A DNA stretch of 64,000 nt, taken from positions 1 through 64,000 of the forward strand of contig JAFUBX010000022.1 in the NCBI GenBank assembly GCA_017459985.1. The letters are read 5' to 3'. A model generated the notes under the pieces. It ran no database searches and had not been told where the DNA came from. It saw only the letters and a list, made by a program, of their open reading frames with translations. Positions 1 to 64,000 of the stretch are shown here, piece after piece; positions within the stretch are counted from its first letter, which is position 1, and each line of letters starts with the position of its first letter. The translations under genes and the position numbers were made by a program. The DNA is from Parasporobacterium sp. (GTDB taxonomy: Bacteria > Bacillota > Clostridia > Lachnospirales > Lachnospiraceae).

Positions 1-2
1 AA

Positions 3-92
3 ACGTTTGAAGAAGTGGTGGAATTTCAGATGCCAAATTTCGAAAAGATCAGGAATCTGAATGAGACGATCCCGTTCCGGAGGGCAGTATGA
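3..92 (+). CDS. C-terminal fragment of an unidentified protein, cut by the window edge
   Basis: An open frame runs from the left edge to a TGA at 90-92 and gives the last 29 residues of a protein ending in IPFRRAV. The body of the gene lies outside the window. The tail matches no family I recognise. It is followed by AAGTACTCAA repeats and a tRNA gene, a setting in which integrases are often found, but the visible residues contain no recombinase motif, so that is only a guess. It could also be a spurious frame. Confidence 0.35.
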   Translation, partial: TFEEVVEFQMPNFEKIRNLNETIPFRRAV

Positions 93-98
93 CTACCC

Positions 99-177
99 TA
101 AAGTACTCAATCCGGAAAGGAACCACCCTTCGAAGGGGCGTAACGTGTACTCAGAAAGTACTCAAAAGTACTCAAAA
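99..177. repeat. Three exact AAGTACTCAA repeats plus one variant
   Basis: AAGTACTCAA occurs exactly at 101-110, 157-166 and 168-177 (the last two nearly abutting), with a variant GTGTACTCAG at 145-154. The same ten bases occur on the minus strand inside the 5' part of the tRNA-Ser gene, just after the GGAG of its acceptor stem. They could be binding sites of a recombinase or regulator. No duplicated tRNA 3' end is visible, so a completed integration event is not shown. Confidence 0.6.
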
Positions 178-190
178 TGCCTCAGACATG

Positions 191-230
191 AAAACAGCCA
201 GAACCGTTGATTTTTCAACGAATTCTGGCT
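191..230 (-). terminator. Rho-independent terminator of tRNA-Ser
   Basis: An inverted repeat pairs AGCCAGAA with TTCTGGCT and CGTTGA with TCAACG around a TTTT loop. Read on the minus strand it is followed by GTTTTC. It lies 11 bases past the 3' end of the minus-strand tRNA gene, the expected place for its terminator. Confidence 0.8.
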
Positions 231-240
231 ATCCGCGAAG

Positions 241-328
241 CGGAGAAGGAGGGATTTGAACCCTCGCGCCGCGTTAACGACCTACACCCTTAGCAGGGGC
301 GCCTCTTCGGCCACTTGAGTACTTCTCC
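241..328 (-). tRNA. tRNA-Ser (anticodon GCU)
   Basis: Read on the minus strand, the 88-nt gene starts GGAGAAG and ends CTTCTCC plus discriminator G, giving a seven-pair acceptor stem. The T arm carries GGTTCAAATCC and the anticodon loop reads CTGCTAA, so the anticodon is GCU for serine AGC/AGU codons. The long variable arm is typical of class II tRNA-Ser. CCA is not encoded, as is usual for many Firmicute tRNAs. A hairpin terminator follows. Confidence 0.95.
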
Positions 329-516
329 TCATTTGTCCAAAGTCTTTTGAGCTCTGTTCAATTGTTCATCACAAATGTGATGCAAAATGTATTTTACTAA
401 ACTCTCAATTCTTTGTCAACAATCAACATTTTACTCTGTTGTATACATCTGACCATACTTCTGATCAACATTTGGATTATCATTTGGATCCTGTTAAAGC
501 TCCGTCACAATAAACT

Positions 517-565
517 GCGGAAGGTTGGTCTTCGGAAATCCTTGATTCTTCGCAGCTTACCTTCC
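517..565 (+). repeat. Intergenic hairpin repeat module, type alpha
   Basis: A 49-bp module starts GCGGAAGGT and ends ACCTTCC, so its ends are inverted repeats. The interior carries GGAAATCCTTGATTCTTCG. The same interior, slightly diverged, occurs at 59313-59362 and, inverted, at 21054-21103. No coding function is apparent. The rest of the gap from 329 to 759, apart from the beta module, shows nothing else I can support. Confidence 0.65.
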
Positions 566-592
566 ATATTTCAGCAAAAGCTCCGACAAAAT

Positions 593-641
593 GGAAGGAC
601 AGCAATAAAAAAACCTGTATTTTCCACACCCGACCTTCCGC
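593..641 (+). repeat. Intergenic hairpin repeat module, type beta
   Basis: A second module with GGAAGG and ACCTTCCGC ends follows the alpha module after 27 bp. Its right half contains TTCCACACCCGACCTTCCGC, matching CTCCACACCCGACCTTACG at 59238-59287. In that second locus beta comes before alpha, so the order of the two modules is exchanged. Confidence 0.65.
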
Positions 642-759
642 ACAGCCGCCAATCAATAACAGCCTCAGCCGCCACTTTGCCGCTGCAGCATCTTCCACTG
701 CAGCATTTTTCCCTTGCGGCTTTTGAAAATTGCAGCTTTTGATAATGCGGCCTTTACCG

Positions 760-2184
760 CTACAGCTTCTCCCGCATAAAATATGACAGCAGCAGATACA
801 TCCGCTCTCTTTCGTCGTCCAGATCGATGCCGATGAGGGACGCGATACGCCCGATCCGGTAAACCAGGGAATTGCGGTGAATAAACAGCTTCCGGGCGGC
901 CAGGGTCTGGTTGCGCTCGCACAGGAGATAGGTGTACAGGGTTCGATAATAATCGGTTCCGTTGGCGCTGTCGTGATCCTCCAGCTGGGAAAGAACGGGA
1001 GAGATGATGTTGGCGTCGATGGCCGAACGCAGCTTCTCCTGCATATATTCCAGGGCATAATCCTCGCACCGGTTTACCGCACCTGCCGTATGATCCCCGT
1101 ATTCCGCCGCAAATTCTGCCTGCTGGTAGTTCTGCAGCAGATGATTCAGATTGGTAAATGTATGGCTGCATCCGCAGTAGGCGGACTGCTTCTCCATCAG
1201 CTGTGTCAGCTCGGACAGAAACTTTTTCCGTTCCGTCAGGGAAAAGTTGACAACCAGCAGATACTGCTCCCGGTAGCGGATGGAGCGGACTCCCGCATAG
1301 ACAGATTCCAGAAATCGGAAGATAAACGGAATCCCCAGGCTGACGGAGGTGCAGGGCCTAAGCATCAGCAGCTGCATCTCCGGCTCATCGCCCCATCCCA
1401 TTCCTTCCATTCTCAGAGCGATAATCTCCGGGTCGGTTTCCCGGAGTTCCAGAACATCCCGGAACAAAGTCAGTTCCCGGAGGGTTTTCTCATGCAGCCG
1501 GAACCAGAGATTCATCAGCCTGCCAAACACACCCATCAGCTGCAGCCTGGAATTCACATTTTCCCCTTCCCCACCGCTCAGGGAAATAATACTCCCCAGC
1601 AGATTCCCGGACTGGGAGAAAATATTGAAGTTGATATCCTTATCTTGGGAGGACTGGATAATATATGGTTCATGATTGGAGACATTTTCCTGCATCTGCC
1701 GGTTGATGATCCGCATTTCCTCGTAAGTCAGATAGCCGTTTTCCAGCTGCAGCTTCTCCTCCCGGCCTTCAAAGTCCGCATGGGCCAGCAGCTTGTGGCT
1801 CAGATCGGAAACCGCGATCCCGGTCTTCAGCACAGGCGTCGTCACCGACAGCAGCTCCTGAAGCTCCTGTTCCTCATTCATGGCCTGCAGCAGCCGGGTC
1901 TCCCAGTTGTTGTAATATTCCAGCATCTGCTGGATTTCATTGAAGATCACATAGATACTCGGCGCTGTCAGAACAATCAGATCCGTGCCGTTGACACAGA
2001 TCACATTATAATCCCATTTATCGATGTACTCATCACTGTAGCCGATATACAGATATTCCTTTTTCAGTTCCAGATCCTCTTCCAGAAACCGGACTCCATG
2101 GATCGTCATGCCTCCGCCCCGGATCCGGGCTGTCGGCTGATACTTTTCCAGCCAGTCATATACGATCCACATACTGAGTGTCAT
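760..2184 (-). CDS. PucR/CdaR-type transcriptional regulator
   Basis: A cytoplasmic regulator of about 475 residues. The last 50 residues contain AARKLFIHRNSLVYRIGRI, the PucR C-terminal helix-turn-helix, followed by the usual tail ending SYFMREKL. The upstream part is an unassigned sensor region. The chosen ATG at 2184 has GGAGGG six bases upstream; an ATG at 2190 is also possible but would overlap that site. It is divergent from the URO-D-family gene at 2386, so it may control that gene; this is inference from position. PucR relatives commonly regulate catabolic genes in response to a metabolite. Confidence 0.85.
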   Translation of the reverse strand: MTLSMWIVYDWLEKYQPTARIRGGGMTIHGVRFLEEDLELKKEYLYIGYSDEYIDKWDYNVICVNGTDLIVLTAPSIYVIFNEIQQMLEYYNNWETRLLQAMNEEQELQELLSVTTPVLKTGIAVSDLSHKLLAHADFEGREEKLQLENGYLTYEEMRIINRQMQENVSNHEPYIIQSSQDKDINFNIFSQSGNLLGSIISLSGGEGENVNSRLQLMGVFGRLMNLWFRLHEKTLRELTLFRDVLELRETDPEIIALRMEGMGWGDEPEMQLLMLRPCTSVSLGIPFIFRFLESVYAGVRSIRYREQYLLVVNFSLTERKKFLSELTQLMEKQSAYCGCSHTFTNLNHLLQNYQQAEFAAEYGDHTAGAVNRCEDYALEYMQEKLRSAIDANIISPVLSQLEDHDSANGTDYYRTLYTYLLCERNQTLAARKLFIHRNSLVYRIGRIASLIGIDLDDERERMYLLLSYFMREKL

Positions 2185-2234
2185 CTCCATCCCTCCCAGG
2201 CCGCAGAATTCATCAAACCATAAAAACCGGATCC

Positions 2235-2263
2235 ATCATACCGCATTTGTATACTTTGCACAA
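2235..2263 (-). promoter_or_regulatory. Putative sigma-A promoter of the PucR-type gene
   Basis: On the minus strand TTGTGC and TATGAT are separated by 17 bp, about 45 bp before the start codon of the regulator. The -35 match is imperfect. No equally good plus-strand promoter was found for the divergent gene, which would fit activation by the regulator. Confidence 0.5.
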
Positions 2264-2385
2264 GTCATTACAGGAAATAGAAGTTAAATTCAAACAAACC
2301 ATACATTTTAAGCTGTTTTCATTCTTATTATACTTATGTGCAGAATAATAAAACACATAGTTCAAATACAAAAAGGAGGATCCAT

Positions 2386-3633
2386 ATGAACCAGAATCCG
2401 GAAAATGCCCTTCCGCCCATCGCCATCAGAAGTATCCGCAACAAAACCGCGGTTTCCCTGCAGGAGCCGGACCGGGTCCCCTTCATGCCTTCCATGAACA
2501 ATTTCTATCCGCTTCACTACGGAGTAACCATCCAGGAATCCATGACCGACGCCAGATCTCTGATCGAACCCCTTCGCAGATTCTGTGAAGACTATGATCC
2601 GGACTGGGTCTGGAATCCGGTTCCCTTCCCCATCAAACCCATGGAGACCATTGGCCACAAACAGGCCCGCTGGCCGGGATCCTACTACAATCTTCCGGAA
2701 AATACCCCCTATCAGTATGTCGATAAATCCTATCTGACAGAGGATGACTGGGAAGATTATTTCCGGGATCCCACCCTGTTCATCATGCAGAAGGTCCTGC
2801 CCAACAAATTCGGAGCTCTGGGCGGGCTGCAGTTCCTCAATCCTTATGCCATGTGCGGGCACGCGATTTTAAGCTATATGCAGTTTGCAAATCCGGCGGT
2901 GCAGGAATCCCTGAAGTCCCTGCTGCAGGTGGGAAATGAAGTCGCCGAATATATGCAGGGCGGCATTGAACTGACCATGAGCGTGATTCAGAACGGGTAT
3001 CCGGTTTACGGCGGAGCCCCCGCCTGCATCCCCTTTGATGATTTTGCGGACAATGTCCGGGGACTGATGGAGCTTTGCATGGACATGTCCACGGATCCGG
3101 AGTGTGTGGATGAAGCCCTTCAAAAATGGGGTGATTTTACCATTCCCGCTGCTATCGCCAACGCCAAAATGGCCCACTGCGAGGATCTGTTCATCCCGCT
3201 GCACTGCGGCGTCGACAATTTCATGTCCATCGAAAAATACGAAAAGCACTACTGGCCCACCCTGAAGCGGACGATCGAAGCCGCCATTGCCGCCGATCTG
3301 ACCCCCATCGTGTTCTGCGAAGGCAGATATAATACCCGTCTTGACTGCATCACGGATGTTCCGAAGGGAAAAGTTCTTTACAATTTTGAAGATGTGGATT
3401 GGGCGGAAGCCAAACGGATCGTCGGTCCCTATGCAGCCATCGGAGGCGGCGTTGATACCCAGACTCTGATGAACGGGACTCCGGAAGAAGTGGAGACCGT
3501 GACCCGGAAGGCCCTGGATCTGCTGGCCCCCGGCGGCGGATATTTCATGAGCAACAGTATTGCCCTGGACAATGTGCCTGCTGCCAATATGCATGCATGG
3601 CGCGACACCCTGGAAAAATACGGCCGCTACTAG
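2386..3633 (+). CDS. Uroporphyrinogen decarboxylase (URO-D) superfamily protein
   Basis: A 415-residue soluble protein of the URO-D/cobamide methyltransferase TIM-barrel superfamily. The start at 2386 follows AAAAGGAGG. His273-Cys274 sit in PLHCGVDNF and Cys311 in VFCEGRYNTR; the second segment occupies the place where MtaA/MtbA proteins have HxCG. The His is therefore absent there and a single Cys remains. The protein is longer than HemE and lacks its N-terminal signature, so haem synthesis is unlikely. It closely resembles the truncated gene at 63561-64000 (shared PKGKV, APGGG and TLKYG segments). The substrate is unknown. A methyl-transfer role is known for parts of the superfamily and is only inferred here. 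Confidence 0.8.
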   Translation: MNQNPENALPPIAIRSIRNKTAVSLQEPDRVPFMPSMNNFYPLHYGVTIQESMTDARSLIEPLRRFCEDYDPDWVWNPVPFPIKPMETIGHKQARWPGSYYNLPENTPYQYVDKSYLTEDDWEDYFRDPTLFIMQKVLPNKFGALGGLQFLNPYAMCGHAILSYMQFANPAVQESLKSLLQVGNEVAEYMQGGIELTMSVIQNGYPVYGGAPACIPFDDFADNVRGLMELCMDMSTDPECVDEALQKWGDFTIPAAIANAKMAHCEDLFIPLHCGVDNFMSIEKYEKHYWPTLKRTIEAAIAADLTPIVFCEGRYNTRLDCITDVPKGKVLYNFEDVDWAEAKRIVGPYAAIGGGVDTQTLMNGTPEEVETVTRKALDLLAPGGGYFMSNSIALDNVPAANMHAWRDTLEKYGRY

Positions 3634-3677
3634 ATCCGGCGAATCCGAAATACAGGCACAATTCAATCCGGCCGCTA

Positions 3678-4253
3678 TCAACTGCGGCCGTCGGGAACCC
3701 GTTTTAACAGCACGGCACCGTTGGTCTTCAGCCAGCGGTGCCATTTATTATATTCAGGAAACACCCTGTAGACTTCCCGGTAAAATGCCTGGGAATGATT
3801 CATCTGTTTCCGGTGGCAAAGTTCATGGACCACCACACTGTCCAGGACCTGCAAAGGCGCCAGCATCAAAAGACAGTTAAAGCTGAGATTGCCCTTGCTG
3901 CTGCAGCTTCCCCACCGGGTCTTCTGGCACCGGATCGTGATCCGGCCGTAATCGACGCCGATCAGCGGCGCATAATATTGAACCCTCTTTGGGATCACCT
4001 GCATCGCCTGCTGCTTCAGCTCCCTGATCTGCGTCTCCTCCAGTCTGCCCGCCTGCTCCGCCCGGGCGGTCTGAAGATCGGATCTTGCCATCTGCCGCAG
4101 GATCCAGGAACTGTGCGCACGGACAAACCGCTCGATCTCCCCTCCGGAACACCGCAAAGGAGCCCGCACGATCAGCCGGCCATCCCGGATCTCCATGCCC
4201 AGCGTTCGTCTTCGGCTTCTGATCAGCTGATAGGATATCCGTTCCATCATCAT
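3678..4253 (-). CDS. YgjP/DUF45-family zinc metallopeptidase-like protein
   Basis: A protein of about 191 residues of the M48-like YgjP family. It has the zinc motif HELCH followed by KQMNHSQAFY, and the upstream family segment KTRWGSCSS. Three consecutive ATGs (4253, 4250, 4247) could start it; only the first is counted here. It begins 13 bp after the SGNH/DltD-like gene and is probably the last gene of that operon. The physiological substrate of the family is not established. The C terminus overlaps a GC-rich inverted repeat (3669-3690) that has no T-run. Confidence 0.85.
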   Translation of the reverse strand: MMMERISYQLIRSRRRTLGMEIRDGRLIVRAPLRCSGGEIERFVRAHSSWILRQMARSDLQTARAEQAGRLEETQIRELKQQAMQVIPKRVQYYAPLIGVDYGRITIRCQKTRWGSCSSKGNLSFNCLLMLAPLQVLDSVVVHELCHRKQMNHSQAFYREVYRVFPEYNKWHRWLKTNGAVLLKRVPDGRS

Positions 4254-4266
4254 TGATCTTTCTGAA

Positions 4267-5355
4267 TTAATAGAGAGCCTTCCGGTACTGGGGATACTCG
4301 GCAAACCATTTGCTCGCGCACTCATCATAGGACGCATAGGCCGGATCGCCTCTGTGATCCTCCAGATCATACAGCTCGATCAGATCCTCCGCCACAGCCC
4401 GGGTGAAGGTGACACTTCCGTGAACATTCAGATGCTGCCAGTCGGCGCAGTCGGTATGATAATTGATCCCGGTCGCATTTTCCGGAAGATTGTAATTGAT
4501 CCCGGTGATCCCGTATTTCTCCGCGATTTCAAAGGCAGCGCAGTAATACAGGTGATCGTGCTTGTAATCCGCATTCGGATATCCGATCAGCATCACGGTG
4601 ATATCATTATCCACACAGAACTGCAGGATCTTTTCAAAATACTCCGACTCATGCTCGTTGACATATTTGGGAGTTGCGAATTTGAAATTAATGGACGGAG
4701 GGTCATGATCGGCAGTCTCATCCTTTTCGATATAGCCCTTCCAGCTGCTGCCTCTTCCCCCGTTATCCGGCGGGATCACCCAGTCCGCCCCTTTATTCCG
4801 GACATAATTGGTGTGGATCTGGGAAAATGCCAGGGCATACCCCAGGAACTCCTCCGGTTCCACACACTCATAGATGCATTTCAACCGGTTCACCGGATCC
4901 AGGATTCCATAGGAACACAGCACTGTCCGGGTCCGGTCCACCTTGTCATCCAGATAGGAGATCGCCTTCATATCCAGCAGCACCACCTTGGGTTTCTGGT
5001 ACTTCATTGCCTCCTTCAGGTAATAATAGGTACTCCAGAAAGGCTGCTCCGCGGTTCCCAGATCATAGCAGGCAATTCCGTACTCATTCCAGAGAATATT
5101 GGTATTCAGGTCGGTGTAGGAAAGGCTGGTACCCACCGCCAGTACATCCACCGTTCCCTTCTCCGTGCGGTAATAATTATAAAGACTGCAGATCCCATAG
5201 GGGTACTTGGGGGTCAGCACATACACAAAATAAGTCAGGACAATCAGGGCGATCACCGCAAATGCCGCCAGCCTGAACCAGAACCACCGTTTCCTTCTGC
5301 GGTCCTTTTTATTCACGTTTTCCTCAATCTTAGTTTTTTCTTCCATGTGCTCCAT
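4267..5355 (-). CDS. Membrane-anchored SGNH-hydrolase-like protein, DltD role
   Basis: About 362 residues: a basic N terminus, one membrane helix near residues 28-48, then an extracytoplasmic domain. GTSLS near residue 77 matches the SGNH serine block and DWQH near 305-308 matches the Asp-x-x-His block. Partners of MBOAT acyltransferases commonly have this fold; in dlt operons the position belongs to DltD. The gene follows the MBOAT gene directly. Starts at TTG 5361, ATG 5355 or ATG 5346 are all possible; 5355 is the first ATG. Assignment as DltD-like rests on fold motifs and position, not on close sequence recognition. Confidence 0.75.
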   Translation of the reverse strand: MEHMEEKTKIEENVNKKDRRRKRWFWFRLAAFAVIALIVLTYFVYVLTPKYPYGICSLYNYYRTEKGTVDVLAVGTSLSYTDLNTNILWNEYGIACYDLGTAEQPFWSTYYYLKEAMKYQKPKVVLLDMKAISYLDDKVDRTRTVLCSYGILDPVNRLKCIYECVEPEEFLGYALAFSQIHTNYVRNKGADWVIPPDNGGRGSSWKGYIEKDETADHDPPSINFKFATPKYVNEHESEYFEKILQFCVDNDITVMLIGYPNADYKHDHLYYCAAFEIAEKYGITGINYNLPENATGINYHTDCADWQHLNVHGSVTFTRAVAEDLIELYDLEDHRGDPAYASYDECASKWFAEYPQYRKALY

Positions 5356-5357
5356 GA

Positions 5358-7019
5358 TCAAAAATGCGTGTACAGAAATGCCGTCGGATCATATCCTGCC
5401 CCATAGCAGCCATAGATCAGAATGCTCAGGATCAGCAGCAGAAGGACCGGCCACCGGATATAGAACCGGGTTTTTGCAAGGGCCTGATTCAGGTTCGGCC
5501 GGATCTCGCAGATAATGTCAACCGCCAGCATGATCACAAAGGCGATCCCCGCAATATACCAGGACAGCGAAGACATGACGGCGGTAAACTGAAGACCGGC
5601 CTTTTCAAAGTTCCAGTTGGCAAAGGTATTCCCGATCAGCTTCAGGGCCGTTTCGGGACCGTCGGTAAAGGCAAAGTACTGCGGGATCAGGATCAGGATC
5701 CAGGTCCGGATCATCGTGAAGATCTTCCAGTACAGCTTTTTCTCATTCACGTGCAGTTTCTTTTTGAGCTTTTTGAATGCCGGCTCCAGCAGTATCTCAA
5801 TACCCATGACAAGGCCGAAGTACAGACCGAAGATCACCGCGTTTCCGTTGGCGGTATGCCAGATTCCGATCAGGAAAAAGATGATGATCGTGGAGATCGT
5901 GGCGGGAAGTCCCCGTCCTGCTTTCTTTCCGAAGAGCTTCTTTCCCAGCTTGCTGAGGGCCAGTCCGAATCCGCTGGTGGTCAGCGGATAGAACAGGTAA
6001 CTGCGGAACCAGACGCCCAGGGAGATATGCCACCGGCGCCAGTATTCCGCCACACTGAAGGAGAAAAACGGCCTTTTGAAATTCTCCACCATGTCGATCC
6101 CCAGCATTTTCGCCGCGCCCCGGATCACGTCCATTCCTCCGGAGAAATCCGCATACAGACGGATCGCATAGATGATAACAGAAAGAAGGATAAACCAGCC
6201 GCGGTTATCGGCATTTACAGAGCTGGTCACCTCCGCCAGCCGATCCGCAATGATCATTTTCTTAAAATATCCCCACAGGGCCAGCTGAACTCCCATTACA
6301 AAATTGTCCGGGTCAAACCGGTTCCCCCGGGTCAGCTGAGGCATCAGCTGCGGATAGGGTGAGATCGGGCCCTGGGTCATCTGCGGGAAGAAAGAAACAA
6401 ACAGCAGGTATTTCAGGGGATTTTTCTCCGCTGCATATTTCCCGCGATAGATGTCCACGGTATAACCCACGCTCTGGAACGTAAAGTAGGATAATCCCAG
6501 AGGCAGGATCAGCGACAGTTCCGGCATGGAAACGATCCACGCCCGCAGGCAGCCGTAATATTTGGTAAAGGCCATGGCGGCAAAGGGCAGAATGATCGTA
6601 ACCGCCAGCAGGATCTTCCGGAGTTTCCGGATCTTCCGGGCAGAAGAAAACCAGCCTTTTTCGGGAAGGCCCGGCAGGTCCTCCTCCGGGAGCGGCCACA
6701 CATCCTCAAGACCGGGATTTCCCTCCCCGGAGGCCTTTTCCGTACCCTTTTCCTCCGCTTCTTCCCTTCTTTTCCGGATCAGCTCCTCGGTTTTCTCCGT
6801 CGTCCGTTCTTTTTGTACCAGCCGCTCCTGCAGCAATGACATCAGAAATGTCTCCGCCGCCACAAGGACCAGCCAGATGCATCCCTGCCAGCCCGCAAGG
6901 GCGTAGAAAAACGCGCTGGCTGCAAGCAGCACCCACCAGCGCAGTTTCAGCGGGATGATATAGTATACGATCACGGTCCCCAGGACCAGTGCAAGAAATT
7001 CAATCGAGAGTATGCTCAT
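5358..7019 (-). CDS. dltB: MBOAT-family acyltransferase, DltB/AlgI-like
   Basis: A multi-spanning membrane protein of 553 residues. EYWRRWHISLG (His331) and GIWHTANGN (His388) are the conserved MBOAT blocks; the second His is the catalytic candidate. In dlt systems DltB moves D-alanine from carrier DltC across the membrane. A charged, Glu/Lys/Pro-rich segment at about residues 65-135 between the early helices makes this protein clearly longer than a typical DltB of roughly 400 residues. The start at 7019 overlaps the end of the ligase gene by 20 bp. The neighbours (ligase, carrier, SGNH protein) support the role; an AlgI-like polysaccharide acylation role is the alternative. Confidence 0.85.
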   Translation of the reverse strand: MSILSIEFLALVLGTVIVYYIIPLKLRWWVLLAASAFFYALAGWQGCIWLVLVAAETFLMSLLQERLVQKERTTEKTEELIRKRREEAEEKGTEKASGEGNPGLEDVWPLPEEDLPGLPEKGWFSSARKIRKLRKILLAVTIILPFAAMAFTKYYGCLRAWIVSMPELSLILPLGLSYFTFQSVGYTVDIYRGKYAAEKNPLKYLLFVSFFPQMTQGPISPYPQLMPQLTRGNRFDPDNFVMGVQLALWGYFKKMIIADRLAEVTSSVNADNRGWFILLSVIIYAIRLYADFSGGMDVIRGAAKMLGIDMVENFKRPFFSFSVAEYWRRWHISLGVWFRSYLFYPLTTSGFGLALSKLGKKLFGKKAGRGLPATISTIIIFFLIGIWHTANGNAVIFGLYFGLVMGIEILLEPAFKKLKKKLHVNEKKLYWKIFTMIRTWILILIPQYFAFTDGPETALKLIGNTFANWNFEKAGLQFTAVMSSLSWYIAGIAFVIMLAVDIICEIRPNLNQALAKTRFYIRWPVLLLLILSILIYGCYGAGYDPTAFLYTHF

Positions 7020-8481
7020 TTTCCCATTCCTTTCGGATACGCACACGGTCCATCTTTCCGTTTCCCGTTTCCGGGAGCTGGTCTGCGTGTACATAAATAT
7101 CCGGAAGCATATATTTCGGAAGCTTCTTCTTCAGGATCCGGCCGATGCTCTTCTCATCGATCTGTCCCGTATAGAACGCCAGTATATGGTCTCTCGCGCT
7201 GTCAAACAGACAGCATCCCTTATGAATCTCGGGAATACTGCACAGAGCCGTCTCGATCTCTCCCAGCTCGATGCGGTATCCGTGGCGTTTGATCTGGGAA
7301 TCCTTCCGTCCCAGGAACATCAGCTCGCCCTTTTCATTGTATTCTCCCAGGTCTCCGGTCTTATAGATGATCTCCCGGATCTGCGGCCGCAGCGGATTCT
7401 GCACAAAGACCTCGTTTGTCCGGTCCGGAGCATTGTAATAGCCCGGAGACAGACAGGTTCCTCCGACACAGATCTCTCCGTCGATCAGGCCGATCCAGGT
7501 ATTGCTGCAGGGATAACCGATCGGCAGGGACTCCGTATCTTCGAACTCTCTGTCAATGATATAATAGGCGCAGACATCCGTGATCTCCGTCGGCCCGTAC
7601 ATATTGACATAATGGGCCTTCGGGAATACCCGTCTCCATTCATTCAGGGTCCTGCAGTGCATTACTTCTCCGCAGAAGAAGATGTTCCGGAGCTCCATTC
7701 CGGAATCCTCCAGCACTCCGGCGGAGGACACATTGGCCAGGGCAGACGGCACCCAGAACAGGGTGTTGATCTGATGCTCCCTGATATAGCTCACCAGTTT
7801 TCCCGGGAAGGAAAACAGCGCAGGCGGAATGAAATCCACACAGGCCCCGATCCGGATGGAAGTATACAGATCCAGCACGGAGTTATCAAAATATAAGGGA
7901 GCCTGGTTTCCGAAGATACAGTCCTCATCCACAGGCAGGGTCCGGGAGGTCCAGTCAATAAAATCGATCACACTGCGGTGGGTGATCGCCACCCCCTTGG
8001 GAAGTCCGGTGGATCCGCTGGTAAACAGAACATACAGCAGATCATTGTCCAGATGAGAAGCCCGTACCCGGTCAAGCAGTGCGTCATCGCTGGTCTCCGG
8101 GATCTGATCCACCTCAAATACCGGCGCATCGCTTAACTGGGAGGCCTTCTCGGTGTATTTCCCGCTGCACACAATGCAGGCCGGCTGAAGCACCGATACG
8201 ATCAGCTTCATCCGGTCCTGGGGCATAGCAGGATCCAGCGGAGTATAAAAACATCCCGCGCGCACGATCCCCATCATGGTGCACAGACAGTCCGGGCCCT
8301 TCTCCATAAAGACAAGGATTCCCTGCTGCCTCTGCACACGCTCTGCCAGAAAGGTTCCGATCTGACGGGACCTCTGATCCAGCCGGGCGTAAGTGATTTC
8401 CTGTTCCTGATTCCGGAAGGCCGGAGCCTGCGGACGTCTTTTTGCGGTGGCCTCCAGCCAGTCTAATACATTTCTGGTCAT
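7000..8481 (-). CDS. dltA: D-alanine--carrier protein ligase-like adenylating enzyme
   Basis: A 493-residue ANL-superfamily enzyme that activates an amino acid as adenylate and loads it on a carrier protein. Seen: the P-loop LFTSGSTGLPKG (152-163), NMYGPTE, YKTGD and a C-terminal NGKMDR lysine block. FFCGE places Cys270 where characterised Bacillus DltA enzymes have the cysteine (268/269) that fits D-alanine, supporting that substrate. Its ATG overlaps the carrier gene stop as ATGA, indicating translational coupling. A stand-alone NRPS adenylation role is less likely because no condensation or thioesterase domain is nearby. Confidence 0.88.
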   Translation of the reverse strand: MTRNVLDWLEATAKRRPQAPAFRNQEQEITYARLDQRSRQIGTFLAERVQRQQGILVFMEKGPDCLCTMMGIVRAGCFYTPLDPAMPQDRMKLIVSVLQPACIVCSGKYTEKASQLSDAPVFEVDQIPETSDDALLDRVRASHLDNDLLYVLFTSGSTGLPKGVAITHRSVIDFIDWTSRTLPVDEDCIFGNQAPLYFDNSVLDLYTSIRIGACVDFIPPALFSFPGKLVSYIREHQINTLFWVPSALANVSSAGVLEDSGMELRNIFFCGEVMHCRTLNEWRRVFPKAHYVNMYGPTEITDVCAYYIIDREFEDTESLPIGYPCSNTWIGLIDGEICVGGTCLSPGYYNAPDRTNEVFVQNPLRPQIREIIYKTGDLGEYNEKGELMFLGRKDSQIKRHGYRIELGEIETALCSIPEIHKGCCLFDSARDHILAFYTGQIDEKSIGRILKKKLPKYMLPDIYVHADQLPETGNGKMDRVRIRKEWENEHTLD

Positions 8482-8720
8482 CTCTTTGCCTGATATTTTT
8501 TTACAGTTTCAAGGATTGCTTCCACGCTGTTAAAATTCTCCGGTTCGATCTCAGACGCCTCAATCCTTACATCATACTCTTCATCCAGGGCGGTAATGAT
8601 CGATGTGATATCAAAGGAGTCGATCAGGCCGTCATCCACCAGGGCCTTCTCATTGGCAAAATCCACATCCTCATTGATATCGGTCAGGATCTCGATCAGT
8701 TTCTTCAGTTCTTCGTTCAT
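8478..8720 (-). CDS. dltC: D-alanyl carrier protein-like acyl carrier protein
   Basis: A small acidic carrier protein of 80 residues. GLIDSFD contains Ser35, the expected 4'-phosphopantetheine attachment site. The ATG at 8720 has AAGGA about 7 bp upstream; a TTG at 8735 would add five residues. It lies next to the DltA-like ligase with an ATGA overlap, so it should be the carrier loaded by that enzyme. An Sfp-type transferase encoded two genes upstream could modify Ser35. Confidence 0.88.
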   Translation of the reverse strand: MNEELKKLIEILTDINEDVDFANEKALVDDGLIDSFDITSIITALDEEYDVRIEASEIEPENFNSVEAILETVKKYQAKR

Positions 8721-8796
8721 CTCTCTATCCTTCAATCGTTTTTATTGCGCAGACAGCGCGCGAATTTAGTATATCTATTATTCCTGAAAAATACAA

Positions 8797-9501
8797 CTAA
8801 AAACCTTGTTCTTCCTGTGTATTTGCCGGTTTCTGAAAATGCATGGCGCAGATGGGCTTTCCCTCTCCGGACCAGCGTTCCTCGTATTCCGTCAGGATGT
8901 TGTTCCGGCTTAATTCCGGATCATTGTGAAGATCCCTGGTCAGCGCGCAGATCTCCCAGCCGGCTTCCCGGACTTCCTCTACGGAAAAATCAAACAGTTC
9001 CTGATTGTCTGTCTTGAATTCGATCCGTCCCTGCTCCTTCAGGATCCTCTGATACCGGTCCAGAAATGCCCGGGATGTCAGCCTGCGGCCCGCATGGGCA
9101 TCCTTGGGCCAGGGATCGGAAAAGTTCAGATAAATCTTGTCCACTTCCCCCGGAGCAAACACATCCGGAAGATTCTCCGCTTCCATCCGGATCAGCCGCA
9201 CATTGGGCAGCTCTTCCTTTTCCTGCTTCTGGACGGCCCGCAGAAGGACGCTGGAATATTTCTCGATCCCGACATAATTGATCCCGGGATTTCGCCGGGC
9301 CAGTTCCATCAGAAAAGCGCCTTTGCCCATGCCGATCTCAACGCAAAGGGGATGGTCATTTCCGAAAACCTCCTTCCACTTTCCCCGGACAGACCAGGCG
9401 CTGCGGGACGCGAAGGAGGCTTTTTCTTTCCCCTCTTCCTGTATGACATAACGACAGGCAGCAATGACCTCCCTGCTGCCCTTGATATTTCTCAGTCTCA
9501 T
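8797..9501 (-). CDS. trmB: tRNA (guanine-N7-)-methyltransferase
   Basis: A 234-residue SAM-dependent enzyme that forms m7G46 in tRNA. It shows VEIGMGKGAF (SAM site), the family hallmark NFSDPWPK, and a C-terminal TEYEERW. The ATG at 9501 was chosen because the residues upstream (to 9588) are not family-like and an AGAGGACAGG sequence precedes it. It sits between the PPTase and dltC genes on the same strand, a housekeeping gene embedded in the envelope operon. Confidence 0.93.
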   Translation of the reverse strand: MRLRNIKGSREVIAACRYVIQEEGKEKASFASRSAWSVRGKWKEVFGNDHPLCVEIGMGKGAFLMELARRNPGINYVGIEKYSSVLLRAVQKQEKEELPNVRLIRMEAENLPDVFAPGEVDKIYLNFSDPWPKDAHAGRRLTSRAFLDRYQRILKEQGRIEFKTDNQELFDFSVEEVREAGWEICALTRDLHNDPELSRNNILTEYEERWSGEGKPICAMHFQKPANTQEEQGF

Positions 9502-9538
9502 CCTGTCCTCTTTCCAAATGTTCCGGCCCCCGGATCTA

Positions 9539-10348
9539 CTATGCCTTTCTGCCGATCTCCTCCAGGGCCTGATTGATGTCCGCGGCATGAATCAGTCTGG
9601 CTGTATGATCCGGATCCTTGTCCATGCTGCATACCGCCACCCGGTATCCGGCGTCGAATTTCCAGTCCGTTCCCCGGATTTCGCCCGGCTCGAACACGTG
9701 GACATAACGGGGTTCCAGATAAGACAGATTATCGCTGAGGGTCGTATCCCCCGATCCCGCCGGTTCCTGTACCTGCACGGCACTGCGGGCATGATGCCCT
9801 TTTCGGGCCTGATACTCCTCATCCCGGATCACCAGCCGCTCTTCCCGGACCAGAAAGTCCCGGGGTCTTACGATCAGGCCGATCCCGAGGTTCTTCAGAT
9901 AGCTTTCCTTCGCCACCCAGCACTCGTAAAAGTATTTTTTCTTCTCATTTGAATTGGAGATATAGGCGAGAAGCCTTGCCTCCTCCGGATGAAGCATCCG
10001 CTCGGGGCTCATCAGCTCCCGGACCCGGAAGGACTCAATGTCCACGCCCACTGGAGCGTCCGCCACCGTACATACGGCATAATCCTTCGCATGGGACAGG
10101 TTGAAATGCCAGCTGCTGCCCGGAAGCTGCAGCTTTTTCCGCTCATTTTCCTCAATATTCAGCGGAAGCTCCACACGGCCGGCCCGGCTCAGCCCATAAA
10201 TCAGCAGCAGCTCCGCGCAGGCGGAAAGATCCTTATCCTCCTGCCGTTTACTGGATTCAATCTTCTGCCGCCGCTGCGGGCTGAACAGTTCTTCTTTGTA
10301 TTGAATGTCCGCCAGTTCCTCTTTATTGATCAGATATGTCCGTATCAT
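9539..10348 (-). CDS. Sfp-type 4'-phosphopantetheinyl transferase
   Basis: A 269-residue enzyme that transfers phosphopantetheine from CoA to a carrier-protein serine. It has FNLSHAKDY (81-90), the metal motif GVDIE (Asp103, Glu105) and WVAKESYLK (Trp144, Lys147, Glu148), the classical Sfp pattern. Its ATG overlaps the carboxypeptidase stop by 4 bp. The nearby DltC-like carrier is the obvious client. A dedicated Sfp-type enzyme in a dlt operon is not the common arrangement, where AcpS normally serves. Confidence 0.9.
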   Translation of the reverse strand: MIRTYLINKEELADIQYKEELFSPQRRQKIESSKRQEDKDLSACAELLLIYGLSRAGRVELPLNIEENERKKLQLPGSSWHFNLSHAKDYAVCTVADAPVGVDIESFRVRELMSPERMLHPEEARLLAYISNSNEKKKYFYECWVAKESYLKNLGIGLIVRPRDFLVREERLVIRDEEYQARKGHHARSAVQVQEPAGSGDTTLSDNLSYLEPRYVHVFEPGEIRGTDWKFDAGYRVAVCSMDKDPDHTARLIHAADINQALEEIGRKA

Positions 10349-11976
10349 AGGGTCTCCTTCCTCCCGGAGGTATTTCTCTGCCGTGTTGTCCCGGCCCTGG
10401 TCCCGGAGGCTTTGGACCTGCCGCTTCCTGCCGCAGTGGTCCCGGCTCTTTTGCTTCCCGCCGAAGCGGTTCCGGCTCTTGTGGTGGTCCCGGCCCTGCC
10501 GGTCCGCACAGAGGATGCCATCCGGGTCCTTCTGGAAGAAGAAACACCGATATCATTCAGGGTATGGATACTTTCCCGGTCCCTGCTGCCGCTTTTGATA
10601 TATTGATTTCTCAGATCGATACTGTCGCTTCTGCTGTAGTAACGGACCTGTTTCTTCCCGCTTTTCCGGTGTTCCCGGGCGGAGAGCCCGCTCTCTCCGG
10701 AGTCGGATCTTTTTCCCAGCCGAACCAGGAAGATCACGATCAGGACGATCACCAGCACGATCAGAATGATCAGCCACAGATTGACATACGTCACCCCGAT
10801 AAAGGAAGCGGTGCGGACCGCCATCTGCGGATCAACAAACACATTGCATTTTCCCAGATAATGGTCTGCGTAATAATAATCGATCCAGGCGTAGAGCTGC
10901 CGCGGATCCCCCTGGGTGATCCCGGCTTCTTCCTTCGCCTCGGCATATTCGTTTTCGTCCAGATAATAGGCGTAATTGATCTTTGAGGTCAGCTCGTAGA
11001 AGGGGACCTCATTGAGCATCAGGATCTGATTGGAGGAATCGAGCTGCACCTTTGCGTCCTCATCCGCATAGGAAAACCGGCGTTCCTCCTCCGAGACATT
11101 GATGATCCGGAAATGATCCCATCCGAAATCCAGAAGCTCCTGCGTCTCGCTGAAGATCCCGTAATAGGAACCGTCCAGGATAACTGCCAGCAGGGTGATC
11201 CCGTCCTTTTCCCCGTACGTGACCAGACACCTTCCTGCCTCGTACAGATATCCCGTTTTGCCGCCGATCACGTGGCTGTTGTAATCCGGGTTGCCGGGGG
11301 TGATCATCTCATGGGTGTTGACAAGGACCCGGCTTTCCGGAGTCTTGTTCGTCGGCTCGATAATATAGGTCGGATGGGAAATGATATCCACAAACGTAGA
11401 ATTATGAAATGCGTACCGGGCGATCAGTGCCAGATCCTGGGCAGTGGTATAGTGCTCCGAATGAAACAGTCCGGAGGGGTTCATGAAATGAGAGGAGGTG
11501 GCACCGATCTCCAGCGCCTTCTCATTCATCATATCCACGAAGGCACTGACACTGCCCGCCACATGGATCGCCAGCGCCATGGCGCAGTCATTTCCTGAGG
11601 GCAGCAAAAGTCCATACATCACGTCCTTCAGGGACAGCTCCTCTCCCGGCACGGAATCAATGGTGACAGCTCCCTCCTCCAGATCGCAGCATTCCTCCGT
11701 AAAGACCACCGTCTCGTCCAGGGTGCTGTTCTCCAGAACCACGATCGCTGTCAGGATCTTGGTGGTGGAGGCCGGGTACAGTCTCTGCTGGGCGTTTTTC
11801 TCATAGATCACCGCCTGAGTGCTGGTTTCCATGAGGACAACGCCTTCCCCCGCCTGCTCCGGAGCCTCCGGCCAAAGCTGCTGTGCCTGCGTGAAAACCG
11901 GCGTGCCAAGTATCGTCAGCAGAAGGATCAGTATGAAGGCGCAGGGCCTTATCCGTGTTTTCAGAAAATGTTTCAT
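10345..11976 (-). CDS. D-alanyl-D-alanine carboxypeptidase (S11 family) with a long basic tail
   Basis: A 543-residue penicillin-binding protein that trims peptidoglycan stem peptides. An N-terminal signal helix ends near residue 30. The active-site motifs are Ser70-TT-Lys73, SGN at 127-129 and KTG at 240-242. Unlike PBP5, which ends in an amphipathic helix, this protein has a hydrophobic segment at about 395-419 and then some 120 residues very rich in Ser, Arg, Gly, Thr and Ala. If 395-419 spans the membrane, that tail is cytoplasmic. It appears to be the first gene of the dlt-containing unit; no strong ribosome binding site was seen. Confidence 0.9.
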   Translation of the reverse strand: MKHFLKTRIRPCAFILILLLTILGTPVFTQAQQLWPEAPEQAGEGVVLMETSTQAVIYEKNAQQRLYPASTTKILTAIVVLENSTLDETVVFTEECCDLEEGAVTIDSVPGEELSLKDVMYGLLLPSGNDCAMALAIHVAGSVSAFVDMMNEKALEIGATSSHFMNPSGLFHSEHYTTAQDLALIARYAFHNSTFVDIISHPTYIIEPTNKTPESRVLVNTHEMITPGNPDYNSHVIGGKTGYLYEAGRCLVTYGEKDGITLLAVILDGSYYGIFSETQELLDFGWDHFRIINVSEEERRFSYADEDAKVQLDSSNQILMLNEVPFYELTSKINYAYYLDENEYAEAKEEAGITQGDPRQLYAWIDYYYADHYLGKCNVFVDPQMAVRTASFIGVTYVNLWLIILIVLVIVLIVIFLVRLGKRSDSGESGLSAREHRKSGKKQVRYYSRSDSIDLRNQYIKSGSRDRESIHTLNDIGVSSSRRTRMASSVRTGRAGTTTRAGTASAGSKRAGTTAAGSGRSKASGTRAGTTRQRNTSGRKETL

Positions 11977-12030
11977 AACTTGTATATCATACTCTTTTTT
12001 CCCGGAATTGCATAGCTTTTCAGACAGATT

Positions 12031-12056
12031 AAAGGCGGCAGTTGCCTGCCGCCTTT
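12031..12056 (-). terminator. Terminator after the minus-strand secreted-protein gene
   Basis: An 11-bp perfect stem (AAAGGCGGCAG with CTGCCGCCTTT) around a 4-base loop lies 54 bp after the stop of the 12110-14578 gene. The T-run is only TTT on the minus strand but five Ts on the plus strand, so the direction is not certain. Confidence 0.65.
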
Positions 12057-12109
12057 TTCAGGATCGTAGAAATGACTTCTTACAAATCCGGGGTTCCGTA
12101 GGATCCTTC

Positions 12110-14578
12110 TTAGTTCTGCGGAGCTTCTCCTTCCGGAGACTCACCTTCCGGCGATTCGCCGCCTTCGGACTCGCCGCCTTCAGAACCGCCTTCCGGGCCG
12201 CCTGCGGATTCCCCGCCGCCGGATCCGCCGTCAGAACCGGCTGCTTCTTTTACGACCACTGTAATGGTGCAGTCGGATTCCATGGCGATATTGTATTCAT
12301 ATTCTCCGAAGTACTCATCGCCTTCTTCGATCTTGGTCAGCGTAGCGTCTCCGTCGGTAACATCGATGGAAACCATTTCATAGTTGTTGAATCCCAGAGT
12401 GAAGTAGCTGGTAGCGAATGCCTTGTAAGCTTCAAATCTGCCTGCGCCCACCACATCGTTGCCTTCTTCATCGACAAACTTGATGGTTGCGGTATGACGC
12501 GGATCTGCCATATCGTAAGCATAGATCTCGCTGGAAGCAACGTCCGGAGTCACAGCTTCTTCCTGGATCAGGGTGATGGTGTCGCTGATCTCGCCGTCGA
12601 TCACAGCTTCGCCGTATACATGAATTTCCACCGGCTCTTCTGCGTTGACTGCGCAGCCTTCGGCTACGGTCAGGTTGTTCAGATAGATGGCCTCTGCCTC
12701 GCCGCAGGTGCCGTCTGCCAGAACGATGTTCCAGACAGCGCCGTTGACCAGATCCAGATTCAGCGGGTTGTTGACCTGCGGATTTGCCACGTTGTACTGA
12801 GCACCGATCTTATGATAATCCATTGCGCCGGAGAGCAGATAGTTGCCTGTGGTGTCGCCGTAAAGAACGGTACCGTTCTCCATACGGGAACCATCATCAT
12901 TCATATGATAGCTGTAGGAAGAGGAGATCGTTCCGGTTACGGTTGCGGCATCCAGGGTCACGTTCAGAACCTGATATTTGTTGTAAATGTTGTTCCAGAT
13001 ATTTCCTTCATAGGTACCGTTGGCAAGCACTGCGCTGGAATCATCCACGATGGCGGTGGCGGTGGAAGCGGTTGCTTCATCGCCTCTGTCATCCACAGTG
13101 AAAGAAGTGTTGCCCGGGTTTCCGGCATCATCAGATTCCACCAGTTCCACCAGAGTCTTGCCCCAGACGGAGTCCGCGGTGAAATTCACTTCGGTGTTGT
13201 CAAAGATCACATTGGTATAACCGTTGTTTGCGGCACCGGATTTGATCTGTACGCCGGTTTCCGCAACGTTCATGACAGAGTCCACGACGGAGATGGTACC
13301 GCCGGCATTCTGCTGGGTCATAATACCGATATGTCCGGAATTCAGTTCGGAATTGGTGTAGAATGCGGAGGAGTTGGAGGAAGCCATGATCTGGACTTCA
13401 TTTCCGCCGTAGAATCTGACATTGTCGAACTTATCCCATACACCGGAGTCGGCGTATGCAACGTATCCGGAGCCGCCTGCGGTGTAACCGTAGGTGATGC
13501 CGTCTACTTCTTTGGTCGCGAAATATTCCACGCCGTCCTTGGCCTCTTCCACAAGGCCGGTTCCGGCAACGGTATTGCTGACATCAAGAGCATAGGTTCC
13601 GACACTGTTGTATCCCTGGCCGGAGTCTGTGGACAGAACGCCCCATCCGGAGGATACGATCAGAGAATCTGTGTAGATTCCCTGGCCTGCGCCGAGGACG
13701 TTGGTCGCACGGACAACGCCTTCCAGGCCCAGTGCAAACGGAGTTCTCTTCATCATCGGAACCACCAGTGCATCATACTCTGCCTGGGTGTCTGTGGTCT
13801 CTTCGGTATAAAGAAGAGAATTGTTGATACGCAGGATACCATTTCCCTTCACTGCGGCTGCAGTACGGATAACGCCTGCGGTGAAGATCGTGGAATCTTC
13901 GATGGTCACATCAGCGCTTCCCTGGGAAAGAACCATGGCGGCTTCACCCTGGAAATCGTTGGCGCCGTCACCGATACCCACAAGGCTCATGCCTGAGATC
14001 GTGTAAGGTGCGGAATCCACGATGATGCCGTTGAAGAACGGGCCGTAGGAAAGGATGGATCCTCCGGCGATCCCCTGATCGTCATAATCGGCATTCAGCA
14101 GAGCCGGGATGGTCTCGGTATCATCCACTCCGTCAGCGGTCACCTTCAGTGCGGAACGGAAGGTGTACTCGGCGGTGTTGCCTGCCATGTTCATGAACTT
14201 GCCCATTTCGGAATAGGCTTCTGATCCGGCTGTAGTCACAAATTCTGCGCTTTCCGGAAGTTCTGCGCCGGACTCAAGATAATCAAGGATATCAAACTGG
14301 ATTCCGTCGATCACCAGGGTCAGAACGCCCCCATCTGCCTGGACAACCGTTCCGTCTGATAAGGTAACGGCTGTGATATTGGAAGATGCGGATGGACTGT
14401 TGATCGTGTCATCTGCGGTTGCCGTGGTTGCAATATAATTCTCGCCGTACTCCACTTCCGCAATAGACAATCCCGAGCTTTCCTGCGCCGGTGCGGCTGC
14501 GAAAGCGCTCATGGAGAATGTCATGGTTGCGGCTGCGGCGACAGCAACGAATGACAGCATGGATTTCTTCATTTTCAT
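12110..14578 (-). CDS. Large secreted repeat-rich protein, predicted beta-helix, function unknown
   Basis: An 822-residue acidic protein with a type I signal peptide (hydrophobic stretch, then AFAAAPA). The body is rich in Asn, Gly, Ser, Thr and short alternating strands, as in right-handed beta-helix surface proteins. The last 40 residues are Gly/Glu/Ser repeats ending GESPEGESPEGEAPQN. There is no LPxTG, membrane anchor or S-layer homology domain, so attachment is unclear. The ATG at 14578 has AGGAGGG nine bases upstream; the frame upstream to 14650 overlaps the promoter. It is divergent from and related to the 14921 gene (shared SSGWG and stretches such as YTISGM versus YTIDGL). Confidence 0.7.
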   Translation of the reverse strand: MKMKKSMLSFVAVAAAATMTFSMSAFAAAPAQESSGLSIAEVEYGENYIATTATADDTINSPSASSNITAVTLSDGTVVQADGGVLTLVIDGIQFDILDYLESGAELPESAEFVTTAGSEAYSEMGKFMNMAGNTAEYTFRSALKVTADGVDDTETIPALLNADYDDQGIAGGSILSYGPFFNGIIVDSAPYTISGMSLVGIGDGANDFQGEAAMVLSQGSADVTIEDSTIFTAGVIRTAAAVKGNGILRINNSLLYTEETTDTQAEYDALVVPMMKRTPFALGLEGVVRATNVLGAGQGIYTDSLIVSSGWGVLSTDSGQGYNSVGTYALDVSNTVAGTGLVEEAKDGVEYFATKEVDGITYGYTAGGSGYVAYADSGVWDKFDNVRFYGGNEVQIMASSNSSAFYTNSELNSGHIGIMTQQNAGGTISVVDSVMNVAETGVQIKSGAANNGYTNVIFDNTEVNFTADSVWGKTLVELVESDDAGNPGNTSFTVDDRGDEATASTATAIVDDSSAVLANGTYEGNIWNNIYNKYQVLNVTLDAATVTGTISSSYSYHMNDDGSRMENGTVLYGDTTGNYLLSGAMDYHKIGAQYNVANPQVNNPLNLDLVNGAVWNIVLADGTCGEAEAIYLNNLTVAEGCAVNAEEPVEIHVYGEAVIDGEISDTITLIQEEAVTPDVASSEIYAYDMADPRHTATIKFVDEEGNDVVGAGRFEAYKAFATSYFTLGFNNYEMVSIDVTDGDATLTKIEEGDEYFGEYEYNIAMESDCTITVVVKEAAGSDGGSGGGESAGGPEGGSEGGESEGGESPEGESPEGEAPQN

Positions 14579-14621
14579 TTGTTGTGTCCCTCCTATAATA
14601 TAAATACAATAAGTCAGTTTG

Positions 14622-14650
14622 ATTCTACCTTTTTCCGCTGTCTGCGTCAA
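14622..14650 (-). promoter_or_regulatory. Sigma-A promoter of the 12110-14578 gene
   Basis: On the minus strand TTGACG and TAGAAT are separated by exactly 17 bp, 44 bp before the start codon. Together with 14831-14859 this explains the 342-bp divergent gap. Confidence 0.75.
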
Positions 14651-14830
14651 TCGTAGGGAAGGGCTGAATTATTCCTGTATATATTATGCATAATCTCCCA
14701 TAATTTACAAATCTGTTTCTCCCGCATTCCGGGCCGTCCATAAATATTCTGTTGTTTTTAGTACATTTTGATCAAATGTTTCCGAACTGTTAATTTTATG
14801 CAAAAACCGGGAATATTCCGGCATATTATT

Positions 14831-14859
14831 TTGACGGTTTTTCTTATCTGTGTTACATA
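14831..14859 (+). promoter_or_regulatory. Sigma-A promoter of the 14921-17269 gene
   Basis: TTGACG and TACATA lie 17 bp apart, about 60 bp before the start codon. A near-palindrome CCGGGAATATTCCGG at 14806-14820, just upstream of the -35 box, could be a regulator site; that is inference. Confidence 0.6.
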
Positions 14860-14920
14860 CTATTCTGTAGTTATTTACGCCAAAGGGCGTAATGGTTATT
14901 CACAGAATAGGAGGGTATTT

Positions 14921-17269
14921 ATGAAAACTGGCAAAAAGATGCTTGCATTGCTCCTGTCCTTCTGTCTGGTTCTGGTCCTCGGTTCCACCATCTGGGCTGC
15001 TGACGCTCAACAGCCGGCAGAATCCGGAGAAACCGAACTGACCGTTCCCGGAGACGGGGCTGCTCCCGAGGGAGAGTCTCCGGAGGGAGAATCTCCGGAA
15101 GGCGAATCTGCAGAAGGCGAATCCCCGGAAGGCGAGTCCGGAGGGGAATCCGGCGGATCTTCCGCGGAACCGATCGTTTACGATCATTATATTGAAGAGT
15201 CTTCCGTAGAAGAGACCTTCACCTTTGACGGTTCCACCTATGGCTCTGAGACCGGATTCCTGACGGTCGTAATCGATGGTGTGGAAGTGGATCCGGCCGC
15301 TCTGGACGGGGAATACGAAAACGTGGAATTTATCGTAACGCCCCAGATCCCGGCATTTGTAGACGGCTACGAATCCGCATACCGGACAGGACTCTATATC
15401 AACGACGGCGTACAGGAGGACTATTCCGTTCTGTCCGCAGTCTCCGGAACCTATGATGATGAAGGCGCTTCCGATCTGATGATCAAATCGGAAAATGCCA
15501 ACTTTGAAGGTGTCATCGTCACCGGCGGGGAATACACCATCGACGGGCTGACGATCCTGGCGGAAGGCAACGGCTCCAACGACTTTGCCGGCGTCGGCGC
15601 CGGAATCGCTGTCGGCGGCAATGCCAAAGTCACGGTCAACAATTATGATTTCTTTGCCCACGGCATTATCCGTCACGGCATGTTCATCGGCGGGGATGAC
15701 CTGGCAGATCCTCCGGTCCTGACCATCAACGATGGTATTATCGTGGCCCTCAATCCGGAACTGGAAGACGGCACCACCATGTATCAGACCACTTCCGGAA
15801 TGAGCATGAGCAGTTCTCCCTGGATGCTGGGCATTGAACCGACTCCGGAAGTCCGGACCCAGCTAATGGCCAGCACCGGCGTGGGCAATTACAACAACTG
15901 TGTGATCCTGAGCTCCGGCTGGGGCATTGTTTCCTCCGACGCAGTGGACGGACCTTTAAACTGGGGCGAATACACCATCCAGATGAACCTGAATGACTGT
16001 GTTCTGGACTTCACGGGAACCAGCGGTTATGTCTCCTATGCCATCGGCGCGACCCATAACACCTTCACCAACTGTGTGATCGGCAATGCCATCGCCCAGG
16101 GTGTGATCGATGAGGAAATCGCATTTGCCAAAGACAACTATGACTACGACATCGCTTATGAATCAGGGGTGGAACCGGATGAGAACGGAGATGCCTACAA
16201 CACGACCTATGCTCTGATCGTAGCAAATGAGACCGCCGGCGGCACCTTCGACGGCACCACCTACACAGGACAGTACGGCGTCATGTATCACAAGACCAAC
16301 AATGTCTCCTATGTTCCGGGTGCTTCAGATAACACCGCGGAAGAATTCAAACCCGATGGATATACACTGCTGAAGGATTCCCGTTTCTACACCAACGGCG
16401 CCGCTCTTCTGATCAAGGCCTGCACGCCTGTGATCAATGTGGAAAACACGCTGTTTGATTCCAAAACCGGGGTGATTGTCCAGCTGGCCACCTGTGATGA
16501 TCCGGGTATGGGCGCTCCCTACTTCTCGGAAGTTCTGGATCTGAACGCAGAAGTCGCAGCAGATCCGGATTACAATCCGTATGATTACAACGTCAAGAAT
16601 CAGTCCATCTTCTCCTACAATATTGAGAATATGGTAAATGACGTGCAGGTCTCCTTCAAAGACTGCCGGGACGAGACGGCGCTGAACGGCAATTTCTTCA
16701 ATTCCATTTCCGTCTCCACCACAGGAGAAGGCATGACCTGGTGGGGACAGAACCTGATCCTGTCCTTTGACAACTGTGAGATCAACGGCGACGCCACCTC
16801 CACGAAAGCGCTTCACAACAACTACTCCGGTTTCTATGACGCCGAAGGAAATGAAGTGGAAGCTGCTACCATTGAGGAAGCCATGGCAGCCGGCGCAGTG
16901 GAAGGCCGGATCACCAGTGACAACGCCACCTATCTCGGCGGCATGAGTAATTACAATGCTCCTACCGTCAACAACGGCGTCTGGGTCTCACTGACGGGTG
17001 GTTCTGTCTGGACTCCGCAGACGGAGTGCTACCTGACGGTTCTGGATATCGACGACAGCTCCCGTGTCAACGGCACCATCACCGTGGACGGGGAAGAAGT
17101 GGAAGGTCCGGGACATTATACCGGCACCATCGTTGTGACCGGCGCCCATGCGGAAGCCGAGGTTCCGCAGGCATCCGAAGGCGGACTGAATATTCAGTAC
17201 TTTGACGGCGAAGCTTACATCAGCGTGGAAGATTTTCTGAACTATGCTTCTCAGTTTTTAGCTGATTAA
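14921..17269 (+). CDS. Large secreted repeat-rich protein with N-terminal GESPEGE repeats
   Basis: A 782-residue acidic protein. The ATG at 14921 has AGGAGGG seven bases upstream; residues 1-27 form a signal peptide ending in TIWAA. Residues 50-79 are tandem GES(P/A)EGE repeats encoded by 15-bp DNA repeats, followed by a long Asn/Thr/Gly-rich body like that of its divergent partner. Both share blocks such as SSGWGI or SSGWGV and a beta-helix-like composition. No anchor motif is visible. The low-complexity block is at the N terminus here and at the C terminus in the partner. Function unknown; a surface or adhesin role is a guess. Confidence 0.7.
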   Translation: MKTGKKMLALLLSFCLVLVLGSTIWAADAQQPAESGETELTVPGDGAAPEGESPEGESPEGESAEGESPEGESGGESGGSSAEPIVYDHYIEESSVEETFTFDGSTYGSETGFLTVVIDGVEVDPAALDGEYENVEFIVTPQIPAFVDGYESAYRTGLYINDGVQEDYSVLSAVSGTYDDEGASDLMIKSENANFEGVIVTGGEYTIDGLTILAEGNGSNDFAGVGAGIAVGGNAKVTVNNYDFFAHGIIRHGMFIGGDDLADPPVLTINDGIIVALNPELEDGTTMYQTTSGMSMSSSPWMLGIEPTPEVRTQLMASTGVGNYNNCVILSSGWGIVSSDAVDGPLNWGEYTIQMNLNDCVLDFTGTSGYVSYAIGATHNTFTNCVIGNAIAQGVIDEEIAFAKDNYDYDIAYESGVEPDENGDAYNTTYALIVANETAGGTFDGTTYTGQYGVMYHKTNNVSYVPGASDNTAEEFKPDGYTLLKDSRFYTNGAALLIKACTPVINVENTLFDSKTGVIVQLATCDDPGMGAPYFSEVLDLNAEVAADPDYNPYDYNVKNQSIFSYNIENMVNDVQVSFKDCRDETALNGNFFNSISVSTTGEGMTWWGQNLILSFDNCEINGDATSTKALHNNYSGFYDAEGNEVEAATIEEAMAAGAVEGRITSDNATYLGGMSNYNAPTVNNGVWVSLTGGSVWTPQTECYLTVLDIDDSSRVNGTITVDGEEVEGPGHYTGTIVVTGAHAEAEVPQASEGGLNIQYFDGEAYISVEDFLNYASQFLAD

Positions 17270-17310
17270 GACCGATCCTGTCGATTTTGATCCTTAACAG
17301 GCCGAAACGC

Positions 17311-17347
17311 AAGGTACCGCGCCCTATCCCGGCGCGGTACCTTTTTT
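17311..17347 (+). terminator. Rho-independent terminator
   Basis: AAGGTACCGCGCC pairs with GGCGCGGTACCTT over a 7-base loop and is followed by a T-run. It lies 42 bp after the stop of the 14921-17269 gene. Confidence 0.92.
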
Positions 17348-17368
17348 CCTTTCTTCTTTCTGCTTTTC

Positions 17369-17397
17369 TTGATTTCTTTCCCCGGATACGGTAGCAT
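17369..17397 (+). promoter_or_regulatory. Putative promoter of the hydrogenase operon
   Basis: TTGATT and TAGCAT are 17 bp apart, about 54 bp before the TTG start of the flavoprotein gene. The -10 match is modest. Confidence 0.5.
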
Positions 17398-17450
17398 TAT
17401 ATGTACGCAAAAATATACAATTTTGTAGTATAGGAAGGAGGAGTTTCAAG

Positions 17451-19280
17451 TTGAGCAGACTATCTATTTCCAGCCTGAATCAGGTGGAGACCGTGCTTGA
17501 CGGGATCTATAAGTACATGGATCAGCATCTGACCTTCAATCCGACGGATACCTGTCCGATTGACATCTGCGCTGCATTCCTCAGACTTTATATGACTCAG
17601 AGCTGCGGCAAATGCACCCCCTGCCGGGTCGGCCTGAGACAGCTGAGCTTTATGCTTGAAAAGGTTTTAAATAATGAAGCGGAAATGGAGGATCTGACCC
17701 GCATTGAACATCTTGCAAGACATATCTCTGTTTCTGCTGACTGCGCGATCGGAGCGGAAGCTGCGAAGATGATCCTGAAGGGAGTGACGGGATTCCGGGA
17801 GGAATATATCTCCCATATCCGCCACGGGATCTGTCTGGCAGAACGCACCGACAGTGTTCCCTGTGTGGCAAACTGTCCTGCCCACATCAATATTCCGGGA
17901 TACGTGGCCCTGGTCGGTGAAGGCCGGTACGCGGATGCGGTGAAACTGATCATTCATGACAATCCGCTTCCCGCCGTCTGTGCCCTGATCTGCGAACATC
18001 CCTGCGAAACCCGGTGCCGGCGCACGCTGCTGGATGCCCCGGTCAACATCCGGGGACTGAAACGGACCGCGATCGACAACGCGGAGGGCGTTCAGAACAG
18101 CTCTCCCATGGACCATACCGGCAAAAAGATCGCTGTTGTCGGAGGCGGCCCCTCCGGCCTGACGGTTGCCTGCTATCTGCAGAAGATGGGGCACCAGGTT
18201 ACGATCTATGAGAAACATAAACGTCTCGGCGGCATGCTGGTCTACGGCATTCCCGCCTACCGTCTCCCGAGAAATTATCTGCAGATCGACATTGACCAGA
18301 TCCTGAGCCTCGGGATCGAGGTGAAGCTGAATACGGAAGTCGGTTCCGGCGACCTGTCCATTGCCAACCTCCGCAGGCAGTATGACGCAGTCTACGTTTC
18401 CATCGGGGCTCATCAGGCCAAAAATATGGGAATCGAAGGGGAGGACAGCAAAGGGGTTCTTTCCGCCGTGGATTATCTCGGAAGGCTCGGAGATGATGAG
18501 ACAGTGGATTTCACCGGCCGGAAGGTTCTTGTAGTCGGCGGCGGCAATGTCGCCATGGACTGCGCCAGATCTGCGGTCCGGTGCAACGCGGATTCCGTGA
18601 CCATCGTTTACCGCAGGCGCCGGGAGGATATGACTGCCCTTCCGGAAGAGATCGAAGGCGCCATTGCGGAAGGGGTCAATCTGCTGGCCCTGCACGCCCC
18701 GGTAAAGATTGAAGCGGAGAACGGCGAGGTTCGGGCTCTCTGGGCCCGCCCCAACATGGTCGGCAAGATTACCGGGAGCCGCATGAAGCCTTCACCCACC
18801 GGCACCCCGGATATCCGGATCGACTGTGACATCATCATCAAGGCGATCGGGCAGGAAATGGATCCGAAACCCTTTGCCGATTCGGACATTCCTCTTTCCC
18901 ATGGCCTGATCAGTGCCTCCGACTGGACTTCCATCGAGAGCATTCCCGGCGTTTTCGCCGGAGGCGACTGCGTCACCGGCCCGAAGACCGCCATCATGGC
19001 CATCGGAGCCGGCAAAGTGGCTGCCGCCAATATTGATGAATATCTGGGATATCATCATGTCATCCCCCTGGAGGTAGAGGTCCCGGATGTGGTACTGAAG
19101 GACCGGGAATACTGCGCCCGGGTGGATATGAATGAGCGGGCTCCGTCGGAGCGCCGTCATGATTTCGATCTGATGGAGATCGCCATGAGCAATAAAGAGG
19201 CCTGCCAGGAGGCGGGACGGTGTCTCAGATGCGACCACTATAACTGCGGAATAATCAAAGGAGGGCGGCAGGAATGGTAA
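17451..19280 (+). CDS. NuoF-type 4Fe-4S domain fused to a GltD-like NAD(P)H oxidoreductase
   Basis: A 609-residue iron-sulfur flavoprotein. The N terminus has CGKCTPC (Cys52/55/58), the 4Fe-4S site of NuoF/HydB subunits. It is followed by a GltD-type Fe-S segment (CVANCPAHINIPGY, then CEHPCETRCRR), an FAD site GGGPSG near 232 and an NAD(P) site VVGGGNVAMD near 360; GGDCV closes the FAD domain. The start is TTG, with GGAAGGAGGAG seven bases upstream. It overlaps the hydrogenase gene by 7 bp, so the two are translationally coupled. Likely role: electron transfer between NAD(P)H and the hydrogenase. The cofactor preference and any electron bifurcation are not shown by the sequence. Confidence 0.88.
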   Translation: MSRLSISSLNQVETVLDGIYKYMDQHLTFNPTDTCPIDICAAFLRLYMTQSCGKCTPCRVGLRQLSFMLEKVLNNEAEMEDLTRIEHLARHISVSADCAIGAEAAKMILKGVTGFREEYISHIRHGICLAERTDSVPCVANCPAHINIPGYVALVGEGRYADAVKLIIHDNPLPAVCALICEHPCETRCRRTLLDAPVNIRGLKRTAIDNAEGVQNSSPMDHTGKKIAVVGGGPSGLTVACYLQKMGHQVTIYEKHKRLGGMLVYGIPAYRLPRNYLQIDIDQILSLGIEVKLNTEVGSGDLSIANLRRQYDAVYVSIGAHQAKNMGIEGEDSKGVLSAVDYLGRLGDDETVDFTGRKVLVVGGGNVAMDCARSAVRCNADSVTIVYRRRREDMTALPEEIEGAIAEGVNLLALHAPVKIEAENGEVRALWARPNMVGKITGSRMKPSPTGTPDIRIDCDIIIKAIGQEMDPKPFADSDIPLSHGLISASDWTSIESIPGVFAGGDCVTGPKTAIMAIGAGKVAAANIDEYLGYHHVIPLEVEVPDVVLKDREYCARVDMNERAPSERRHDFDLMEIAMSNKEACQEAGRCLRCDHYNCGIIKGGRQEW

Positions 19281-21022
19281 ATATCAGAATCAACGGACAG
19301 CCATTTGCTGTCGAAGATAATACATCTATTCTGGAAGCGGTGACCCACGCCGGGATCAAGATTCCCACGCTGTGTTATATGAAGGATCTGAATCAGATCG
19401 GCGCCTGCCGGATGTGTCTCGTAGAGATCGAAGGCCGGGATCAGCTCTTTGCTTCCTGCGACAATGTCTGCACTGAGGGGCTTTCAATCATTACCGACAG
19501 TGCCAGGGTTCTGGACGCCCGTCGCACCAATCTGGAGCTTTTGCTGTCCCAGCACAAGGTGGAATGTCCCAGCTGTGCCCGGAATGAGAACTGCCGTCTC
19601 CGTACCATTGCGGCAGAGCTCGGCATCCGCAACCTGGAAAACTTCCGTCCGGATTATATGACGAAGGAATGGGATCCCCTCTCTCCGATCATCCGGGACG
19701 AGACCAAGTGTATCCGCTGCTATCGATGCGTGGCGGAATGTGAAAAGGTCCAGACCTGCAATGTCTGGGATATGGTGGGTTCCGGCTCCCACACGTCCGT
19801 CGGGGTGGCCGGCCACGAAAATCTGAAAAATTCAAACTGTGTCTATTGCGGACAGTGCGTGACCCACTGTCCGACCGGAGCCCTGTCGGTACGATATGAT
19901 ATTGACAAGGTCATCGGAATCCACGGTGCATTGGCAGACCCGGAGAAGATCACCGTCGTCCAGATCGCGCCGGCAGTCCGGAGTGCCTGGGGTGAAGAAT
20001 TCGGCCTCAGCAGTGAGATTGCCACAGAAAAGCGCCTGGCGGCTGCTCTGCGGAAACTCGGATTTGATTATGTATTTGATACCAACTTTTCCGCAGATCT
20101 TACGATCATGGAGGAGGGCACGGAGTTTCTTCACAGGATGCAGCACCGGGAGCAGTACCAGTGGCCGATGTTCACCAGCTGCTGCCCCGGATGGGTCCGT
20201 TTCCTGAAGAAACAGTATCCGGATATGACATCCCAGCTCTCGACCGCCAAGTCCCCGCAGCAGATGTTCGGTGCCGTGACCAAATCCTATTTTGCATCAA
20301 AGATCGGGGTGGATCCGGAGAATATCACCTGCATTTCCGTCATGCCCTGTTCCGCCAAAAAGGCCGAACTGGAAATCCCGAACATCAACGACGCGAAGGA
20401 AGGCGTCCTGGACGTGGATATTTCTCTGACCACCCGGGAAATGTGCGACATTATGAAGATCAACCAAATCGATATCGCCGCTCTGGAAGAGGAGGAGTTT
20501 GATTCTCCGCTGGGCTCCGGAACCGGCGCCGCTGTGATCTTCGGTTCCACCGGCGGCGTAATGGAGGCGGCCCTTCGGACCTGCTACTTTGTTCTCACCG
20601 GAACCAATCCGGATGCCGACGAGACCTTCCGGGCCGTCCGGGCCGCGGGATCCGACCGCCCCTGGGTCGAAGCCGAATATGAGGTGGCGGGAATCAAAGT
20701 CCGTGCGGCTGTGGCCAACAGTCTCGGCCACGCCCGTCAGCTCATCGAGGCCCTCCGCAAAGGCGAAGTCAGCTACGATTTTGTGGAGATCATGGCCTGT
20801 CCCGGCGGCTGCGTCGGAGGCGGCGGCCAGCCGATCCATTTTGATCAGGAGCGTGCTCTTGACCGCTCCGGGATCATTTACGGCTACGATTCCAGAAATC
20901 CCCTGCGGTTCTCCCATGAGAACCCGGATGTTCAGGCCCTCTATGCAGATTTCCTGAAAGAGCCCTTAGGGAAGCTTTCCCACCATCTGCTTCACACCGA
21001 CCACAGCGGCTGGGACGCCTGA
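19274..21022 (+). CDS. hydA: [FeFe] hydrogenase, group A type
   Basis: A 582-residue hydrogenase with, in order, an N-terminal 2Fe-2S domain (CYMKDLNQIGACRMC), the His-Cys3 4Fe-4S site (HKVECPSCARNENC), two 4Fe-4S ferredoxin clusters (CIRCYRCVAEC and CVYCGQCVTHC), and the H-cluster motifs TSCCPGW (Cys303/304), MPCSAKK (Cys359) and MACPGGCVGGGGQP (Cys509, Cys513). All ligands are present. It reversibly makes H2 in the cytoplasm. Coupled to the upstream flavoprotein. No maturase genes (hydEFG) are in the window. Confidence 0.95.
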   Translation: MVNIRINGQPFAVEDNTSILEAVTHAGIKIPTLCYMKDLNQIGACRMCLVEIEGRDQLFASCDNVCTEGLSIITDSARVLDARRTNLELLLSQHKVECPSCARNENCRLRTIAAELGIRNLENFRPDYMTKEWDPLSPIIRDETKCIRCYRCVAECEKVQTCNVWDMVGSGSHTSVGVAGHENLKNSNCVYCGQCVTHCPTGALSVRYDIDKVIGIHGALADPEKITVVQIAPAVRSAWGEEFGLSSEIATEKRLAAALRKLGFDYVFDTNFSADLTIMEEGTEFLHRMQHREQYQWPMFTSCCPGWVRFLKKQYPDMTSQLSTAKSPQQMFGAVTKSYFASKIGVDPENITCISVMPCSAKKAELEIPNINDAKEGVLDVDISLTTREMCDIMKINQIDIAALEEEEFDSPLGSGTGAAVIFGSTGGVMEAALRTCYFVLTGTNPDADETFRAVRAAGSDRPWVEAEYEVAGIKVRAAVANSLGHARQLIEALRKGEVSYDFVEIMACPGGCVGGGGQPIHFDQERALDRSGIIYGYDSRNPLRFSHENPDVQALYADFLKEPLGKLSHHLLHTDHSGWDA

Positions 21023-21053
21023 CTCCCCGATTTTTATCGAATCTACGGCATTC

Positions 21054-21103
21054 GCGGAAGGTCCGTTGCGCAGAATCAAGCTTCTCTTCCGCTGACCTTC
21101 CGC
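21054..21103 (-). repeat. Intergenic hairpin repeat module, type alpha (inverted)
   Basis: A 50-bp module with ends GCGGAAGGT and ACCTTCCGC. Its reverse complement contains AAGCTTGATTCTGCGC, like the alpha modules at 517-565 and 59313-59362. It lies four bases from the start of the hairpin array element that follows. Confidence 0.6.
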
Positions 21104-21107
21104 CGAG

Positions 21108-21321
21108 ACCGCAATGCTCGACATTTTTGACAACGGCTGCCGAAAAATTGCAGCATTGCGTGAGGTTTTCGACAGACCTGCCGAAAAGTTGCAGTATTGC
21201 GGTAGAATCTGCCGAAAAATTGCAGCATTGCGTGAGGTTTTTGACATTCTGCCGAAAAGTTGCAGCAATGCGTGAGATTTTCGACAACGACTGCCGAAAA
21301 ATTGCAGCATTGCGGTAACTC
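21108..21321. repeat. Inverted-repeat-bounded array of hairpin units, copy A
   Basis: The element starts ACCGCAATGC and ends GCATTGCGGT (21307-21316), a perfect 10-bp terminal inverted repeat, then AACTC. Between lie five units starting GCCGAAAA at 21139, 21180, 21211, 21251 and 21293. Complete units read GCCGAAAA(A/G)TTGCAGCA, then (A/T)TGCGTGAG, then (A/G)TTTTCGACA, so CGAAAA can pair with TTTTCG. The 21211 unit has TTTTTG in the right arm and the third and last units are short. Unit spacing is 41, 31, 40 and 42 bp. A second copy lies at 56372-56595. The variable spacing shifts the reading frame between units, arguing against protein coding. Confidence 0.85.
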
Positions 21322-21387
21322 TTCAGTTTTCTTTGCTTTGCCGGATCACCGGGTCGCCAGCCAGCCGGAGAACGCCGCACCTCAACA

Positions 21388-21418
21388 AAGGAGCCACCGC
21401 GAAAAGCGATGGCTCCTT
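21388..21418 (-). terminator. Probable terminator of the liv operon
   Basis: A 9-bp stem AAGGAGCCA/TGGCTCCTT encloses a GCGAAAAGC-containing loop, 139 bp after the livF stop on the minus strand. The T-run is short (CTTTG), so strength and direction are uncertain. Confidence 0.55.
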
Positions 21419-21479
21419 ATAATCATAGTCCCCGGAACAGGATCGGTTTCCCGGAACATTCCCGGAGAAGAACCGGTCT

Positions 21480-21534
21480 CCCGGAACACGCCCGGAACAC
21501 GCCCGGAACACACCCGAAGCACGCCCGGAACAGC
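21480..21534. repeat. 11-bp tandem repeat CCCGGAACACG
   Basis: Five consecutive copies of CCCGGAACACG, the last three slightly diverged, occupy 21480-21534. Isolated CCCGGAACA copies occur at 21431 and 21450. The tract lies between the livF stop and its hairpin, so it would be in the 3' untranslated RNA. Confidence 0.8.
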
Positions 21535-21556
21535 GTCCTGCGATCCCCGGCCGGTG

Positions 21557-22267
21557 TCAGCCGCCAAGGTATGCCTTGCGGATCTCCGGCGAGCTTGCCA
21601 GTTCGGCGCCGGTGCCGGAGGCGGTGACGGAGCCGGTCTCAAGGACATAGGCCCGGTCCGCGATCTTCAGGGCTTTCTCGGCATTCTGCTCCACCAGCAG
21701 GATCGTGATTCCTTTGTCGTTCATATCCTTGATGATATCAAACACCTGGGAAACCAGCAGCGGGGATAGTCCCATGGAGGGCTCATCCATCATCAGCAGC
21801 GTGGGATGTGCCATCAGCGCACGGCTCATGGCCAGCATCTGCTGCTCTCCTCCGGATAAGGTTCCTGCGATCTGCGTACGCCGCTCTCCCAGAATCGGGA
21901 ACTGGTCAAATACATTCTCGATGTCGTCTTTGATCTTTTTGGGATCCTTCTGCAGATATGCTCCCAGCATCAGATTGTCATAAACCGTCAGCTCCTGGAA
22001 GATCCTTCGGCCCTCCGGTACCTGACTGATCCCGGATGCAACGATCTTATGGGAGGGCATCCTGGTAATGTCCCGGTCGTTATAATGGATCGAACCGCTC
22101 TTGGACGGAATCAGTCCGATAACGGTCTGCATGGTTGTTGTCTTGCCTGCGCCGTTGGCGCCGATCAGAGTCACGATCTCCCCTTTGTTCACTTCAAAGG
22201 AGATGCCCTTCAGCGCCTGGATCACTCCATAGAAAACCTGCAGGTCTTTCACTTCCAATAATGCCAT
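21557..22267 (-). CDS. livF: Branched-chain amino acid ABC transporter ATP-binding protein LivF
   Basis: A 236-residue ABC ATPase with Walker A GANGAGKTT, signature LSGGEQQML and Walker B LLMMDEPSMGLSP. The length and the segment GISQVPEGRRIFQELTV are typical of LivF. It is the last gene of the five-gene operon; its ribosome binding site GGAGGG overlaps the livG stop. It energises uptake through LivH and LivM. The amino-acid substrate cannot be fixed from sequence, since this family also transports amides and urea. Confidence 0.93.
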   Translation of the reverse strand: MALLEVKDLQVFYGVIQALKGISFEVNKGEIVTLIGANGAGKTTTMQTVIGLIPSKSGSIHYNDRDITRMPSHKIVASGISQVPEGRRIFQELTVYDNLMLGAYLQKDPKKIKDDIENVFDQFPILGERRTQIAGTLSGGEQQMLAMSRALMAHPTLLMMDEPSMGLSPLLVSQVFDIIKDMNDKGITILLVEQNAEKALKIADRAYVLETGSVTASGTGAELASSPEIRKAYLGG

Positions 22268-22270
22268 TTC

Positions 22271-23041
22271 TCACCCTCCGATATATGCCTTGATCACTTC
22301 CGGATCGTTCAGACAGGTTTCCGTATCTCCCTGGATCAGCACCGTTCCGAAGTTCAGCACCGTCAGTTCTTCACAGATCGTAGATACAAATTTCATATCG
22401 TGCTCGATCAGAAGAACCGTCAGGTCAAACTCATCCCGGATCTTCTTGACGATCCTCACCAGATCCGCTGTCTCCTGGGGATTCATGCCGGCTGCCGGCT
22501 CATCCAGCAGGATCAGCTTCGGATTGGTCGCCAGGGCTCTGGCGATCTCCAGCTTCCGCTGCTGCCCGTAGGGCAGATTGCAGGCCAGGGCGTTGCGTTC
22601 CTCCTCCAGTCCGAAGACCCGGAGGATCTCTCTTGCATGCTCCCGCATCTCCCGTTCCACCCGGAAATGCTTCGGCAGACGGAACGTGCTGGTAAGAAAA
22701 CTGCATTTGTACTGGGGCTGGTTATGAAGGCCCACCATGACATTCCGGATCACGCTCATGTTGCTGAACAGACGGATATTCTGGAAGGTTCTGGCGATTC
22801 CCTTATGATTGATCTGCTCCTGGGTCTTGCCCTTCAGCTCCTCGCCGTCCAGGAAGAAGGTTCCCGTCGTCGGAAGATACACTCCGGTCAGCATGTTGAA
22901 GATCGTGGTTTTTCCGGCCCCATTTGGCCCCACCATGCCGTAGATCTGACCCTTTTTGATCTTGATATTGGCATGCTGTACCGCCTTCAGTCCGCCAAAG
23001 GAGATTCCGAGGTCCTGGGTTTCCAGTAAATATTCAGCCAT
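22271..23041 (-). CDS. livG: Branched-chain amino acid ABC transporter ATP-binding protein LivG
   Basis: A 256-residue ATPase with GPNGAGKTT, LPYGQQRKLEIARAL and LLDEPAAGMNPQET, the LivG form of these motifs. Its ATG overlaps the livM stop in TAATG. It pairs with LivF as the nucleotide-binding dimer. Confidence 0.94.
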   Translation of the reverse strand: MAEYLLETQDLGISFGGLKAVQHANIKIKKGQIYGMVGPNGAGKTTIFNMLTGVYLPTTGTFFLDGEELKGKTQEQINHKGIARTFQNIRLFSNMSVIRNVMVGLHNQPQYKCSFLTSTFRLPKHFRVEREMREHAREILRVFGLEEERNALACNLPYGQQRKLEIARALATNPKLILLDEPAAGMNPQETADLVRIVKKIRDEFDLTVLLIEHDMKFVSTICEELTVLNFGTVLIQGDTETCLNDPEVIKAYIGG

Positions 23042-24237
23042 TACTCTTCCTCCTTTCCGGTCTCTTCCTTCACATACAGTTCATCCCGGTTCTTCACCAC
23101 CACATCCGGGGGAACCGGCGAGTCTGCGTAGGTCGTCCTGGTATCCACGCTCAGAGGATCATCCATTCTGATCTTGGTCGGGATCCGGTCCCAGGCAGCG
23201 GCGTCATTTTTGATCTTGCCCGCGTCCTCGGTCTTTTTCCGCCAGTTCCGGGGATTGATGGATTCCCGGAAGCCCTTCATCGCAGGCGCGTTGGAGAAGA
23301 CAACGATAATGATCAGGATCAGCGCGTATACAATACTCTTCACCGGAGCCAGTGCACCGGACAGCTGGCTCTGCAGGGTGATATTCAGCCAGGTAATGAC
23401 GGCGGCTGCGATCAGGGAGCCGTTGATGGATCCCATACCGCCCAGCACAACCATAACCAGGATCTCAATGGAATAGTTGTAAGAGAAGGTCTCCTGACGG
23501 ATCGTACCGATGGTGGCGCCGTACAGAACGCCCGCCATTCCGGCAAAGAATGCTGCCACCATGAAGATCAGCAGTTTGTAATAAGTCACATTGATTCCCA
23601 TGGCCTTGGCCGCGATCTCATTATCCCGGATCGCCACCACAGCACGGCCGTGCTTGCTGTTGATCAGGTTCTGGCAGCAGAATACAACGAACAAAAGGGT
23701 GATAAACGCAATAATAAACAGCGTATTGCCGTCATACAGCTTGGTGCTCATACCCATGGCTCCGCCAAAGAAGGGCAGATTCTTGAAGATGCAGCGCACG
23801 ATCTCGCCGAAGGCCAGCGTGGCGATGGCCAGATAGTCTCCCTTCAGTCGGAGAGCCGGCAGTCCGATAATGAAGCCGAATACTGCCGCGACCACTCCCG
23901 CGACCAGCATGGACAGGATAATGGTCACCAGCTCCGGTATATTCCCTGAGGTTCTCAGGACATTCGCCGTATAACACCCGAGATAGGCGCCGACGCACAT
24001 GAACCCCGCATGGCCCAGAGACAGCTCTCCGAGGAAACCCACCACCAGGTTCAGGGAAACCGCCAGGATACAGCTGAAGGCGATCCGGGGAAGCGTACTT
24101 TTGTCCGAAAATCCCAGTCCCTTCGTCAGATTGATGATGATCAGGATCGCCAGGAAAATGATAATTACGATATAACTGATATAATTTTTCCATTTCCCGT
24201 TCTGGAAACGGTTCTTTTTCGTTGTCATTTCTGCCAT
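23041..24237 (-). CDS. livM: Branched-chain amino acid ABC transporter permease LivM
   Basis: A 398-residue membrane permease with about nine hydrophobic segments and the family block FLGELSLGHAGFMCVGAYLG. After the last helix (near residue 325) comes a hydrophilic tail of about 70 residues ending KEETGKEEE, longer than in many LivM proteins and presumably cytoplasmic. It begins one base after the livH stop codon region, within the operon. Confidence 0.93.
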   Translation of the reverse strand: MAEMTTKKNRFQNGKWKNYISYIVIIIFLAILIIINLTKGLGFSDKSTLPRIAFSCILAVSLNLVVGFLGELSLGHAGFMCVGAYLGCYTANVLRTSGNIPELVTIILSMLVAGVVAAVFGFIIGLPALRLKGDYLAIATLAFGEIVRCIFKNLPFFGGAMGMSTKLYDGNTLFIIAFITLLFVVFCCQNLINSKHGRAVVAIRDNEIAAKAMGINVTYYKLLIFMVAAFFAGMAGVLYGATIGTIRQETFSYNYSIEILVMVVLGGMGSINGSLIAAAVITWLNITLQSQLSGALAPVKSIVYALILIIIVVFSNAPAMKGFRESINPRNWRKKTEDAGKIKNDAAAWDRIPTKIRMDDPLSVDTRTTYADSPVPPDVVVKNRDELYVKEETGKEEE

Positions 24238-24238
24238 A

Positions 24239-25129
24239 TCACACCTTCACCCTTCTCTTCTTTCCTAAAAGGCCGATAGGTCTGACTAATAGGATAATGA
24301 TCAGTAACGCAAATTCAATGGCCGTGGTGTAGCTGGCCACTGCGGAAATACTGTTGCAGACAACTTCTACAACCCCCAGCAATACGCCGCCCAGCATTGC
24401 CCCCGGAATGGATCCGATCCCGCCGATAACGGCTGCGGCAAAAGCCTTGATTCCGGGCATGGCGCCCAGGGTCGGGCTGACGGAAGTGATCGGCAGATAA
24501 AACAGGGAGGCGAAGGTCGCAAGACCGGAACCGATGGCGAAGGTCGTTGATACAATGGCGTTGACGTTGACACCCATCATCTGGGCAGCACCCTTATCTT
24601 CTGATACGGCCAGCATGGCGCGGCCGGTACGGGTCCTCTTGATAAAGAGCACCAGGCAGACCATGATAATGGCGCCCACCACGACAGTAATAATAGCGCT
24701 CCATTTGATCACAACATCACCCAGACTGACGGTTCCCAGTCTGTCCAGAATGGAGATCGTCCGCTGATCTGCGCCCCAGATCAGCTGAGCGATTCCCTGC
24801 AGCAGGTAGCTGACGCCGATGGCTGTGATCAGCGCCGCCAGAGGCGAAGCACCACGCAGAGGCTTGTAGGCCACCTTCTCAATCACGATTCCCAGAATCG
24901 TACACACTGCAACCGCCACAACAAAGGATATCAGCGAACTGAGCCAGATCGGCATCGAGCCGAGATTCCATGTAAAGGTACACATGGTATAGATAATATA
25001 AGCTCCGACCATGATGACATCACCATGAGCGAAGTTCAGCATTTTCGCAATACCATAGACCATGGTATACCCCAATGCGATCAATGCATATATGGCACCC
25101 AGACTTAAACCATTTATCGCTATTGCCAT
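24239..25129 (-). CDS. livH: Branched-chain amino acid ABC transporter permease LivH
   Basis: A 296-residue permease with NGLSLGAIYALIALGYTMVY and GMLNFAHGD-like KMLNFAHGDVIM at the N terminus, characteristic of LivH. The ATG at 25129 has AAGGGAG six bases upstream; the frame to 25153 lies in the hairpin-containing leader. It forms the membrane channel with LivM. Confidence 0.94.
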   Translation of the reverse strand: MAIAINGLSLGAIYALIALGYTMVYGIAKMLNFAHGDVIMVGAYIIYTMCTFTWNLGSMPIWLSSLISFVVAVAVCTILGIVIEKVAYKPLRGASPLAALITAIGVSYLLQGIAQLIWGADQRTISILDRLGTVSLGDVVIKWSAIITVVVGAIIMVCLVLFIKRTRTGRAMLAVSEDKGAAQMMGVNVNAIVSTTFAIGSGLATFASLFYLPITSVSPTLGAMPGIKAFAAAVIGGIGSIPGAMLGGVLLGVVEVVCNSISAVASYTTAIEFALLIIILLVRPIGLLGKKRRVKV

Positions 25130-25148
25130 ATAATTCTCCCTTCCATAA

Positions 25149-25184
25149 CGCAAATGCCGGGGCAGACAAACTGCCCCAGTTGCA
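25149..25184 (-). promoter_or_regulatory. Intercistronic hairpin between livK and livH
   Basis: GGGGCAG and CTGCCCC pair around ACAAA, with outer pairing possible. No T-run follows. Such hairpins after a binding-protein gene commonly protect the upstream mRNA or reduce read-through; that role is inferred. Confidence 0.6.
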
Positions 25185-25201
25185 AAATAACCAATTTACA
25201 A

Positions 25202-26317
25202 TTAGTTTAAGATAACGATAACCGGGATCTTGGTGCTGGCACCGGAAGCATCCCATGTCATGGTTCCCGTTACACCATCATAAGAGAAATCATCTGCTGT
25301 GATCTGGGCAACCAGAATGTCTGCCAGAGAAGCGAAATCGATGGAAGTATCTTCAACCCCTGCTGCCTCAAGCAACGCAGCGATGGTATAGATGCAGTCA
25401 TATCCGTCAGCTGCGAACTGATCCGGTGCTGCACCGTATTTCTCAGTATAATTAGCAACAAACGCTGCGGTCTTCTCATCGGTGGATTCCACGTCGAACG
25501 GAGTGATGTATTCGATCGGGTTGGTAACGGTATCGTCCAGCAGAGGAGCCAGTCCATCAAATCCGTCACAGCCGAACAGCAGGATGTCGCCATGGCCTGA
25601 GCTGGAGCATTCCTTGGCTACCAGGCTGGCTTCTGTGTAGTAGAACGGGCAGAAAATGACCTGGCAGTCCTTCAGGGCTTCCACCTGTGCGGAGAAGCTC
25701 TTCTTGTTGTCCTGGTCAAAAGTAAAGGTCTGGTATTCCACACCCAGATTCTTCATTTCTTCATCAAATGCGGCATAGATGCCTGCGGAATAGGTATCAG
25801 AAGTATCATAGATACATCCGATCTTCTCAAATCTGCTGGTCAGTTCCTGTGCAGCCAGAGTTCCCTGGTCAGGATCGCCGAAGCAGACACGGAAAGCGGT
25901 ATCGCCGGTTGCGATAACGGATGCTGCAGATGCGGAAGGTGTCAGGAAGAATACATGATACTGAGCTGCCTGCTGGCCAAATGCTTCACAGGAGCCGGAG
26001 GTAACAGATCCTAAGGATGCCTGCATTCCCCAGTCCATCAGCTGGCCGAATCCGGTAGTTGCGTCAGCGGCCGCTGCCTTGTCATCGATCATGTTGAACT
26101 CCAGTTCATAACCGTTGACACCGCCGGCTGCATTGATCTCTTCGACGGCAAGGTTTGCTCCCTGGTTTACGGAGATTCCGTAGGAAGAAGCATCACCGGT
26201 CAGCGGGCCGGTAGCGCCGATCTTCAGTGCATCAGCTGCAAATGCGGAACCTGCGAACAAACAGGACATCAGCATTGCCATTGCCATAACAATTGCAAAA
26301 ATTCTTGTCTTTTTCAT
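25202..26317 (-). CDS. livK: Branched-chain amino acid ABC transporter substrate-binding protein
   Basis: A 371-residue periplasmic-binding-fold protein of the LivK family (IGATGPLTGDASSYG near the mature N terminus). The ATG at 26317 follows AAAGGGACAAAAC. The signal peptide ends SAFA-AD. No lipobox cysteine is present, unusual for a binding protein of a monoderm Firmicute. It is the first gene of livKHMGF, downstream of a strong promoter. Confidence 0.93.
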   Translation of the reverse strand: MKKTRIFAIVMAMAMLMSCLFAGSAFAADALKIGATGPLTGDASSYGISVNQGANLAVEEINAAGGVNGYELEFNMIDDKAAAADATTGFGQLMDWGMQASLGSVTSGSCEAFGQQAAQYHVFFLTPSASAASVIATGDTAFRVCFGDPDQGTLAAQELTSRFEKIGCIYDTSDTYSAGIYAAFDEEMKNLGVEYQTFTFDQDNKKSFSAQVEALKDCQVIFCPFYYTEASLVAKECSSSGHGDILLFGCDGFDGLAPLLDDTVTNPIEYITPFDVESTDEKTAAFVANYTEKYGAAPDQFAADGYDCIYTIAALLEAAGVEDTSIDFASLADILVAQITADDFSYDGVTGTMTWDASGASTKIPVIVILN

Positions 26318-26410
26318 GTTTTGTCCCTTTCTTGAATTCTGTCTGAATGATATTTCTGCGGATATGCAGGTACTCCCGACACTCCGTAAAAAACGAACCA
26401 ATTTCGTTTC

Positions 26411-26439
26411 ATTATAAAAACTTTATCGTATTAACGCAA
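26411..26439 (-). promoter_or_regulatory. Sigma-A promoter of the liv operon
   Basis: On the minus strand TTGCGT and TATAAT are 17 bp apart. The -35 box lies inside the last codons of the hydrolase gene and the leader to livK is about 90 bp. Confidence 0.75.
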
Positions 26440-27325
26440 GCTTTTTCAGGAAATCTTCCAGATATTTTCTGTAATTTTCTTCCCCCACATAGGCCGACTC
26501 CGCATGCTCCGCGCCGGGAAAGAGATGCAGTTCGCTGTATCCCTTTGTCACTTTCTGCATCGTTACGGAATGAGAACAGGGAATATAGCTGTCCTTTTCC
26601 CCGTGCATGAAAAGGATCGGGACGGTATTCTCCCGCAGGGCCTCCACCGGACGCATTTCATGAAAGAAATACCCATACCGGATCTTCGCGCAGAGGGAGG
26701 CGATATGCACGAAAAATGCCGGGATATGCATTCCCTTAAGCCCGGCTTCCATAATACTGGTGATCTCGCTGAAGCCGCAGTCATCCACGGCGAAATCAAC
26801 CTTCGGATGATATTTCAGGGAGGCGATCGTGGTCGCTCCTCCCAGGGACTCCCCATGGATTCCGAGGACCTTCAGGTCCGGATACCGCTTCCGGGTATCC
26901 TCGATCAGTACCGCAAGGTCCCGTCCTTCCCGGATCGAGAAGGTACAGAAGGTCTTCTCATTCTCCCCGTGGCCCCGCAGATCATGCAGAATGACCCGGA
27001 ATCCCAGATCCAGATACATCTTCGCATAGATCAGGACCGCAAACCGGTTGTGAGTATGTCCGTGGGTCACGATCGCATACTTTCCTTCGGGGCATCCGGA
27101 AGGTCCTTCCAGAAGCTGGGCATGCAGCAGATATCCATCATAGCTTCTGACGGTGTAATTGTCTGCGACCGCTTCATCATACCAGGAGATATCCACCCGT
27201 TCCCCCTGCCAGCCCCTGGTCTCCTCCAGCGTCTGCCGTTTCAGGGTCATGCTGTAATGCGCGAGATAAAACCCGAACACAGCCAGCAATGCAACGATAA
27301 TGATCAGGATGATCCCGACTGTCAT
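26423..27325 (-). CDS. Membrane-anchored alpha/beta hydrolase
   Basis: A 300-residue serine hydrolase of the alpha/beta fold. Residues 4-22 form a membrane helix with a short N terminus. The catalytic triad candidates are Ser160 in GESLGG, Asp245 in GEKDSYIP and His274 in AEHAES; HGHTHN near 88-93 supplies the oxyanion region. Similar proteins are annotated as BEM46-like or lysophospholipase-like, but the substrate is unknown. AGGAGGAACAGG precedes the ATG. It lies between the DtxR-type regulator terminator and the liv promoter, so it is probably a single-gene unit. Confidence 0.85.
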   Translation of the reverse strand: MTVGIILIIIVALLAVFGFYLAHYSMTLKRQTLEETRGWQGERVDISWYDEAVADNYTVRSYDGYLLHAQLLEGPSGCPEGKYAIVTHGHTHNRFAVLIYAKMYLDLGFRVILHDLRGHGENEKTFCTFSIREGRDLAVLIEDTRKRYPDLKVLGIHGESLGGATTIASLKYHPKVDFAVDDCGFSEITSIMEAGLKGMHIPAFFVHIASLCAKIRYGYFFHEMRPVEALRENTVPILFMHGEKDSYIPCSHSVTMQKVTKGYSELHLFPGAEHAESAYVGEENYRKYLEDFLKKLALIR

Positions 27326-27346
27326 TTCCTGTTCCTCCTCTCTGAT

Positions 27347-27393
27347 AAAAAACAGCCCATGTCCGGTCCTTTCCGGGGACGGATCACGGGCTG
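27347..27393 (-). terminator. Rho-independent terminator after the DtxR/MntR-type gene
   Basis: CAGCCC and GGGCTG form the base of a long GC-rich hairpin (CCGGTCC/GGGGACGG inside). On the minus strand it is followed by TTTTTT. It starts 25 bp after the regulator stop. Confidence 0.85.
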
Positions 27394-27417
27394 CTTTTCA
27401 GTACCGCGAATGGTTCC

Positions 27418-27792
27418 TTATACGTCCAGCGAATGCTTTGTCCTTATGTGTTCCTTGATTGCCCGGAACGATTCTTCGCTGATGACATGTTCCATCTTGC
27501 AGGCATCCTCCGCTGCCACCTCATCATTAACGCCCAGATCGACCAGCATTCTGGTCAGAACAATATGGCGTTCATAAATACTGGAGGCAAGCTGGTGGCC
27601 CTTCTCCGTGAGCGCGATATGGCCTTCGCTGTCCACGATAATATAGGCGTCCTGTTTCAGCTTTGCCACTGCCCTGCTGACGGAAGCTTTGGAAAATCCC
27701 ATTTCCTCTGCCACATCAATGGATCTGACGGTATTTTTTTTCTTTCCCAGAACCAAAATGGTTTCCAGATACATTTCACCTGATTCCTGCAT
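27418..27792 (-). CDS. DtxR/MntR-family metal-dependent regulator
   Basis: A 124-residue regulator with an N-terminal winged helix (SIDVAEEMGFSKASVSRAVA) and the DtxR-family metal and dimer helix AAEDACKMEHVIS. The SH3-like third domain of DtxR is absent, as in MntR-type proteins. AGGAGA lies 7 bp before the ATG. No manganese or iron transporter is adjacent, so its targets are elsewhere or include its own gene. It starts 43 bp after the sugar ABC ATPase gene and may receive read-through. Confidence 0.85.
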   Translation of the reverse strand: MQESGEMYLETILVLGKKKNTVRSIDVAEEMGFSKASVSRAVAKLKQDAYIIVDSEGHIALTEKGHQLASSIYERHIVLTRMLVDLGVNDEVAAEDACKMEHVISEESFRAIKEHIRTKHSLDV

Positions 27793-27834
27793 GCCGGATT
27801 CTCCTGTGATGTTGAAATATTCAGTGCCCGCCGA

Positions 27835-29013
27835 CTACCACTCCAGATTCTTCTGCGTCGTCCGGTCAAATACATGAACCACATCCGGGGTAAAGGTCAG
27901 ATCGATCTGTGCACCTGTGGTAAATTTATCAAAATCTTTCTTATCATTCAAGATGACAACCATGTCTTTTCCGTGAACATCTGTCAGATGAACGTGCATG
28001 GAGGACCCCATCAGCTCGGAAACCTCCACGGTTCCCCTGTATCCGGAGTCGGTCAGGATCACGTGCTCCGGACGGACGCCGACGATGACTTCCTGCTCGG
28101 CCACGTCATTTGCAGCCAGACGCGCCTGCTTCTCTTCCGACAGGACGACCGTGGTGCCCGGAAGCTCCACGGCATATTTGCCGTCTTTTTTGATCAGTCT
28201 GCCGTCCATCATGTTCATCTGCGGGGATCCGATGAATCCGGCCACGAACAGATTGGCGGGATGATCAAATACCTGCTGGGGCGTTCCGATCTGCTGGATA
28301 TAGCCATCCTTCATGATCACGATCCGGTCCCCCAGAGTCATGGCCTCTGTCTGGTCATGGGTGACATAGATAAAGGTGGTGTTGATCTTCTGGCGGAGCT
28401 TTAAGATCTCGGCACGCATCTGGTTTCTCAGCTTGGCGTCCAGGTTGGACAGCGGTTCGTCCATCAGGAAGACCTTGGGATTTCTGACGATGGCGCGGCC
28501 GATGGCAACACGCTGTCTCTGACCGCCGGACAGAGCCTTCGGCTTGCGGTCCAGATACTCGGTGATTCCCAGGATCTCTGCAGCCTCCCGGACCTTCACA
28601 TCAATCTCTTTCTTGTCCATATGCTTCAGCTTCAGGGAAAACGCCATATTATCATAAACGGACATATGGGGATACAGTGCGTAATTCTGGAAGACCATGG
28701 CGATATCCCGGTCCTTGGGGGCCACGCCGTTCATCAGTTCATCATCAATATACAGATCCCCTTCAGAGATGTCCTCCAGTCCGGCGATCATCCGGAGCGT
28801 GGTGGACTTGCCGCATCCGGAAGGTCCTACCAGCACGATGAATTCCTTGTCCGCGATATCCAGGTTAAATGCCTGCACTGCCACCACGCCCTTATCCGTG
28901 ATCTGCAGATTGCCGGTCTTATGCTCGGTCTTTTTGCCTTTTGCTTTTTTCTTTTTCTGATCTCCCGACATGGGATAGATTTTCTTGATATCTTTTAAAA
29001 TCACTCTGGCCAT
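27835..29013 (-). CDS. Sugar ABC transporter ATP-binding protein (UgpC/MsmK type)
   Basis: A 392-residue CUT1-type ATPase with GPSGCGKST (63-71), LSGGQRQRVAIGRA, FLMDEPLSNLDAKLR and a C-terminal TOBE-type regulatory region. Compared with the family it has an extra Lys-rich segment at about 15-41 between the first strands. It lies at the end of the cellobiose phosphorylase/sugar ABC unit, following both permeases. UgpC/MsmK ATPases often serve several CUT1 importers, so it may not be limited to this one. Confidence 0.93.
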   Translation of the reverse strand: MARVILKDIKKIYPMSGDQKKKKAKGKKTEHKTGNLQITDKGVVAVQAFNLDIADKEFIVLVGPSGCGKSTTLRMIAGLEDISEGDLYIDDELMNGVAPKDRDIAMVFQNYALYPHMSVYDNMAFSLKLKHMDKKEIDVKVREAAEILGITEYLDRKPKALSGGQRQRVAIGRAIVRNPKVFLMDEPLSNLDAKLRNQMRAEILKLRQKINTTFIYVTHDQTEAMTLGDRIVIMKDGYIQQIGTPQQVFDHPANLFVAGFIGSPQMNMMDGRLIKKDGKYAVELPGTTVVLSEEKQARLAANDVAEQEVIVGVRPEHVILTDSGYRGTVEVSELMGSSMHVHLTDVHGKDMVVILNDKKDFDKFTTGAQIDLTFTPDVVHVFDRTTQKNLEW

Positions 29014-29077
29014 TTTTTTATCCTTCCTAATATTAAAATTTAATATGAAAGTGCATCATCCGGGTTCCGGATCAGCG

Positions 29078-29947
29078 TCAACCCTTGACAGATCCTGAGG
29101 TGACACCCTTGATAATGTTCCGGTTCAGGATCAGATAAACGATCACGACCGGCAGGATCGCTAACAGGATGAACATGTAAACCTTACCCATATCAAACTT
29201 GGAATAGTCTGCGGATCTTAACTGTGCGATCATGATAGGCACTGTCTTCAGCTCCGACTTTGTAAGGAGCAGGGACGGCAGGAAGTAGTTATTCCAGGAT
29301 GCCACGAAGGTGAAGATCAGCTGAACGGCCAGAGCCGGTTTCAGCATCGGCAGAATGACCCGGTTAAAGGTGAAGAACTCGTTGCTTCCGTCCACCCGGG
29401 CCGCTTCCACGATCTCCATGGGAAGCACTGCCTCCATGTACTGCTTCATATAGAAGAAGACCACGGGGCTGGCGATTCCCGGAAGGATCAGCATCAGATA
29501 ATTGTTGGTCAGTCCGAATTTGTAGCAGATCTGCACGAAACCGGATGCAGCTACCTGCGACGGAATGACCATGATCGCCAGGATGAACCAGTAGGCGAAT
29601 TTCTTTCCCCGGAAATTATATGCATGGATCCCGTAGGCCGTCAGAGCGGAAAAGTAGGTTGCGCAGATGGCAGACAATGCTGCGATCAGAAAACTGTTCA
29701 GCATACCCCGGGGAATATTAATCGAGGAATCATTCCAGGCATTTACAAGATTCTGAATGAAATGGGTACTTGGAATCAGTGTAAACCCTCCCTGTAATTC
29801 CCCGTTGGATCTGGTCGAGTTAATGATCAGCATATAAAAGGAAAACAGGCAAAGAATCGTAAGGATCGCAAGAATGATATAAACGATGATCCTGACAATC
29901 GTAAGCTGCGCAATGGCTTTTTTGCTGTTAACTGTATTGGTATTCAT
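29078..29947 (-). CDS. Carbohydrate ABC transporter permease (MalG type)
   Basis: A 289-residue integral membrane protein with six hydrophobic segments and the EAA loop VEAARVDGSNEFFTFNRVILP. CUT1 family, second permease. It starts three bases after the stop of the first permease and is the membrane partner of the 29951 gene. Confidence 0.92.
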   Translation of the reverse strand: MNTNTVNSKKAIAQLTIVRIIVYIILAILTILCLFSFYMLIINSTRSNGELQGGFTLIPSTHFIQNLVNAWNDSSINIPRGMLNSFLIAALSAICATYFSALTAYGIHAYNFRGKKFAYWFILAIMVIPSQVAASGFVQICYKFGLTNNYLMLILPGIASPVVFFYMKQYMEAVLPMEIVEAARVDGSNEFFTFNRVILPMLKPALAVQLIFTFVASWNNYFLPSLLLTKSELKTVPIMIAQLRSADYSKFDMGKVYMFILLAILPVVIVYLILNRNIIKGVTSGSVKG

Positions 29948-29950
29948 AAT

Positions 29951-30883
29951 TTACGCCTCCTCTGACTGTGTTCTCAGGCTTCTGAAGGTAATCAGGCTCA
30001 GAATACCCGTAACAATAAACAGGATCACGGAAACCGCGCCGGACATACCATAATTCTTTCCGGACAGGAAATTGTTCAGATACATAACCAGAGTCATGGT
30101 CGTCCTGTTCGGTACACCGAATCCGTTGGTGAGAACCTGAGGAACATCGAACATCTGCAGACCGCCGATCATCGCTGTGATAATGGTATAGACCAGAATC
30201 GGTTTCAGCAGAGGAAGGGTCACTCTGAAAAACGTCTGCAGAGAATTGGCTCCGTCAATATTGGCTGCTTCAAACATACTCTGATCGATGCCCATGATGC
30301 CCGCCATCAGAAGGATGGTGGTGTTTCCGAACCACATCAGGAAGTTCATCAGGGCGATCATTCCCCGGACCGTGACCGTCATGGAGAAAAAGTCGATGGT
30401 GGCATCCGCCCATCCCATGGCCTGGATCACCTGATTGACCGGTCCCACATTGGAAAACAGGGTAAAGAACAGCATGGAAAAAGCCGAAGCCATGATCATA
30501 TTCGGCATATAGATAACTGCCTTGAAAAAGCCCTGGCCTTTGATTTTCAGACGGTAGCTGGTGAAGAAAATCGCCAGTAGCAGAGCGATCACGATCTGCG
30601 GAATAGCTCCCTCCACCCACATCAGCAGGGTATTTCCGGTATATTTTAATATATCAATCGTCCCGTTGGCATCCGGCGTAAACAGGGAAACGAAGTTCCT
30701 TAAGCCGACAAAATTAGGTCCTACGATGGTAAGCCCGGAACGATAATTTTCGAAAAATGCGTTATAAATGGTAATAATCTGAGGTGCCAGTGAAAAAATA
30801 ATATAGGCAATAAAGAAAGGGGCAATGAAGATAAGTCCCCATTTAGCATAACTCACATGCCGTTTCTCTTTCTTTTCTTTCAT
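29951..30883 (-). CDS. Carbohydrate ABC transporter permease (MalF type)
   Basis: About 310 residues with six or seven hydrophobic segments and the EAA loop FEAANIDGANSLQTFFRVTLP. The ATG at 30883 was preferred over a TTG at 30889 because of AAGGGG seven to eight bases upstream. It follows the binding-protein gene after a hairpin-bearing gap and forms the CUT1 channel with the MalG-type protein. Confidence 0.92.
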   Translation of the reverse strand: MKEKKEKRHVSYAKWGLIFIAPFFIAYIIFSLAPQIITIYNAFFENYRSGLTIVGPNFVGLRNFVSLFTPDANGTIDILKYTGNTLLMWVEGAIPQIVIALLLAIFFTSYRLKIKGQGFFKAVIYMPNMIMASAFSMLFFTLFSNVGPVNQVIQAMGWADATIDFFSMTVTVRGMIALMNFLMWFGNTTILLMAGIMGIDQSMFEAANIDGANSLQTFFRVTLPLLKPILVYTIITAMIGGLQMFDVPQVLTNGFGVPNRTTMTLVMYLNNFLSGKNYGMSGAVSVILFIVTGILSLITFRSLRTQSEEA

Positions 30884-30972
30884 AATCAATTCCCCTTCAG
30901 ATCAGCTTCCTGCTGATCTGCATTCTTTCTGAGTCGTTCTGTTTCCACGGGGAAATCCCCCTAAACAGCAGA

Positions 30973-31000
30973 ACAGGGCAAGGTAGAAACCTTGCCCTGT
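30973..31000 (-). promoter_or_regulatory. Intercistronic hairpin after the sugar-binding protein gene
   Basis: ACAGGGCAAGG and CCTTGCCCTGT form an 11-bp perfect stem with a 6-base loop, 15 bp after the stop codon. Without a clean T-run it is likely to be a processing or partial-termination site that favours expression of the binding protein. Confidence 0.7.
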
Positions 31001-31014
31001 AAAAAGCCGAATCG

Positions 31015-32349
31015 TTACGGAGTAACAACTTCCGGATAGGACTCGTTGATGTACTTGTAGAAGTTTGCAAGTGCCTCATCCTTTGTGGATCCGCCTCTGT
31101 AGAAGTCCTGAAGGTTGTTCTGCAGGCCCTCGTTGCAAAGCTGATCATAGATGGTGCCGTTTTCAAACTTGATATTCTTAGCCATTTCCACGAATACTGC
31201 GGTAGCGTTCTGTCCGCCTAAGAACTCAACGCCGAATGCCGGATCTTCTGCGAACTTGCCGTTCACTGCCTGATTGTTGGAGAACTGAGCTTCATTGACA
31301 ACCAGCTCTTCGCAGACTGCTTCATCGTTGATGAAGGTGTTCATAACATCAGCAACCATGGTCGGGTTGTCGGTTCCTGCCGGAGCAAGGATCCATGTGC
31401 CGCCCCAGAAATGAGCCATAGGTCCTTCGCAGATTGCCCAGTCGCCGGGGCATCCTTTTTCCGGATCCTGTGCATTGCCCATGGAGAAGTTGAAGTACCA
31501 TGCCGGTCCGAAATAGCACATGGTCTTTCCTTCTGCAAACATCTGTGCGGTGCATTCATCTTCCCAGATACCGGAGGTCAGGGACTCTTCCTTCTCCATC
31601 ATGGAGTCGGTCAGGTCGATCCACTGCTGTACTTCTGCCGGAATCTGAAGAGCGCCGTCAACAACCCACGGTGTGGAAGCGTTGTTGGAGAACGGACGGT
31701 AGGTAGCTGCGAAGGAAGCGGTCATGTAGTAGCCTTTTTCCTTAGCCTGGTCAGCAACTGCTGCGAATTTATCCCAGTCACTTAATGCTTCCTGAACTTC
31801 TGCCGGATCATCGGTTCCGAGAACGTCCTTTGCGATGGAACGGCGATAGATCAGAGCGGACGGGCAGCACTGGAAGGAAACACCCTTCACAACGCCGTTG
31901 GCATCAGAAGCAGCCTGTACGGTGTACTCATAAGCATTGGAAAAATCCGTAACGCCGAGTGCGCCGACATCCTGTGTCAGTTCGCTGCCTGTATATTTCA
32001 GAATATAGTCAGCTTCTGCCAGGAACATATCAACCTTATCATCTGCAGATGCATTTTCCTGATTCAGCAGAGCTTCATCCAATGCATTCTGGTATGCGCC
32101 GCCATCAGACGGAACGATGATCCAGTTTACGGTCACGCCTTCCGGAACCTGATAATACTTCTCAAAGAATCCCTTGAATTCTTCGTTCCAGGCATAGATG
32201 TTGAATACGGTGCCTTCGCCTTCTGCTGTAACGCCTTCATGCATTACAATCTCCTCAGCGGGAGCTTCTGCTTCCTCTGCGAATGCCGGAACTGCCAGCA
32301 TTGTCAGAACCATTGCTGAAGCCAGGATCAATGCAAGTAACTTTTTCAT
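31015..32349 (-). CDS. Carbohydrate ABC transporter substrate-binding protein
   Basis: A 444-residue extracellular binding protein of the CUT1 type. The signal peptide ends VPAFA-EE, followed by an acidic linker. No lipobox is present. The tail TLQDFYRG-like NLQDFYRGGSTKDEALANF is typical of these proteins. It is encoded directly after cellobiose phosphorylase and before two permeases, so cellobiose or short beta-glucans are the likely ligands. An AT-rich 163-bp leader separates it from the phosphorylase gene and may contain a second promoter. Confidence 0.9.
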   Translation of the reverse strand: MKKLLALILASAMVLTMLAVPAFAEEAEAPAEEIVMHEGVTAEGEGTVFNIYAWNEEFKGFFEKYYQVPEGVTVNWIIVPSDGGAYQNALDEALLNQENASADDKVDMFLAEADYILKYTGSELTQDVGALGVTDFSNAYEYTVQAASDANGVVKGVSFQCCPSALIYRRSIAKDVLGTDDPAEVQEALSDWDKFAAVADQAKEKGYYMTASFAATYRPFSNNASTPWVVDGALQIPAEVQQWIDLTDSMMEKEESLTSGIWEDECTAQMFAEGKTMCYFGPAWYFNFSMGNAQDPEKGCPGDWAICEGPMAHFWGGTWILAPAGTDNPTMVADVMNTFINDEAVCEELVVNEAQFSNNQAVNGKFAEDPAFGVEFLGGQNATAVFVEMAKNIKFENGTIYDQLCNEGLQNNLQDFYRGGSTKDEALANFYKYINESYPEVVTP

Positions 32350-32512
32350 ATGAATTCCTCCTTCTTTTTGATCCCTGTCGGGAACTAAATTTACATTTCC
32401 GATTCTAACACATTCTTTGAAAAAGAAAATAGCACAAAATATTTATGTGATATTTGTACAAAAGTGTGCACAATAGATTGTTAATTTTGTCACATACAAG
32501 CTGATGGAGGGG

Positions 32513-34999
32513 TTAGCCCATTGTAACCACAACCTGTACTTCCGGTTCGGAGGAGGGGGGCAGGATCACATTTTTCTGAGCCGTGACCGGAAGCTCCTTC
32601 CCGTCCATCACGGCGGAAACGATCCCCTGCTGCACATGAGCCGCATTGTCGATCATGATATGATAGGTCGTTCCCCGGAACTGACGGTCCGCCAGAATGC
32701 CCTGCCAGTCTTTCGGGATGACCGGATCGATCTTCAGTCCCTCCAGCTCCGGCTTGATCCCCAGGATATACTGGGAAAGGCAGGCAAATGTCCAGGCTGC
32801 GGTTCCGGTGAGCCAGCTGTTCTTGGCTTCTCCGAAGGTAGGCGCATCCTTTCCTGCCACCATCTGACTGTATACATAAGGCTCTGTCCTGTGGATCTCA
32901 CTGATCTCCTCGATAAATGCCGGACAGGTCTTTTGGTAAATCTCAAAGGCCCGGTCCCCGTGTCCCAGGACGGTCTCTGCGCAGACGATCCAGGGATTGT
33001 TGTGGCAGAAGATTCCGGCGTTTTCCTTGTATCCCGGCGGATAGCTGGAGACCTCTCCCAGATTCAGACGGTAGGTCGTGTACGCCGGCTGGAGCAGCAC
33101 GATACCATACTGGGTATCCAGATATTTCTCCACACTCTCGAGAGCCTTCGCCGCTTCGCCGGTCTCCTTTCCGACGCCCGCCATAACGCACATTCCCTGA
33201 GGTTCGATAAAGATCTTTCCTTCGTCGCAGACGTGACTGCCTACGGGTTTGCTGAAGGCGTCATAGGCGCGGAGGAACCATTCTCCGTCCCATCCATCGG
33301 TCAGAATGGCCGTTTCCATCTTCTTCACCGAGCGCTCGATCCGCTTTGCCTCATTGATCAGGTCCTTATCTTCTTTGATCTTTGCCATCTGGCGGCAGAT
33401 CCGGGCGTAGGCCGAGGCGTATTTCACATACATGCCGGCGATAAACACACTCTCCGCCACCGGTCCTTCCGACGGCCCTGTTGTCTGGAAGCTCTCTCCC
33501 GGGGTGTCGGAGAAACAGTTCAGGTTCAGGCAGTCGTTCCAGTCTGCCCGTCCGATCAACGGCAGTTTATGAGGTCCTAAATGGGTGGCAGTATAGTTCA
33601 CGCTTCTTCGTAAATGTTCCATCAGCGGCTGGGCCAGAGACGGGTCGTTATCAAAATCCACCATTTCGTCCAGGATCGTATAATCCCCGGTCTCCGCAAG
33701 ATATGCCTCCGTGCCGGCCACCAGCCACAGCGGATCGTCATTGAATCCGGAGCCGACCGCCAGATTGCCCTTCTTGGTCAGGGGCTGGTACTGATGATAG
33801 GCGCTGCCGTCCGGGAACTGGGTCGCCGCGATATCCAGGATCCGCTCCCGGGCCCGTTCCGGAATAATATGCACAAAGCCCAGCAGGTCCTGGCAGGAAT
33901 CCCGAAATCCCATGCCCCGTCCCATGCCGCTTTCGAAATAGCTGGCGGAACGGCTCATATTAAATGTCACCATACACTGATACTGATTCCAGATATTTAC
34001 CATCCGGTTGATCTTCTCGGTGGTCAGGCTGTCCCCGGTCTGCACACTCGCCTGATACCGGGAAAGCAGTCCTGCCCAGTATTCCTTTAACGCCGCCAGA
34101 CTTTCCTCAAAATCCGCCCGGCTCTGATACCGGCCGATCATTTCATGCGCTTTCTTCTTATTGACAATATCCGGGGCTTCCCATTTCTCCTCTGCCGCGT
34201 TTTCAATATAGCCCAGTCCCAGAAGCAGGTTTCTGCTTTCTCCCGGATCCAGGATCACATGGAACTGCATCGCGCCCACCGGGGCCCAGCCATGGGCAAC
34301 GCTTCCGGTGCAGCTGCCCTTCTGTACGGCCTGCGGCATGGCGGCTCCTGCATACAGACCGCAGAAGGCATCTCTGGAGGTATCAAATCCGTCAAAAGGC
34401 TCATTTGCCCAGAAGAATGCGTAATGATCTCTTCGTTCCCGGTACTCGGTTTTGTGATAGATGGCGTTCGGCTCGATCTCCATTTCTCCGCAGGAGAAAT
34501 TCCGCTGGAAATTGGAAGAATCATCCATGGCGTCCCAGAGGCAGAATTCGATATAAGGAAAGACATCGAATTCCTTACGGTCATCGGACTCATTGGTCAG
34601 ATCAAGATTCATCAGCAGGCAGTTGTCCCCCTGGGGAACCAGAAGGGTCTGCTCTGCCCGGATCCCGTTTTTGGATCCTTCGATCACGGTATACCCCAGG
34701 CCATGACGGCACCGGTAACTGTCCAGTTCGCAGCGCACCGGCATCCATCCGGGATTCCAGATGGTTTCCCCGTCCCGGATGTAGACACGAAAACCTTCCA
34801 TATCCATGGGACTGTTGTTGTAGCGGTATCTGGTGATCCGTCTGAGCCGGGCGTCCCTATAAAAGGCATATCCGCCCGCGGTATTGGACAACAAGGTGAA
34901 GAAGCCGTCCGTTCCCAGATAGTTGATCCACGGAAGCGGTGTCTGCGGAGTTGTGATCACATATTCCTTATTGTTGTCATCGAAATATCCAAATCTCAT
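32513..34999 (-). CDS. Cellobiose phosphorylase (GH94)
   Basis: An 828-residue cytoplasmic enzyme that splits cellobiose with phosphate to glucose 1-phosphate and glucose. The N terminus contains [17 protein letters not shown], strongly conserved in clostridial and ruminococcal cellobiose phosphorylases. Asp489 in [12 protein letters not shown] corresponds in position to the catalytic Asp490 known from Cellvibrio gilvus, and WLTGTAAW near the C terminus is also a GH94 block. It is the first gene of the sugar ABC unit, behind a good promoter and repeated operator-like sites. Specificity for cellobiose rather than cellodextrin or laminaribiose is inferred. Confidence 0.92.
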
Positions 35000-35044
35000 A
35001 GCTGCTCCTCTCCTGATTCATTTTTTTTGCAATTCTGTCTTTAC

Positions 35045-35089
35045 GCGAATCGCGTCTGTCTGCAAATCTTGTGTTTGCGAATCGCGTCT
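35045..35089. promoter_or_regulatory. Two operator-like GCGAATCGCGTCT repeats
   Basis: GCGAATCGCGTCT occurs at 35045-35057 and again at 35077-35089. Each core GCGA-A-TCGC is an inverted repeat. The copies are 32 bp apart, close to three helical turns, and lie in the leader downstream of the promoter, a layout that suits a repressor of the cellobiose unit. The regulator is not in the immediate vicinity. Confidence 0.55.
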
Positions 35090-35113
35090 TCCGACAAAGC
35101 GTCTTTCATGTCC

Positions 35114-35142
35114 AATTTATTCTTTACGGCGGCGGATGTCAA
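35114..35142 (-). promoter_or_regulatory. Sigma-A promoter of the cellobiose phosphorylase unit
   Basis: A perfect TTGACA is followed after 17 bp by TAAATT on the minus strand, about 115 bp before the ATG. The ribosome binding site is AGGAGAGGAG. Confidence 0.7.
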
Positions 35143-35172
35143 TATTTAACCGGCTTTTCCCTCGACGCAGGA

Positions 35173-35201
35173 AGGGCCGCCGCATAGTCTGCGGCAGCCC
35201 T
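35173..35201 (-). terminator. Hairpin after cbiK
   Basis: A 12-position stem with one mismatch (AGGGCTGCCGCA with TGCGGCGGCCCT on the minus strand) lies 38 bp after the cbiK stop. The T-run is stronger on the plus strand, so the hairpin may work in either direction. Confidence 0.6.
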
Positions 35202-35238
35202 GTGCTTTTTTATATCTCTTATGAAATTGTGCGGGTTT

Positions 35239-36387
35239 TTATTTGCCCAGCTCTTCCATCGCGGCTGCGGTATGTGCAACATACAGAGCTTCCACTTCCG
35301 GAATACGTCCGAGGCCGGAGATCTGGCAGTCAACGTCAAATCCGGCTTCTGTGAACATGGTCTTCCAGGAATCTTCCTCATCGCCTGCCATATCGTTGTT
35401 GGCATGATCGCCGGCAACAACCATCAGAGGACGAAGGATCACTTTGGTGTATCCGGCTTCCTTCACAGCGTCAATGATCACTTCGCATGCGGTCTCTTCC
35501 GGTTCCCCTTCTACGGTTCCTACAAATACATTGGCATAGCCAAGCTCGCCCATCTGGGTAGCCATCTGGCTGTAGCTGACCTTTGCGGTGTGGGCAGTGC
35601 CGTGTCCCATGAACACGAATGCAACACCGGCTTCCGCAGCTGCTTCCAGGCTGTCAAATCCTGCCTCTGCAACAGCAGCTTCTGTCACATACTGTGCAAC
35701 AGCAGCCTTGTCTTCATTGATCACAGATGCATCTGCGCCAACTTCGCCCAGCAGCGGCTCAGCGATGGCGATGGCGTCAAACTGATCTGCATAAGCTTCC
35801 AGAGCTTCACACATTTCGTCGTATTCAGCACCATGCATCAGATGGGTCGGCTGAACCACCAGTTCCTTAACGCCATTGGCAACGGCACGGTCAAGAGCCT
35901 GGGTCATATTGTCGATGATCTCTCCGTCTCTTGCCTGGATGTGGTTGATAATGATCTGAGCGGTAAATGCTCTTCTCACGGCCCAGTCCGGATTGGCTTC
36001 CTGAAGCGCGTCTTCGATTCCCTTGATATCCATGGCACGGCTGTCATTAAAGGAGGTTCCGAAGCTTACGACCAGGAGTTCCTTCTCTCCGATCTCGTCC
36101 TGATTGCGCGGATCATCCTGAGAAGCATCGCCGGTGTCTCTTCCGAAATAGTCAGCGTCTTCCACCAGCTCCTTCTGCTCTTCGGTCAGTGCATCCCATG
36201 CCAGCTTTGCAGCTTCGATCTGTGCATCCGTGTCATCGGTTCTTTCCTGAACATAGATGGCATCGATCAGTTCCTGCATTGCATCTGCTGCTGCCTGATC
36301 ATCTGCGGGTTCTTCTGCAAATGCAAGTCCTGCGCCTAAAGTGAGGATCATTGCACATGCGATCAACATTGCAATTACTTTTTTCAT
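35239..36387 (-). CDS. cbiK: Secreted CbiK-type sirohydrochlorin/metal chelatase
   Basis: A 382-residue protein. Residues 1-24 are a signal peptide (LAFA-EE). Residues about 33-82 form a helical domain with the pattern LIDAI...AAKLAWDALTEEQKELV that recurs in clostridial surface proteins. Residues 103-382 are a CbiK-type chelatase: VVSFGTSFNDSR, THLMHG (His182, His185), FMGHGTAH (His262, His266) and VVAGDHANNDMAG (His328). CbiK inserts cobalt into sirohydrochlorin in anaerobic B12 synthesis, normally in the cytoplasm. A periplasmic CbiK that also binds haem is known from Desulfovibrio. The gene is preceded by a cobalamin riboswitch and terminator, so B12 status controls it. No other cbi gene is present. 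Confidence 0.88.
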   Translation of the reverse strand: MKKVIAMLIACAMILTLGAGLAFAEEPADDQAAADAMQELIDAIYVQERTDDTDAQIEAAKLAWDALTEEQKELVEDADYFGRDTGDASQDDPRNQDEIGEKELLVVSFGTSFNDSRAMDIKGIEDALQEANPDWAVRRAFTAQIIINHIQARDGEIIDNMTQALDRAVANGVKELVVQPTHLMHGAEYDEMCEALEAYADQFDAIAIAEPLLGEVGADASVINEDKAAVAQYVTEAAVAEAGFDSLEAAAEAGVAFVFMGHGTAHTAKVSYSQMATQMGELGYANVFVGTVEGEPEETACEVIIDAVKEAGYTKVILRPLMVVAGDHANNDMAGDEEDSWKTMFTEAGFDVDCQISGLGRIPEVEALYVAHTAAAMEELGK

Positions 36388-36420
36388 TTTGTCACCTCTC
36401 GATTATTTTTTTACTGAATA

Positions 36421-36449
36421 TATAAAAGAGCCGCATTGCTGCGGCTCTT
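36421..36449 (-). terminator. Terminator hairpin between the B12 riboswitch and cbiK
   Basis: AAGAGCCGCA pairs with TGCGGCTCTT around GCAA and is followed by TTTTATATATT on the minus strand, 34 bp before the cbiK ATG. Placed between aptamer and gene, it is the likely transcription-termination platform of the riboswitch. Confidence 0.8.
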
Positions 36450-36587
36450 CCATCCTTACGATATGCGGCATTCCTCCCGCCGGAATCTCCCCGGCCGGAA
36501 AACAGCCGGATCCTTCCCTCAGGAACAACGATCCATAAACATATTGCCGGAAAGCAGATCCGTAGACAGCAGACCTTTGCTTCCACG

Positions 36588-36750
36588 TAACAGGCAGGTC
36601 TCCTGACTTCGATCATCACAGGTTCCATCCCTTCCCGGTTTCCCAGTGGTATTTCAAATGGACCTGCTCCCTGACACAGTGACTGTATCGTTCCGGATTC
36701 TCACCGGATTCCCTTTTCACCCGCACCTTCCGGACGGGCACCTGTACGCT
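36588..36750 (-). ncRNA. Cobalamin riboswitch
   Basis: Read on the minus strand the region contains, in order, the conserved blocks CAGGTGCCCG, GGGAATCCGGTGAGAATCCG, ACAGTC, CCACTGGGAA and AGTCAGGAGACCTGCC, the hallmarks of the B12 (adenosylcobalamin) aptamer. The ends are approximate. With the downstream terminator it should switch cbiK off when cobalamin is plentiful. Confidence 0.95.
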
Positions 36751-36815
36751 GCAAGCTGCGATCATCCGAAACTTCCCGGATGATCACAATTCCTTTATTC
36801 TATTCAGACAGATGG

Positions 36816-36845
36816 ATTCTACCACCTGCCTTAAAGCTGTGTCAA
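36816..36845 (-). promoter_or_regulatory. Sigma-A promoter of the riboswitch-cbiK transcript
   Basis: A perfect TTGACA and TAGAAT are separated by 18 bp on the minus strand, about 65 bp upstream of the aptamer core. Confidence 0.75.
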
Positions 36846-36909
36846 TACAGTGTACAGGCTTTCTTCATTCATATCCTACGGCTCCGGTAAACCGGCAAAG
36901 GAAGAAAGA

Positions 36910-37911
36910 CTACTGTCTGACTGCTTTGCCCCTGTTATACAGCACCAGCAGCAGGATCAGGATCACGGCATTCAGCACATTTCTGACCGGCTGCGTCGGA
37001 TTCAGCGTCGTCAGCAGGTTGGAAAGCAGGATCATGACCAGCGAGCCGGCAATACTGCCTTCATAGGTTCCGCTGCCGCCGGCGAAGGTGGTTCCTCCGA
37101 TGATGACTGCGATCAGGGACATATACGCATAATCATCAAAGATCTGGCAGCGGGCAGTGGACATATAGGCCGCTCCCAGCATTCCCGCAAACGCAGCAAG
37201 CATTCCGGAGAAAATATAGGAGATCACCTGAATCCGGGTCACCCGCACGCCGTTCAGCCGGGCCGCTCCCGCATTATTGCCCACCATATACAGCTGCTTT
37301 CCGAAGCGGGACCGCTTCAGCAGATAAAATACAATAGGCCAGATGATCACCGCGTACATAACAATACTGGGAACCACGCCGAACAGCTTGTATTTGACGG
37401 TGGCCGAAAACAGCTCCGAGGCCTTGCCGCTGAGGACGCCCTGGGTCAGGATGTACTGCATTCTGGTCACGATATTGGAAATGGCCATGGTGACGATCAT
37501 GGCCGGCAGGCCGATCTTCACGCAGCAGACTCCGTTCAGCAGTCCCACGAAGGCGCCGATCGCCAGAGACAGCAGCAGTACCGTCAGGAAATGTCCGTTT
37601 TCCCCTTTCATCGTATAGGTGGTAAGGACGGCCGTGGAAGACATGACAGCTCCCACGGAGAAATCCATGCCTCCGCCGATCAGAACCATCGTCTGGCCGG
37701 CAGCCGGGATGCTCAGGATGATCGTCAGCAGGATGATATTGCCGATGGCCACGGTATTGAACCCCTTCGGGTTGATAATGATGGTAACAACGTAAAGGAC
37801 AATAGCAATGATCAGAGCCATCAGCGCGGTATGGGTCTGCACAAACAGATTGACCTTGGAAAAGAAATCCTTATTGGCATTGGGATTAAATGTCATCGTC
37901 TTATTTGGCAT
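36910..37911 (-). CDS. CUT2-type (RbsC-like) sugar ABC transporter permease
   Basis: A permease of about 333 residues with 8-10 hydrophobic segments and the RbsC-family stretches MVLIGGGMDFSVGAVMSS and ALIAVIIGGTTFAGGSGTYEG-like sequence. The ATG at 37911 has GAGAGGTG six bases upstream and overlaps the preceding permease gene. It is the second permease of the unit, last in the operon. Confidence 0.9.
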   Translation of the reverse strand: MPNKTMTFNPNANKDFFSKVNLFVQTHTALMALIIAIVLYVVTIIINPKGFNTVAIGNIILLTIILSIPAAGQTMVLIGGGMDFSVGAVMSSTAVLTTYTMKGENGHFLTVLLLSLAIGAFVGLLNGVCCVKIGLPAMIVTMAISNIVTRMQYILTQGVLSGKASELFSATVKYKLFGVVPSIVMYAVIIWPIVFYLLKRSRFGKQLYMVGNNAGAARLNGVRVTRIQVISYIFSGMLAAFAGMLGAAYMSTARCQIFDDYAYMSLIAVIIGGTTFAGGSGTYEGSIAGSLVMILLSNLLTTLNPTQPVRNVLNAVILILLLVLYNRGKAVRQ

Positions 37912-39025
37912 ATTTTTCACCTCTCTTGAACTGGGCTTTGAGACCCTGCTGCAATGTCTTACGCTGTTCTTTGGCCGTAACGATGGTCATCAGGAGGCCG
38001 CCGAAGATAATGATATCGGACACAAAATTCTGCCAGTAAGAGGTTACAGAGAATCCGACAAAGATCTTGGACAGTAAAGTGAAGAAATAATAAACCGTAT
38101 TCTGGATCAGGACCAGGAACCCGCCGCCGAAGACGCCGCAGGAGAGGGAGCCCCAGCCGCCCCAGCCCATACCGCCGATGATTGCGGCGGATAAGGACTT
38201 GATGCCGTACTCCTCACACTGCAGCGGGTTGCCGGACGCGGACATCAGCGTCAGACAGATTCCTGCAACCCCAACGAAAAAGCCCTTGATCAGGAAGGCC
38301 TTCATCTGGACCTTCACCGGGCTGATGCCTGCGGCAAATGCGTTGCGCTGGCTGGTTCCCACGGCGTAAATGTGTTTGCCGAAGGGCCGTTTGGAAATGA
38401 AATGCCAGATCAGAAGCACCGCGATCAGCACCAGGGCCGCCACCGGAATGTAATCCAGGAATTTCAGGAATGCCGGCGCGTCCTTGCCGCCGATCAGTCC
38501 GTAGAGGGAGGACTGATACGGTTTCCAGTACGTCTTGGGCACCGATCCCTGGGGAACCGGCATGATCAGCACGTTGATTCCGTTGATCAGATAGGTCAGC
38601 GCGTAGGTTGCCAGAAGAGCCGGCAGCCTCAGCACCGCGCAGAACACGCCGCACAGCGCCGAAATGGCAAAGGCCGCCAGCATGGCCACGATCCAGCCGA
38701 CCCATATCGGAGTCCCCAGCTCCTGGGGAACCATGATGCAGATGACATTCACCAGAGCGATCTGCACGCCGATGGACACGTCCAGCTGCCCGATCAGCAG
38801 AAGGAGCGCCTGCCCCACCGTAACCAGGATAAAGGGCAGATTGGTCATGAAGATCGATTTGAGTGCAGAGGGCTGGAAAAAGGACAGCATATTTCCGACG
38901 GTCACTCCTCCGGAAAGGCAGGTGGACCAGCCCTGAATCACAATATTAAGCAGAAGAACCACCACGAACAGGATACAGCCGGTAAAGGCGGGTTTTCTTC
39001 TAAATCGTTTGAATGATTCTCTCAT
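37901..39025 (-). CDS. CUT2-type (RbsC-like) sugar ABC transporter permease
   Basis: A 374-residue permease with a basic N terminus and the RbsC-type stretch LLLIGQLDVSIGVQIALVNV. It differs from its neighbour; two distinct permeases in one CUT2 system suggest a heterodimeric channel. It begins three bases after the ATPase stop codon region. Confidence 0.9.
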   Translation of the reverse strand: MRESFKRFRRKPAFTGCILFVVVLLLNIVIQGWSTCLSGGVTVGNMLSFFQPSALKSIFMTNLPFILVTVGQALLLLIGQLDVSIGVQIALVNVICIMVPQELGTPIWVGWIVAMLAAFAISALCGVFCAVLRLPALLATYALTYLINGINVLIMPVPQGSVPKTYWKPYQSSLYGLIGGKDAPAFLKFLDYIPVAALVLIAVLLIWHFISKRPFGKHIYAVGTSQRNAFAAGISPVKVQMKAFLIKGFFVGVAGICLTLMSASGNPLQCEEYGIKSLSAAIIGGMGWGGWGSLSCGVFGGGFLVLIQNTVYYFFTLLSKIFVGFSVTSYWQNFVSDIIIFGGLLMTIVTAKEQRKTLQQGLKAQFKRGEKYAK

Positions 39026-39028
39026 GAT

Positions 39029-40540
39029 TTACGCCTCCTTCTCACCGGTTTCCTTCACGCCCATCATGGCAGATACCAGATGTTCTGCGGTTTTATTTTC
39101 TCCGGACAGCTCTGCTGCCACCCTTCCTTCATAGAACACATAGATCCGGTCGGAAATATTCAGCAGCTCTTCCGTATCGCTGGCGGAAATAATCACCGTC
39201 ATCCCGTTGGCCGCACACTCCCGGAGAATCTCATGGATCTCCTGCCGGGAATGGATATCCACACCCTTGGTCGGATCATCCAAAAGCAGCAGATTCGGAT
39301 TCATGGCGATCCATCTGGCCACCACGAGCTTTTGCTGGTTGCCGCCGGACAGGGAGCTGGCGGGATCCTTCAGTTTCCCGATCTTAATGTTGTATTTCTT
39401 CACCGCGTCCTCGGAGAACTTCCGGACCTTCTTGCCGGAAAGATAGGCAAATAACGATTCCTTGGCGGAATTTCCTGCAAAGATGTTCTCCATGATCGTA
39501 CGGATATCAAAGATCGCTTCTTTATTTCTGTCGCCGGAGATGAATCCGATCCCGGCCTTAACGCCGTCTGCCGGCTCTTTGAATTTCACGGGCCTGCCCA
39601 TGAACTCGATGCTGCCCTGGGAAGGCCGCACTGCCCCCAGGATCGAACGGATCACTTCCGGCTGGCCCTGGCCTTCCAGACCGCCGATTCCGACGATCTC
39701 CCCTTTGTAGGCCTTCATGGAGATATCCTTCACCTTCGGGTAAACCGAGATATCCTTCACATTTACGATCACTTCCCGGTCATCCCCGAGAACTTCTTCG
39801 GAGGCCTTTGCCTGGGCATGCTCCGGACGGGATCCGGTCATATAATAGATAATATCATCCAGCGTGAACTCCGAGACAGGACCGGAGGTCACGGTCTCGC
39901 TGCTGCGCATGATGGTGATGGTATCGCAGATCTCAAAGATCTCATTCATCCGGTGGGTTACGTAGACGATAGAGACGCCTTCCGAACGCAGCTCCCGCAT
40001 GATCCGGAACAGCGTTTCGATCTCATCGTAATGCAAAGACGCGGTCACCTCGTCCAGAAGCAGGATCTTCGGTTTCCGGAACACCGCCTTGGCCACCTCC
40101 AGCATACTCTGGGTCGAAGGCATCAGCGTCTGGACGTAATCCTCCGGATCGCAGTCGATATGGAAACGGTCCAGGAGCTCCTGCACCAGTTCCCGGGAGG
40201 CTTTCTCATCCACGGTTCCGGATTTCGTACAGATCTCACAGCCGAGAAGAATGTTGTCCTTTACCGACATGGTGGGGATCAGGCTCAGATCCTGAAAGGC
40301 GGTGGCAATCCCTTCCCTTGTGGAGTCTGTTCCGGAATGGATCACTTTCTTTTCCCCGTCAATAAAAATCTCTCCCGCATTCGGCGCCACCAGACCGGCC
40401 AGTACCTTGACCATGGTGGATTTCCCGGATCCGTTGGAACCGGCCAATGCGGCGATCTCTCCTTCGGCCACAGTCAGCGAGGCCTTGTTAAGGGCAACCA
40501 CTGCACCAAACCGTTTATCAATGCCTTTCATTTCAAGCAA
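39029..40540 (-). CDS. CUT2-type (RbsA-like) sugar ABC transporter ATPase with two ATP domains
   Basis: A 503-residue tandem ABC ATPase. The N-terminal domain has GSNGSGKSTMVK and LLLDEVTASLH. Its signature region is degenerate (TLMPSTQSMLEV in place of LSxGxxQ). The C-terminal domain has LSGGNQQKLVVARW and LLLDDPTKGVD but, as usual for the family, an altered Walker A. Located between binding protein and permeases. Confidence 0.92.
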   Translation of the reverse strand: MLEMKGIDKRFGAVVALNKASLTVAEGEIAALAGSNGSGKSTMVKVLAGLVAPNAGEIFIDGEKKVIHSGTDSTREGIATAFQDLSLIPTMSVKDNILLGCEICTKSGTVDEKASRELVQELLDRFHIDCDPEDYVQTLMPSTQSMLEVAKAVFRKPKILLLDEVTASLHYDEIETLFRIMRELRSEGVSIVYVTHRMNEIFEICDTITIMRSSETVTSGPVSEFTLDDIIYYMTGSRPEHAQAKASEEVLGDDREVIVNVKDISVYPKVKDISMKAYKGEIVGIGGLEGQGQPEVIRSILGAVRPSQGSIEFMGRPVKFKEPADGVKAGIGFISGDRNKEAIFDIRTIMENIFAGNSAKESLFAYLSGKKVRKFSEDAVKKYNIKIGKLKDPASSLSGGNQQKLVVARWIAMNPNLLLLDDPTKGVDIHSRQEIHEILRECAANGMTVIISASDTEELLNISDRIYVFYEGRVAAELSGENKTAEHLVSAMMGVKETGEKEA

Positions 40541-40570
40541 TGACGATCACCTCCCGTTTCTCTCAATTCA

Positions 40571-40617
40571 TGTCTTATGAGTACCTGCGATCCGGAATCA
40601 CAGATACTCATAAGACA
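40571..40617 (-). promoter_or_regulatory. 13-bp perfect inverted repeat between binding-protein and ATPase genes
   Basis: TGTCTTATGAGTA at 40571-40583 is exactly complementary to TACTCATAAGACA at 40605-40617. No T-run follows. It forms a second intercistronic hairpin next to 40640-40662. Confidence 0.65.
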
Positions 40618-40639
40618 TCAATCCGTATTATGGAAATCA

Positions 40640-40662
40640 GGCCGGCGCAAAAAACGCCGGCC
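40640..40662 (-). promoter_or_regulatory. GC-rich hairpin directly after the CUT2 binding-protein gene
   Basis: GGCCGGCG pairs with CGCCGGCC over a short loop, 20 bp after the stop. It probably stabilises or attenuates the transcript so that the binding protein is made in excess. Confidence 0.65.
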
Positions 40663-40682
40663 CTATTGATTTTCAACTGATT

Positions 40683-41780
40683 TTATTTGAAGTAAGTATC
40701 AGCAACTTCCTGCTTGGTCAGCCAGAACGTAATGGAATCGCCGGCTTCATAGCCGTTTGCGTATTCTTCGATTGACTTGCCGTCAACCTCGGTTCCGTTT
40801 ACAACATCCTGATCGGTGTAGCAAACCTTGGACTGGATCCAGATCTGATGGGTATCTTCAAATCCCTCTGCGAAGACGCCATCCTTCAGTTCCTTGCCTT
40901 CATACAGGTTCAGAGCGAAGTTGAATGCGGTAGCGCCGACTCCGGGAGGATTGGAAAGAACGATGTAGGAAGTAACAACACCGTCTTTGTTGACATCCAG
41001 CATCTTCTGCATGTAAGCACCGGTATCGCCGAATCCGATGAATTTCGGATATGCAACGCCTGCTGCGTCAAATGCTTCAAATGCGTTCTCTGCACACTGG
41101 GAAACCAGAACACCGTCGAATTCCACGCCGGAGTTCAGGATCTCGGCCATGGTCTGCTGTGACAGAGTCGTATCCCAGTCATGGTTACCGGTTGCAACCA
41201 CTTCCAGACCATTCTCTTCGATGGCCTTCTCGAATCCGCGCTGACGGTCGGTATTGGCCTGATTGCCTTCCAGAGCTGCGATCATGACGACCTTAGCGCC
41301 TTCGCCCAGAACTTCTCCTGCATAGGAGCCGGTCTTGTAGCCAAGGTATTCCTGGTCGGTAAGAATGTTCAGAACGTCTACGTCAGTTGACATGTAAGCA
41401 CAGTCAGCGTTGATGTAGATGATTCCTGCATCCTGGGCAGCCTCGATAATCGGATCAAGGCCGGTGGTTGCCACAGGGTCATTAACGATGATGTCATATC
41501 CTTCGTTAATGGAGTTCTGCAGCTGCTGGGTCTCTGTACTCTGATCCCAGTTTGCCACAAATGAGTTGTAGCTTACGTCATAACCATAGTTGATGGCGTC
41601 TGCTGCAGCTTCCTGCATATCCAGCTCGTAACGGACACGATACGGATTGCCTTCCACGACTGCATTGTGAGAAGCGAGCTTAAGAGATGTGGTCTCGCCC
41701 TCACCTGCCATTGCGGTCCCTGCGAAAGCAAGAATCATTGCTCCTGCAAGAACGATGGCAAATAATTTGCGTACTTTCAT
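40683..41780 (-). CDS. CUT2-type sugar ABC transporter substrate-binding protein
   Basis: A 365-residue binding protein of the periplasmic LacI-like fold (NSINEGYDIIVNDPVAT, then AQDAGIIYINAD). The signal peptide ends GTAMA-GE; no lipobox. First gene of a complete CUT2 importer under a near-consensus promoter. Related proteins bind ribose, xylose, galactose, inositol or AI-2; the ligand here is unknown, but adjacency to Gfo/Idh oxidoreductases fits a polyol, cyclitol or modified sugar. Confidence 0.9.
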   Translation of the reverse strand: MKVRKLFAIVLAGAMILAFAGTAMAGEGETTSLKLASHNAVVEGNPYRVRYELDMQEAAADAINYGYDVSYNSFVANWDQSTETQQLQNSINEGYDIIVNDPVATTGLDPIIEAAQDAGIIYINADCAYMSTDVDVLNILTDQEYLGYKTGSYAGEVLGEGAKVVMIAALEGNQANTDRQRGFEKAIEENGLEVVATGNHDWDTTLSQQTMAEILNSGVEFDGVLVSQCAENAFEAFDAAGVAYPKFIGFGDTGAYMQKMLDVNKDGVVTSYIVLSNPPGVGATAFNFALNLYEGKELKDGVFAEGFEDTHQIWIQSKVCYTDQDVVNGTEVDGKSIEEYANGYEAGDSITFWLTKQEVADTYFK

Positions 41781-41873
41781 CTTTGACCTCCTGTTTGTAA
41801 TATTTTGTCTATATCAAAGGGAACAGGTTAGGCCTGCTTCCTTATGACCGACTCCTCTTTTTTACATGACCAT

Positions 41874-41902
41874 ATTATATTATTTGTATACACTTTGGTC
41901 AA
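41874..41902 (-). promoter_or_regulatory. Strong sigma-A promoter of the CUT2 ABC operon
   Basis: TTGACC, a 17-bp spacer and a perfect TATAAT on the minus strand, with a leader of about 85-95 bp to the ATG. Confidence 0.88.
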
Positions 41903-41965
41903 ATCTCTTTTGCACTTTTTGGAATTTTTTTGCAATTTCTCACAAAAAAATCCCATTTTGGTTGT

Positions 41966-43075
41966 TTACTCAATCTCGGAAATCAGGACTTCCCTCTGCT
42001 CCGCCGCGGAACGGTAGAAGGCCTCGATGACCGCGGTCACATGCCGGGTCTGCTCCGGAGTGATCATCAGCTCCGTGCCCTTCTGAAGATGGTCCAGCAC
42101 CCCTTCGATCAGCAGAAAATGCCCGGGGAAGACTTCCTGCGCAAAGGGGGCTTCCTCCGCAAATACCCGGGGCTCAATATCCGCCTGATACCGCCCCATA
42201 GTCCCTAAGAGCTTCATCTCCGGAAGCAGGATCCCCGCCCTGGTCCCGGCCAGCCGCATGCTGTACTCCGGCGGCAGGTTAACGGCCCAGGAGGTTTTGA
42301 AATTCATGGTTCCCCCATTTTCCAGCCGCAGCGTTCCGGAGGCAAATTCCTCCACTTCGAATTCCTCCGCCCGGTACTGCTGCCTGGTAAAGACCCCAGC
42401 CGGAGCGCCGCTTTCCTTCAGGCTCATGACAACGTCCTTTTCATTCCGGGCCAGCCAGGAAGAGGTCATTCCGCAGACCGATTTCACCTTCGTTCCCATG
42501 ATCCATAATGCCGCGTCGATCATATGGACGCCCAGATCGCACAGGACGCCGCCTCCGGACGCGGATTTTTTGTGGAATGCTCCCCATTTGGGCACGCCGC
42601 GTCTTCGGATCAGGGAGAATTCCGAATAATAGATCTCCCCCAGTTCTCCCTGGTCATACATCTCCTTCGCGAACAGATATTCCGGATAATAACGGATAAC
42701 CTGACAGGCCACCAGCATGAGTCCCCGCCGGTCCGCTTCCTCATACAGTTCCTTCGCATCCTGATGATTCATCGCCACCGGCTTCTCACAGATCACATGC
42801 GCCCCATGGGAAAGGGCCAGCATCGCTGTCTCCTTATGGAAGGCGTTGGGCACACACACAGAGACCAGATCCGGCTTCTCCGCTTCCAGCATCTGCTGCG
42901 TGTTTGTATACCACTTCGGGATCCCGAACCGCTCTGCTGTCTGCTGTGCCGTCCGGGCATTCAGATCACAGACGGCCGTCAACTCGCACCGGTCCCTATA
43001 ATACTGATAGGCCGGGATATGGGCCGTATTGGCGATCATTCCGCAGCTGATCACTGCGACTTTCAGTTTCTCCAT
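41966..43075 (-). CDS. Gfo/Idh/MocA-family oxidoreductase
   Basis: A 369-residue NAD(P)-dependent dehydrogenase of sugars or cyclitols. The N-terminal Rossmann region ends in VICEKPVAMNHQDAKEL, with the family EKP motif, and CDLGVHMIDAALWIMG is the second-domain catalytic segment. It starts 28 bp after the DUF4340 gene and is the last gene before the CUT2 promoter. It is one of three members of this family within 13 kb. Confidence 0.9.
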   Translation of the reverse strand: MEKLKVAVISCGMIANTAHIPAYQYYRDRCELTAVCDLNARTAQQTAERFGIPKWYTNTQQMLEAEKPDLVSVCVPNAFHKETAMLALSHGAHVICEKPVAMNHQDAKELYEEADRRGLMLVACQVIRYYPEYLFAKEMYDQGELGEIYYSEFSLIRRRGVPKWGAFHKKSASGGGVLCDLGVHMIDAALWIMGTKVKSVCGMTSSWLARNEKDVVMSLKESGAPAGVFTRQQYRAEEFEVEEFASGTLRLENGGTMNFKTSWAVNLPPEYSMRLAGTRAGILLPEMKLLGTMGRYQADIEPRVFAEEAPFAQEVFPGHFLLIEGVLDHLQKGTELMITPEQTRHVTAVIEAFYRSAAEQREVLISEIE

Positions 43076-43103
43076 GAGTTCCTCCCCCTGTTCTTCCTTT
43101 GCA

Positions 43104-44540
43104 TTACCAGGTTTCTTCTACGGTCTCCCCTGTCAGTGTATGACGGCAGGCGGTTTTCAGTGCATCGATAAAGGCCGCCCGCATATCAAATTCCGTGACA
43201 TTGTTGATCCGGACATTCACCCTGCGCAGGCTCCCCGGATACAGCTCCATCACGTCCGGAGATTTTCCTTCTATATTGTAGTGATAGGTGACTGTCAGAA
43301 GCGGCTCGCCTTCCGTCACCGGGTCCTCCAGATACTGCCCGTCGGAGGCGGCGCTGGTGACCAGACGGTAAAAGCGGAAAAACTGCTCCCGGTCCAACGG
43401 TTCCCCATTGACAAAAGCCTCGATCTCTCCGCCTTCTTCCATGTCCGAGGTATAGACATAACGCTCCCCGTCAAATTCCACCGTCACATCCGCAAGATCC
43501 GTCCGCAGCGGAGACAGAAACCATCGGAGGCACAGCCGGGTCGGATCCAGGGATACGAAGGCCGGCGGCTCGATCAGAAAGACGGCCCCGCTTCCCAGCA
43601 TAGACGCCAGATAGTACTCTCCCCGGGGCACCAGCCGGAGCTGATAATCTGCAATATAGTCCGTCCCGTTCTTCAGGGAAAAATCCACCTGCATATAGGG
43701 ATCCTCAAATCCCAGATCCTTCAGATCCTCCTCCGTCAGATTGTATCCGGCCACGGAAAGGGCCCGGATCCCCAGAACAGAGCCCAGCACCTCGATCCCG
43801 TAGGTCTGATCCAGTTCATAACATCCTTTCAGTTCGACCAGGTGGGTGGCAGGCCCGAAGGATTTGGCTTTCAATACCGTCTCCTCCTCCGCGCCGGAGA
43901 CGGCTGTGACCGTGACCGGCTGTTTAAGCGCGCTTCCGGAAAAGGTGATGTTGCGGACCGCGCTTAAGGGACTGGACACCATCAGCTCCGGCGTCACCAG
44001 ATCCGAAATATAATCTTCCTTCTGCAGAAGGAAACAGATCACATCCTCCTCCGCAAACAGATAGACTGTATCCTGCGGAAATCCCTCTGACAGCACCCTG
44101 CCGTAATAATTGCCGCTGACCGGTTCCCTTGCCCCGACCGCCAGGGAAAAGGCAGTCCCGTCCTGATAGATCACCCCGACCTCTGCATTCGGCTGCGCAA
44201 GTCCGTAGACCGACAGATCCTTCGCATGCGTTTCAATCGTTCTGAGGGCTCCGAATCCTCCCGCATGATTCATCAGCGCGAAGAATCCCTCCGTGTCCAC
44301 AAGGCTGACCGGAATGTCATCAAACACATACCCCTCTTCCGCGTCATCGTAGAAGACCTGAAATCCGCCGGATCCGTTGGTCACCGTAAGCTGCCGGATC
44401 TCGGCCGGTTCCCGGTCAAGAAACACCGTGACTCCGGAATCATATTCTACTGTCTGATTGTTCAGCAGGATCAGTGCTGCTGCCAGAAGCAGGATCACTC
44501 CCAGCCCGGCGCCGATCAGCTTCCACATCTTTTTTTCCAT
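43104..44540 (-). CDS. DUF4340-type membrane-anchored protein
   Basis: A 478-residue protein with an N-terminal membrane helix (residues 7-26) and a long beta-rich extracytoplasmic region, as in DUF4340 proteins found next to GldG-like ABC components. No catalytic motif is recognised. It begins 12 bp after the GldG-like gene and belongs to that four-gene export system. Function unknown. Confidence 0.75.
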   Translation of the reverse strand: MEKKMWKLIGAGLGVILLLAAALILLNNQTVEYDSGVTVFLDREPAEIRQLTVTNGSGGFQVFYDDAEEGYVFDDIPVSLVDTEGFFALMNHAGGFGALRTIETHAKDLSVYGLAQPNAEVGVIYQDGTAFSLAVGAREPVSGNYYGRVLSEGFPQDTVYLFAEEDVICFLLQKEDYISDLVTPELMVSSPLSAVRNITFSGSALKQPVTVTAVSGAEEETVLKAKSFGPATHLVELKGCYELDQTYGIEVLGSVLGIRALSVAGYNLTEEDLKDLGFEDPYMQVDFSLKNGTDYIADYQLRLVPRGEYYLASMLGSGAVFLIEPPAFVSLDPTRLCLRWFLSPLRTDLADVTVEFDGERYVYTSDMEEGGEIEAFVNGEPLDREQFFRFYRLVTSAASDGQYLEDPVTEGEPLLTVTYHYNIEGKSPDVMELYPGSLRRVNVRINNVTEFDMRAAFIDALKTACRHTLTGETVEETW

Positions 44541-44552
44541 ACTCTGTATCCG

Positions 44553-45998
44553 TTACTGATACCGTCTTTTCAGGTAAACCACAATTCCCGTCACCAGCAC
44601 CAGCAGCGGGATCACGATGCACAGGATCACGCTCCAGGCCCTGGCCGCCCCGGTGGTGATCGTCAATTGACTCCCCGCCAGGGACTTGGCTTCGATGGAG
44701 ACCGCATCCTCCCGCTCGGTGATCCGGTTCAGCATGCTGGTCCAGTACTCCGCGTTCGCGATGGAAGGATTGGACATCAGATTGTCCGAAAACGCTCCGG
44801 CGGAGGAGACCGCGATCACGTTGCTGTACCGCTGCGCGCCGCTGACCATCAGCGTACTCATGACGGCGGCCGGGATCGGACCTTTCACGGTGGCCTGATC
44901 CGCAGTGAAATTCTCTCCCGCATCCGACGGCCGGACCCCGGAAGCGGGGGAGAAGGACAGCAAGGTGGTCACCGTCTTGTTGTCCTTAAATTCAAACACC
45001 AGGCTGAGGGGCCGGGAGATCGGAAGCAGCACCTTCCTGGAAGGATCCTTCAGAAGATCCCGGAAAGTCTCGTCCGTGTAATCCGCAAAGGGATAGTAGG
45101 GCTGATATCCATAGGCATAATTCTCATCGGTTTCAAACACCGCCCCGTCATCCACGCTGATCCCCCATTCCCGCAGGAAAACCCCCAGATTGGCAAGGGG
45201 CGGCTGCTGGGCGCTGGCTGCATACAGAAGGGTCCTTCCGTATTCCCCCTGGTTGTAGAGGAACTGATCGAACCTCTCCAGCACATCTTCCGAAAGATCC
45301 TGCATCGGCGAAAGCAGGATCAGCACTTCATACTCCTCCAGGCGTCCGGTGACCAGATCCACCTCCCCGACCCGGAAATTGTTGGAGGCCAGAATGGACT
45401 CCAGATTCTGCCGGTCTTCGGAAACGGCGCTGCCGGTCAGGATCCCGACATACACAGGATCGCTGGTTACGGAGCTGACGATGGCGGAGGTGACGGCCTC
45501 TTCTGTCCTGGATCCGGAGATCGTCAGATTGCCTTCCGCGTCATAGGTATAGGTGAACATATTGGCCAGGGTGATTTGTTTTACCGCCTCCGGCCCCGCC
45601 ACCAGCACATCCCCGGCGGAAAGGGTCAGATCCGGATAATGCTCCGCGAAGGTGGGATCCTTCATATAATCGATAAACTGCAGAGAAATATGCCGGCTGT
45701 ATTTCGGATATTTCTCCAGTAAGGTCCGCATCTGGACCAGATAGGGATTTCCGGTGAAATTCCCCTTCGTCGCCAGTACATACAGCTCCACATCCTCTGT
45801 CAGCTGATCCAGCACCTCCCGGGTATCCGTTCCCAGGTCATAGGAGGCGTTGGCAGTCAGATCCGCGCTCAGCAAAAACCGCTCAGACAGGGATGCCGTC
45901 AGGGCATTGACCAGGACCACGATCACCACAGCGATCAGGAGGAGTATTCCTAAAAGCAGATTCATGCGGCCGCTTTCATTGTTCCATCGTTTCTTCAT
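44553..45998 (-). CDS. GldG-like ABC system auxiliary protein
   Basis: A protein of about 481 residues with a membrane helix near 15-37, a large extracytoplasmic domain (DLTANASYDLGTDTREVLDQ, then LLSPMQDLSEDVLERFDQFL) and a C-terminal membrane helix before KRRYQ. This is the GldG/IFT52-type organisation. The ATG at 45998 follows GGAAGG. It sits between the ABC permease and the DUF4340 gene. In Bacteroidetes GldG serves gliding; in Firmicutes the role is unknown. Confidence 0.8.
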   Translation of the reverse strand: MKKRWNNESGRMNLLLGILLLIAVVIVVLVNALTASLSERFLLSADLTANASYDLGTDTREVLDQLTEDVELYVLATKGNFTGNPYLVQMRTLLEKYPKYSRHISLQFIDYMKDPTFAEHYPDLTLSAGDVLVAGPEAVKQITLANMFTYTYDAEGNLTISGSRTEEAVTSAIVSSVTSDPVYVGILTGSAVSEDRQNLESILASNNFRVGEVDLVTGRLEEYEVLILLSPMQDLSEDVLERFDQFLYNQGEYGRTLLYAASAQQPPLANLGVFLREWGISVDDGAVFETDENYAYGYQPYYPFADYTDETFRDLLKDPSRKVLLPISRPLSLVFEFKDNKTVTTLLSFSPASGVRPSDAGENFTADQATVKGPIPAAVMSTLMVSGAQRYSNVIAVSSAGAFSDNLMSNPSIANAEYWTSMLNRITEREDAVSIEAKSLAGSQLTITTGAARAWSVILCIVIPLLVLVTGIVVYLKRRYQ

Positions 45999-46011
45999 TC
46001 CGGCCGCCTTC

Positions 46012-46716
46012 CTAACTCCACCTCCGGTGTTCCAGCACCGCTGTGCTGAAGGCACAGAACAGGGCGGCAACACTGAGGAAAAATACCACATTTTTCAGTT
46101 CCACGATCCCCAGGGTAAAGGGGGAATACCGTTCATTAAAGGAAATGTATTCGAACAGGTTCTGCAGAACCCGGCTCCGGACCACATAGGAGACGGCGTC
46201 CACCAGCATCAGGAACAGACTGACAGCAAACCCGAGAACCGCTGCGATCACCTGGCTCTCCGTGATCGAGGAAAGGAACAGGCAGATCGCGATCTGGGCC
46301 ACGCCCAGAAGGAACAGCCCCAGGAAATTTCCGATCACGCAGGGCCAGTCCACCTTCCCGTAGAAGGATGCGATCACGGCAGTCACCAGCGTTCCGGCGA
46401 TGGCGATCAGGAACACACACAAGGCCGAAAGATATTTGCCGAGAATGATCCCGAAGCGGGAGACCGGGGCTGTCAGAAGCAGCTGATCGGTGCGGGACTT
46501 TTTCTCTTCGCTCATCAGCCGCATCGTCAGTACCGGGATCAGGAACAGCACCACGGAGAACAGCAGGGAATAAAGCTGGGTAAAATCCGTGGTTCCTCCG
46601 TATATATTATAGGTAAAGAAATAGTATCCGGTGAAAAAATACGCCACGGCAAGGATCACATATCCCAGGGGAGTGTGAAAATATGCACGGAATTCGCGTT
46701 TGAAGATCGCCGCCAT
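46012..46716 (-). CDS. GldF-like ABC-2 permease
   Basis: A 234-residue membrane protein with about six hydrophobic segments and the ABC-2 blocks FKREFRAYFHTPLGYV and MRLMSEEKKSRTDQLLLTAP. It abuts the ATPase gene and precedes the GldG-like gene. It forms the membrane part of the export system; the substrate is unknown. Confidence 0.88.
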   Translation of the reverse strand: MAAIFKREFRAYFHTPLGYVILAVAYFFTGYYFFTYNIYGGTTDFTQLYSLLFSVVLFLIPVLTMRLMSEEKKSRTDQLLLTAPVSRFGIILGKYLSALCVFLIAIAGTLVTAVIASFYGKVDWPCVIGNFLGLFLLGVAQIAICLFLSSITESQVIAAVLGFAVSLFLMLVDAVSYVVRSRVLQNLFEYISFNERYSPFTLGIVELKNVVFFLSVAALFCAFSTAVLEHRRWS

Positions 46717-47697
46717 TTACTGCTCCCCCTTTCCGAAGGCTGCCTCTGCCTCCTTGCTGTCCTGACCGGTCAGATGCAGGAAGGTATGTTCCAAGGACGC
46801 CTCCCGGCTGCAGATCTGTAGCAGCACAAGACCTGAAGCCGCAAAGGCCTGAAAGACAGCCTCTCTCAGATCTTCCTGCCCGTTTCCCGTCAGCTGATAC
46901 TCTGAAGTCCCCTCCTCCGCCTCCGGAAGTCTGACAAAACGGGGGCTTCCGGGGATCTCTGACAGGACCTTTTCGATCCTGGTTTCCGGACCCTTCGCCC
47001 GGATCACCAGCTCTGCCCGGCCGGCGGCTTCCCGGATCACCTGTTCCGTCGGGCCGTCCGCTGCGATCTGCCCGTCGTGGATCACGATGATCCTGCTGCA
47101 GATGGCCTGGATCTCCGAAAGAATATGAGAGGATACGATGATCGTGCTTTCCTTTCCGGACTCCCGGATCAGCTGCCGGATCTCGATGATCTGGGACGGA
47201 TCCAGTCCCACGGTGGGTTCATCCAGGATGAGCACCCCGGGATTCCCGATCAGGGCCTGGGCAAATCCGACCCTCTGTTTATATCCCTTGGACAGGTTCC
47301 GGATCATCCGGCCCGTCAGCTCCGAAAGCCCCACCCGGCCGCAGACCGCCAGAATATGCTCCCGGCGCTGCCTCTGATTCCGGAAAACGCCCTTCAGATC
47401 ACAGACAAAATTCAGATATTCATAAACCTTCATGTCCGGATAAAAAGAAAAGACCTCCGGCAGATAGCCGATCACCCGTTTCGCCTTATCCGGTTCCTTC
47501 AGCAGATCGTGTCCGTCCACCGTCACAGATCCTGCCGTCGGCGCAATATAACCGGTGATGCAGTTCATGGTGGTGCTCTTCCCGGCGCCGTTTAATCCCA
47601 GAAGACCCACGACCTCCCCCTTCGCGACCTGAAAACTCAGGCCGTTGATGGCGGTCTTGTCCCCGTATTTTTTTACCAGTCCTTTGACTTCCAGCAA
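46717..47697 (-). CDS. ABC exporter ATP-binding protein (GldA-like)
   Basis: A 326-residue ATPase with GLNGAGKSTTMN, NLSKGYKQRVGFAQAL (the YKQR form of the signature) and LILDEPTVGLDP. A C-terminal extension of about 100 residues follows the H-loop. It starts 24 bp after the DeoR gene and is first of the Gld-like set, so it could be co-transcribed with the sugar genes upstream. Confidence 0.9.
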   Translation of the reverse strand: MLEVKGLVKKYGDKTAINGLSFQVAKGEVVGLLGLNGAGKSTTMNCITGYIAPTAGSVTVDGHDLLKEPDKAKRVIGYLPEVFSFYPDMKVYEYLNFVCDLKGVFRNQRQRREHILAVCGRVGLSELTGRMIRNLSKGYKQRVGFAQALIGNPGVLILDEPTVGLDPSQIIEIRQLIRESGKESTIIVSSHILSEIQAICSRIIVIHDGQIAADGPTEQVIREAAGRAELVIRAKGPETRIEKVLSEIPGSPRFVRLPEAEEGTSEYQLTGNGQEDLREAVFQAFAASGLVLLQICSREASLEHTFLHLTGQDSKEAEAAFGKGEQ

Positions 47698-47721
47698 CTG
47701 TTTTCTCCTCCGGAGAATGAT

Positions 47722-48468
47722 TTATACAACAATAAAGTTCTTTGGGTAGTTTCGCCGGGTCCCGCCGTCATTGACGTACACCCGGTCAAAATCCTGACAT
47801 CCGGCCAGCCGGAAGGGTCCGTGGGCCCCTTCCTTGGAGGTGTCGGTCAGAAGGCTGCTGCTCTTCGCATTCTTCATGGCCAGCTGCTTGATTGCCAGGC
47901 TCTCCATCTCTGTGACATAGACCTCGTTTCTTGCGATATCCAGGCCCATGCATCCGATAAAGGCTCTGTCAAACAAAAACCCGGACAACACCCTCAGGGT
48001 CAGCGGCCCGGTACACAGCTGATCCGCCGGGCAGAACTGTCCTCCCAGAAAGAAGATTTCCGCCGCGGAATTCTGATACGCATAGGAAAGGACCAGATGA
48101 TTGTTGGTTACGATATGCACCTTCCGGTGCATCAGCTCCCCGGCGATCGGGGCGATGCTGGTGCCGCAGTCCAGAAAAATATTCTCTCCGTCCTGCACTT
48201 CCTCCGCAGCCTTCTTTGCGACCCTTCGTTTTTCCTCCGCGTGGAGACCCTCCTTCGCGGTCACCGACAGTTCTCCCACAAGGATCGTATCGCTGCGCAC
48301 GGCACCTCCCTGGACCCTCCTGAGCTGTCCCGCCCGTTCCAGCTTTTCGAAATCCCGGCGGACAGTTGCCTCCGAGACATCCAGCTCCTTGGAAATATTT
48401 TTATAATCAATGATCCCGGACTGTTCCAGCCGTTTCACAATATATGCACTTCGTGCAGATGCGATCAT
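47722..48468 (-). CDS. DeoR-family transcriptional regulator
   Basis: A 248-residue repressor-type protein with the N-terminal helix-turn-helix ISKELDVSEATVRRDFEKLE and the sugar-phosphate sensing domain (FLDCGTSIAPIAGEL, then DRAFIGCMGLD). DeoR proteins usually respond to a phosphorylated sugar. It is the third gene of the minus-strand unit that begins with an oxidoreductase and an isomerase, and probably controls the divergent locus at 50.6 kb. Confidence 0.92.
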   Translation of the reverse strand: MIASARSAYIVKRLEQSGIIDYKNISKELDVSEATVRRDFEKLERAGQLRRVQGGAVRSDTILVGELSVTAKEGLHAEEKRRVAKKAAEEVQDGENIFLDCGTSIAPIAGELMHRKVHIVTNNHLVLSYAYQNSAAEIFFLGGQFCPADQLCTGPLTLRVLSGFLFDRAFIGCMGLDIARNEVYVTEMESLAIKQLAMKNAKSSSLLTDTSKEGAHGPFRLAGCQDFDRVYVNDGGTRRNYPKNFIVV

Positions 48469-48498
48469 GGTGCTTCCTCCCCCTGCACTCGTTTTGTC

Positions 48499-49401
48499 TC
48501 AGACGCCGACCTTCTTCAGTGTTCCGTCCACAAACCGTTTTGCCCGTTCAATATCCCCTTCATCCAGATGCTCGATGATCAGCGGAATATTCGGATGATC
48601 CTGAGCCAGGAGTCTGACATACAGCTCGTAATTGAGATCTCCCAGTCCGGCCGCCGGAAGCTCGATGCTGCCGGAACCCCGGAAGGAATGGGATGCGTCC
48701 GCGTCGATATCCGCATGCTTCTCCCCGGTATCCACAGCCTTTTTGATATCCTTTGCGTGGGCGATCTTCATATAGGGAGACAGCCGGGCAAAGATCTCCT
48801 CCAGCGTTCCGTCAATATCCGCGAAATGGGCTTCATCATAATAATTGGTGGGATCACACAGAAGCCCCAGTCCCCTGGTCCCCACTTCATCAAACATCCT
48901 AAGGACCTGCTCCACGCTGCCGATGACATTATTGACATAATTCTCCACAATGAAGACGGCGCCGTGATCGGCGGCATAGGCCGCGATCTCTTTGATGATC
49001 CCGATGGTCTCGTCGAAGACCTTCGGATCCGCGTTCTTTTCATGCCATACCCAGTCGCTCTCCAGATTATAAGTTCCTGTCTCGCTGGCCACATAGGGGC
49101 ATCCCAGATCCCGGGCATAGCGGATCATCATTTTCAGATAGTCAATATTTTCCTTTCGTTTCACCGGATCCGGATGGATGAAATTCGTGTAGGCGGAAAC
49201 GGCGATCACCGGCAGATTGGCATCCCGGAACTTATCCCGGATCAGATGGGCCTTCTCTTTTGTCAGAGGCTCCTTCGCCGCATCCAGATCCTTAAAGGAG
49301 ACATCCAGCTGCACGCAGCTGAAATCCGACGCCTTGATCCTCCGGATCGTTTCGTCCAACGTATAAGGATAATACCCTGTAAAGATTCCTGTACTGATCA
49401 T
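48499..49401 (-). CDS. Sugar phosphate isomerase/epimerase (AP endonuclease 2-type TIM barrel)
   Basis: A 300-residue TIM-barrel protein. ASETGTYN, FIVENYVNN, LLCDPTNYYD and AHAKDIK place the metal-binding Glu, Asp and His residues of the xylose-isomerase-like fold. It acts on an unidentified sugar, keto-sugar or inositol derivative. It lies between an oxidoreductase gene and a DeoR gene and has a distant counterpart across the divergent promoter at 50807. Confidence 0.88.
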   Translation of the reverse strand: MISTGIFTGYYPYTLDETIRRIKASDFSCVQLDVSFKDLDAAKEPLTKEKAHLIRDKFRDANLPVIAVSAYTNFIHPDPVKRKENIDYLKMMIRYARDLGCPYVASETGTYNLESDWVWHEKNADPKVFDETIGIIKEIAAYAADHGAVFIVENYVNNVIGSVEQVLRMFDEVGTRGLGLLCDPTNYYDEAHFADIDGTLEEIFARLSPYMKIAHAKDIKKAVDTGEKHADIDADASHSFRGSGSIELPAAGLGDLNYELYVRLLAQDHPNIPLIIEHLDEGDIERAKRFVDGTLKKVGV

Positions 49402-49417
49402 CGCTTTTCTCCCTTCT

Positions 49418-50533
49418 TCAGCTGTTCAGAATTTCTGCCAGAGAAACAGTCCGTTTCTCCGCGATCGAACGGTAGCAGGCTTCCACGCAGGCGATGGTGA
49501 TCACATTGTCCTTCGCGGAAATCTCCGGCTCCTCTCCGGTATCGACGGCGCACATCAGGCTGGCCATGGTGCCCTCAAAGGCATCCGGGAACCACACCCG
49601 TTCCCAGCGCGGCTCAATCCATTCGCCTGGGTATCTGCGGGAGGTGAACCGGAGCGTGCTGGGCACCGGTTCCGGATAGTAGGGCCATCCGATGGTTCCC
49701 TCCGCCATGCCTTCGGTTCCTTCCACCCTCCATTTGATATAAATATCCTTCATGCAGGGATCCTCCGGCCATGCCCAGACATCATCGAGACTTGTGGCCA
49801 TGACTCCGCTCTGATACTGATACGTATACTGTGTGATCCCGTCCACATGGGGGAATTTCGATCTCGGGTCGGTACGGCAGACACAGGTGATGCTCTCGGG
49901 ATCTCCCAGCAGATAGCGGAAAATATCCACGTGATGGATCCCCATCCCGAAGATCTCCAGCTTGTCATATTCGGTCAGGAAGGTCTGCCAGTGGGGGATC
50001 GCCCGCATCTCGATGGTCGCAAGGACCACCTCCCCCAGTTCCTTCAGATCCAGGAGCTTTTTCAGGGCTCTCATGGACTGATCATAGCGCATATTGGAAT
50101 TCACGGCGATCTTTTTATGATACGTTTCTCCCAGCTCCGCGATCTGCCGGGCGCCGGCAAGATCCATGGCCAGCGGCTTCTGACACAGGATCCCCTTTAC
50201 CGAGGGGTTCTTCACCGCCTCCCGGACGATCTCCGGCTGCAGATCCGGCGGATAGGCGATATCGATGATCTCCAGGCTTTCGTCCTTCACCAGCTCCTGC
50301 CAGGTATCATAGACGGTCCCGATCCCGTGTATCTTCGCTGCGTCCTGTGCATGGGACCTTGTTCGGGAAGCAATGGTTGCCGGACAGAACCCGGCATTTC
50401 TGTAGGCCACCAGATGGCAGTCCCTCATGATAAATCCGGATCCGATACATCCGATCCGGTAGTCTGTTTTTTTCGGCTTCTCCGGAAGCGTCGCCTCTTC
50501 CAGGATCTGTCTGATCTCCTGTGCTGTTCTCAT
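49418..50533 (-). CDS. Gfo/Idh/MocA-family oxidoreductase
   Basis: A 371-residue NAD(P)-dependent dehydrogenase with an N-terminal leader of about 25 residues before IGCIGSGFIMRDCH, the Rossmann start. ILCQKPLAMDLAGARQI carries QKP in place of the usual EKP, and GMGIHHVDIFRYLLG is the catalytic-domain segment. First gene of the minus-strand unit, behind a near-consensus promoter. Confidence 0.9.
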   Translation of the reverse strand: MRTAQEIRQILEEATLPEKPKKTDYRIGCIGSGFIMRDCHLVAYRNAGFCPATIASRTRSHAQDAAKIHGIGTVYDTWQELVKDESLEIIDIAYPPDLQPEIVREAVKNPSVKGILCQKPLAMDLAGARQIAELGETYHKKIAVNSNMRYDQSMRALKKLLDLKELGEVVLATIEMRAIPHWQTFLTEYDKLEIFGMGIHHVDIFRYLLGDPESITCVCRTDPRSKFPHVDGITQYTYQYQSGVMATSLDDVWAWPEDPCMKDIYIKWRVEGTEGMAEGTIGWPYYPEPVPSTLRFTSRRYPGEWIEPRWERVWFPDAFEGTMASLMCAVDTGEEPEISAKDNVITIACVEACYRSIAEKRTVSLAEILNS

Positions 50534-50589
50534 TGATCCACCTCCTCACGCTGCGGCTCTCACCCCTTTCAAAGCCGCTGTCAGGTTGT

Positions 50590-50618
50590 ATTATAGCCTA
50601 ATCTTCAGCGCTTCACAA
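50590..50618 (-). promoter_or_regulatory. Sigma-A promoter of the oxidoreductase-isomerase-deoR unit
   Basis: On the minus strand TTGTGA, 17 bp, then a perfect TATAAT, 57 bp before the ATG. Confidence 0.82.
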
Positions 50619-50647
50619 TCTCTGTCCCTTCGTCATTTTTATGAAAA

Positions 50648-50677
50648 TATTTGCAATTATTTGCAAATATTTGACAA
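50648..50677. promoter_or_regulatory. Three phased TATTTGCAA repeats between divergent promoters
   Basis: TATTTGCAA at 50648 and 50658, then TATTTGACAA at 50668, repeat every 10 bp, one helical turn. ATTTGCAAAT within them is a palindrome. The site lies between the two divergent promoters and is a candidate operator for the DeoR-type regulator. Confidence 0.55.
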
Positions 50678-50685
50678 AATTCGGA

Positions 50686-50714
50686 TTGTATTTCCCGCCT
50701 TCTTCCGATATACT
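50686..50714 (+). promoter_or_regulatory. Sigma-A promoter of the plus-strand sugar unit
   Basis: TTGTAT and TATACT are separated by 17 bp, about 90 bp before the ATG at 50807. A TTGACA at 50671 has no -10 at proper spacing. Confidence 0.6.
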
Positions 50715-50806
50715 GGGTACAGGCAGAAAGATGCGGCGCATCTTCCGAAACTCACTCCGGGAGCCTGGGTTTTCCTGTGCTCTGCGGATCTATAAGGAGG
50801 TTTCCT

Positions 50807-51664
50807 ATGTTTAAGATCGGTACCCTGGCTGACTGGTTCGGCGTCGGGATTCTGGAGGGGATCCGGGAATCCGAACGATGCGGCGCCAGCGGCGTGCAGC
50901 TGTATGCTGCAGATGAATTTGACCCGAGAACAGTCTCCGCGGACTTCATCCGTCAAGTCCGGCAGACGGCCGCGGATCATCACCAGGAGATCGTGGCGTT
51001 ATGCTGCGAGCTGGGGGGATTCGGGCTGGAACATGCGGAGGATAATCCGGAGAAGATCGCCTACCTGCGCGCATGCGCCGGACTGGCCCGGGAGCTGGAC
51101 TGCCGGATCCTGACCACCCATATCGGCGTCGTTCCCGACGACCCGGAGGACCCCGTCTATCAGACGATGCTGGAGGCCGGCCGGAAGATCGCCTCGTTCC
51201 TGGCGCCGGAGGGTATGACGCTGGCCATCGAGACCGGCCCTGACAGCGCCCGGGTTCTCCGCCGTTTTATCGAGGACTGCGGTCCCGGGATTGGTGTGAA
51301 CTTCGACCCTGCCAATTTTGTCATGGTCGGCGCGGACGATGAGCTCCATGCCGTCCGGATCCTGTCCGATCTGATCGTGCATACCCACGCCAAGGACGGC
51401 GTCAGCCTCAGCAAGGTCACGCCGGAATATTTCTATCATCAGTTTGCCCTGGGGGATCTGGAATGGATGCAGACATCCCGGATCTGTGAAGAGACCCCTC
51501 TGGGGCAGGGCCAGGTCCGCTGGGATGAATATCTGCCCCTGCTGAAGGAGGTGGGATACGATGGCTATCTGACCATCGAGCACGAGATCAGAGACGGGGC
51601 GCAGGAGATCTATGACGCGGTACAGTTTCTGAAGGAAAAACTGAACTCGGAGGAATTTCGATGA
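50807..51664 (+). CDS. Sugar phosphate isomerase/epimerase (TIM barrel)
   Basis: A 285-residue TIM-barrel protein of the xylose-isomerase-like superfamily. TLAIETGPDSARVLRRF, GVNFDPANFVM, THAKDGVS and LTIEHE contain the expected metal-site Glu, Asp and His residues. AAGGAGG precedes the ATG at 50807. Its stop overlaps the next start as ATGA. The substrate is unknown. Confidence 0.9.
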   Translation: MFKIGTLADWFGVGILEGIRESERCGASGVQLYAADEFDPRTVSADFIRQVRQTAADHHQEIVALCCELGGFGLEHAEDNPEKIAYLRACAGLARELDCRILTTHIGVVPDDPEDPVYQTMLEAGRKIASFLAPEGMTLAIETGPDSARVLRRFIEDCGPGIGVNFDPANFVMVGADDELHAVRILSDLIVHTHAKDGVSLSKVTPEYFYHQFALGDLEWMQTSRICEETPLGQGQVRWDEYLPLLKEVGYDGYLTIEHEIRDGAQEIYDAVQFLKEKLNSEEFR

Positions 51665-52758
51665 ATTTTGACAAACAGCGGTTTCCGGAGCTGAGCTCTG
51701 TGTTTGAGGACTGGTGGGAAGGCCGGCTGGAACGGCCGGTGATTCAGGTGACCCTGGAACACTCCGATGGACCCGGCGGAGATTTTTTCGCATCCAATTA
51801 CCGGAAGGTGATTCTGGATGCCATGTATGATTTCAGCCTTCCCGTAACGGAAGTTGCAAAAATCATTGATAAGGCATATGATTGTGTAGAGTACGCAGGG
51901 GATGCGATCCCGGTCTTCTACATGCGTCCCACCGGGATCCTGGGCGGATTTCTGGGACAGGAATACGGCATCGACCGGGAGCAGGGAACGGTCTGGTTTA
52001 AGAAGATGTGCCCGGATCTGGATCAGATCTGCCGCATCCGGCTGGATGGGAAGAATCCGCTTCTTCAGCGGGCTCTGGATCTGACCCGGGCGGTGCAGGA
52101 GCATTTTGACGGCGGGATCGGCGTGGGGCTGCCGGACTTCGGCGGCGTCATGGATATTGTCTCGTCCCTCCGGGACGCCAATCCGTTTCTGCTGGAGCTC
52201 TGCCTGGAGCCGGAGCTGGTGGAGGAAGCCTGCCGGAATATCCATGAACAGTTCAAAGCCGCTTACCGGATGTTCCTGAATGTGATCGACGAGGACCGGA
52301 TCCCCGGATATACCTGCTGGGCGACCATGCTTTCCAGAAAGCCGTATTTTGTGCTGCAGAATGATTTCTCCGCCATGATCAGCCCTGCGATGTATGACGA
52401 GTTCTATCTCCCGATCCTGCAGGAGGAATGCCGGCTGATCCCCCGGACCATCTACCATCTGGACGGCCCCGACGCGGTTCGTCATCTGGATTCGGTGCTG
52501 ACGGTCCCGGAGCTGGACGGGGTGCAGTGGATCAACGGGGCCGGCGCCCCGGGGCTTGACCAGTGGCCGGAGATTTACCGCAAGATCCATGCCGCCGGGA
52601 AGCTGTGCCAGGTCTTCATCAACGGCAGCCGGGAATTATCTTATATTGATTATATTACGGATCTTCTGGGGACCGCAAAGGGGCTGTGCTTTATCTGCTC
52701 CGGGCAGGCCAGCGAGAAACCGGAATTTGAAACCTATATGAAAAAATATGGTCTTTGA
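51661..52758 (+). CDS. URO-D-superfamily protein in a sugar catabolic cluster
   Basis: A 365-residue URO-D-like TIM-barrel protein. At the place of the methyltransferase zinc motif it reads YHLDGPDAV, with His266 and Asp268 but no Cys. VDIGGVMD-like GLPDFGGVMDIVSSLRD and LEPELVEE are typical superfamily segments. It overlaps the isomerase gene upstream and the ROK kinase frame downstream, so it is co-expressed with sugar enzymes. It is not a plausible HemE: wrong context and missing N-terminal signature. Function unknown; methyl transfer or decarboxylation of a sugar acid would both be speculative. Confidence 0.8.
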   Translation: MNFDKQRFPELSSVFEDWWEGRLERPVIQVTLEHSDGPGGDFFASNYRKVILDAMYDFSLPVTEVAKIIDKAYDCVEYAGDAIPVFYMRPTGILGGFLGQEYGIDREQGTVWFKKMCPDLDQICRIRLDGKNPLLQRALDLTRAVQEHFDGGIGVGLPDFGGVMDIVSSLRDANPFLLELCLEPELVEEACRNIHEQFKAAYRMFLNVIDEDRIPGYTCWATMLSRKPYFVLQNDFSAMISPAMYDEFYLPILQEECRLIPRTIYHLDGPDAVRHLDSVLTVPELDGVQWINGAGAPGLDQWPEIYRKIHAAGKLCQVFINGSRELSYIDYITDLLGTAKGLCFICSGQASEKPEFETYMKKYGL

Positions 52759-52780
52759 CCAGTCACTGGGGGTGATCAGG

Positions 52781-53728
52781 ATGCGTTACCGATTTGGGGT
52801 GGATATCGGCGGAACTTCCGTAAAAGCCGGAGTAGTGGACGAAAACTACCGGATTCTGAGCCGGGGATCCGTCAGAACGCCTGATACATTTGAAAAATCC
52901 ATGAAAGCCGTCGCGGATCTTCTCTTTGATCTGGCGGGGCAGATGGGGCTTTCCGAATCGGATTTTTCCTGTGCCGGTTTCGGCGTTCCCTGCTCTGTGA
53001 TCCCGGGAACGGGCCGGCTTGTGTTTGCGAACAACACCAACTGGAAGAATGTCTCCATTAAGAACGAGCTCAGCAAATACCTGTCGATCCCTTTGTATTT
53101 CGGCAATGACGCCAACTGCGCCGTGATCGGGGAGACCCTGGCCGGAGCTGCCCGGGGGAAGAAGCATGTGGTGATGATCACGCTGGGCACCGGTGTCGGC
53201 GGAGGCATCATTATTGACGGCAAAATGTTTGCCGGCGGAGACGGGCTTGGCGCGGAGATCGGCCATATGCCCATCGTATACAACGGGATCCGGTGCACCT
53301 GCGGACTGAGCGGCTGTTTCGAATGCTACGCTTCCGCCACCGCCCTGATCCGTCAGACAAAGGAAGCCATGGCCGCCCATCCGGAATCCGCCCTGAATGC
53401 CTGGGCGAAGGAGCATGGAGAGGTGAACGGCCAGACCGCCTTCGACTGCGCAAAGGAGAAGGATCCCGCCGCCATGGAAGTGATCGATCAGTATACTTCC
53501 TATATCGCCACCGGTCTGGGAGGGCTGGTCAATATCTTCCGGCCGGAGCTGTTCATCATCGGAGGCGGCGTTTCCAATGCGGGAGATGCGCTGCTTGATC
53601 CGGTCCGGGCGAAGCTTTCTTCCTATACCCTGGCCTATGATGTGGTGGGCAGCGCTCCGGTGCAGAAGGCGATTCTTGGAAATGATGCGGGCATGATCGG
53701 CGCCGCATATCTTGATCAGATGAATTAA
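52781..53728 (+). CDS. ROK-family sugar kinase
   Basis: A 315-residue kinase. GVDIGGTSVKAG is the ATP phosphate-binding loop, EIGHMPIVYNG the ROK signature and CTCGLSGCFECYAS the zinc motif. GGGGGTG lies six bases before the ATG at 52781; an upstream ATG at 52748 would overlap the previous gene. It phosphorylates glucose or a related hexose or amino sugar; no DNA-binding domain, so it is a kinase rather than a repressor. Confidence 0.93.
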   Translation: MRYRFGVDIGGTSVKAGVVDENYRILSRGSVRTPDTFEKSMKAVADLLFDLAGQMGLSESDFSCAGFGVPCSVIPGTGRLVFANNTNWKNVSIKNELSKYLSIPLYFGNDANCAVIGETLAGAARGKKHVVMITLGTGVGGGIIIDGKMFAGGDGLGAEIGHMPIVYNGIRCTCGLSGCFECYASATALIRQTKEAMAAHPESALNAWAKEHGEVNGQTAFDCAKEKDPAAMEVIDQYTSYIATGLGGLVNIFRPELFIIGGGVSNAGDALLDPVRAKLSSYTLAYDVVGSAPVQKAILGNDAGMIGAAYLDQMN

Positions 53729-53760
53729 ACGGGATCTATCAAATGAAGGGGGAATTTTAA

Positions 53761-54840
53761 ATGGAAAAAACAAAAGTTGCAGTCCTCGGGTCCGGATTTA
53801 TCGCGAACATCCATCTCGAAAGTTATACCAGATTTGTCTCCGACGCCCAGGTCGTCGCGATCTACGGCAGAAATAAGGAACATGCGCAGAAGCTGGCGGA
53901 GGAATTCGGGATCCCGAAGGTGTATGATGATATCGATCAGCTGCTGACGGAATGCGATGTGGATGTGGTTGATATCTGCCTGCCCAATTTTCTGCATCAT
54001 AAAGCCTGCCTGAAGGCCGCTGCCCATAACAAACACGTGATCTGTGAAAAGCCGCTGGCCATGAATCTGGAGGAGGCGGATGAAATGATCCAGGCCTGCG
54101 AGAGCCGGGGGCTGAAGCTGATGTACGCCGAGGAGCTGTGTTTTGCCCCCAAATACGAAAGGGTCCGGGCTATGGTGGAGCAGGGCGCCGTGGGCGATGT
54201 CTATATGCTGAAGCAGGGCGAAAAACACGACGGTCCCCACAGCAAATGGTTTTATTCCAAGGAGACGGCCGGCGGCGGCGTTATGATGGATATGGGCTGT
54301 CATGCCCTGGCCTGGTTCCGCTGGATGAACAAAGGAGTCAAGGTCAAAAACGTCTATGCGGATATGAAGACGGTTTTCCACAACAAGATCACGGACTGCG
54401 ATGACAATACGATCTGCATCGTGGAATTCGAAAACGGCGTGACCGGAATGGCGGAAACCAGCTGGGCCAAGCCGGGCGGAATGGATGACCGGATCGAAGT
54501 TTACGGAAACAAAGGCGTGGTCTACGCCGATCTGTTCCGGGGCAATTCCTCCCTGACTTATTCCGTTGACGGCTACGGCTATGCGGCGGAAAAGGCGGGC
54601 AGCACCAAAGGCTGGACCTTTACGATTTTTGAAGAGGCCTTTAATCAGGGATATCCCCAGGAGCTGACCCATTTCATTGACTGTGTCAGAAATGACAAGG
54701 AGCCCTGCACTACAGGCAGGGACGGCCGGGCTGTGCTGGAGCTGACCTATGCCGCCTATGAAAGCGCCCGGACCGGAAAGAAGGTCTCTCTGCCCATGGA
54801 GGCTGTGGAGGTTCCCTATCCGATGGCTTTATGGAAATGA
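53761..54840 (+). CDS. Gfo/Idh/MocA-family oxidoreductase
   Basis: A 359-residue dehydrogenase with VLGSGFIANIHLESY (Rossmann), VICEKPLAMNLEEADEM (EKP motif) and MDMGCHALAWFRWM in the second domain. AAGGGGG precedes the ATG. Last gene of the plus-strand unit that begins with the isomerase at 50807. NAD(P)-dependent oxidation of a sugar or cyclitol is likely. Confidence 0.92.
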   Translation: MEKTKVAVLGSGFIANIHLESYTRFVSDAQVVAIYGRNKEHAQKLAEEFGIPKVYDDIDQLLTECDVDVVDICLPNFLHHKACLKAAAHNKHVICEKPLAMNLEEADEMIQACESRGLKLMYAEELCFAPKYERVRAMVEQGAVGDVYMLKQGEKHDGPHSKWFYSKETAGGGVMMDMGCHALAWFRWMNKGVKVKNVYADMKTVFHNKITDCDDNTICIVEFENGVTGMAETSWAKPGGMDDRIEVYGNKGVVYADLFRGNSSLTYSVDGYGYAAEKAGSTKGWTFTIFEEAFNQGYPQELTHFIDCVRNDKEPCTTGRDGRAVLELTYAAYESARTGKKVSLPMEAVEVPYPMALWK

Positions 54841-54843
54841 TAC

Positions 54844-54878
54844 GGCGTCCGGCTGATACGGGGGCGTCCGGCTGATAC
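54844..54878. repeat. Two direct copies of GGCGTCCGGCTGATAC
   Basis: Exact 16-bp copies at 54844-54859 and 54863-54878, with a decayed third copy (GACGTCC) after. The repeat starts three bases after the oxidoreductase stop, in the gap before the convergent nagA gene. No terminator was recognised in this gap. Confidence 0.75.
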
Positions 54879-54955
54879 AAGGGACGTCCAGGGGGAAACC
54901 GTGGCCGAGCCCCGGCTCTGTCCACATTCCGATCCGCGGCGGGCATTACGGCCTG

Positions 54956-56251
54956 TCAGGAAATCCGGTTCCCTGCCAGATATACGGACTTTAACTGCAG
55001 ACTTTCTGTGCAGATCAGAAAGTCTGCTTTTTTGCCTTCTTCGATGGACCCGATCTCCGAATCCAGCCCCAGCTGGCGGGCGGGGTTAATCGTAGCGGAC
55101 AGAATCGCTTCTTCCATGGGAATCCCGAAGGAGACGGCACACTGCAGCATCTGGAACAGATTGTGGGCGGAACCGGCCAGCGTCCCGTCCGGCAGAGTGG
55201 CGCGCCGGTCTTTCAATGTAACCATCTGGTCTCCCAGCAGGAAAGTGCCGTCCGGCATCCCGCAGCAGGCCAGGGCATCGGAAATCAGTATGACTCTTCC
55301 CGGGAAAAGGGCAAAGACAATCCGGATCACCGCCGGATCCACATGGACGCCGTCACAGATCAGCTCCACAAATACCCCCGAAGTATCAAACGCAGCCGCC
55401 ACCGGCCCTGGCGCTCTGTGGTGGATGCCATTCATGCCGTTGAACAGATGGGTCATCTGAGTCGCTCCCTGCTCAAATGCCCGGATCACAGTCCCATAAT
55501 CCGCCTGTGTATGGGCCACGGAAACAGTCACCCGGGAGCTGGCCTGCCGGATCAGCTCCATCGCTCCCTCCAGTTCCGGCGCAACATCCAGGATCCGGAT
55601 CAGTCCGCCGGACTGCTGATAGAGTTTCCGGAATTCCTCCGGATCCGGAGCTCTCAGGTACTGCGGATTCTGGGCGCCTCTCTTTCCATGGGAGAAATAC
55701 GGGCCCTCCATATTGATCCCCACGATCCGGGACATGCCGAAAGGCTCCGGCTCTTCTTTTTCGGGGAATTCTTTTTTTCCGGTCTCTTTTTCGATCTCTT
55801 TTTCGCTGCTGCTCTTTCGGGCTGCCTCATCCTGAAGCTCCGCCAGCGCCTTTGCATTCCGGAACGCTCTTTCCAGCGCCTCGTACGGCATGGTCATGGA
55901 TGCAAGGGCGAAGGAAGTGATCCCGTTCCGCGCCAGATATTTCGCCATGACCTTTAATCCCTCCAGATCGCAGGTGGAAAAATCATATCCGGAATTTCCA
56001 TGATTATGAAGGTCGATCAGCCCTGGGATCACCAGATCTCCCTGCAGATCAACGGCATCCTCCAGGCCCGGACCTCCGGCTAGTTCGGCGTCATCTTTGT
56101 TACGGAACCGTCCGGACTGTCCGGTATCCCGTTGTATTTCCCAGCCCGGCCCGCCGGCCAGCTCGATCCGGCTGAATCTACCTTCCCGTACTTCAAAGCT
56201 GCCTTCCCGGAAGGCTCCCTGATAATATATTTTCGCGTTCTTATATTTCAT
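54956..56251 (-). CDS. nagA: N-acetylglucosamine-6-phosphate deacetylase with extra segments
   Basis: A 431-residue amidohydrolase that deacetylates GlcNAc-6-P. Present: LIDLHNHG, INMEGPYFSHGKRGAQNP, QMTHLFNGM and LISDAL, the metal and substrate motifs. Two segments are unusual: residues about 30-68 with ELAGGPG repeated (30-36 and 56-62), and a charged Lys/Glu-rich stretch at about 140-172. The ATG at 56251 was preferred to a TTG at 56257. Stands alone, convergent with the oxidoreductase gene; no nagB is nearby. Confidence 0.9.
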   Translation of the reverse strand: MKYKNAKIYYQGAFREGSFEVREGRFSRIELAGGPGWEIQRDTGQSGRFRNKDDAELAGGPGLEDAVDLQGDLVIPGLIDLHNHGNSGYDFSTCDLEGLKVMAKYLARNGITSFALASMTMPYEALERAFRNAKALAELQDEAARKSSSEKEIEKETGKKEFPEKEEPEPFGMSRIVGINMEGPYFSHGKRGAQNPQYLRAPDPEEFRKLYQQSGGLIRILDVAPELEGAMELIRQASSRVTVSVAHTQADYGTVIRAFEQGATQMTHLFNGMNGIHHRAPGPVAAAFDTSGVFVELICDGVHVDPAVIRIVFALFPGRVILISDALACCGMPDGTFLLGDQMVTLKDRRATLPDGTLAGSAHNLFQMLQCAVSFGIPMEEAILSATINPARQLGLDSEIGSIEEGKKADFLICTESLQLKSVYLAGNRIS

Positions 56252-56371
56252 GACCAAACTTCCCGCTTTTGAAAAGATGAGCGAATGACTTTCTGCCTCA
56301 GAATGTCAGTGTCCCGGTTTTTGAATATCCTTCGTTTTTGAAGCTTCTGCCCTGCCAGTCAGGCTGCGGGT

Positions 56372-56595
56372 ACCGCAATGCTCGATGTTTTTGACAGCAC
56401 CTGCCGAAAAGTTGCAGCATTGCGTGAGATTTTCGGCAGACCCCTCGGAAAGACCCGGATTTTGACGAAAAAATGCAGCATTGCGTGAGTTTTTTGGCAG
56501 AAACGCCCCGCTGAGAGCCTCTTTGACGAAAAATTGCAGCAATGCGTGAGATTTTCGACAGCGACTGCCGAAAAGTTGCAGCATTGCGGTAACTC
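56372..56595. repeat. Inverted-repeat-bounded array of hairpin units, copy B
   Basis: Same architecture as 21108-21321: ACCGCAATGC at 56372-56381, GCATTGCGGT at 56581-56590, then AACTC. Four units start at 56403, 56464, 56525 and 56567, with spacing of 61, 61 and 42 bp. The first has perfect arms GCCGAAAA and TTTTCGGC around TTGCAGCATTGCGTGAG; two others start GACGAAAA. The header, CTCGA followed by TTTTTGACA, is also shared with copy A. Located between nagA and the pyrophosphatase gene and filling most of that gap. Confidence 0.85.
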
Positions 56596-56613
56596 ACCGC
56601 CACGAAGCCCTGT

Positions 56614-58344
56614 CTACTCCTCGATCGCTCTCAGGACTGCGGGCAGCAGCTGTTTCTTCCGGCTCATGACTCCCGGCATATCAAAGGCGCGATAGGCTTT
56701 GCTGCCCGCTGCCTCCGGATCATTGTAACGAATGATTTTTTCATAGGGCAGTTTGGCTCCGTCCCGGTGGATTGTTGTCAGCAGGATGCTCTTCTCGCTC
56801 AGAACATTGGTGACCATCAGCATTGCCCAGTCCAGCCCGGCGCCGTTCTTCACGGTTTCCAGCGCAGCAAGATAGGCCTGCGCATACTCATCAATATTTT
56901 TGAGCGTGGTGGTCTCGCACTGGCCGATCCCCACCTTCACATCATTGCTCTCATATACCTTGAAATCCGATTTGATGGCTTCTTCCGGATCCCGGGTCGC
57001 AAGATTGGAGGTAACGCTGTAAAGCATTTCTCCGAATTCCTGATAATCGACCCCGCAGATCGCGGACAGCTCCTGAACCGTTTTTCTGTCGATTCCGGTG
57101 GTTGTCGGGCTCTTCAGAATCAGGGTATCGGATAAAACTCCCGTCAGCAGCATTTTCGCGCTGTCGATATCCGGCGTGATTCCATTGGCCAGATACTGCT
57201 GCCAAACGATAGTACAGGTACTCCCCAGCGGACGGGCATCCACAAGAATCGGCAGATCCGTTTTCATGGCGTCCAGCCTGTGATGGTCGATGATCTCCAC
57301 GATATTGGCGGTTTCAATCCCCTTGATACTCTGCCCGGCTTCGTTGTGATCGACCAGGATCACGTTGTAGGCCGGGCGGTCCAGGAAACACCTTCTGGTT
57401 ACATATCCGACGAAGGTCTCATTTTCCATGACAGCCAGGCCTCTGGCGCTGGAGGATGCCAGCAGATCCTTCGCATCTGCAAACAGATCCGAAGCCTGCA
57501 CATTTTCCTCACCGGACCCCATCAGTTTCCCAAGGGGCTCACTCATTCTCAGTCTCCGGATCGTCTCCGCCGTGCTGAGGGAAGTGATGTAGATCAGACC
57601 GTCATAACCGGAAACATCGATTTCCGGCATCAGTTTATCCCCGATCCCCTCCGGTCCGGAACGATGAATCGCCGGAAGGACGTTTTCCGGTTTGTCCGCA
57701 TCCTTCTCCAGGGTGATCGTGGTAATAATGATGGCCGGCACGTTCTGACGGATGGCGTACCGGATATGCTCCGGCCGGGCTCCCATCACCACCAGGGAAT
57801 CGGCGTTTTTCGGGATAAATTCCGAAAAGTCCTGGATGGACGCCGCTCCGACGGTAATCGGCGCAACAAAAGAATCCCGGCTGCCCTGATGCAGGATCTG
57901 CCCCGGAAGCACTTCCGCAATATTTTTTACCGTGAAATCATATTTCGGATTATCATCTGTGTTCTCTTTCAGAAACCAGGCTGTGACATCATCAATGCTC
58001 AGCAGCCCGGCGTAGACTCCGTTTTCAAACAGCGGCGTCACGGACGGGTTCTCTTTGTTATATCTCTTCACCAGCTGATACACCGGTTCCGTCACATCGA
58101 TCCCGCCGGCCGCCCTGAGCATCACATCGCTGACCTTGGGAAATACATCCGCCATATAGGGCGGAGCTTCCACCCCTACCAGCTGCAGCTGCTTTTCCAC
58201 GCTCTCCGACATCTGTCCGCAGCGGACTGCCCGGTACTCCTTTTCCGGGTCGATCCGGTTCTTAAGCGCTGCATACGCATAGGCGGAACACAGGCTGTCC
58301 AGATCCGGATTTTTATGACCGGTAATATAGATCGTCTGCTTCAT
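56614..58344 (-). CDS. ppaC: CBS-domain manganese-dependent inorganic pyrophosphatase (family II)
   Basis: A protein of about 576 residues. GHKNPDLDSLCSA and the DHH block EIIDHHRLDAM are family II PPase metal motifs. Between them lie CBS-type segments (FENGVYAGLLSIDDV and MENETFVGYVTRRCF) flanking a DRTGG-like region, as in the adenine-nucleotide-regulated clostridial PPases. A family II PPase without CBS domains has about 310 residues. The ATG at 58344 has GGAGGAG six bases upstream. It hydrolyses pyrophosphate in the cytoplasm. Monocistronic. Confidence 0.93.
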   Translation of the reverse strand: MKQTIYITGHKNPDLDSLCSAYAYAALKNRIDPEKEYRAVRCGQMSESVEKQLQLVGVEAPPYMADVFPKVSDVMLRAAGGIDVTEPVYQLVKRYNKENPSVTPLFENGVYAGLLSIDDVTAWFLKENTDDNPKYDFTVKNIAEVLPGQILHQGSRDSFVAPITVGAASIQDFSEFIPKNADSLVVMGARPEHIRYAIRQNVPAIIITTITLEKDADKPENVLPAIHRSGPEGIGDKLMPEIDVSGYDGLIYITSLSTAETIRRLRMSEPLGKLMGSGEENVQASDLFADAKDLLASSSARGLAVMENETFVGYVTRRCFLDRPAYNVILVDHNEAGQSIKGIETANIVEIIDHHRLDAMKTDLPILVDARPLGSTCTIVWQQYLANGITPDIDSAKMLLTGVLSDTLILKSPTTTGIDRKTVQELSAICGVDYQEFGEMLYSVTSNLATRDPEEAIKSDFKVYESNDVKVGIGQCETTTLKNIDEYAQAYLAALETVKNGAGLDWAMLMVTNVLSEKSILLTTIHRDGAKLPYEKIIRYNDPEAAGSKAYRAFDMPGVMSRKKQLLPAVLRAIEE

Positions 58345-58578
58345 TTCCTTCTCCTCCCCCATAGATCCGATCCAAAGGCGCCTTACACAGGCAATGCCCC
58401 GGATCCATACAAAAGATCCGATTCTTTATCAGAAAATCTGTTCTTTTAAGAATAAAACAATTTCCCGCTAAAGGAAAGCCGGTTTTCCATAAATTTCATT
58501 CCCCGCCGTTGCCGATGGGGCCGCTTGCTTTTTTCCGTCATATCTTCTAAGATTAGGAATCAATAAATCGTCATGCAA

Positions 58579-58593
58579 ATGTATTCGATACAT
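58579..58593. promoter_or_regulatory. Small inverted repeat upstream of the DUF308 gene
   Basis: ATGTAT-TCG-ATACAT lies 16 bp before the start codon, next to the ribosome binding site. It could be an operator or a weak RNA hairpin. The rest of the divergent gap 58345-58609 is AT-rich and shows no promoter I would call with confidence. Confidence 0.35.
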
Positions 58594-58609
58594 GGAAAAG
58601 GAGCCTGAT

Positions 58610-59176
58610 ATGAAATCATTGAAAAACAACGCGCCGTCATTTCTGCTGATCCTGTTTGAAGTGGTGATCGGAATCCTTCTTTTGATCAATCCCCAGCTGT
58701 TTACCCGGGCGGCCATCATCTGTTTCGGTATCGTGCTTCTGATCATCGGAATCGTTTATCTGGTCCGCTATCAAAAAGACAAAAAAAGTCTGGGGCAGAA
58801 AAATGCCGGAACTCTGGCGATTGCTCTGATCGCCCTGATCCTCGGTTTTATCTGCACCTTTTTCAGCTGGTGGATCATCGGTCTGTTTGCGGTCGTTGCC
58901 ATTTTCTATGGCATCATTATGATCCTGTCCGGCATCTTTAAGATCAGCAAATATTACGATGAAAAGAAGCTGGGCGTTACCGGTTCCAAAACATCCATTG
59001 CCAGCGCTGTATTGTCCATCATCCTGGGAATCATTATCATGTTCAATCCATTCTCTGCGATCAACATGCTCTGGATCTTCATCGGTATCTCGCTGCTGGT
59101 TGAGGCGTTCCTTGATATCGTTGCCGCCATTGCCAACACAAAGTCCGCTCCCGGAAAACACGGATCGGCACGATAA
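58610..59176 (+). CDS. DUF308/HdeD-like membrane protein
   Basis: A 188-residue protein with six hydrophobic segments arranged as a repeat of three helical hairpins (FEVVIGILLLINPQLFTRAA and AVLSIILGIIIMFNPFSAIN show the repeated G-I-N-P pattern). This is the DUF308 organisation; Enterobacterial HdeD belongs to the family and is linked to acid stress, but no function can be assigned here. AGGAG lies six bases before the ATG at 58610. Confidence 0.85.
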   Translation: MKSLKNNAPSFLLILFEVVIGILLLINPQLFTRAAIICFGIVLLIIGIVYLVRYQKDKKSLGQKNAGTLAIALIALILGFICTFFSWWIIGLFAVVAIFYGIIMILSGIFKISKYYDEKKLGVTGSKTSIASAVLSIILGIIIMFNPFSAINMLWIFIGISLLVEAFLDIVAAIANTKSAPGKHGSAR

Positions 59177-59237
59177 CTGCTGAAAGCAGCGTGATTCATT
59201 TTATCAGCGGAACACCTTCATCGAAATCCCTGCCCCG

Positions 59238-59287
59238 GCGGAAGGTCTTCGCCCGAAAATGCTTTATTCTCCACACCCGACCTTACG
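59238..59287 (+). repeat. Intergenic hairpin repeat module, type beta
   Basis: Ends GCGGAAGGT and ACCTTACG; right half like the beta module at 593-641. Followed after 25 bp by an alpha module. Confidence 0.65.
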
Positions 59288-59312
59288 TTTTTCATCAAAT
59301 AACCGGCAAAAA

Positions 59313-59362
59313 CGGAAGGTCGATGTCCGGAAATCCTTGATTTTCCGTTGTCGACCTTCCGC
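59313..59362 (+). repeat. Intergenic hairpin repeat module, type alpha
   Basis: Ends CGGAAGGT and ACCTTCCGC with interior CCGGAAATCCTTGATTTTCCG, close to the interior of 517-565 (counted in blocks under 20 bases: GGAAATCCTTGATT is identical). Together with the beta module it fills the gap 59177-59392. Confidence 0.65.
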
Positions 59363-59392
59363 TGATAGGAAAGAAGCGTCTCAGGTTCTGCC

Positions 59393-60397
59393 TCAGTCCC
59401 CGAAGACTTCACGGTTATAGCCGTCGATTGCATCTGTGATAATGTCATAGACGTGGGGATAGGCTGTTTTGGGAGACCCGTAAGTAATGGACGGGATGAA
59501 GAATCCCCTGCCGCTGTATTCTCTGCAGGCTCTCAGGGCTTCGGCCCGGATCTCTTCCTCCGTGGCATCCACCCGGTCCACAATGGAATCGATTCCGCCC
59601 ATAACGGTCATGCGTCCGTCCAGCTGTGTTATGATCTGATTGATCGGATTGGTCGGCAGGATTCCCTGCCACACATCAATCCCCAGTTCCACCATGTCCT
59701 CCACGATGGGTTCCAGATAAGAATCGGAATGATGGATGACCGTCACATGATGCTCATGCAGATATTCGTAGACCGGCACGTACTGGGGCATAATAAACTC
59801 CCGCCATATATCAGGGCTCATGAACATACTGTTATTACTCCCCCAGTCATCCAGTGAAATGATCACATCCGGCTTCAGATGATCCACCAGGATCCGGGCA
59901 TACTGGAATTTGTACTCCCCGATTGCCTGTGCCAGGGCAAGAGTTGCCTCCGGCTCCAGCAGAAAATTCATCAAGGTATCTTCAAATCCCATCAGATTAT
60001 GCATCTGCTCAAACACGCCATCCGGCATAAACCCCGTCACGAGAAACTGATCCCGGTCAATCCGGTCCGCCTGCTCTAGGGTTTCCTTCCAAAGTCTGTC
60101 ATCGTCACAGGCCGCTGCAAGATCCGGCACTTTGACATAGCGTTCCCATTCACAGACGTCTTTGCACACCTTCACCTCGTCGGAGGTATCCGGGATCGCC
60201 GCGATCTGGTCCTCCGGCCACATGATCCTCACGCCCCAGCGGTCCAGCGTTGTTTTCCCTTTTATCCGGTTCCCCCGGGTAAACTGTCCCAGGGGATCCT
60301 GCATGAAAAAGACCATGGAATTGTACTGGTTCACCAGACGGTCCGGATGTCCGTCCTTTTTCAGGGTCTCATAAAAATTCTGTTTCGGAGTCAGCAT
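59393..60397 (-). CDS. URO-D-superfamily protein, last gene of the TRAP operon
   Basis: A 334-residue URO-D-like TIM-barrel protein. His222-His223 in TVIHHSDSYLEPI stand at the place of the methyltransferase HxC zinc motif, with no Cys. SLDDWGSNNSMFMSPDIWRE and GIDVWQGILPTNP are superfamily segments. It follows the TRAP large permease by 42 bp. It is much more divergent from the 2386 protein than the gene at the other end of this operon. The TRAP substrate, probably an organic acid, may be what it acts on; this is inference. Confidence 0.8.
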   Translation of the reverse strand: MLTPKQNFYETLKKDGHPDRLVNQYNSMVFFMQDPLGQFTRGNRIKGKTTLDRWGVRIMWPEDQIAAIPDTSDEVKVCKDVCEWERYVKVPDLAAACDDDRLWKETLEQADRIDRDQFLVTGFMPDGVFEQMHNLMGFEDTLMNFLLEPEATLALAQAIGEYKFQYARILVDHLKPDVIISLDDWGSNNSMFMSPDIWREFIMPQYVPVYEYLHEHHVTVIHHSDSYLEPIVEDMVELGIDVWQGILPTNPINQIITQLDGRMTVMGGIDSIVDRVDATEEEIRAEALRACREYSGRGFFIPSITYGSPKTAYPHVYDIITDAIDGYNREVFGD

Positions 60398-60439
60398 AAA
60401 TTCCTCCCGTTTTCTCCGGTCCCACGGAGCCGGCGGTGC

Positions 60440-61705
60440 CTATCCCAATAAGACCAGAGAGATCTCCGGAATAAACGTGATCAGCAGCAGCGCGATGATA
60501 TAGCAGGCAATATACGGCAGCACGGATTTGGATATTTCGCCGATCTTCCGCTTCATCACAGACTGGGCGACGAAGATATTCAGTCCGAAGGGCGGTGTGA
60601 ACAGGCCGATTGCCAGGTTTACAACGAAGATGATTCCCAGGTGCATCGGGTTGATGTTAAGGGCCATTGCCATGGGAAGGATCAGCGGCACTACGATCAA
60701 GGTTGCGCTGCCGCCGTCAACAAAGCATCCCAGAACCAGGAGCACCAGGTTCAGGATCAGCAGGAATGCGACTCTTCCGGTCCCGGAAAGAAGCGCGCCG
60801 ATCACATCCTGAATGTGGGCCATTGTACAGGCCTGGGCGAAGGAGGTGCTGACCGCCACCAGGATAAAGATCTGGCTGGTGGTTGCAGCCGCATCCTTCA
60901 GGATCGGCTTCATATCCCGGATCTTGATATCCTTCAGAATAAAGATACTGACGACCAGAGAATAGACCGCGGAAGCGGCCCCGGCTTCCGTCGGAGTAAA
61001 GATACCTCCGTAGATTCCGCCCAGAATGATCACCGGCAGAATCATCACCGGGATACTCTGCACAAGCGCCTTTCCGGCAGCTTTGGCGGTCGGGCCCTTT
61101 TGTTTCGGCAGATGCCGGCATTTGATTGCCAGATAAACCGCAACGATGATCACGATCAGGATCCCCGGCACGATTCCTGCGATAAACAGTTTCGTTGTCG
61201 AAGTTTCCGCTGCGATCGCGTAAAGAATAATACTGATGCTGGGCGGGATGATAACGCTCAGCGCTCCGGAGGATGTGATCAGTCCCGTTGCCAGATTCTC
61301 GCCGTAACGTTCCTTCAGCGGCTGATAGGTAACCTTTCCGAAGGTTGCGGTTGCGGCCGGAGCGGATCCGCTCATGGCGCCGAAAAACGCATTTGCCACC
61401 AGGCAGGACAGGGCCAGTCCGCTCTTGACGCCGGACAGCAGCACATCAAACAGATTGATCAGCCGTTTTCCCAGAGACGTATACGCCATGACCGCACCCG
61501 CCAGTACAAAATACGGCACGGCCATGAGGCTGGTTTTGGTCAGGGCCTCATAAACGCCGGTAAGAATATTGGTCGGCGGGGTACCGCAGACCACCACCTG
61601 CAGGAAAATAGCGCATCCCAGCAATGTCACATAAATCGGTACATCCAGGATCATTAATATTGCGAAGATCACCAGCATGATGATCAGTCCGAGTCCGCTA
61701 CTCAT
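60440..61705 (-). CDS. dctM: TRAP transporter large permease (DctM family)
   Basis: A 421-residue membrane protein with about 12 hydrophobic segments and the DctM stretches NAFFGAMSGSAPAATATFGKV and FTPPFGLNIFVAQSVMKRKI (each under the family core). It uses ion gradients to drive uptake of the ligand delivered by the binding protein. It overlaps the small permease gene by 8 bp. Confidence 0.93.
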   Translation of the reverse strand: MSSGLGLIIMLVIFAILMILDVPIYVTLLGCAIFLQVVVCGTPPTNILTGVYEALTKTSLMAVPYFVLAGAVMAYTSLGKRLINLFDVLLSGVKSGLALSCLVANAFFGAMSGSAPAATATFGKVTYQPLKERYGENLATGLITSSGALSVIIPPSISIILYAIAAETSTTKLFIAGIVPGILIVIIVAVYLAIKCRHLPKQKGPTAKAAGKALVQSIPVMILPVIILGGIYGGIFTPTEAGAASAVYSLVVSIFILKDIKIRDMKPILKDAAATTSQIFILVAVSTSFAQACTMAHIQDVIGALLSGTGRVAFLLILNLVLLVLGCFVDGGSATLIVVPLILPMAMALNINPMHLGIIFVVNLAIGLFTPPFGLNIFVAQSVMKRKIGEISKSVLPYIACYIIALLLITFIPEISLVLLG

Positions 61706-62237
61706 TGCCTGCTGCCTCCTTTCCCTGCTTCTCCGTTTCTTCCGGATTCTCTATATCTCCTGTCTTTTTAAAGAACAGGGAAATGATCCAGTTGATCACG
61801 ATCAGTCCAAAGGAGACCACAATCACTGCATACAGGATGAACCGGGGCCATTTCAATACAGTCGTGAGATAATTCATTTTCGCCGCCCTGGCCGTGATCT
61901 GATAGCTGTAAGGAATCAGAAACCCTATGATTCCGATGATGAAGATTCCCCGGATCACATGAAAGACCTTCCTCGCCCGCGGTGTTTTCAGGGAGGACGT
62001 CAGGATACTGACACTCAGCTGCTTTTCATTGTATTCCAGAAACGGCTGAGATAAAAACACCATAAAGATCAGTAAAATCACGGTCAGTTCATCTGACCAG
62101 GTAAACCCTCCCAGCCCAACGGCCCTGAGGATCGCATTGATAACGCTCAGTACCGTTGCAAGGATCAGGAGGATCGACGATATCAACAGCAGGATATCAT
62201 CCACACCTCTTGTAACGCGTAAAATTGCTTTTCTCAT
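61698..62237 (-). CDS. dctQ: TRAP transporter small permease (DctQ family)
   Basis: A 179-residue protein with four hydrophobic segments and the DctQ block FTWSDELTVILLIFMVFLS. The C terminus is hydrophilic and charged. Encoded between the binding protein and DctM, as usual. Confidence 0.9.
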   Translation of the reverse strand: MRKAILRVTRGVDDILLLISSILLILATVLSVINAILRAVGLGGFTWSDELTVILLIFMVFLSQPFLEYNEKQLSVSILTSSLKTPRARKVFHVIRGIFIIGIIGFLIPYSYQITARAAKMNYLTTVLKWPRFILYAVIVVSFGLIVINWIISLFFKKTGDIENPEETEKQGKEAAGNE

Positions 62238-62257
62238 ATTTTCCTCCGGTTTGACCG

Positions 62258-62289
62258 ATTACGGGGCCGGCAGTGCCGGACCCCGTAAT
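62258..62289 (-). promoter_or_regulatory. Strong intercistronic hairpin after the TRAP binding-protein gene
   Basis: ATTACGGGG and CCCCGTAAT form the base, with CCGGCA/TGCCGG inside, over 32 bp; no T-run. It lies between dctP and dctQ. The same arrangement follows the other three binding-protein genes of the window. Confidence 0.7.
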
Positions 62290-62361
62290 CCTCACCAGTT
62301 TGATCGTCTTACAGGACTTATGCGTCCCTGCTTTTGTGCAAACTCTCCCGAAAACCGGTTT

Positions 62362-63504
62362 TTACCAAAGTCCGTGATTTTCTTCTGCCGGATACTGCTC
62401 GATCAGCGGAAGGATCTTTTCATAGATGGCTGCGCAGTCCGCATCCAGATCCTTGTAGTAGTCATGAATGTGGGCGGTCAGTTCCTTTGCCTGATCAAAC
62501 AGTCCTTCCGGAACTTCCATCACTTCCATCGTATCATGGGCAATCACATCATAATCATCCAGAAGAGCGATCGTATAATCCTCGTGAATCTCATTAATCA
62601 GCTGGCCGGCTTCTGTCACCAGGGCTGCCAGATCTTCCGGAAGGGACTCCTTGAATTCCTGGCTGAATACGAAGCAGATCGGGGAGGGGTTAAAGGGGAA
62701 CTTGTATACATAATCCGCAACTTCATTGACCTTGCCGACGGTGACCTGGAAGGTGATGCCTGCAACACCTGCGTTTACAGCGCCATTCTGGAAGGCCATG
62801 GAAACGTCAGAGGAGTCCAGGGTAATGACGTCCGCGCCAAGATCCTTAAACAGCATCATCTGCATTTCCGTCGGGAGACACCAGACCTTAAGGCCCTTGA
62901 AATCGTCAATGCTTTCGATCTTCTTATTTGAAGTCATACATCCGGAATTGTCCTTGCCCCATGCGATGTTCCAGAATCCTTTGGTGGCAAGATAATCATC
63001 CATAACCGGGTCTTTCTGATAGATCTCCGCGACCTGATAGGATCCGCCTTCGAACAGGAAGGGGATCGTGGACACGCCGACGCCCGGTGCGTAGTTATAA
63101 AGATATTCCACGGGCCCGAGCCATGCGGCGATACTGCCGTCCAGCACGCCCTCGATCATCTGGTTGTTGGTTCCCAGCTGGCTTAACGGATACAGCTCCA
63201 CCTGCACCTTGCCTGCGGTGCTGGCTTCAATATAGGCCTCAAAATTAGCCATCATTTCATTCTGATCCAGTCTGCCGCCTGAAGGAGTTCCGATCTTCCA
63301 GACGTAATCCTTGTCGACTTCCACAATCTTGTCTACCCGGTCCAGGATCCCGGAATCCAGGGCCATCTGATCCCAGTTTGCAGTTGCCTTCAGTTCTTCT
63401 ACGACAGCCTTCACATCCTGCGCACCATCCTCAGCCGCAAACGCGGACACGGCAAAGGAGAAAACCATCATTGCACTTAAAACGATTGCGAATAATTTTT
63501 TCAT
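62362..63504 (-). CDS. dctP: TRAP transporter substrate-binding protein (DctP family)
   Basis: A 380-residue secreted binding protein. The signal peptide ends VSAFA-AE and there is no lipobox. DctP features include VQVELYPLSQLGTNNQMIEG and FKGLKVWCLPTEM; an Arg in this second region often binds the carboxylate in the family, but here the sequence reads KVWCLP, so ligand chemistry may differ. GGAGG precedes the ATG at 63504. It follows a URO-D-like gene by about 57 bp in the same operon. Confidence 0.9.
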   Translation of the reverse strand: MKKLFAIVLSAMMVFSFAVSAFAAEDGAQDVKAVVEELKATANWDQMALDSGILDRVDKIVEVDKDYVWKIGTPSGGRLDQNEMMANFEAYIEASTAGKVQVELYPLSQLGTNNQMIEGVLDGSIAAWLGPVEYLYNYAPGVGVSTIPFLFEGGSYQVAEIYQKDPVMDDYLATKGFWNIAWGKDNSGCMTSNKKIESIDDFKGLKVWCLPTEMQMMLFKDLGADVITLDSSDVSMAFQNGAVNAGVAGITFQVTVGKVNEVADYVYKFPFNPSPICFVFSQEFKESLPEDLAALVTEAGQLINEIHEDYTIALLDDYDVIAHDTMEVMEVPEGLFDQAKELTAHIHDYYKDLDADCAAIYEKILPLIEQYPAEENHGLW

Positions 63505-63560
63505 GTCTACCTCCATTATTATTTTATAAATTTTTTCAGGCTGAATGCCTTGTAACCAGA

Positions 63561-64000
63561 TTAATAGGACCCGTATTTCAGTGTCGCTTCCCGCCAGGTT
63601 TCCAGATTGACCGGATCCGCATTGTCAATGATCAGCGCGCAGTCCATGATGAATCCGCCTCCCGGCGCGCAGATATCCAGCATTTTCTTCGTTTCATCCA
63701 CAATCTGTTCCTTTTTTCCGCTGATCAGAAGGGTGGTCGGGAAGTTGCCGCCGATACAGGCCACCTGTCCCACGGTTTCCTTGGCTTTCCGGATATCCAC
63801 CTGCTCGAACATGTAGAAGACTTTTCCCTTCGGAACATCAGAGATGATCTCCAGCCGCGTGTTGTATTTCCCTTCACAGAACACATACGGCACCATATCA
63901 TTCCTGATGATCTCCATAATGGTCCTTCTGAGAGTCGGCCAGTAGAATTTCTCATAGTTTTCGATGCTCATGAATTCATCGACACCGGAATGAAGCGGAA
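63561..64000 (-). CDS. URO-D-superfamily protein, 5' part beyond the window edge
   Basis: The C-terminal 145 or so residues are visible; the frame stays open to the right edge, where it reads PLHSGVDEF. It is a close relative of the 2386-3633 protein: PLHSGVDEF versus PLHCGVDNF, VFCEGKYNTR versus VFCEGRYNTR, and matching PKGKV, APGGG and LKYG blocks. The Cys of PLHC is Ser here while the Cys of VFCEG is kept. First visible gene of the TRAP operon, ahead of dctP. Function unknown. Confidence 0.85.
   Translation of the reverse strand, partial: PLHSGVDEFMSIENYEKFYWPTLRRTIMEIIRNDMVPYVFCEGKYNTRLEIISDVPKGKVFYMFEQVDIRKAKETVGQVACIGGNFPTTLLISGKKEQIVDETKKMLDICAPGGGFIMDCALIIDNADPVNLETWREATLKYGSY

Follow-up and report, generated by a model that had tools for sequence, protein, structure and literature searches.

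We found that two hairpin arrays in the window (the whole stretch of 64,000 nucleotides that was analysed, contig C89 of a 3.53-Mb draft genome of 131 contigs) belong to a family, here called E1, of several dozen short intergenic arrays that has so far been seen only in this bacterium. The cores of the arrays and the distances between them are fixed amid drifting DNA, a pattern that suggests use by a DNA-binding protein. In our best reading, held with moderate confidence, the E1 arrays are binding platforms of mobile origin for a putative protein, retained by selection. Small interspersed bacterial repeats are often read as dormant parasites, as is argued in the accessible part of the BOX paper (PMC3049150). 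What is unusual in E1 is the sign that selection on DNA sites and on their spacing has held the copies where they are, and the combination of spacer drift and frozen cores makes a service of such repeats to the host directly testable.

Anatomy and distribution of the E1 arrays

Both arrays described in the earlier note were recovered, copy A at 21108-21316 and copy B at 56372-56590 (both on the plus strand), and they indeed share identical 10-bp ends, a header and a tail. A complete unit consists of a left arm TGMCGAAAA, the core TGCAGCAWTGCG and a right arm TTTTYGRCA. Copy A runs from its left end ACCGCAATGC (21108-21117) to its right end GCATTGCGGT (21307-21316) and comprises a header (21108-21132), in which, when aligned with other copies, the left terminal repeat is followed by a right-type arm TTTTTGACA, then unit 1 (21138-21174; left arm, core and right arm), a tail-like unit 2, GTATTGCGGTA (21179-21204), units 3 (21210-21246) and 4 (21250-21286) and a tail with the right terminal repeat (21292-21316). 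Its cores start at 21148, 21189, 21220, 21260 and 21302, giving core spacings of 42-41-31-40-42 (type II layout). Copy B has the type I layout, 42-61-61-42, with ends at 56372-56381 and 56581-56590, a header with the left terminal repeat (56372-56396), three units (56402-56438, 56463-56499 and 56524-56560), a tail with the right terminal repeat (56566-56590) and core starts at 56412, 56473, 56534 and 56576. The core TTGCAGCAWTGCG has nine matches in the window at up to one mismatch against 0.18 expected, and none of 100 shuffles reached nine; the 10-bp end alone is unremarkable there (8 matches at up to one mismatch against 4.8 expected).

Gene names around the two copies were taken from translations. 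Copy A lies in a convergent gap, flanked by a hydrogenase-like gene that ends at 21022 and by livF, which ends at 21557. The neighbours of copy B are a nagA-like gene that starts at 56257 and a gene for a DHH-type phosphatase that ends at 56614; these two genes are on the minus strand. An inverted pair, GGAAGGTCCG / CTGACCTTCCG, adjoins copy A (window 21060-21105).

The earlier note named a lack of further copies as grounds for refutation; the genome holds 126 exact matches to the 16-mer core TGCAGCAWTGCGTGAG and 72 to the 17-mer core, so the multi-copy family is real. The 16-mer has no match in 13 congeners and one isolated match (in G279) among 297 further genomes of the bacterial family; the 601 bases read around that match contain no array. 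A search of the 13 congeners with R1, a sequence-only model built from 24 aligned E1 copies, likewise found no E1 at E 0.001, with 150 first-look candidates scored per genome. No match was found in a plasmid and phage search with copy B as query; in viral contigs the 16-mer occurs once each in 68 contigs, which is about chance by a rough estimate. In a collection of genome contigs from which records near this genome may be absent, an E1 30-mer had no match and a 21-mer had two single matches (in Caballeronia and in a Terriglobia MAG). Rfam gave no match of worth for E1, the one match (E=0.81) falling far under its cut-off, and a literature search found no description of it, the exact sequence giving one unrelated paper, which is no proof that E1 is unpublished; this agrees with the statement in the earlier note that no described family was recognised. 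Elsewhere in the window, at 36576-36760 on the minus strand, there is a cobalamin riboswitch (Rfam RF00174, 91 bits), an ordinary feature.

For the anatomy we used 45 copies, parsed from 72 fetched stretches of this genome and from the window; copy A was missed by the parser and added afterwards, and the row for L200 starts at the inner of two headers. Left out were L040 and L064 (on duplicate contigs of L031 and L041), L039 (a duplicate of L051, cut by a contig end), L033, L059 and L191 (altered ends, missed by the parser), a forward-strand artefact at L053, partial copies and copies split by a second repeat. All 45 follow one plan, a constant header, zero to five units and a constant tail, and the constant ends, variable unit number and intergenic location proposed from the two window copies hold across the family. 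Terminal inverted repeats, a trait of MITEs, are perfect over 9 bp in 40/45 copies and over 10 bp in 30/45. With the header included, 26 copies (copy B among them) have type I spacing and five more three-unit copies depart from it by 1-2 bp; type II spacing, 42-41-31-40-(41 or 42), occurs in four (copy A, L041, L049 and L061). Other variants have lost or gained units: there are none in L197, L199 and L216, one in L047, two in L058 and L193, and five in L038. Copy A had been thought to look like a fusion of two elements, on account of its tail-like unit, but this unit is not a one-off: tail-like units and the same layout recur in L041, L049 and L061, and the fusion idea is replaced by a recurrent second architecture. 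Unit 1 is closer to its counterpart in other copies (0.935) than to its neighbours in the same array, unit 2 (0.888) and unit 3 (0.862); the arrays were therefore copied whole.

The left boundary is sharp between TA and CCGC, and conservation on the right side extends to about the step from GCGG to TAAATC. An AACTC edge, taken earlier as a feature of the element, is common to the two window copies and only to those; the commonest 3' edge is TAAATC, in 11/45. All 45 copies lie between ORFs, in a survey that set aside ORFs overlapping the element by more than 60 bases and therefore cannot rule out insertion inside a gene. We observed no clear bias of gene orientation: relative to the element strand, the neighbouring genes were same/same in 18 copies, opposite/opposite in 9, convergent in 9 and divergent in 9. 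There was no orientation with the replication strand either, GC skew on the element strand being positive in 24/45. Four copies (L045, L062, L065 and L184) have similar 3' flanks (AAACTCCRCCTGATCGGACC), so E1 may there belong to a larger duplicated or repeated stretch; these four may be segmental copies, which counts against our best explanation.

Conservation, age and spacing

The 26 copies of exactly 217 bp were used to count conservation. In 50 spacer columns 32% of the cells are off consensus, with a mean pairwise identity of 54.8%, against 6 of 1144 cells (0.5%) in 44 core columns (central W excluded). Invariant columns number 108/217, against 8.5 if the changes were spread evenly and a maximum of 18 in 500 simulations. 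The array length was held despite the spacer drift, as the 26 type I copies and the five near ones attest. The tree of these copies is star-like, with 78% of its length in external branches, whereas 5000 simulations of steady turnover averaged 28% and never exceeded 65%. The closest pair of E1 copies is 93% identical. At fourfold sites of livF, livG and livM this genome and G004, one of its two nearest congeners, are 54.4% identical (221/406). Since this equals the spacer identity, the burst that gave rise to the copies would be about as old as the split from G004. Unconstrained copies with this much drift would be expected to have lost their cores, which points to purifying selection on the cores, and the best reading is one old burst after which the copies were kept in place by such selection. 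As the copies were first found by their cores, the set is biased towards intact cores, and the R1 search, in which only 150 of 999 first-look candidates in this genome were scored, was meant to correct for this. Its 40 full-length sense-strand matches all score at least 129 bits, and there are no decayed full-length copies among those matches.

Among the 172 core spacings in the 45 copies, 78 are 42 bp, 66 are 61 bp and 12 are 41 bp, the remainder being 29-31, 40, 43, 59 or 62 bp. The values group around 30, 41 and 61 bp, which at about 10.3 bp per turn corresponds to roughly 3, 4 and 6 turns; this phasing is supported, not proven, because most spacings are inherited within a type and few values are independent. 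The core is the same when read in either orientation. Its central W varies freely in the units (66 A, 61 T) and is fixed at the ends; a symmetric core with a free central W is what a symmetric protein site would allow.

We propose that E1 multiplied in one burst in the lineage of this species, probably driven by a transposase acting on its ends, and that the copies have since stayed where they landed. Purifying selection would now hold the DNA-level sites rather than RNA pairing. With the palindromic cores GCAWTGC and their 9-bp flanking arms about 3, 4 or 6 helical turns apart, a protein that binds DNA as a dimer could sit along a single face of the helix. It might form a higher-order complex at several dozen intergenic places, with a job such as chromosome organisation.

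Mobile origin, RNA pairing and known repeats

The earlier note had suggested a mobile or RNA-level element. A mobile origin is plausible, given the dispersal, the sharp ends and the absence from 13 congeners, and the main rival to our reading, possible though in our view rather unlikely, is that E1 is a plain BOX- or MITE-like parasite, non-autonomous, moved by a resident or lost transposase and of no gain to the host. The cores would then be conserved as transposase sites, while the spacers drift along replicating lineages. In line with this are the terminal inverted repeats, the absence of coding capacity of note, the several dozen dispersed intergenic copies with none in 13 congeners, the TA found at the left end of 34/45 copies and at the right end of 33/45, and the fact that BOX and BrickBuilt have the same plan in the portions of their descriptions available (PMC3049150, PMC4596501). 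However, continuous turnover should give near-identical pairs and long internal branches, at odds with the closest pair and the star-like tree found here, and in old resident copies that served no function the cores should be gone by now. The five transposase loci of the genome that were examined (two Y1, two ISL3 and one sub-threshold DDE_3) have no E1 ends, and no autonomous partner was found among them; around the two Y1 loci there are no E1 ends or cores within about 3.3 kb. REP and BIME repeats are linked to a Y1 (RAYT-type) transposase, a link not seen for E1 at these two loci. No clear target duplications of 2-12 bp were found for E1 (best z 3.15 of 176 length/offset combinations), a TA being the only possible one. 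Copies A and B lie where synteny with the nearest congeners is broken, and empty sites cannot be read at these two places.

The RNA part of the suggestion fared less well. Transcribed hairpins that alter the processing or stability of the mRNA of neighbouring genes would fit the stable predicted folds (for copy B, z -4.5 on one strand and -4.2 on the other; for copy A, z -4.6); strong predicted folds on both strands are, nevertheless, what any palindrome gives. Compensatory arm changes, which the earlier note had proposed to look for, are absent. At the variable third arm position of 106 units we counted C-G 53, A-G 21, A-A 17, C-A 14, C-T 1 and A-T 0, so that 53/106 are unpaired there and an A-T pair never occurs. 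In 24 copies under the hairpin model, pairs changed on both sides number 1/37 against 0.7 expected from shuffles, and the covariation term of the consensus fold is -0.1 kcal/mol. As uncompensated arms had been named beforehand as evidence against the proposal, the RNA-pairing reading is weakened. Against a DNA-level reading speaks that the right-arm C has become T in 26/106 units, changes that would keep G-U pairs, while the left-arm G has become A in 1/106. We give more weight to the missing compensation and to spacers that are free in sequence and fixed in length; the copies, moreover, face either way relative to genes. We set aside selection on RNA pairing as the main reading, and an RNA-level element is, in our estimate, improbable. 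Far less probable still are terminators or attenuators evolved by the host: the hairpins do have T runs in their arms and copy A does lie between convergent genes, but convergent gaps hold only 9/45 copies, as do divergent gaps, and the gap of copy A has a separate hairpin at 21388-21418.

In anatomy E1 is a BOX-like composite interspersed repeat; the likeness that we draw is one of anatomy, and we do not file it as a member. Pneumococcal BOX is described, in the part of the source at hand, as having fixed end modules, variable inner modules and terminal inverted repeats, as 67-637 bp long and intergenic, and as limited to a narrow lineage, with predicted stem-loops and with other repeats inserted into it (PMC3049150). 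E1 likewise has end modules with a variable number of inner units (0-5), terminal inverted repeats, intergenic and lineage-limited copies, predicted stem-loops and interruptions by other repeats. BOX is reported there to make target duplications, unlike E1, for which none is clear, and the same part makes no mention of helical phasing or core-only conservation (PMC3049150). The BrickBuilt MITE of Porphyromonas gingivalis has, according to the portion of its description available, a leader, tandem units and a tail, and its inverted-repeat ends are small; one strain has 19 of these elements between genes, and the distribution is confined to its species (PMC4596501). E1 resembles it in the end modules around units, the inverted-repeat ends, the intergenic location and the restriction to one species; as far as that portion goes, however, the 23-nt units of BrickBuilt have no spacers and its ends match IS5-family elements of the same genome, whereas the palindromic units of E1 are spaced. 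With REP and BIME, as outlined in the excerpt of the source, E1 has in common short, extragenic palindromes in many copies, but it differs in being a fixed multi-site array with end modules (PMC12306157). The compensatory changes that mark structured RNA families are not found in E1.

At about 19 places a piece of E1 directly adjoins GCTTCTGCACCCTGGGTGGGTG, with which another repeat (E2) ends, and some of these junctions may be the two ends of one insertion split between contigs. E2 ends have 50 matches genome-wide at up to 2 mismatches, some of them chance; paired ends, inverted as GCTTCTGCACCCTGGGTG, lie 0.4 to 1.3 kb apart. In the cases read E2 interrupts E1 mostly in the A-rich arms, and it is also present away from E1. 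The repeat is apparently noncoding, hairpin-rich and about 0.4-1.3 kb long (e.g. L043 3053-4320, L203 2153-2952 and L220 568-1775). The longest ORFs touching two of its copies are 118 aa (L043) and 112 aa (L203), one out-running ORF excepted, so no transposase is seen in these two copies. Palindromes CGGAAGGT, like the inverted pair beside copy A, recur inside E2 copies (L043), and a third palindromic repeat, GTCATGCGGAAAA...AAAACGCATGAC, often adjoins E1 (flanks in L044, L051, L054, L056, L187 and L190).

A sister family in the nearest congeners

E1 cores are absent from the nearest congeners, G004 and G002, but these have 97 and 31 matches, respectively, to ATGCRTGATTTT, a sequence that this genome lacks and that occurs once or twice in each of six other congeners. 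It forms the end of sites of about 30 bp that make up another family of arrays, F1. It is unusual for a sister species to have another such family with a similar geometry. From G004, 38 F1 arrays entered the counts, with three direct and three inverted sites and with ends TG..CA in nearly all; 21 of them have six recognised sites and enough flank. The spacing, read in one orientation, is exactly 41-31-32-41-41 bp in 14/21 of the six-site arrays, and it is exact even though some linker columns have an identity of 0.2-0.3, near random, in these 21 arrays, which were selected for having six recognisable sites. The best period is 10.2 bp for all 163 F1 spacings and 10.4 for the distinct values. 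No clear target duplication was found (best z 1.96 of 99 combinations). F1 and E1 both consist of dispersed arrays in which sites are spaced 31/32 and 41/42 bp and the linkers drift, and both have an overall inverted plan, but F1 has different sites, three direct and three inverted, and the ends TG..CA. We tentatively consider, as a possibility that we would doubt more than the reading of E1 itself, that the two are lineage-specific versions of one unrecognised chromosomal element, with some 40-50 dispersed, helically phased arrays of several sites per genome, which selection on sites and spacing would each retain where it lies and which would seat a fast-evolving DNA-binding system, for instance one of chromosome organisation.

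In G004 the stretch just downstream of livF holds an F1 array (L319), and in G002 one lies near the livF end (C177:1406-1488), where this genome has copy A. A comparison of E1 with F1 loci (45 by 39) gave 54 pairs with some tblastx match, mostly of low identity and paralogue-like. Two strong pairs lie at the same gene end (copy A/L319 and L048/L309); one further pair is looser (L032/L324) and two are weak (L193/L318 and L037/L304), and two (L053 and L035) lie at opposite ends of the same gene. A rough estimate gives 0.6 pairs at the same end by chance. A general sharing of chromosomal positions by E1 and F1 was rejected, the excess over chance being weak at most. In G004, a hairpin array with CACGGACA / TGTCCGT is found downstream of the DHH-type gene (L251 1170-1370), where this genome has copy B.
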